Assembly: GCA_018398765.1 (NCBI GenBank)
Contig: JAHBMJ010000466.1
Coordinates: forward strand, 73,820 to 104,649
Reading direction: 5' to 3'
DNA length: 30,830 nt
DNA from: Chromera velia
Taxonomy: Eukaryota; Sar; Chromeraceae
The notes under the pieces were generated by a model. The model made no database searches, was not told the DNA's origin, and worked only from the letters and a program-made list of their open reading frames with translations. This document shows positions 1-30,830 of the stretch, one piece after another (position 1 is the first letter of the stretch; each line of letters opens with the position of its first letter). The position numbers and the translations under genes are program-made.

Positions 1-483
1 GATTCTTTATTACAGAAGACTTTCTTCAGTCAGACGGAGGAATGGGAAGAGAAGAGACCAAAAGGGGAGGGAAAAAGAAACAGGGAATGAGTGACTGGTG
101 CACAGCAAGCGGTCGTCTCGCAAGCAGAAATTTGCAGTACCAGACAAACGCAAAAGTGCACAGAAGCAGATCGACACTCGGAAAGAAAAACCAGCCACGC
201 AACTCATTCATTCACATCACAAATCTTGAAGAAGACCGATGACGACTAGGACACGAGGCTTCGATCCCTCCCTCACTCCGTGCCTGTCTGTCTGTCTGTC
301 TGTCTGTCTGTGCCTATCTTTTTAATGGGTTTACCGCACAAGAGAGCAAAGTCTCAATCTTGACCGGAGAACGAGTCAAGAGAAAGGAACGAAAGGAACC
401 CGGAGGACCGGGGTAGCAACGCTTTCTTTGCCAGTCGAGAGAGAAAGAAAAACACACATGCACACTCACTCTTCGAAACTGAC
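1..483. other. Left-edge sequence, probably intron of the RING/LON gene
   Basis: This stretch follows a minus-strand donor (GT at 483-482, reading gtcagt). I found no exon-like frame with a TGCAG acceptor and no LON motif such as FEPRYR on the minus strand. It holds a (CTGT)n microsatellite at about 285-312. It most likely belongs to the next intron of the RING/LON gene. Confidence 0.5.
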
Positions 484-896
484 CAGGGAAGAGCAGAGGA
501 GCCCCACTGAAGGAAAATAACGGCAAGAGAGATTCTCCTCCGGCTTCACTCGCACGGAGTCGCCAACTCTCTGCCTCTGCATGGAGCATGCAGTCATTCG
601 TACTTGGTCCATCAGTTCATTCCCCGTCTTTCTGTTTGTTTGCCTCTCAGATTGCGTCTCTCCCCGTCGGTTTCTTCACACTTCTCTCACCCAACCTGAC
701 CACGAGCGAGAAAAAGAGAGGCGGACAAAAGGAAACCAAACCAACAGAGAGAACGCAAAACACCAACGTACCTGCTGCCTTTCGTGCCTCTGCCTCCTCT
801 TTCCGTCTCCAGACGGTCAACTCAGGGAACCGGTCTGCATGGAGAACAGAATCAAAGGGGGGACAAAAAGTAAAGACACACACACGGTTCGCAGAA

Positions 897-946
<50 letters not shown>

Positions 947-1829
947 GGAAGAGCGGCAGAGAGAGAGAGAGGGAGAGAGAGATCAGAGAGAGCGAGGCAA
1001 GCAGGCCAAAGAGCGACTGATTACCAAACAGACCGACCAGAGATCATACTGGCCAGCAGTCTGTTGGGAGGGGGGATCCCGCTGAGAGGGGTGCGGCAGA
1101 GGGGGCACTGGGACCGAATGTCCAGAGACTGCACACACTCACTCACTCACGCATTCACTCACTCACTCACTCATGCATTCATTCACGCAGGATGTGCACA
1201 GGTGTGGGGAGGGGGGGGAGGGCGGCATTCGTTTCTTTCTGTCCATCAGTCTGTTGCTTTTTTTTCTTTTTTTCTCTGCGGTCTTTTGAAAGGAGAAAGC
1301 TCCACGGATGCACTCTGATGGATGATTCGCTCTGGTGGACATTCTCTCTCTCTTTCCCCCTCTCTCTCTGTCCAGAAGAATAAAGTACAATGAAGTCATG
1401 CCCAACATGCACGATCTTGTCTTGTGCGTAGACCTGCATACCACGGAAACAGCCTGACTGCCTGACTGACCCTGTGGAGGCACCCATGGCAGAAGTTGTG
1501 TCCGCAGGAAGTCGAGACGGCATCCAACAGAAGTTTCAAGCAGATCTGCAACACAAACGCAGGCAGGACCCATTCATACGCAGACACACACACACACACA
1601 GACACGCACAGAGACAATCCGGAGAGGCAGGCCGCGGCAACTGTTCGACACGAATCTCGGAGACAGGAGAGGACAGAGGGAGGCCTTCACAGCCCCCGGG
1701 GACCGTCACTTCATTCGGTTCGTGCCAAGCTTCCCTCAATGACTGACTGACTGACTGACTGACTGCGCATTCGTACTCCGGAGGGACATCGGGCTCTTCC
1801 TCCTCCTCCAGGTCTGGGGAGGGTCTCAC
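484..1829 (-). CDS. RING finger plus LON-type domain protein (LONRF-like E3 ubiquitin ligase), partial
   Basis: Five minus-strand exons join in frame: 1829-1764, 1545-1471, 1128-1038, 834-772, 576-484. All have GT donors and TGCAG-type acceptors. The first is acidic (five Glu in a row) and ends PPEYECA. The second reads ICLKLL..STSCGHNFCHGCLHR and the third SLDIRSQCPLCRTPL. Together they give a full C3HC4 RING: C-A-I-C, then C-G-H-N-F-C-H-G-C, then C-P-L-C. Next come NRLLASMIS, then DRFPELTVWRRKEEAEARK, a basic helix that often follows the RING in LON-RING proteins. The last exon ends ESLLPLFSFSGAPLLFPG, which resembles the first strand of the LON substrate-binding domain. RING domains recruit E2 enzymes, so the expected role is ubiquitin transfer in the cytosol or nucleus. 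The rest of the LON domain must lie beyond position 1, since no further exon was found in 1-483. The upstream start was not found. RING is near certain; LON is likely but based on about 15 residues. Confidence 0.82.
901..944. repeat. (GA)n microsatellite
   Basis: An uninterrupted AG dinucleotide run of 44 bases, followed by a degenerate GA-rich stretch to about 1000. It lies in the RING/LON intron between the exons at 1038-1128 and 772-834, where it is a (CT)n tract on the coding strand. Long Arg-Glu frames read through it on the plus strand are artefacts. Confidence 0.95.
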
Positions 1830-2998
1830 CTGCACCCAACGTAGGAGAACATAAGAAGAGAAGAGAAGAGAAGGGGCAAACGGAGAGAGAAAAAGAGAGG
1901 GGAGGGCAAGATGTGGCGTGAGTGGAGGGGCGGAGGGATGGAACGAAGAAGAGAGAACAGGAGAAGCGCGGAGGTGAACAGGCTTGCCCCCCATGTCAGG
2001 TTCATCAGGAGCCCTCCGGATGAGTGCATGAAGGCCCGCTTGCGACTCCAGGCAGACAGCAAGAGATACAGAAACGAAGGCGGGCACGGAGTGAGGAAGG
2101 AAGGGAGGAGACGGACTTGCGAGTCACTCATTTGTGGTTCGAGTCTCGCTCGCGCCTTTCACAAGACCTTCTTCCGCCGCCTTCTCAGCAGTCAGTATAG
2201 AAGATACCCTAAAATACAAGGTCCTGCAATTCAGGGAAAGCACCCTTATGTCTGTATGCCTCCGCAAACCTCCACTGTGAGCGTCTGTAACCACAACCGT
2301 TGTTCTGCCTAGGCGAGAGAGAGAGAGTGCACGGAGCCTCAAGGCGCGAAGCGTGCAGAGGAACGACCGTCAAGAGCGAGACAGAGTCACGTGTCGTCAA
2401 TATGCAAAGGCAGGAGAGAATCAAAGCCGTCCTGTGTACACCATTTCCTGTCTTGTGCTATAGCTACATATCGTCCGCCTGCATGCCTATCGGTCAAGCC
2501 ATGCATATAAGAATCCCGGAAAGTCCATTATAAGACAGAATTTGGCCCATAAAAGCGAAAACTGTGTCTGTCTTAATTTAAGTGCCCCGGCCGGCCGATG
2601 TGGCCGTTGCACAACGGGTTGCGCGCGGCCGCTTGCTCGAATTTTTTTTTGTTTAATTTGGATCGCGCGATCCTCTCCTCGTCTCCTTCGCGTCAGCTCT
2701 CTGCCGTCTTTTCTGTCCTCACTGCACGTACGAAGGGCTGCCGTGACTTCAATATACGTAAGGATCAAAGACGGGCGAAGGCTTTGTATTGAGACGATCC
2801 ATCTCCGGGTGCTTTGAGAGAGTCGGGGTGTGTTTGTCTCTCTTTTCGCACTGAAGAGGCGAAATTGTTTCCTGTGTTCACAGGCTTCTTTTTTCGGTCG
2901 GGTGTTGATTCATTTTCTCCCCCTCCATCGTTCCTTGACCTTCTTTCACGGAGAAACACTCTGTGGTGGTGCAGAAGTAAGGTAAACTAAGCTTCGAA
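1830..2998. promoter_or_regulatory. Divergent spacer between the RING/LON gene and the plastid-protein gene
   Basis: The RING/LON gene runs leftwards and the next gene rightwards, so this 1.17-kb interval should hold the 5' exons of the former and the promoters of both. Two minus-strand stretches have weak coding character, around 2060-1950 and 2195-2130, but neither gives a phase-compatible splice to the acidic exon at 1829. The right half is a GC-rich patch (about 2580-2640) followed by poly-T and pyrimidine-rich sequence, as expected of an upstream and 5' UTR region. No TATA box or initiator could be assigned with confidence. Confidence 0.45.
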
Positions 2999-5900
2999 AT
3001 GGTAGTAAGTAAAGTTGTTGCTGCAGGAGGCTTATTGGCCGCCGCAGTAAAGGCATTTTCACCCGGTCGGCTGAGCAGGCCCAACTTGGGTTTTGGTGTT
3101 TCCGTCTCCAACGGAGGGGGCTCGCTTCTCTCGAGACGAGGAAGAAGTTGGACTCCGGTGAGTTCCAGGGAAGTGGAACAATGGGACAGAAGGGCTAGAT
3201 ACCCTTGTGGCGAGTTATACTGCTCTTGTGGTGAAAGAACACTGCAGGTGCCTTCGTTCTTTTTTTTCTTTTTCCCGTCTCGGTGCGCGTCTCGTCTCTT
3301 GTCTGTTCCTTTCTTCTTCGCTCTCTTCCAGTCGCATTTGAGAATCAGTTTGCTTATCCTCTATTTTCTCTGCTGTTTTGCTTTCAGGATGGAGACGAGG
3401 TGACGTTCACAGTGTTGAGAGATTCCGAGCCAACAAAGGAGTCCGTCTCCCTCACCGATGAGGAGACCTTGGCAGATGCAGAGTTGGAATTGGAGGGCAA
3501 CATCCGTCAGTCTCCTCAGCCTGCCTTTCTGAGGTCGTTCATACGAGGAAGGAAAGGGGCGGCATAAAGGATCAAGGGGCTTTCGATGGATGCCTCTCTC
3601 TGTTGTCGTGTGTCCCCCCTTCGAGGAGAATAGTTTGGCCTTTGTCTTCCTATATATGTCTTTCTTTTCTTTCTCCTTTGCACCGCGTTTCCTTCGCCCT
3701 TCCTGGCAACCACCTAAGCTTGGGCAGGTGTTTTCGATTCTCTCCGTTTACTCTATGGCCGCAAACCTCCCCCCCTTCTGATCTGTTTGAGCTAAGGTCA
3801 CCCAGACCACAACAAAAACAAAACAACAGCAATGTGTGCCCTTTTTACGTCCGCCGTCTCCCCTCCCACCAAGCACTTCCGTTCTTAACGGCTTCATCGC
3901 TCAATAATCCATCTGACACACAAAGTGACTGAATGCATCGATCGTGTGTGTGTGAGAGAGAGCAGATGACAAGTACGACATGGAGGCGAAGAAGGACGCG
4001 GGGTTCGACGCCTTCATGGAGGGATTGGTGAAGTCCTCCGAATACGGTCTGCCTCCTGAGGGACTTGAATTTTTGGACCAGGCCGACAGGGAGGCCTACA
4101 TGGAGGGATTGGGGGTCGTGCAGAGCAAAACTGCAGAGTGGAACAAACAGGTCTCTCCAGATGGAGGACCCAAGTCCATCACAGACAGCTCAGGTGGGAC
4201 AGAACAGAAAAGAGAAGACTAGAGACACAACTAACGGCGGCATGCGTTCTTTTTTCCTTCATCTGCTTCCCTGCGGTCCCCCTTTCTGCCTCCTTTCACT
4301 TTTCCTTCCTTCTTTCAGTCCTTCCTTTCCCTCCCTCATTCAAACCTCCTTTGTTTCCTTCCTCTCTAAGTGCCGTTACGCTACTCGTGGTTGGAGAAAG
4401 AATTTCTAAGAATGAAGGTGTTGAGGGTCGCACGTGCGTCTGCATGCACAGGCAGGGGACGTGTGTTTGCTTATGCGTGTCTCTGCCTGCCAACTGAGCC
4501 ACCTACCCACCTTACCTGCCTGCCTGGCTGTATGTGTGTCCGTGTGCAGGTGAGGAGATGCAGGAGGTGCTTGAAGTTTCGTGAAGTTTCATACAGGCTT
4601 CTTGATGAAGCTTTGATTAATACTTCTCTGTGCAGGTGAGGAGGTGGAGGAGGTGCTGGACGACGAGCAGGCAGAGCACGGCGTGATCCCCGTGCCTGCG
4701 TGGACGCAGCCCGGGTGCATCATCTCCTTCTTCAACGAGACAGCGCCCTACGTTATCAGCAGGTGGCAAATCATGAGACCGGTAGGTCGGTAGGTCGATC
4801 ATCTGTCTATGTGAGTGTGTTGTGGGTCTGCCAGCTGGAGTGCTCCTCCGTCCGTTCGTTCGAAGAAAGTCTGTGCTCAGTCATCGTGTTGAGCCAGACG
4901 CTTTGGCAAGGAGAGAGTCGAAAAAGAAGCACGGCACTGGAATGTTCGGGACGGCATTTTGGTCCAATCTGCGAAAATGTATGGAGGACTTTGAGTCATC
5001 TGAGAGGAGACAGACGTAGGAGAAAATGTACAGTTTTGGTTTGACTCGGTCTGTCTGACTGCAGCTGAACGTGAGGACAGGAAGGGTTCTTCCTGAAAGC
5101 CTGTTTGCAAAATTCCTTGTGTATTTCTCCCTTCTAGACTGGCTCCCTCTCTTTCGTTGATTCATACCTTGGTTTTACCCGGCTTTGTTTGTCTGACTGC
5201 AGCTGATCGTGAAGGCCTCTACAGCGCAACAATTTTCGGAAATTGTATGCCTTTTTTTTTTAGATTTGCTGACATTCACTGGAAGCACTCTCGATGAATA
5301 ATTCTTTTTACTATGACTGCAGCTGAATGTGAAGGATGGTGCGATGTTGGTGAGGAGGGTGAGTGACGAGGAGTTCAACAAGATCGGGAAAGAGCAACCA
5401 CGCGTGTTCGTCAAGATGGCCAAGAGCGTGGATGAAATCAACGTACGTACGTACGTGGAATTGTTTTCTCGATGGATTGGCTGATTGATCAGTGTTTGTG
5501 AAGACAGCCAGAACAGTCGATGAAATAAATAGTGACTTTCTGTAGGTCGGGAGGCAATGAAGGGAAGTAGGGAGGTGATAGGAAAAGGAGATGACAGTCG
5601 AACAAAGAAACAACGCCGCAGTCAAACAAAAAACCATGGAGGGAAACCGGATGTCTGTTAGGAGACCGCATGTCCGTCACGACACAGTGGGAAGTAGGTT
5701 GAGCTTTTTTCCCTTCTCTGAAAGCATAGATACATCCAGCTTTCTTCCCTTCGGCCATGGATTATCTGTCCAACAATGCACCGCACTTCATCGAAGTCCC
5801 ACTCTGATCGCAGAGGCTTCCTTTTGTCCTTCATCTGGACAAAAAACAAAGGGTGCGTTGAGGAACATCAGTTTGTTTGTGTATGTGTGTGTGTGTGTGT

Positions 5901-7703
5901 GCCTGCAGAATCTGCGGAAGAAGGGCGCCTCCCAGGCAGACCTCGAGAATCAAATGGCGGAGATGGACAAAATGACTGATGAGGCCATCGCAGCGACTGC
6001 ACGTCCCTTCCGAGAGGCGTCGTTTTTCTCTGAATTTCCTGAATTGGCCATTCTTCGTGTCGACAGACTGTTCAACCAGAACACGCAGAGATTCATCTGG
6101 GGATCGGAGGTTGGTTGGGTGGTCTGTCTGTTTGGATGTCTGTCTGTCTGTCTGTCGGATTTTGACTCTTTCTTTCTTCCTTTCTCCTCTCTTTCTTTCT
6201 TACCTCTCTTTTTTCTTTCTTTATCTCTCTTTCGTTGCTTTTTTCCGTGATTCCTTCCTTGCTTCCTTCCCGATCTGTTCGTTTGTCTCTAATGTTTCTT
6301 TCTCGCAATGACTCGCTTCTCCTCTCCTCCCCTCTATCTGTGTCTGCAGACGAAGCGCACTCACTGGCTGCTGACGGAGGGTCTCCCCAATTTGATGGAG
6401 GCCGACAAGCAACTCCATCACAAGTTGAAGCTGGAGGCCGCCAAGAGAAAGGCAGACCCAAACTACCAAATCAAACCCAAGTCTCTCCAGGAAGACGACG
6501 AAGACGATCAAGACCCTCATGACATCCCCTACACAAACTTCGCCTTCCAGAGGGCTAGCTCAAAACTTTTCCTTCAGGAGCCGTTCTGGGAACAGGTCAG
6601 ACAGACACGCAGAGCGTTTAAAGCTTGTCCTCTCTTGTTCGTATTTTATTTTTCTTGTTGCTGTTTTCCCCGACCCTCGCTCTCATTCGCGCCAGTCAGA
6701 TTCTCTCTCTTTCTATGATGATCACTATCGAAAGGGTCCTGATCTTTTTCGTTTTCCCTGCATGCGAGCAACTTCCGTGTTTTGCCCAAGTTTGCCCTCG
6801 TGAATGTTCCTTCCCGCCTGCACACAGGTGTGCGCAACTCCTTTGAGACTTCTTCTTATTCCGATGTGCATAGAAACAAATTCTCCCACGCCCCCGAACC
6901 CATGTCTCCTCTCTATCTATCTCCATGATCAACCGACCCCCGGCTCCCCCTGTCCCTGTGCCCTGAATTACATTGCAGCCCGGCCCTGTCGGACTTGAGA
7001 GGCTGGAGACCTTCCACGGCTTCTTCCCCACAATGGGGGTCTCAAAGAAAGACCTCGGCTTGGCGGGCTACCTGACCAAGTACCCGAACCCTGCCATTCC
7101 CCTCAACCATATGAAGATCTTCTCAGAGATCGAGACTATGTACTTCGATAATGTGCGTCAGTCTTCGTGGTCGGGTGGTTTCTGTATGATTTGTTCTCTT
7201 GTCTTGTCGTGTGACTCAAAGAGAAAGGAAAGAAAAATGAAAAAGAAGTCAGATAGTCTGTCTGGCCGAAGGGATAGTGTGTTCAGACAGAGAGACAGGC
7301 CAAAGGAAAAGGAAGGGAGGCTGTGCATTCATGTCTATGAAAGACACCGAGCAAATGAGGCAGACAGAAGCAGCACTGTGCGTCAAAAAGGCCTTCTCGC
7401 CCCCAAGAAGGAAGAAGACAGTCACACGGCAGATGGGAAGCACATCTAGCGTCTGTGTGTGCAGAACATCTCCGCCTATCTGTCGACATTCGTCTATCTG
7501 TGATGCATGCTGCCTTCAAATGAGGGAAAACGGACAGAACAAAAAAGAAGAGAAGAAAACCACACTGTCCTTTGCTCTCCCTCTCTGTTCTTTGTGCAGG
7601 GATTCCGTCCTTATCGGTTCCAGCTGCTGCTTCGTGTTCTCATGATCTGGTACAAGATCGTGCTGCAGGTCTGTGTCGTCTCCCTGTGCCTGCCTGCCTG
7701 CCT

Positions 7704-7769
<66 letters not shown>

Positions 7770-8809
7770 CTTTTTGACGGGGGCTGTGTTTTCTGTTGGG
7801 GGGCGCCTGGATCGCTGATCAGTAAAGAATTAATCTTTGATGTGGTGTCTGTCTGTCCTTTCTCTGCTGCCCCCCCTGTTGTGTTTCCCCTTCTCTCCTT
7901 CAAGTCTTCCCACCCGTTTTCCTCCTTGTCCCTGTTTCTATCCTCCACGATCCCTTTCCCTTCTGTCCTGATGCTGCAGCAAGCCTGGATAAGCGAGCAG
8001 GGCATGATGGACCCCTACTTGGACGCCGCCAGCAGCTACAGGGTTGAGCTGAAGGGCCTGAACTCGGAGTTCAATCTGACAGACCCCCGAATTCGTGAGA
8101 CGATTGAGAGAGGAGACCTCGAGAGAATCGGGGAGATCCTCACTCTCGGCCAGTCTCGGGTGTACCAGAAGGAGAAGGAGCCCCCGACTGCAGAGGAAAT
8201 CAAAATGTTCAGAAAATACCTCGAGAGACAAGGAAGCCCGGAGGCCGCACAGCTGACCGACGAGCAGATCAAGGATCAACTGGTGGAACTAGACATGAAT
8301 GTGCAATTGAATGATGCCGTGATCGAGAGTCCTCTACGGTTGGTTACTGGGCGGTCGAAATGAAGGAATTATACGCTTGCTTCCACGCAGACAGATAGAC
8401 AGAAGAAAAGAAGACATTTCTTTTCCGTCTCCGCAGAGGGTTTGCGTGTGCCTCCCTGCCCCCACTGTGGTCCTAATATTAGCCGGGCTGTGTGTTCACG
8501 CATTCTAGTGTAGTGGTCTCGGTGCCGCGCCTTTTATTGGATCTCGCCCCTTGGACCTCTTTTTCTCTTCACCTCTTCTCTTTTCTGATTCTTTGATGTC
8601 TTGATTGTCTGCATCTCTATTTCCCTCCCTGCAGCCCCCGTTTCACCAGCATGGACCTGGAGACGAACCGCAACCCGGAGGACGCCATGGGACCTGTAGA
8701 CTCTATTGACGTCACGCTGAGTGACATCTCCTCTTTGGACATTTACGGAGAGAACAACACTTGGGTGTACGACATTGTGCCCTCAACTGTGTCAGAGGTC
8801 AGTCGGCAG

Positions 8810-8851
<42 letters not shown>

Positions 8852-9518
8852 GACAGAGAGAGGCACAAAGAGAGCCGATGCAGAGGCATCGATCGAAACG
8901 GTCAGGCAGGAGACAGGGAGCAATTTTCATTTCCCCCCCCCCCCCAAATTCCCCACAAGAATCTACTCCCCCCTTCCTGTACCCACACCATACCCTTCTT
9001 AATTGATCTATCCCCTTTCTTTCTCTCCCTCCCTCCCTGCTCCTGTCTGTCTGCAGCCTGCGGACCCTAACTGGATGCTGACGCGATACCCCGCCCTGAT
9101 GGGGCCCAACTCGGGACCTGAGTGGGCGGCCATGCACATGCTGGACTCGATGGTCAGTCAGTCAGTCAGGGTGTGCAGAGAGGTCGGGAGAGAGGTAGAG
9201 AGAGAAGTCAGCCTGTGATTGAGAGAGTGAGGACGGGTACGTGTCCGGCAGTCCTACTAAGCTTAGTTCACCCAACCACCCACCGACCCTTTGTGTGTTT
9301 GAGTCCCCCACGCCGTCCAAATGAACCGCCCATGAAGGAACGGAACTGTTTTTTTTTTTTTCCCTGCTGCTGGGTGTCTGCCCTTCCCTCCCCATAGTGC
9401 AGTCAGCAGGGCCAGAGGAGATCCTGTAAGTATCTGAAAGATCTACTTGCAATATGCATGCGTGTCTAGACGCCTTGCAAGGCCTGCGGGCGGGTGGGTG
9501 CACATCCATCCCTTCCCN

Positions 9519-9552
<34 letters not shown>

Positions 9553-11409
9553 GACAGAGAGAGGCACAAAGAGAGCCGATGCAGAGGCATCGATCGAAAC
9601 GGTCAGGCAGGAGACAGGGAGCAATTTTCATTTCCCCCCCCCCCCCAAATTCCCCACAAGAATCTACTCCCCCCTTCCTGTACCCACACCATACCCTTCT
9701 TAATTGATCTATCCCCTTTCTTTCTCTCCCTCCCTCCCTGCTCCTGTCTGTCTGCAGCCTGCGGACCCTAACTGGATGCTGACGCGATACCCCGCCCTGA
9801 TGGGGCCCAACTCGGGACCTGAGTGGGCGGCCATGCACATGCTGGACTCGATGGTCAGTCAGTCAGTCAGGGTGTGCAGAGAGGTCGGGAGAGAGGTAGA
9901 GAGAGAAGTCAGCCTGTGATTGAGAGAGTGAGGACGGGTACGTGTCCGGCAGTCCTACTAAGCTTAGTTCACCCAACCACCCACCGACCCTTTGTGTGTT
10001 TGAGTCCCCCACGCCGTCCAAATGAACCGCCCATGAAGGAACGGAACTGTTTTTTTTTTTTTCCCTGCTGCTGGGTGTCTGCCCTTCCCTCCCCATAGTG
10101 CAGTCAGCAGGGCCAGAGGAGATCCTGTAAGTATCTGAAAGATCTACTTGCAATATGCATGCGTGTCTAGACGCCTTGCAAGGCCTGCGGGCGGGTGGGT
10201 GCACATCCATCCCTTCCCTTCCCTTATCTTCCCTTCCCCCTCTCTTCATTCCCTTCCTGCAGGTCGGCAACGGAGCAGCGAAGAGCCCGTGGCTCAAGAT
10301 GACCAAGGAGGACGGGTCTCTTCGGTTCAAGAAGCAAGACGTGAGTGCGGGGAGAGAGCGGGAGGGAGGGGAGCGGGTCGACGGATAGACGGGCACATCA
10401 GAAGAGGGTGCAGAAAGTGGTGAAGCGATCCGGTTTGAAGTTGGTCCGGTACATTATTTTGAAAGGCATTTTATTTTCTCTTTCAGCTGTTTCTTTTCGA
10501 AAATTGTCCTTTTGTTGGATCTATGCATGCATTTTTTCCGTTTTTTTCTCCTCTGCTCCAGTAAGCTCCTCCCTCATTCCTTCTGATTCCTTCGATCCTC
10601 CTGCAGGATCTGCTGAGATGTCTGGATGAGAAGTGGGAAGGCGTCCTGCAGGACATGAGGGTTCCTGTCTATGAGGTGAGTGAGGGGGGGGAATGGGACG
10701 TTTGCCGTGGGCTTCCTTCATCCTATGCTGTAGTTCTTTTTTTCTGTCCTCTTGCTCGCGGGCCTGATTCAGTTTTTCCACTCTCTCCACAAGGCCGGCT
10801 GTCCGTCCGCCTTCATCTCTTGTCGCTCAGTTTTCTTTGCATGACAGCTGTTTCTTTGAATTGCACACATTGTGGTGCTTGTGTTGCTTGCCTGCAGGGA
10901 GTGGGGGATATTGTGACTCTGAAGAGAATGAAGAGGAAGTACAAGACCGGGCAGATCGTGCGGTCCTACAAGGTCACGTTGACACCCCACTACCTGACCT
11001 GGATGATGGGGTCTCTTGGGTGCCATCTGCTGGGAGGACTGCAGGCTCGAGATGCAGCCACACACGTGGCACGGGAAATGTTCGGGCTGGGGCCTGAGGA
11101 GGTTCGTCATCATTTTCTCTCTTTGCTTCTCTCTCTGCCTTTCGATCTGTATTTGGGTGTGTGTGAGTATGTGCAGTTGTTTTCGTACAGAGACAAGAAA
11201 GGTTCAGCCAGAAATGGCTTGGGGAAAGAGGGTTTGGTTGAACGGGAACCGCTTCTGACCTTCCCTCTCCTCTTCGTTGTGTGTCTGGTGGTTCATTGGG
11301 ACGGTTCGGGGCTGTCCCGCTTGCAGTCATTTCAGTGCGAATGGGATGGACCCTGACCTCTGTGTGTGTGTGTGTGTGTGTGTGTGCGTTTGTGTATGTG
11401 TGTGTGAGT

Positions 11410-11454
<45 letters not shown>

Positions 11455-12795
11455 AATGCAGGAAATTGGAGACGCTCAGTTTGCAGACATGCTTCTGGAC
11501 AGGAGAGTTTTCAGACAGATCAGAAAGAAGATGCTTCCCAAGAAGGTAAGTAGTGAGTCTGTGTGAGAGAGGGGCCGTGAGAGAGGGAGCCTGCTCGCGG
11601 GCGTGCGTCAAACCGTCTGTCTGGTTTCAACATTTTGTCCTTCTGGGTAGGTGGAAAGGAAGTGGAAAGGAGCGAACGACTGATTTGCTCGAGCGCCTTT
11701 CAAAAGTCCTTTTTTTGTCGCCTTTTGCGACGTTCTGCAACCCTGCCCGTCCCTCATCTCCGCTCGTTCCCTTCTTTTTCACTGACTTGCCTTGCCACGC
11801 AAAGCCACACGTACATCGTTTTGGACGGACATCTCAGATGATCTGATCTGTCTGACTTTCTGCTGTGAATCAATCTGTCGACGCTCTCTTTTCTCCCTTT
11901 CTTGCTTGCAGGAACGGCTCTTGAAGGACGACACGATCTATAATGAGATCACAAAGGTCGATTGGTGGGGACTCGCTCTGTGTGTGTATGTATGTGTGTG
12001 AGAGAGAGTGAGAAAGGGAAGGTATGATATGTGCAGGGATTCGTCTCGTATTCATTAGTCGAGTTGCTGGTGCATTGAATAGAGGGGATCGAAGACAGAA
12101 TCCATTTAGACACGGATCCATTCACGAGTTGGAATGGAACCACGAGCTTTCCTTCAAGCGTTTTGGATCATAGAGTCTTTTCTCCCGTTCATCTTTGGGT
12201 GTGATTCCGCACATAATAAGACCAGGCCCAAAAATAACAAAACCGAAACAGCGTGTCACGATCAAAGAGAAGCGAAGAGAAGTGTAGCAGCAGGCTCACT
12301 GTCGATCCACTTTCCTTCTTTCCCTCTCTCTTTCTAATCTCCCCCCCCCTTCCCGCCCTTTCATCTCCTTTCTTCCCTCCAGGTTCTCGAGGTCGCCCTC
12401 AACTTCGCCCCTGCTCAGAGACCACCCGACCCTCTCGCACTGGCTGGACAGATCTCGAACATCCTTTTCGTCGTTCAGGGAAAGTCAGTCAGGCAGGCAG
12501 GCAGTAAGTGGGTGGGTGAGTGAGAGGTATGCGGTCAAAGCTGGAGAGACCGAAAAGGGGCGGGGGGGGGGGTCCTCTCCTTCAACGAAAGCAAAACCCT
12601 GACTGACTCAAGGGATCGAACAGAGCGCTAGCGTGTGCGGTCCGGGTGACGAGTAAGAAACAAGAAGAGAAGATGTGCATTCGATCACAGCCATTCATTT
12701 TGGCATGCACTGATTAATGCACCAGGACTGCGAGAGGAAACGGTGTCTTGTTTGTGTCGGATTTTCGTCTGCGTGTGTGTGTATGTGTGTGAGTG

Positions 12796-12847
<52 letters not shown>

Positions 12848-12853
12848 TGTGTN

Positions 12854-12891
<38 letters not shown>

Positions 12892-14810
12892 GATGATGCA
12901 ATTGATGACTGCAATTCAGAGCATGGTCCCAGAGGACGCCATGCCCGAGGATCTAGATGAGGAGACCGTGAAGAAGATCAACATCCTGCAGGTTCGTCAG
13001 TCGGTTCGTTGGTCGCTCAGTTGGTGGCGGTATTCACAGACAGACAAACAAGACAGGAGGAGCGAGGGAGCTTCGGGAGTTTTGTCGGAATCACGAGAGA
13101 GACAGGGGGTTGGCAGTGGAGGAACAGAGACGAGAGACGTGACTGAATGAGTGCAGTGGAGCTACGATGAGTGCTGAGAGAGGACTGAAAGTAAAGAAGA
13201 AGGCACACTGTCTATGCGTCCTGTCGTTTCATCCCTCTCCTCACCTCCTTGTATGTGTATGTTTCCCCCCCCTATGTATCAATATGTGTCTGCATGCAGT
13301 ACGACGTTGAGGACGCGAGGCTCCAGGCCCAGTGGGCTGCCTCAAGAGACCCCACGGGCAACACCCAGGCCCCCGATATGTCCCAGATGAAGGAACTCCT
13401 CACGAACCTCGACGAGGCAGGGGTGGGTCGCTCAGTTTTTTTTCTTCTTTGAGAACAGACAGTCAATGAGGGAGGGACGGAGGGACAGGCAGACATGCAC
13501 GGGGAGATATCGATAGAAAGACGGAGAGAGAAAATAAGCAGAATGCATGGAAAGAACAGAAAGCAGACGTGGAAAAAAAAATCTAAAAGGATACAAATGG
13601 GAAGAATTCTCGCAAAACTTAGTGAAGTGGGCAATCCGGAATAAAAGAAAGCAGGCAGGCGTCTGCCTCCCTTTCGCCCATTTTTCCCTTTCCGTCGTCG
13701 CCCTCTTCGTTCTTTGTTTCACCCCCAACGTCTCCTGCTTCCTGTTCTGTTCATATTCCGGTTTTCTTTCTACCCGTTGTCTGTTTGTCTCCCTCCCTGC
13801 AGATGAAGGAGATGCGGGACTTCTGCGGATTGGAGGAACGTCAGATCAGAAGGATGGCCGAGTGGAACTGGGACAAGATGGAGGCGGTCGTGCAGTCAGT
13901 GGCTGACGAAGAGAGACCGAAACCGGAAAACCTTGAGGCAGCACAGATGACGGAAGAGGATTTTCACATTTTTGAACTATTCTATCAAGGGATGGCAGGG
14001 GTGAGTCAGTGAATGAATGAATGAATGAATGAATGAATGAATGAGTAGTCGTTCTTTCTTTCTGTCTTTTTTTTCTTTGTTTGTTTGCTTTTCTGTCTGG
14101 TTCTTTCTCTGTTTGTTCGTTCAACTCGTGTCTCTGTAATTGTAGGTGCGTGATGTGCCAAAAAAGAAACAAACGAAAGATTGTTTGCAGCGAAGCCTGA
14201 AGAACTTTTTGCCCTCTTCCTCTCTGTCTGTCGCGTTTTACCCTTCACTTGTTTCTTCCTCGCCAACTTCCAACAGTGATAGATGTTGCTGCCTGCATGG
14301 AGGCATCCGTCATCCCTTCCCTTCCCTAGCTCCATTTCCCTTCCTTCCCCTCACTCAATTCACTCGGGCCCCGCTCTCCTCTCGAAGCCGACCGGGGCCC
14401 TTTCTGCTGAGGGTATCGGCCTTTATGGGCGGGCATTCAGAGGAGGTTCGATTCAATCCAACCCGCCCCCCCCCTCCCTGCAGATGCAAAGTCCTGAGGA
14501 AACCCGCAGGCAAAACGCAGAGAACGACAAACTGATGGAGGCAGACAGACAAAAACTCCTGAGGGTGAGTCAACTGACACACGCAAGGATTATGCGTCCT
14601 TGCGTGCGTCAATGGAGGCAGACAGACAGAAACTCATGACGGTCTGCAAGTCGACTGGCTGGTGCACCGTGCCGCCCTTGCAATCAGTCACCGTGCCGAA
14701 CACACCACCAATAAACAAGATCAAAAAGCACAACACTACTACACCCCACACAGCCTCTGTCCTACCTTGCGGCAAAAGAAGAAAACCAAGTCCTTTACAT
14801 GTGCGTGTGC

Positions 14811-14846
<36 letters not shown>

Positions 14847-14847
14847 G

Positions 14848-14888
<41 letters not shown>

Positions 14889-14996
14889 GAGATTTCTGCC
14901 GAGCACGGGTGGGTGAGTGACGAGGACATGTTGCGGCAGATCAAAGAGGAGTCGAAGGCGGTGCTGCCTCCTGAAGACACACAGGAAAATCAATGA
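2999..14996 (+). CDS. Large predicted plastid-targeted protein, 1,089 aa, unknown function (23 exons)
   Basis: Exons: 2999-3157, 3388-3505, 3966-4193, 4636-4781, 5323-5442, 5909-6109, 6350-6595, 6979-7152, 7600-7668, 7980-8338, 8635-8797, 9057-9152, 10263-10340, 10607-10675, 10898-11101, 11462-11545, 11912-11956, 12383-12483, 12892-12991, 13300-13422, 13803-14000, 14484-14564, 14889-14996. All junctions are GT-AG and all phases close, giving 3,270 coding nt. The ATG has A at -3 and an in-frame TAA at 2978. The leader MVVSKVVAAGGLLAAAVKAF then SPGRLSRP looks like a signal peptide with an Ala-Phe junction and a basic transit peptide. The body is rich in charged helices. Two hydrophobic segments (aa 465-487, about 763-785) are too polar to be clear membrane spans. 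I recognise no domain. Conserved-looking parts are exons 4-9 (e.g. CIISFFNETAPYVISRW, GFRPYRFQLLLRVLMIWYK) and exon 15 (LTPHYLTWMMGSLGCHLLGG). Exon 12 recurs at 9758-9853 in a likely assembly duplicate. Gene model strong, plastid targeting moderate, function unknown. Confidence 0.85.
4543..4574 (+). repeat. Copy of the exon 4 acceptor junction inside intron 3
   Basis: This 32-bp stretch (TGTGCAG, then GTGAGGAG and GAGGTGCT) matches 4629-4660, the real acceptor and first codons of exon 4, with three mismatches. It lies 86 bp upstream. If used as an acceptor it stays in frame for about a dozen codons and then hits TGA, so it is a decoy or relic. Confidence 0.85.
5050..5220 (+). repeat. Two copies of the exon 5 acceptor junction inside intron 4
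   Basis: TGACTGCAGCTGA followed by a GTGA(A/G)G-type sequence occurs at about 5056-5080 and 5194-5218. The genuine exon 5 start is at 5315-5339. The first two copies also share the upstream GGTTT..AC.CGG..TCTGTCTGAC context, so the unit is longer than the splice motif. The real exon starts CTGAATGTGAAGG; the copies start CTGAACGTGAGG and CTGATCGTGAAGG. They could be decoys, remnants of tandem duplication, or poorly used alternative exons. Confidence 0.8.
7707..7768. repeat. Compound (CT)n(GT)n microsatellite
   Basis: About 28 bases of CT followed directly by about 34 bases of GT, in intron 9 of the plastid-protein gene. The switch from CT to GT shares the T, as expected of a compound repeat grown by slippage. 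Confidence 0.95.
8818..9517. repeat. 700-bp duplicated segment, copy 1 (contains exon 12)
   Basis: Identical base for base, as far as can be read, to 9519-10218 at a constant offset of 701. The match includes the 13-base C run and the 13-base T run, which normally mutate fast. It starts in a (CA)n tract and ends in CCTTCCC just before a single N. It carries exon 12 at 9057-9152, encoding PADPNWMLTRYPALMG and following residues. Confidence 0.95.
9518..9518. other. Single N at a contig junction
   Basis: One N sits exactly between the two perfect 700-bp copies. The left copy ends and the right copy starts at this base. This is the signature of two contigs with overlapping ends placed side by side without merging. 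Confidence 0.85.
9519..10218. repeat. 700-bp duplicated segment, copy 2 (second copy of exon 12)
   Basis: The partner of 8818-9517. The second exon 12 is at 9758-9853. It is in phase 0 like the first, so including both would add 32 residues without breaking the frame, and an automatic annotation may wrongly show the exon twice. I count the exon once. Confidence 0.95.
11361..11450 (+). repeat. (GT)n tract before an acceptor
   Basis: About 90 bases of GT with a few interruptions, ending ten bases before the AG of the exon 16 acceptor (gtgaatgcag). It occupies the place where a pyrimidine tract would be expected. Confidence 0.95.
12772..12888 (+). repeat. (GT)n tract with one N, before an acceptor
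   Basis: About 117 bases of nearly pure GT ending in gtgtgcag, the exon 19 acceptor. A single N at 12853 lies within it, probably another contig join, so the true repeat length is unknown. Frames coding Val-Cys or His-Thr repeats here are artefacts. Confidence 0.95.
14612..14643 (+). repeat. Copy of the exon 22 donor junction inside intron 22
   Basis: This 32-bp stretch (ATGGAGGCAGACAGAC then AGAAACTCATGACGGT) matches 14535-14566, the end of exon 22 plus its donor, with three mismatches, 77 bp downstream. Its donor-equivalent reads GGTCTG instead of GGTGAG, a weaker site. It is a duplicated exon end. Confidence 0.85.
14801..14886 (+). repeat. (GT)n tract before the last acceptor of the plastid-protein gene
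   Basis: About 86 bases of GT with a few GC and CC interruptions, running directly into gtgtgcag at the exon 23 acceptor. It is the third such acceptor in this gene. Confidence 0.95.
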
Positions 14997-15006
14997 GCAC
15001 TGAGTG

Positions 15007-15012
15007 AATAAA
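15007..15012 (+). terminator. Possible polyadenylation signal AATAAA
   Basis: AATAAA lies 11 bases after the TGA at 14994-14996. It is embedded in a GAGT/GAAT tetranucleotide repeat, so it may be chance. The real 3' end cannot be placed from sequence alone. Confidence 0.25.
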
Positions 15013-15469
15013 TGAGTGAGTGAGTGAGTGAGTGAATGAATGAATGAATGAATAGATTCCGCCAGTTGAGTTTTTGAAGAGCCGAACTGAAGGTTGGGTT
15101 CTGGACAGTGAATGGAAAGAATGTGAAGTCCAGAGCCCAGCGGGAAGGAGGAGGAAGGACTAATTAAGGTAGGGAGTTCCCTCAGAGGAGTTGGAACGAA
15201 AGAAGGGAGGATAATTAATTTAAGGGAAAGCCAAGGAAGGAGATTGCTTGCGTATTCGCAGGCATGAAGCGTGGTCTCAGACAGAGAGGAGACTGGCGGG
15301 GCGTGGTTGCTTGCCCGCATTGACTATTGGACGAGTGAAGAGGGTTGTCTGCTCGGTTCGCGTCTCTGTCTCTCTGTGGGTCAGACTGTCTGTAATACCC
15401 TCGATCGCTTTTCTGTTTGAATGAGATGGTGGTTGAGATCGTCTGTAGAGAGACGGTCACCGGGGGGGG

Positions 15470-15830
15470 NNNNNNNNNNNNNNNNNNNNNNNNNNNNNNN
15501 NNNNNNNNNNNNNNNNNNNNNNNNNNNNNNNNNNNNNNNNNNNNNNNNNNNNNNNNNNNNNNNNNNNNNNNNNNNNNNNNNNNNNNNNNNNNNNNNNNNN
15601 NNNNNNNNNNNNNNNNNNNNNNNNNNNNNNNNNNNNNNNNNNNNNNNNNNNNNNNNNNNNNNNNNNNNNNNNNNNNNNNNNNNNNNNNNNNNNNNNNNNN
15701 NNNNNNNNNNNNNNNNNNNNNNNNNNNNNNNNNNNNNNNNNNNNNNNNNNNNNNNNNNNNNNNNNNNNNNNNNNNNNNNNNNNNNNNNNNNNNNNNNNNN
15801 NNNNNNNNNNNNNNNNNNNNNNNNNNNNNN
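15470..15830. other. Assembly gap of 361 Ns
   Basis: A run of N flanked on both sides by G homopolymers (8 G on the left, 10 G on the right). Reads or contigs probably ended at the homopolymers. The gap size may be an estimate. Confidence 0.98.
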
Positions 15831-17210
15831 GGGGGGGGGGAACAAAACAGGAAAGGAAAAGGAGAGCCGACAGGTGAAGACTGAGGGCCCGGCCCGTGTA
15901 AGGCGGGGGGGGGGTCGTAGGTGGAAGGATGGTCAGACAATGAAAGGTGATTCCGTCCATCTGCGTGTCTGTCTGTTTGTCTGTCGGTCCATGTGTTAGA
16001 CAGGAAGGGGTGAAAGATGGATACGAAGGGACAGTAAGAGAAAGAAAATTAAGCTGTCAGAGTGCGTGTATGGAAGGATGAGTCTGTCGATCAGGAAGGA
16101 GACAGAGGGTTTCATGGGTGCAAACGCCCATCCCTCCCTGGCAGTTAGCTGGAGTCGTGCATCGCTCGTTGTGCTTCGTTGGTTTGCGTAACGCCCTTTT
16201 TCGTCCCTAGTCCTTGAATTTGAGTCAAATGAGGTTTCGTGATTCTCCCATTCGGGATGCATCGATCGAATGGTGTGATGCTAACCTGCATGCTGTGTCT
16301 ATGCATGGTAGGTGTCCCACAAAGCTCGCGTGTGTCTTTAATTACCTTGAATGATTTAACACTCCAAGTAATGCAGTAATACCTAGCGTAATATATATTC
16401 TACTCTTCAGAGTCTCTTGTTGACTCTTTGGTTAGGTCTAGGCTAGTGATCCACACATATAAGTCTTTTCAAAGACTCTTTTATCTTGTCCTCTGCCCTA
16501 GCCTCTGCCTTTTTTCAGTGTAGAGTGGCGTAGGGATGAGTCTCTTTTAATTGAATGAAATACTTAGATAACAGCCGATATAGTAGTAGAAGATGCTCTA
16601 AACAAAAACACAATTTTTTCTATTTGTTGTGAGTTTTTTTTAAATAGAAAATGTTTATGTGTACTAAATAAAACGAATTGATACTTTTTTAGTTTGAAAC
16701 GATTCTCTTTCTTGAAAAGTATGCGGCTGTTCTAGCTTACTTACGTTAGCTTTCATGCAGTTAATTTGGAACACGGTGCCTTAAGCATCCCTAAGCTATG
16801 AAAAAGGCACTTATGATAAGATAGCCCCTGGGGTCTATACCGCCTAATTCAAAAGGGCGTACAATAGTGTACAACAGTTATTAGTCTGTTGTCACTGCAA
16901 GATATCCGTGAATTGGTCTATACTTGTGTTAACACATGTCCAGATCTAGGTTTAGATCGTTTTTCCGCTGTGGAAAACGACGCCCTGACCGGCGATCGCG
17001 CTCTTATGCAGGGACATCCACACGCCGCACGCTGCCTGCAGACATGGTTTGAATGACGATTGAGGGTTTCAATGCGCATGCATGCATTTCTCCTAACTGG
17101 GATTGGTGGTTTAGTCTGGGGTAGTCTAGGGGGAGGCAATGCCATGCGCTTGCAGCAGAACGATGATTGAGGGTTTTGTTATGCATGTCACGTCCCTATA
17201 TACAAGGGGC

Positions 17211-17264
17211 GGATCTAGCAGAATGGCCGTAACAGATGGATCTAGCAGAATGGCCGTAATAGAC
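17211..17264. repeat. Tandem 27-bp direct repeat
   Basis: Two adjacent copies, 17211-17237 and 17238-17264, beginning GGATCTAGCAGAATGGCC. They differ at two bases (aacagat versus aatagac). They lie about 430-490 bp upstream of the receptor gene ATG. Role unknown. Confidence 0.9.
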
Positions 17265-17368
17265 GGACAGGATCTATGCCTAGGCAAGATGCATACTGGC
17301 CAGACACGGGACCAGAGAGACACTAAAGAGATATTTCTCCTATAAACTCGATCTTTAATTAGTGCATG

Positions 17369-17459
17369 TGCATGCATGCATGCATGTTTTTCTTCTTAAT
17401 TAATTCTCCGCGCGCGCGCGGGCGTCGGAAACGCTCGATCATGCATGCGCATGCATGCA
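17369..17459. promoter_or_regulatory. Cluster of TGCATGCA palindromes upstream of the receptor gene
   Basis: Overlapping TGCATGCA octamers run from 17369 to 17384, another lies at 17452-17459, and a further one at 17079-17086. A (CG)n block sits between them at about 17409-17421. This octamer is a known binding motif of an AP2-family factor in apicomplexans. If the organism is an apicomplexan relative, the cluster could be a promoter element 240-330 bp before the ATG. GCATGC is also common in introns here, so the regulatory role is only a suggestion. Confidence 0.35.
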
Positions 17460-17697
17460 GCGCTTTTGTGTCCGTCTATCTGTCAGGCGATAAGAGAATC
17501 TGTCTGTCTTTCTAGCTGTGAGTCGTGTTCTCAAGGCTCAACAGCTTCCGGTCCAAATCAGCTTAATTCTCAGAGAAGCACGGGCCCGTACAAGTTTCAT
17601 GCGGAAGCAGTCTGACAGTCTGCATGTGAATCCTCCCGTAAAGTGCATGCAGACATCGAATCTTGTATACTCGCCCTCAGACACTTAGTTAGTCGAT

Positions 17698-19770
17698 ATG
17701 ATCTCGCGGTGCGGTCGATCAAGTGCTGGTCCCCCCGCACTCACGTTTTGTCTGAGCAGGAGCGTCCAGATCCTTCTTTCCCTGTACCTTCTCTCGTGCT
17801 CCCCGCCTGTGAAAGCCACCGAGATCAAGTTCGGCATTCTCTCAGTCGATGCTGTGGACGATAAGTGGGGCACCACCTTCGTTGACTACCTCACAGCAAA
17901 CTTCGCAACCTATGCAAGCGGAAATGTGGACACGTTTAGCGTCACTACAGTGCCGTTTGTGAACACAAAGACTGTAGCGAAAGATAAGACAGTGGTAAGT
18001 GATCTGCTCAAGGCTCCTCAATCACCATGCATGTGTCTGCTTGTTCACTTCAACTTGCTTACTTTGCCACCATCCTCTCGCATGCCTGCAGGATTTCGTT
18101 TTCTTCAACCCCGGCATTGTGAGTCGCTCAACTGTTTTTGTTTGGGTGTATTGAGTCTTTTTGACACTTTCAGGAAGGCCTAGTTGACATACATACCCTC
18201 CATGAACTTTGTCTGCCCGAAGGTCAGTCATTTTTGGGACCAGTCCGTCTGCCGGCACACGCAGGCATCAGTCAGGCAGTCATCGACTAAGTGTTGTAAC
18301 AGCCATTTTACCGTCACCTCAGTCCGTCCGACTTCTCCAGCAAGAAGATAGTCAACATGCTTGCCCCACAGCAGGGAGAATGCAAGAGAGACAGAGAGAT
18401 GACGACAATAAAGCGAACCTGGCAGGAAAGCAGGGATGCTGGCGCCTGCAGGTACAGTCAGACACTGACAGCGCGATCCCTTGAGGGCATGCAAAGGCCT
18501 TGGGAGAAGACCTTCTCGGAAGAAAGCGGCAACAAACGGGCACAAGAACGGACAATCCACATTTGACCTCATCCTCACTTTGACTTCTTCTCCCTGCAGC
18601 ATGTGTATGCACATCCGATCATCCGTTGTCCTTCGTCGTTCAGAATTCCTGCATCGTGACTGAGTTCTCCGGCCAGCCGGTGGTGTCGTTGGTGAACAAA
18701 AGGCAGGGCCAGGTCTCGACTCGGTTTGGGGCGGTGATCCTGGCACGAAGGGACAACGAGGCGATCGACGAGGACAATCTCTCGACATTTGTCATCGGTC
18801 AGTCAGTCTCAACTTGGGCAGGATGGATTGTGCGTGCGTCAACAGAAGATGGCAACAGCCCCATGTACAGGCAAAAAAGAAGTGTTGCCGTCCTGAAAAG
18901 AATGGTTTCTTTCGTTCCCACCCGATCATGCATCCTTTAATTTTCTGCTCTGCATGCATGTGGGCCCACCCACGGAACTCAGTCGGTCACATGGACCGAC
19001 AAGTAAAGGCTCAGTACTTCCTCCTCCTATTTTGCACAGATGCATGTCGTTCTTCACTGCTCTCTTCCGATTGATTAAATTTACATCGAAAGAAAGAAAG
19101 ACCGAAAGATCGTATAATTGTCGCATGCATGCAGGGAAAAAGTTTGGAGCTGTCGACGTGTCTGCCTTTGGAGGTTTCCTGATGGCGGCCTCCACCGTCA
19201 CGAAGGACGTCCCCGGAGGCTCTTTGTTCTCTTCTCCCGAGACGGTCACCTTCCTCAAGGGACACGCGGCTGTTGTCAAGGCGATACTCAGCGGCGACAT
19301 TGACTCCGGTACGTGCATGGGCAGGCAGGTAGAAGAAAGCCAGATACAGAGACAGATAGGCTGATAGACAGAGAGACAGGGAGAGCTCTTACAGTGGTTA
19401 TGACTCGGCAAAAGCCAACACGCTTGGAATAAAGTCAACACACGTGGAATAAACAAATGAATGAATGAATGAATGAATGAATGAATGATTGATTGATTGA
19501 TTGATCGATTGATGAAATGATTGAATGCAGGGACCGTCAGGACAGACATCCTGGAGAAGATGGCGGCTGCTGGAACGATCCCCTCAGACATCATGAGCAC
19601 ATTCAAGATCTACAGGTAGGTGGGTAGGTAGGTAGATCAATGGCCTGCGTCACTCAGTCGTTTGGTGGGTCACTAAGTGCTGCGTTCACTTTAAGCTTGG
19701 CAGAATTGATCACCTCTCAATACGCCTTTTCATTGCTCTCTCTCTCGCTCTCTCCCTCTCTCTCTCTCTC

Positions 19771-19852
<82 letters not shown>

Positions 19853-20510
19853 GCACCTTTCCATTTTCTTCTTCCACTCTCCATCTCCCTCAGATTCCTC
19901 CTTTTCCTCACACTTGCTTCCTCTCCCTCTCTCTGAGTGTATGCTCATTTTCCGATGCTGTGCGTGCGTGCGTCACTGCCTCAACTTGCAGAACCCAAGC
20001 CGCAAGGGAAGAGCAGCCAGGGTTTCCCTTCATCCTCTCGACGGAGCTCTTTCCTGAGTGGCCACTAGTCGCTTTACCCCATGTCGACTATTGGATTCAG
20101 GAGGGGGTGGCGGAGACGCTCTTGGCAATCACCTCGTCTGACGATGCAGCGAGTGATGGAGGGTGCGTTTGTTTGCGTGTCTACCTTTTTTTTTTTTTGT
20201 CGGTTTTTGCTCTTTTGGATTTCCACCTCGATTGATGGTCCTCTTTTCCTGAGCACCCGATCTGTAAAACAATCTGCCATGAATGTTTTCTGATTAAAAT
20301 ACACCTCTAGGCTTACCTCTCGATGAATCTTCAGGGGCTTCCAAACCCCCCTTCCCGCCTCTCTCTCCTCCGTTCTCTGAGACAGGCTGTTGCCATCTTT
20401 CTTCGTACAAGTTCAAAATGCACATCTGCTGTCTCCCTCAGTCTGCTCTCTAGCTAGTTTCTTTGTTAGCCTGTCCATCTCCTACCACGCATGCCTGCTT
20501 CCCCCCCTCT

Positions 20511-20544
<34 letters not shown>

Positions 20545-23500
20545 TTGTGTGCAGGTATGAAAGATGGAACCTTCCGTTCACGTACGAGAAGGTGCACGAC
20601 GCCCTGGAGGACGCCCGTGTCCTGAACATCACAACAGAGGAGTGTCTCCTCAGGACAGCGACAACCTCTGCGTGGGATGTCGTGGTGTGCATCGACGGTC
20701 AGCGAGTGCGTGGGGGTGTGGGAAGAAAGAACAAAAACAAAAAAGGAAGATCGGCAGGCAGAGAGGCAATCTGTGAGGTAGGCAGAAAGTGATGAATGCA
20801 TAGTTTTGCTGTCTGACTGACTGATTGAATCATTGCCTGTTGAGTGCTTGCTTGCTTGCTTGCAGGTCTCTATAGACGTCCCGTAGAGGACATGGAGACG
20901 AACTGCGGGAGCGATGAGCCTTGTCTGTTGGCGGACAACTGTCTCTGCAAGCCGTGTCTTGCGTGTCCTACTGGCGCTACGTGCGCGGGAGGGCAAGCGG
21001 AGCCCGTCGCAGTTCAGGTGTGTTTGTCAGGGTGGGAGGGAGAGACTGAATTTGGAATCGAAATGACACGTTCTTCCTCATTGGCTTGAACTGCACGTCT
21101 TTGCTATCTTGTGCAAGCATATCTCCTGCTTTTCTGCTCGTCGTAGTTCAGGTGTGCTGTTTTCTTATTGGCCGTCGCCTTCTTGCTTTGCACATATTTC
21201 TGGTTTCCGCTTTTGAGTGGTGCCCCTCTGCTTAGGAACAGTTTCTTCACCTTTTTCATGGGAAACGACTTGCGTGTACCCAAGAAGTAATGTTTTCTCT
21301 TCAGAAATCTCGCCTGCCTGTTTTCCTGCCTGCAGGGTTGGTGGTCAGACCCTGAGGACATAACCCGAACTTTCTACGAGTGCTCTCCCGGAAGGTGGGC
21401 TCTTCTGTGAATGCATTCAGTGGTTTCATTTGGAGAGTTGGTCTTTGGAAAGCCATCGGCTTGTCTGCCTCTCTGTCCGATGAATTTAGAAAATTTCAAT
21501 CAATCTCTCCTCTCTATCTGTGCCGCCTTGTTTACGGAGGTTCACTCCGATTGTGCCAATCTTTTGTTAATGAGGAACTGCAGCACAAGCAACGAAGAAA
21601 AGGGAAAAGGTCCCAATGGACAGGGTAAGACTCCGGTTCAGTGTGCACGACTGAGAAGCACAGTGTTTTTTCTTGTCTCATTCTCCGTCCACAGATTTGT
21701 TCCTCTATGGAGGTGCGGGACAAACGTCATAAGACAGAAATTGTAAATAGGAATAAATGTATCGAGAGTGCTTCCTCCAAGTCAGTCAAGATGACTAAGA
21801 AAGAGCCTTCATGCCAACCTGTGCCTTGATGCATGCAGGTGCGAAACCAATGCCAATGGTGAGGTGGTGTGTCTGAGGAACTTTGAGGGCCAGATCTGCT
21901 CCAGGTGCTCGGACTCTTTCTTTAACCTGAAGAATTCTTGTCTTCCGTGCTGGCACTCTAATCTGGGCGTGGCGGTCTTCCTCTTCGTCGTGTGGATCTT
22001 TTTCCTCTTGGGGGTCGGCGTTGCGCTCTCGTACCTTACACGTCCCAGGTCAGGCTGCCATCTGTCTGGGGGGCTCCCTGGGTTCATTTCACTGAGAGGA
22101 GAGGGGGTGTCGTCATCAATTTCAGCCTCAACGCTTCATTTTGGATGAAGCGGCGAGGATGCTCTTACCTCTCGGTGTCGCTTTTTTTTGTCTGCAGGTC
22201 TCTCTCTTCTCTCTGCGAGTGGGTGCGTGTGTGGGTGTTCTTTTAAGGAAGAGAAAAGACAAAGAGTGGACTTCTGTCTGCCGTTTGCTTGCATGCTTGC
22301 TTGCTTGCCTGCCTCTCGGTCTCCCACTCAGCATACCTGGCTTTGCCTGTCCGTCTCTTTGATTTTGTTTGCAGGAGACAGGACGTGACTATTCAGGTGT
22401 TTCTCGTTCTTCTCCAACTGCAAATCTTCACATCTCTGAACTTCTACAGAACAGATGGGGCAGTCGCAACACTGGAAGGCCTCACATCGTTCCTCTACAT
22501 GATCGTCAGTCAGTTAGTCAGTCAGCCAACCAGTCAGGGAATCTGTTAGCTGTTCTTATTTGTATGCCAGCCCTGACGGAAGACCTGGTAGTCTTTTTGT
22601 TTTCCCAGCGCTCGCTCATTCTCTTCAGTGGCTCTTTTTTGCTCCTCCAGTCTATTCGAGTTCGTCTTCTTCACACACCAGGAATTCTCCTCTTCTCAGA
22701 TCTTCAGATTTACTTCGACAGTAAACTAAACAGGTGGACAAAGCAGACGGGTGAATTATGCAAATGTGTATGTGTGGATTAAATGGTCTGACTGATGATA
22801 CACGGGTATCATGGTGCAGGTTTCCTTCCCTGTCGAGATATTCGGATTCGAGTGCGCGATGGGAGCAAAGTACACAAAGTTCACGGGACTCTTGTTGACA
22901 CTCATGATTCCCACAGGTCATTCCCACACGCCGGTAGTTTGTCTATAGCAGTGTGTGTGTATGTGTGTATGTGTGTGTGTGTGTGTGTGTGTGTTTGAGC
23001 CACTACTTTTACCTTTTCGAAATTGAGGCCCTTGGCGATTGACTGAAACGGGAAGCTTTGCCAGCAGGTTGTCTGTTGTCCTCTGCCAGTTCTTCAATTT
23101 TTTCGTTTTTTTTTACGCCTTTTTTGTGTCGTCTCTCCTTTTTGGCAGCTTCTTTTCCTTTACGTTTCTCACCCACCGAATGCATCCAAAGAAGCTTCCC
23201 ATCTGGGTACTCAGCTCTGCTGTGGTCCTATACACACGCCGATAGAGCCCTTTTTGCGTTTGTTCATTCGGCAGATACTCCGTTTTGTTTCAGTTCGAAC
23301 CTCGTACACGAGCAGACCGGCCTGTTTGAACACGAAAAACCCACGCACACGGCACGGCATTGAATCCTCTCGTGATATCCTTCCGGCGCGCCCGCATGCA
23401 GGCCTGCTTGCAACTGCCTCTGCCATCGAGGGGCTCGTCTACCTGTACGAAAAACGGCAACAGAAACTCGTGGACGAGCAGCGTCCTCCCAACCGTGGAG

Positions 23501-26500
23501 TGAGCACAGAGGGGGAAGACCGGCCGAGAACATCAAGAAGGAGTATCGACCTCTCCAGAATGTCCTCTGTGATTGGGGAGGCACTGACAAGCAACCTCAG
23601 ACACAGGGTTCGGCAGGCGCGTCTCCTCTCGGCGCGCTTCTCGTTCATTCCAGTCCTCTATAGATTCGCCTCAATTGGGGACTGTTTCGAGCAGGTGCGT
23701 GTGTGTGTGTGCGCGTATGTGTGTGTGCGTGTGTGTGTGTGTGTGTGTGTGCGTGTGTATGTGTGTGTGTGCAGATTTGAATGCATACGTGTACGCGCAC
23801 ACTTCTAAGAAGACAATTTGTCAGGCCAACCGATACACAGTTGAATGAATGGATCAATCACTGACTGACTAACTGACTGACTGACTGAGTGACTGACTAA
23901 CTGACTGACTGACTGACTGACTGACTGACCGACTGACTGACTGACTGACTGACTGACTCACTGACTCACTGACTCACTGACTCACTGACTGACTCACTGA
24001 CTGACTGACCGACCGACCGACTGACTCACTGACTGACTGACTGACCGGCCGACTGACTCACTGACTGGCTCACTGACGGACTGAATCACTGACTGACTGA
24101 ATGACCGACCGACTGACTCACTGACTGACTGACCGACCGACTGACTCACGGACTGACTGACTGACCGACCGACCGACCGACTTGCTCACTGACTGACTGA
24201 CCGACCGAGTGACTCACTGACTCACTGACTCACTGACTGACCGACCGACTGACTCACTGACTGACTGACTGACCGACCGACTGACTCACTGACTGACTGA
24301 CCGACCGACTGACTCACTGACTGACTGACTCAAGGACTGACTGACTCACCGACCGACCGACTGGCTCACTGACTGACTGACTGACCGACCGACCGACTGA
24401 CTCACTGACTGACTGACTGACTGACTCACTGACTCACTGACTGACCGACCGACTGACTCACTGACTGACTGACTGACCGACCGACTGACTCACTGACTGA
24501 CTGACTGACCGACTGACTCACTGACTGACTGACCGACCGACTGACTCACTGACTGGCTCACTGACTGAATGAAACAATCCACGCATCCATCCCTGCATCC
24601 CTGCATGCAGCCAAGCGGGTTCTACAGTCTCCGAGACGAGCCCTCTTTGGAGTGCTTCGAGTCCGAGTGGAACCGGTCTCTTGCTCTGACAATCGTCGGC
24701 CTCACCTTCTTTGCCGTCGTCATGCCTCTCTTCATCTTCTTCACCACCCACACCTTTAAAGACGTTCTCAGTGCAACTCTCGTCTCGGATCCGAGCAATA
24801 ATCCGGTCAGAAAACCGTCTGCCCCATGCTTTGTCTGTTTCCGATGATTTCTTATGATCTTTTTTATCATGGTCGCCTTGACAGCTTTTTTGCAAAGATC
24901 ACCTTTCTGTTGCACACTGCAAAGATTCTCATTGTTGGACCCTGTACGCGAATTCCGGGAATGGATCCACACGAAGGGCATGCCTTTTTGTCTGTGGATT
25001 GTCTGTCTAATCTTGTATAGATCTGCGATTCAATTTTGCAGTCCCTGAAGCATCCAACTTTCGGCAACGCCTCTCTTAAAAAGAAGACGGAACAGATGCT
25101 GACGGTCTCCTGGATCTTCCTGACTGATTTTGTGCAACAGTACAGGTCAGTGTGCTTCCTTCTCTGTCTTTCCCCCCCCCCTCTCTCTATCTGTCTGTGT
25201 GTGTGTGCGTGTGTGTATGTGAGAAATTTCGTCAATGGATCCCCAGATTGATTATGCCTGTTGCGTTTCTTGTCTCTATTCGCTGTGCGGCTCTCCTGCT
25301 GCCTGCAGATTCTGGTGGTTGGTGATCTGTGCAAGGGACACGGCGCTTGCGGTTTCGTTCCTGGCGGCCCCAGACATGAGCACAAGACTTGTGGTGACGG
25401 GGTCAGTACGTCAGCACCCTTGTTCTTCATTCATTCGTTTCCCCCCTGTCCCCCATGTTTGATTCATTTGTTTTCCATCCATTTCTTCGTTCAGTCTTTC
25501 TTTCACTCACTCATATCCGACTCGACTTTGAAGTTTTTGTGGAGAACGTTTGACAAATGACAGCTCCTCCGAGAAGATAGACTCATGAAAGTACGCATAC
25601 AAGGATAGAAACGCGCACACACAAACGCACACTAGAGCACCCACATACGGAAGGGAAGATGGAGGGAGAGCGCAAATCTGAAGACTTGGGTGAGGCTGCC
25701 CACAGAATCAATCAGCTCCTGCATACCCGACATGTGTCGGGTTACTCGTCTGGAGATGAAAACATTTTTTGGTCGCCTTTTTGTCTGCCTCTCTGTCCGT
25801 CTGTCGACTCTTCGTCCCCATGTGTGTGGTTTTGCTTTTTCTATCTCTTGCTTTTCATCTGACGTGCATGCAGTTTTATCTTGCTTGCCTACGTGCTTGG
25901 TCTTCTGATTCTGGGGCCCTTCCGAACGAATCACATGAACAACACGGAGGCCGTCCTTTCGTCTCTCAATTTGATGGCAAGCGTGCTGCTTCTGTCCATC
26001 GCGTCTTCCTCTTCGGAGTCCTCTAGCTCAGAAGAGAGGACAAGTGGGGGTCTGAGGGACAGCGTGGACTACCTGCTGTTCTCTCTCTTCTTCTGCTTCC
26101 TGCTGGCACTCGGACTGATCTGGTTCCTCTCGAGAAAGTCAGCATAGCATGCACACACGTGCAAAGAGAGAGAAAGAGAAAGGGCAGAGGGAAGACCTGG
26201 ATAGGGACTGTGTGTGAAGCAAGCATGTTCTGCTGTTTGTTCATGCTTCTGATAGTCTTTCTTTTTCTTTGGTCTATTGAACATCAATCGGTGTGTGAGT
26301 CCATGCATGCCAATGCTTTTACTGTTGGCGCGTTTGCCCTCTCTCTTTCATCTCGCGAGGCTTTCCTTCATCGACCCGACCCGCTAGCTTGTTTTGCTTG
26401 CAGGTCTCCAACTTTCCGCAAAGTGAATCTGTTGAACCGAAAAGTCGCCTATGCAGTCAGGGTGGACAAATTCAGACACCTGAGTGTTCCGGGTCTTGGA

Positions 26501-26932
26501 GCCTCTTTCAGAACAGACCAGTCCTTTGTGGGTGATCTGATTCACGAGAGCTCACCCATACGCCAGGAGTCCGCGCAAAGACAAGAATCTTCTCTCAGGG
26601 ATGAAGGCGCCAGCGGGCAGCCGAATACAAAGGGACGCAGGGTGTCGATCAACGAAGGAGCCGACCAGGCACAGATGCTTCCTCCAGTCAAAGAGGAGAA
26701 AGAGAACGAAGAAATTCGGATTTTGGGAAGAGAAATGGAGACATCGAGTCCACCGGCTCAGAGAATGGAAGAAGGATTCTCAACAGGTAACCGAGCTAAA
26801 GGGCCAGAGCAAGTAGAGGCGGATGGAGGAGGAGAAGGAGGAGACGGCCTGATGGAAGACCTACCGATGGAAGATGATGAGCCGATACAAGTCCCGTCGT
26901 TCCAGGGAAAGAAATGGGAGATGATCATGTGA
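17698..26932 (+). CDS. Chimeric membrane receptor: PhnD/TtrS-like binding domain, Cys-rich module, multi-span membrane domain (18 exons, 1,058 aa)
   Basis: Exons: 17698-17994, 18092-18118, 18644-18797, 19135-19308, 19531-19615, 19992-20162, 20555-20697, 20866-21017, 21336-21394, 21839-22048, 22375-22504, 22820-22916, 23402-23694, 24611-24805, 25042-25145, 25309-25401, 25874-26137, 26404-26932. All phases close (3,177 nt); an in-frame TAG at 17686 precedes the ATG. A signal peptide (core VQILLSLYLLSC) is followed by a type-2 periplasmic binding domain, about aa 41-350: FGILSV, DFVFFNPGI, LVNKRQG..TRFGAVILARRD, VRTDILEKMAAAGTI, LFPEWPLVALPH and a final W.LPFTYEKVHD. These match phosphonate/TtrS-type sensors. 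Aa 364-458 carry 14 Cys with CLACPTGATC, GWWSDPED and GQICSRC, like GCC2/GCC3 (ephrin-receptor-like) modules. Membrane spans follow near aa 463-487, 495-515, 555-582, 688-710, 764-785, 795-811, 860-880, with FWWLVICARD in one. A basic, Ser-rich loop (583-664) and acidic tail (884-1058) should be cytosolic. No kinase is present. Ligand unknown. Confidence 0.87.
18092..18118 (+). other. 27-bp microexon of the receptor gene
   Basis: Encodes only DFVFFNPGI, between a TGCAG acceptor and a gtgagt donor, phase 0 on both sides. In PhnD-type binding proteins the equivalent strand carries residues next to the ligand pocket. Skipping it would keep the frame but remove this strand. Automatic gene finders may miss it. 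Confidence 0.75.
19736..19848 (+). repeat. (CT)n microsatellite
   Basis: About 113 bases of CT with a few interruptions, in intron 5 of the receptor gene, some 140 bases upstream of the exon 6 acceptor. Continuous Leu-Ser frames through it are not coding. Confidence 0.95.
20515..20541 (+). repeat. (GT)n tract before the exon 7 acceptor
   Basis: A short pure GT run, then gaatttgtgtgcag, leads into exon 7 of the receptor gene. Same arrangement as in three introns of the preceding gene. Confidence 0.9.
21139..21158 (+). repeat. Copy of the exon 8 donor junction inside intron 8
   Basis: CGTCGTAGTTCAGGTGTGCT repeats the end of exon 8 and its donor at 21005-21024 with two mismatches, 134 bp downstream. 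It is the fourth example in this window of a splice junction echoed in its own intron. Confidence 0.75.
23695..23772 (+). repeat. (GT)n tract starting at a donor site
   Basis: The repeat begins at the exon 13 donor itself (gtgcgtgtgtgtg) and continues for about 78 bases with CG interruptions. The splice donor is thus the first unit of the microsatellite. Confidence 0.9.
23861..24568 (+). repeat. 708-bp CTGA/CCGA satellite with higher-order structure
   Basis: Almost entirely the tetramer CTGA with CTCA, CCGA and CGGA-type variants. The variants are ordered: many units read CTGACTCA, then several CTGA, then CCGACCGA, giving repeating blocks of about 28 or 32 bases. It fills most of the 916-bp intron 13 of the receptor gene and stops 42 bases before the exon 14 acceptor. 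No spacers are present, so it is not a CRISPR array. Confidence 0.95.
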
Positions 26933-28215
26933 TATATATTCATTTTCATCCTCTGACAGGATGGGGGTACGGAAGGGGAAGAGAGAATGACTCTAGGGGA
27001 AATGTGAGACATAGAGAATGCATTTTATGCAGAGAGGGAAACGAGCGCTTGGGTGCACAGAAACAAAGGTGGTTTTCTTTAGGCGAAACTGACTGACTCG
27101 ATCACTCTATTTTCTTTTCTTTCGATGCACGAGTATTTGAATTCATGGAAGGAAGGAAGGAGACAGTCCTGCTTCCTCCCACTTCAAAAGAGGAATGACG
27201 GAACAACTTTGGACTTGCGTTTGCCCTTGCATTTAGAGAATAGCAGAGAAGGAAAGAAAAGAAAAAACAGACATAGCAAATGCTCTCATGAGAGCCTGAA
27301 AGTATGGCAATGGCTGGAAGGGGGGGGGGTTTGAGGGAAAACATCAATTAAAGCCATGATCGATACAGATTGACTGACTGACTGTCTGATTTACCAGTCC
27401 CGCAATATGAGTACTCCACCAGCTGCCCCTATGTAAGAAAACGCACGCATGCGCGATACATACTATCCTCCCGAGCCGAACTTTCTTTCTTTCTTAGATG
27501 GATAATGGATGAATGAATGAAGAAAGTCAAGTCTTACGATTGTCTTCTTGCCTGCTCTCACTCAGACACGCATTTGTATTTTGGATTCACATCCCTGCAC
27601 CCCTTCTTCCATCATTATCGGGCACGTACCTCCTCATACATTTAGTTGACATACAAACAGCATAAGGACAAGAGGAGATGCCAAAAGAAGATTGAGAAGA
27701 GACGATCAGGGCGATGGACGTCCCTTACGCTCATCTCATTCGCTCATTCGATCGATCATGTTGCAGGAAGCAAGGAGACGCATGCATGCAGAGAGACAGA
27801 CAGACAGACAGACAGAGGAACTTCCGGGAAGTGCAGGGAGACCCATCCACGCGGATTTTGAATCAGGATCATTGAATGAACAATTCGAAGACAGAAATAA
27901 ATGTCTTCCTTCGTTTAAATCGCTCGCCACGCTTTAAATTGAGGAAAACCGATCGCTCGCCACACTACAAAATGGTGCAGTTAGTGAGAATCGGCACGTA
28001 ATTCGTGAAAAAGATCGATCGACTGTGTTGCGATGCAGACAGACACCGGCGCAGTATGTGCAGGTGCCGCGCTGTCCTTTAGAAAACAACACTACACCAG
28101 TACTTGCCATGCTGTCTGTCTTGTCTACCTGCCTACCCCCTGCGTACCTCCCTGCCTCTCTGTCTGTCTGTCTGTCTGTCTTGGACAGAATAGAGCATTC
28201 TCGATCTAGCTGTGG
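26933..28215. other. Spacer downstream of the receptor gene, no gene seen
   Basis: Contains short microsatellites (ACTG at about 27370-27385, CAGA at about 27795-27815, CTGT at about 28160-28182) and no frame with coding character or splice structure. AT-rich sequence directly after the TGA (gtgatatatattcatt) may belong to the receptor 3' UTR. Confidence 0.6.
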
Positions 28216-30470
28216 ACCCTAAAGTTTTAAAGTTTTTTTTTGTTAAAGTTTTTTTTTTGCCCTCTAGACTTTATTTTAAAAAAATATTTTTTAATTAGTT
28301 TTTAAATATGTCCTTAATGATTAAGTAAGTCATAACTCTATATAGTTATAATTAAACTAATTATTTACTATTTAGCCGACATAGAACATAGCAGAAGCTC
28401 AGTTTATTCAGGTTTACGATAGGATAGGATAAGATTTATGTTCCAGATGCCCCCCCCATTCTACTGCCTAGAATAGGCTTATACCGTCGGCGGCTTCGTT
28501 CGGTGCTATGAGCAGCGAGTTAACCGCCACGCATCTAGAAGATAGATCGATCGATCGATTACTTGCATAAGAAAACCTTTTCCTTTTCTTGTGCAAATTG
28601 ACAGTGCGAGTGGTGAAACACATTTGAGACAAAGAGAAGGGTACGGAGGACTTGGAGTTTTTTCAGTACTTCAGGGCTGCCGAGTGGGTGGAAGACTTTG
28701 AATTAGCAAATATCAAAGATGTTGCGCCAATGTTGGCATACATTGAAAAGAGGCCTGGGGGGATAGCGGTTGCAAGCAGCCGCCACCGTCTTTTAGGAGA
28801 AGTAATTGTGGCAAAAAAAGAAGTGGATTTTCTAGAGAAGGGCCCTAGAGGACCAAAGTTGCTGGTCGTTTGAATTTATATAAAATTATATCAAAGTTGT
28901 TTCTGGGAATTTTTGTGAGAATTATAATTAATATAGTAATGCATTACATCCATCGTTTTTAAAGTTATGAAACTTTTGTACAATTAGTATATCTACTAGT
29001 ATACAAAGCACTAACTTTACCTGCAATGATGTAAATGAAATTAACTTCTTTAGCAACGTCTTTTAGATCAACTTTTGCATGTCTGGTTGCATGTTTACTT
29101 TTAAAGTTTTAAAGTTAAAGTTAAAAGTTTTACAGGCAAACTATATTATAAAAAAAACTTTAGTGCCCACCCCTAGTTTTCGATAGATATGTAGACAACC
29201 TCGCCTCGCTGTCAAAATTGTCCTGTTTGAACGTCTGGAATATATCAAAGACAAAAGCATGAATCATTACAGTCCTCTGCAGATCATCGCTGTCTGTACA
29301 CACGTGGAAGGAAATCGGAACACACACATTGAATACACGAAACAAAAATTCACATAAATTAAAGCAGGCACGGTGTCAAAGCATATCATGCTAGGTGGAC
29401 ATGTCTGCAAAAAACACCATTTGGGTTCTCAGCCGGCATGCAAAGGTTTACCAAAACGATCTCAGATGTGTTTGTAATATTTGTTCATGATCGACACATG
29501 CTTACATGCAATTAATGCTAGAATTTATAAATGTCTTCATGAACAGTCGTTTGATTCACTCCTTCATGAATCTCTTAGATTTTATATGGAGAAGCCGGGG
29601 CCTATATCGGCCAACACTGTGCGGCGAGTCTACACCAAAATCATTGAGATTGAATAAGATACTAAATAAGATAGAACACGTTTTTAGAAGCGGATGCTTA
29701 ATAGTAATAAAACTTATGACAATTGTTAACATAAAACAAATGATAAATATGCGCTTTTTGTTTAACTGAAATTATAATTATTTATCTTCTTAAAACTTGC
29801 AAAAAGATTTGCTTAATTAATTGCCAGCTAGAGTGAAACTCTAGTGAAACTATAAGATAAAACGGCAACAGTGCTTTAGAGTACCACTAAATCATTTATC
29901 ACTTATAAGTCAAATCTTATCTTTAATTTATAAATGCTATATAGAAATCGTCCTAGTGTGGAACGAATCAATCAGTTAATCAATATTGTATCAATAGATA
30001 GTTTTTAATCAATTTTGGGCCGAATTTTAGGCTAGAAGCCTAGCTAAAAGTAGCTAGAAGCACTATCTAAAACGCTAGTTAAAACCTTCCTAGGATTCTA
30101 GCTAGGACTTATAGAAGTTATTATTTTTTAATACCATGAATGTATCTCCAAAAACATTTTTTAGACCTTCAAACCTAGCTCTAAACCACTTTTTAGAAAA
30201 TTTAAAACACCTCCAATTTTATTGGAACATCAGTCAGCACCATATTTAGTGTATCACATTAGGTATAACAAATCATAATAAGCTATAGCAGTCAATATAG
30301 TACAGCTCAACATTTTTTTACGGTCGGGGACAGCCTCAGAAGTGTTAAACACACGTCTCATCAGTTTTTTTGCCTTCTCCACATAATTCGCCGTTTTGTC
30401 CCCCGGCGATTCATCAGGGTCTTCAGACCTTCTGCAAGTTCAATAATTGATTTATGTAAGAGACTCTGTT
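28216..30470. other. AT-rich island, possible degenerate mobile element
   Basis: Base composition changes sharply at about 28216, with long T and A runs, and changes back near 30470. TTTTAAAG-type repeats occur near both 28216-28260 and 29098-29135, as direct repeats of AAAGTTTTAAAGTT around a 0.9-kb segment that holds a small orphan frame. The rest has no frame over about 90 codons. Candidate origins are a decayed transposon or a stretch with a different mutation history. No transposase or reverse transcriptase motif was seen. Confidence 0.45.
28628..28873 (+). pseudogene. Orphan coding fragment of about 81 codons in the AT-rich island
   Basis: The frame opens after a TGA at 28625 and ends at TGA 28871-28873. 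It has no ATG near its start; the first Met is internal (APMLAYIEK). The sequence looks protein-like: EFFQYFRAAEWVEDFELANI then VAPMLAYIEKRPGGIAVASS, ending GPRGPKLLVV. Its composition is more GC-rich than its surroundings. It could be a terminal exon (an AG lies just upstream) or a captured gene fragment. I do not recognise the family. Confidence 0.35.
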
Positions 30471-30558
30471 GGAACGCAATGAAGGAGAGGAAGTCAGAAG
30501 AGAATGCGTTTGCCAAGCCCCTGCCCAAACCCGTCGCTGCAGCCCCCTACGGTTGAAT

Positions 30559-30830
30559 GAATGTGTGTATGTATGTGTGTGTGTGTGTATGAATGTATGT
30601 TGGTGTCTGAGCGTGTGTGTGTGTGAGTGTATGTGTGTGTGTGTATAAATGTATGTTGGTGTCTGACTCAGAGTGTGTGTGTGCATGTGTGTGTGTGTAT
30701 GTATGTGTGTATATATGTCTGTCTGTCAGTGTGAGTGTGTGTGTATGTGTACATGTGTGTGTGTATGTGTGTGTGTGTGTGTACATGTGTGTGTGTTTGT
30801 GGGTGTGGGTGTGTGTGTGTGTGTGGGTGT
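30559..30830. repeat. Right-edge GT-rich microsatellite
   Basis: From about 30559 to the end the sequence is (GT)n mixed with GTAT, GAAT and GTCT units, including two copies of a TGAATGTATGTTGGTGTCTGA-like block (about 30590-30610 and 30647-30667). It is non-coding and continues past the window. Confidence 0.9.

Follow-up and report, generated by a model that had tools for sequence, protein, structure and literature searches.

A predicted Chromera velia gene that combines a TtrS/PhnD-type substrate-binding domain with a Cys-rich stalk and a membrane module of several spans

Gene model of the locus

The window, which denotes the whole stretch of 30,830 nucleotides of Chromera velia DNA analysed here, carries a predicted gene of 18 exons on its forward strand (17698-26932, +). 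Predicted splicing of these exons yields an open frame of 1058 aa without internal stop. All 17 introns show GT-AG borders, and the acceptor reads TGCAG in 16 of them and TTCAG in the remaining one. In the spliced frame, GC contents at the first, second and third codon positions are 0.54, 0.45 and 0.65, respectively. The preliminary description of this DNA had counted 17 junctions; the same number was obtained in the 18-exon splice, with the frame open up to the stop at 26932. The peptide motifs on which it had based its domain assignment (NPGI, LVNKRQG, TRFGAV, VRTDILEKM and FPEWPLVALPH) were all found in the spliced translation.

The features of the gene are given below, exons and intron according to the splice model and all others with their evidence in brackets.

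17698..17817, +, start codon and signal-peptide-like N-terminus (aa 1-40), in exon 1 (hydropathy peak at aa 14-32)
17818..20642, +, TtrS/PhnD-type substrate-binding domain, aa 41 to ~332, exons 1-7 with six introns (PF12974, NF040750, alignment A2)
17698..17994, +, exon 1
18092..18118, +, exon 2, a micro-exon of 27 nt encoding DFVFFNPGI (agrees with the aligned bacterial rows)
18644..18797, +, exon 3, with the sole non-TGCAG acceptor (TTCAG)
19135..19308, +, exon 4, pocket motifs SAFGG and GHAAVV (also from the alignment)
19531..19615, +, exon 5, VRTDILEKM
19992..20162, +, exon 6, FPEWPLVALPH
20555..20697, +, exon 7, end of the binding domain
20698..20865, +, intron of 168 nt, sole junction (exon 7-8) between binding domain and Cys-rich part
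20866..21017, +, exon 8, Cys 1-7 of 14
20904..21950, +, module of 14 Cys, aa 364-458, exons 8-10 (Cys positions in the translation)
21336..21394, +, exon 9, one Cys
21839..22048, +, exon 10, the final six Cys together with membrane span 1
21963..26137, +, multi-span membrane module, read as nine spans (hydropathy; paralog links)
22375..22504, +, exon 11, span 2
22820..22916, +, exon 12, FECAM segment plus the beginning of span 3 (its Cys is aligned with C3454 and C3287)
23402..23694, +, exon 13, remainder of span 3, a basic loop and a putative span 4 below the hydropathy threshold
24611..24805, +, exon 14, span 5
25042..25145, +, exon 15, basic loop
25309..25401, +, exon 16, span 6
25874..26137, +, exon 17, spans 7-9
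26404..26932, +, exon 18, tail of ~175 aa, presumably cytosolic, and stop

The signal peptide would be cleaved after VKA. The 18-exon model replaced an earlier one of 21 exons, which had contained three extra exons and one longer exon; the three were removed and the fourth was shortened, since joining the remaining exons directly preserves the phase and agrees, by eye, with the paralog C3454. The whole-protein Pfam scan used the 21-exon version, the first nine exons of which are identical to the final model. Rfam and tRNA scans of the window detected nothing.

The binding domain, its relatives and its pocket

The preliminary description had proposed a PhnD/TtrS-like substrate-binding domain and had suggested an HMM search with the Pfam model Phosphonate-bd. 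A match was clearly obtained: PF12974 (Phosphonate-bd) matches aa 95-297 of the window protein with 68.4 bits (cut-off 27, E 8e-19). The best NCBIfam model for the domain is the TtrS kinase NF040750 (58.7 bits, E 4e-16), followed by the phosphate/phosphite/phosphonate family (28.7 bits), PhnD (23.5 bits) and a putative selenate protein (20.6 bits). None of the NCBIfam models attains its own cut-off on the binding domain. For NF040750 the score of 58.7 bits stems from the binding domain alone and compares with an equivalog cut-off of 750 bits. Both the Pfam match and the best NCBIfam model thus support the proposed assignment. The further claim that no kinase or ABC domain is attached was borne out by the Pfam scan, in which neither a kinase nor an ABC permease or ATPase was matched anywhere in the chain. 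In a profile search of the PDB, the nearest solved chains were PtxB (E 8e-19) and ArrX (4e-15), then HtxB, AioX and PhnD; searching the PDB with the binding-domain sequence alone yielded a chance match only and no relative.

Bacterial relatives are numerous. Scanning bacterial genome contigs led to one locus with an open frame of 1180 aa, which covers residues 1-282 of the 292-aa binding-domain query and reaches 33% identity in the best segment. Within the phylum of this first locus, 40 of 297 genomes match at E 1e-10 or better, and several of the best matches sit in open frames of 896-1181 aa. Among 72,556 plasmid records 105 match the domain; within the best 20 of these, the top eight are annotated as sensor histidine kinases and three others as PhnD/SsuA/transferrin-type binding proteins. 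No relative was found in the viral contigs searched. When the binding domain was used as protein query against its own genome (177.8-Mb assembly, 4040 contigs), only its own exons were recovered. A whole-genome Pfam search with PF12974 (E 0.001) and PF04069 (E 10) gave no matches, probably because exons are read singly. In view of the many bacterial relatives, and since the genome yielded no second copy, a bacterial source of the binding domain seems likely.

Trees of 32 and 31 rows were calculated, in which the bacterial sampling comprises one phylum, that of the genome carrying L011. The second tree was built without L060 because two long branches met, and alignment A2 does not contain L066 (a fragment) and L041 (a copy of L011). 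Rows were labelled kinase-type or transporter-type by the length of the open frame downstream of the domain rather than by searching for domains. All 11 rows of the transporter type group in a single clade (support 100/99, second tree). The window lies outside this clade on a very long branch and is nearest by path to kinase-type rows; grouping it with the transporter-type clade is nevertheless not rejected (AU p 0.393). The phylogeny, which had been recommended for judging a lateral origin, consequently places the domain outside the transporter-type clade in the tree and at the same time still allows it to belong there.

The 31 bacterial rows align with the binding domain at 27-35% identity (alignment A2). 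Conservation of 90% or more among these rows is seen in 46 columns, of which 33 are retained in the window and 13 are changed, the latter including a Ser that is replaced by Ala170 and an invariant Tyr that is replaced by Phe266. Retained pocket or conserved residues are H203, R221 (present in 30 of 31 rows), E226, W269, W307 and Y313.

For the ligand, phosphonate, phosphite and sulfur oxyanions had been put forward. Phosphite is contacted in Te_PtxB by Y55, Y100, S130, T131, S132 and H160, as described in PMC5700983. According to the profile alignment to 5jvb, the corresponding window residues are F87, F136, A170, F171, G172 and H203, so that only the His is kept (H203 = PtxB H160), which weakens the oxyanion proposal. 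The STS-H oxyanion motif with Tyr contacts of the phosphite/phosphonate (PtxB/PhnD) type is absent from the window. At the same six positions the bacterial rows show F in 29, F in 26, S in 30, F in 25, G in 31 and H in 28 of the 31 cases, which indicates that the TtrS-like group as such is already unlike PtxB; the window additionally lacks, at A170, the Ser that its bacterial relatives mostly keep. TtrS is thought to bind tetrathionate via such a domain and thiosulfate elicits a response of ThsS, as reported in PMC5408782, and AioX is described as an arsenite binder in PMC5908839. Going by the family, a sulfur or phosphorus oxyanion might be guessed at, a guess that the changes in the pocket weaken.

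The stalk, the membrane module and their paralogs

The spliced protein contains 14 Cys between aa 364 and 458, as had been noted before, and this part had been called an ephrin-receptor-like module. The cysteines are present as described; neither Ephrin_rec_like (PF07699) nor any other ephrin-type Pfam model matches the window protein, and the ephrin-type label therefore rests on the paralogs. In the genome PF07699 matches at E 0.01 or better in at least 72 places (150 of 154 candidates scored). The places listed include C3454, C1557, C2050, C2156 and C233, and none of the matches listed is on contig C465, C3287 or C1338.

Downstream of the stalk, hydropathy peaks were observed at about aa 465-483, 494-512, 530-548, 557-575, 688-706, 765-783, 791-809, 821-839 and 862-880, together with a weaker hydrophobic stretch at aa 641-660. 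The same threshold flags aa 163-181 within the binding domain, and the scan is therefore not specific. Basic loops were assumed to lie inside, namely those after span 1, at 580-640 (the long loop) and before 765, as well as the tail. The chain would then cross the membrane nine times if 641-660 is counted as a span and 530-548 is taken for a putative extracellular hairpin. The multi-span region with a long tail that the preliminary description had reported is thus present, its count of about seven or more spans now being read as approximately nine. PDB searches with the membrane part yielded chance matches only (one query came from the earlier exon model), and PF06011 (TRP) does not match the window's own membrane module.

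Paralogs carrying the Cys-rich part and/or the membrane module were found in the same genome in C3454, C1557, C2050, C2156, C233, C3287 and C1338. A 76-aa query comprising stalk and span detected C3454 (37% over 62 residues, E 0.005) and, more weakly, C1557 and C3073; the latter (L014) was discarded by eye as no usable relative. With a 489-aa membrane query derived from the earlier exon model, C3454 was not among the matches listed in the genome search. C2373 (L025) was matched by this query.

The paralogs share Cys-rich and/or membrane parts with the window protein and differ from it in their N-terminal modules. In C3454 the order is an OpuAC-like domain, Cys repeats and a membrane part, with the end of the binding domain and the Cys repeats in one open frame (by eye). 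The matches of its upstream domain are weak, both to PF04069 (E 0.0017, 18.4 bits, under the cut-off of 21.2) and to NCBIfam ProX (E 0.0013). Inspection by eye suggests that the N-terminal parts of C1557 and C2156 are OpuAC-like, that of C233 type-I-PBP-like and that of C3287 HYR-like, and no other N-terminal module was seen in C2050 and C1338. C233 contains four ephrin-type stretches with PF07699 above cut-off.

PF06011 was detected on the membrane parts of C233 (33.4 bits), C2156 (26.8 bits) and C3287 (22.1 bits). Only C233 exceeds the cut-off of 28.5, C2156 and C3287 remaining below it. In another scan C3287 scored 19.9 bits, and its match was gone when the C3287 sequence was lengthened. 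C3454 and C1338 gave no PF06011 match. As three paralogs match this TRP family, a candidate effector appears to be built into the window protein, which refines the earlier suggestion that the membrane domain itself or tail-bound partners would have to carry the signal.

The link between the window module and the paralogs was evaluated against shuffles within 12-residue blocks, which roughly preserve the hydropathy pattern. Stalk plus membrane part of the window scored 33.1 bits against C3454 (best of 498 scored shuffles 17.0), a value that sums three stretches including the Cys-rich part, the best single one reaching 17.1 bits. Without the stalk, the membrane part scored 19.9 bits, narrowly above the best of 996 scored shuffles (18.6). 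Against C3287 the window showed no signal (-1.3 bits, under the best shuffles). The C-terminal half of the window module reached 20.2 bits against a profile of six paralogs (best of 996 scored shuffles 10.9) and 22.4 bits against five paralogs without C3454 (best of 1000 shuffles 15.3). On the same six- and five-paralog profiles the complete window protein scored 8.9 and 16.3 bits, respectively, the former value lying below the best shuffle. Among the paralogs themselves, C3454 was linked to C3287 (29.8 bits, best shuffle 10.8) and to the five other paralogs (103 bits, best shuffle 17.1). In a three-row alignment, Cys 546, 661 and 679 of the window each have a Cys counterpart in C3454 as well as in C3287. 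Judged by the scores against the shuffles, modest evidence as they are, the window module most likely belongs, as a diverged member, to a family in which the better members match TRP/FLC/Pkd2 proteins.

Possible function and alternative readings

We tentatively propose, with a probability of roughly 0.44, that the gene encodes a sensor of the flytrap type that controls a TRP/FLC-like channel or carrier, both parts being joined in one gene. The signal peptide would export the TtrS-type domain to the cell outside or to an organelle lumen, where this flytrap, consisting of two lobes, would close on a small solute. The disulfide-rich stalk might transmit the closure to the nine-span PF06011-like (TRP/FLC/Pkd2-like) module, which could be opened by the flytrap pulling on the stalk. 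The module would then work either as a channel under ligand control, Ca2+ or other cations being the most likely ions, or as a carrier, and the tail of 175 residues would tune it. We infer the steps that lead from closure to current, with closure coupling, channel activity and ligand, and, through the paralogs, the presumed kinship of the window module to PF06011. In a chain that lacks kinase and ABC parts, opening of the module by flytrap and stalk is the simplest signal route. PMC10732042 connects the PF06011 proteins of fungi with calcium homeostasis and describes Pkd2 of S. pombe as a Ca2+-permeable channel, FLC proteins also being described as flavin carriers.

With the TtrS/ThsS-type sensor histidine kinases, to which its nearest NCBIfam model belongs, the window protein shares the type of extracytoplasmic binding domain; in contrast to them it has no kinase match, carries a Cys-rich stalk and a multi-span module, and shows Ala for the Ser of SFGG and Phe for the Tyr of LYPEWP. 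Likewise, it resembles the periplasmic proteins PhnD, PtxB, HtxB, AioX and ArrX in its type-II PBP profile match and in the His equivalent to PtxB H160, whereas it has A-F-G in place of STS and Phe at the equivalents of Y55 and Y100, and its domain is fused to a membrane module in a chain without ABC part. The membrane module appears distantly related to the fungal TRP/FLC/Pkd2-like proteins of PF06011 via the paralogs C233, C2156 and C3287. Unlike these proteins, in which the TRP domain is accompanied by an ML or TRP_N domain (as described in PMC10732042), the window protein has a bacterial-type binding domain and a Cys stalk, and its own module misses PF06011.

Among the alternatives, an uptake system is the most probable, though unlikely in itself. 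The binding domain would capture a solute and the FLC-like module would import it, or the protein would be internalised with its cargo, in the way phytotransferrin is taken in together with its cargo. Stand-alone domains of the binding-domain family serve ABC importers, the flavin-carrier description of FLC proteins (PMC10732042) would fit a transport function, and the phytotransferrin ISIP2a is said in PMC7676907 to share its origin with phosphonate-binding proteins. The chain, however, is without ABC part and has a long tail, the best NCBIfam model is a sensor kinase, and the eight top-ranking plasmid matches are annotated as sensor histidine kinases, although three others among the best 20 are annotated as binding proteins.

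Quite improbable is a receptor of the class C GPCR kind, composed of flytrap, Cys-rich stalk and seven spans and signalling via G-proteins. Its parts would follow each other as in mGluR/CaSR (ANF, NCD3G, 7TM); in addition, glutamate-type GPCRs of choanoflagellates bear ephrin-receptor-like domains (reported in PMC12716839) and class C candidates with a PBP domain are described for diatoms in PMC3727952. Coupling to G-proteins is rendered less likely by the missing 7tm_3 match, ANF_receptor and NCD3G being equally unmatched in the window protein at E 1, and by the number of hydrophobic segments, which exceeds seven. The PF06011 matches of three paralogs also argue against this reading. The plan of a flytrap combined with a membrane effector would nevertheless be common to class C GPCRs, ionotropic glutamate receptors and the window protein, which differs from both in its flytrap family and in its membrane module.

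It is similarly improbable that the binding domain has ceased to bind a ligand and now serves as a structural or cell-surface part. The 13 changed columns with Ala170 and Phe266 and the long tree branch would be in line with such a loss, while the 33 columns retained, the conserved residues from H203 to Y313 listed above and the open frame speak against it. Finally, two adjacent genes joined on paper can hardly account for the fusion: binding domain and stalk are connected solely by the exon 7-8 junction, which is predicted from sequence, but the 168-nt intron has consensus-like ends and fits in phase, six Cys share one exon with span 1, and the C3454 frame, as read by eye, spans the same transition.

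Returning to the flytrap-type sensor, a wider and rather doubtful extension would be a modular receptor class that places solute-binding domains of bacterial kind (TtrS-type, OpuAC-like and others) on a Cys stalk and a TRP/FLC-like module. Such flytrap-gated TRP-like channels would parallel class C GPCRs and iGluRs with other parts and would possibly sense sulfur or phosphorus compounds and osmolytes. The plan of flytrap, stalk and membrane effector is known already; a protein with this combination of parts was not found described among the papers listed in searches of the open-licence PMC literature, and the words ephrin, GCC2, periplasmic and G-protein are all absent from the main text of the paper on the chromerid genomes (PMC4501334). 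Automated annotation pipelines elsewhere may already have recorded the fusion.

If the proposed reading is true, solute sensors of bacterial type have been coupled to TRP-like membrane effectors in a eukaryote. This would offer a way into the sensing of dissolved small molecules by such protists and a clue to the extracellular control of PF06011-type proteins. The question is testable since the binding domain of each paralog can be produced singly and screened.

Paralogs with OpuAC-like N-terminal parts

The same genome carries paralogs of the Cys-rich part and/or the membrane module on other contigs, several with an upstream stretch resembling an OpuAC-like (PF04069-type) binding domain:

C3454 (L012), minus strand: OpuAC-like binding domain followed by Cys repeats, then the membrane module
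C2156 (L037), minus strand: upstream stretch OpuAC-like, by eye
C1557 (L013), minus strand: upstream stretch OpuAC-like, by eye

Pfam and NCBIfam scans of the upstream piece on C2156 yielded no match. Downstream of the C3454 paralog lies an open frame that is long (574 aa) and charged.

Other N-terminal parts and a further match

C3287 (L038), minus strand: upstream exons resembling HYR repeats (by eye), followed by Cys-rich and TRP-like parts
C233 (L039), minus strand: four ephrin-type stretches and a PF06011 (TRP) match above cut-off

By eye, the N-terminal part of the C233 paralog resembles a type-I binding protein; a corresponding match was not obtained with Pfam. Searching the genome with the 489-aa membrane part of the gene, taken from an earlier 21-exon model, additionally identified a locus with one internal stop (L025, C2373:461-598; E 0.00165).

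Intron repeats, exon-like stretches and N runs

Between exons 13 and 14 of the gene, most of the intron is taken up by an ACTG-type tetramer array (window 23860-24572) comprising 713 nt and ~178 copies with 82% matches, and CT, TG, GT and AATG runs are present in other introns.

On the plus strand, window ~5600-13100 contains open stretches that look like exons of another multi-exon gene. A Pfam scan of six pieces with a threshold of E 0.1 yielded a single weak match, to the LEM domain (E 0.02). Upstream of the binding-domain gene, 361 consecutive N at 15470-15830 represent either an assembly gap or sequence that was withheld; isolated single N occur at 9518 and 12853.
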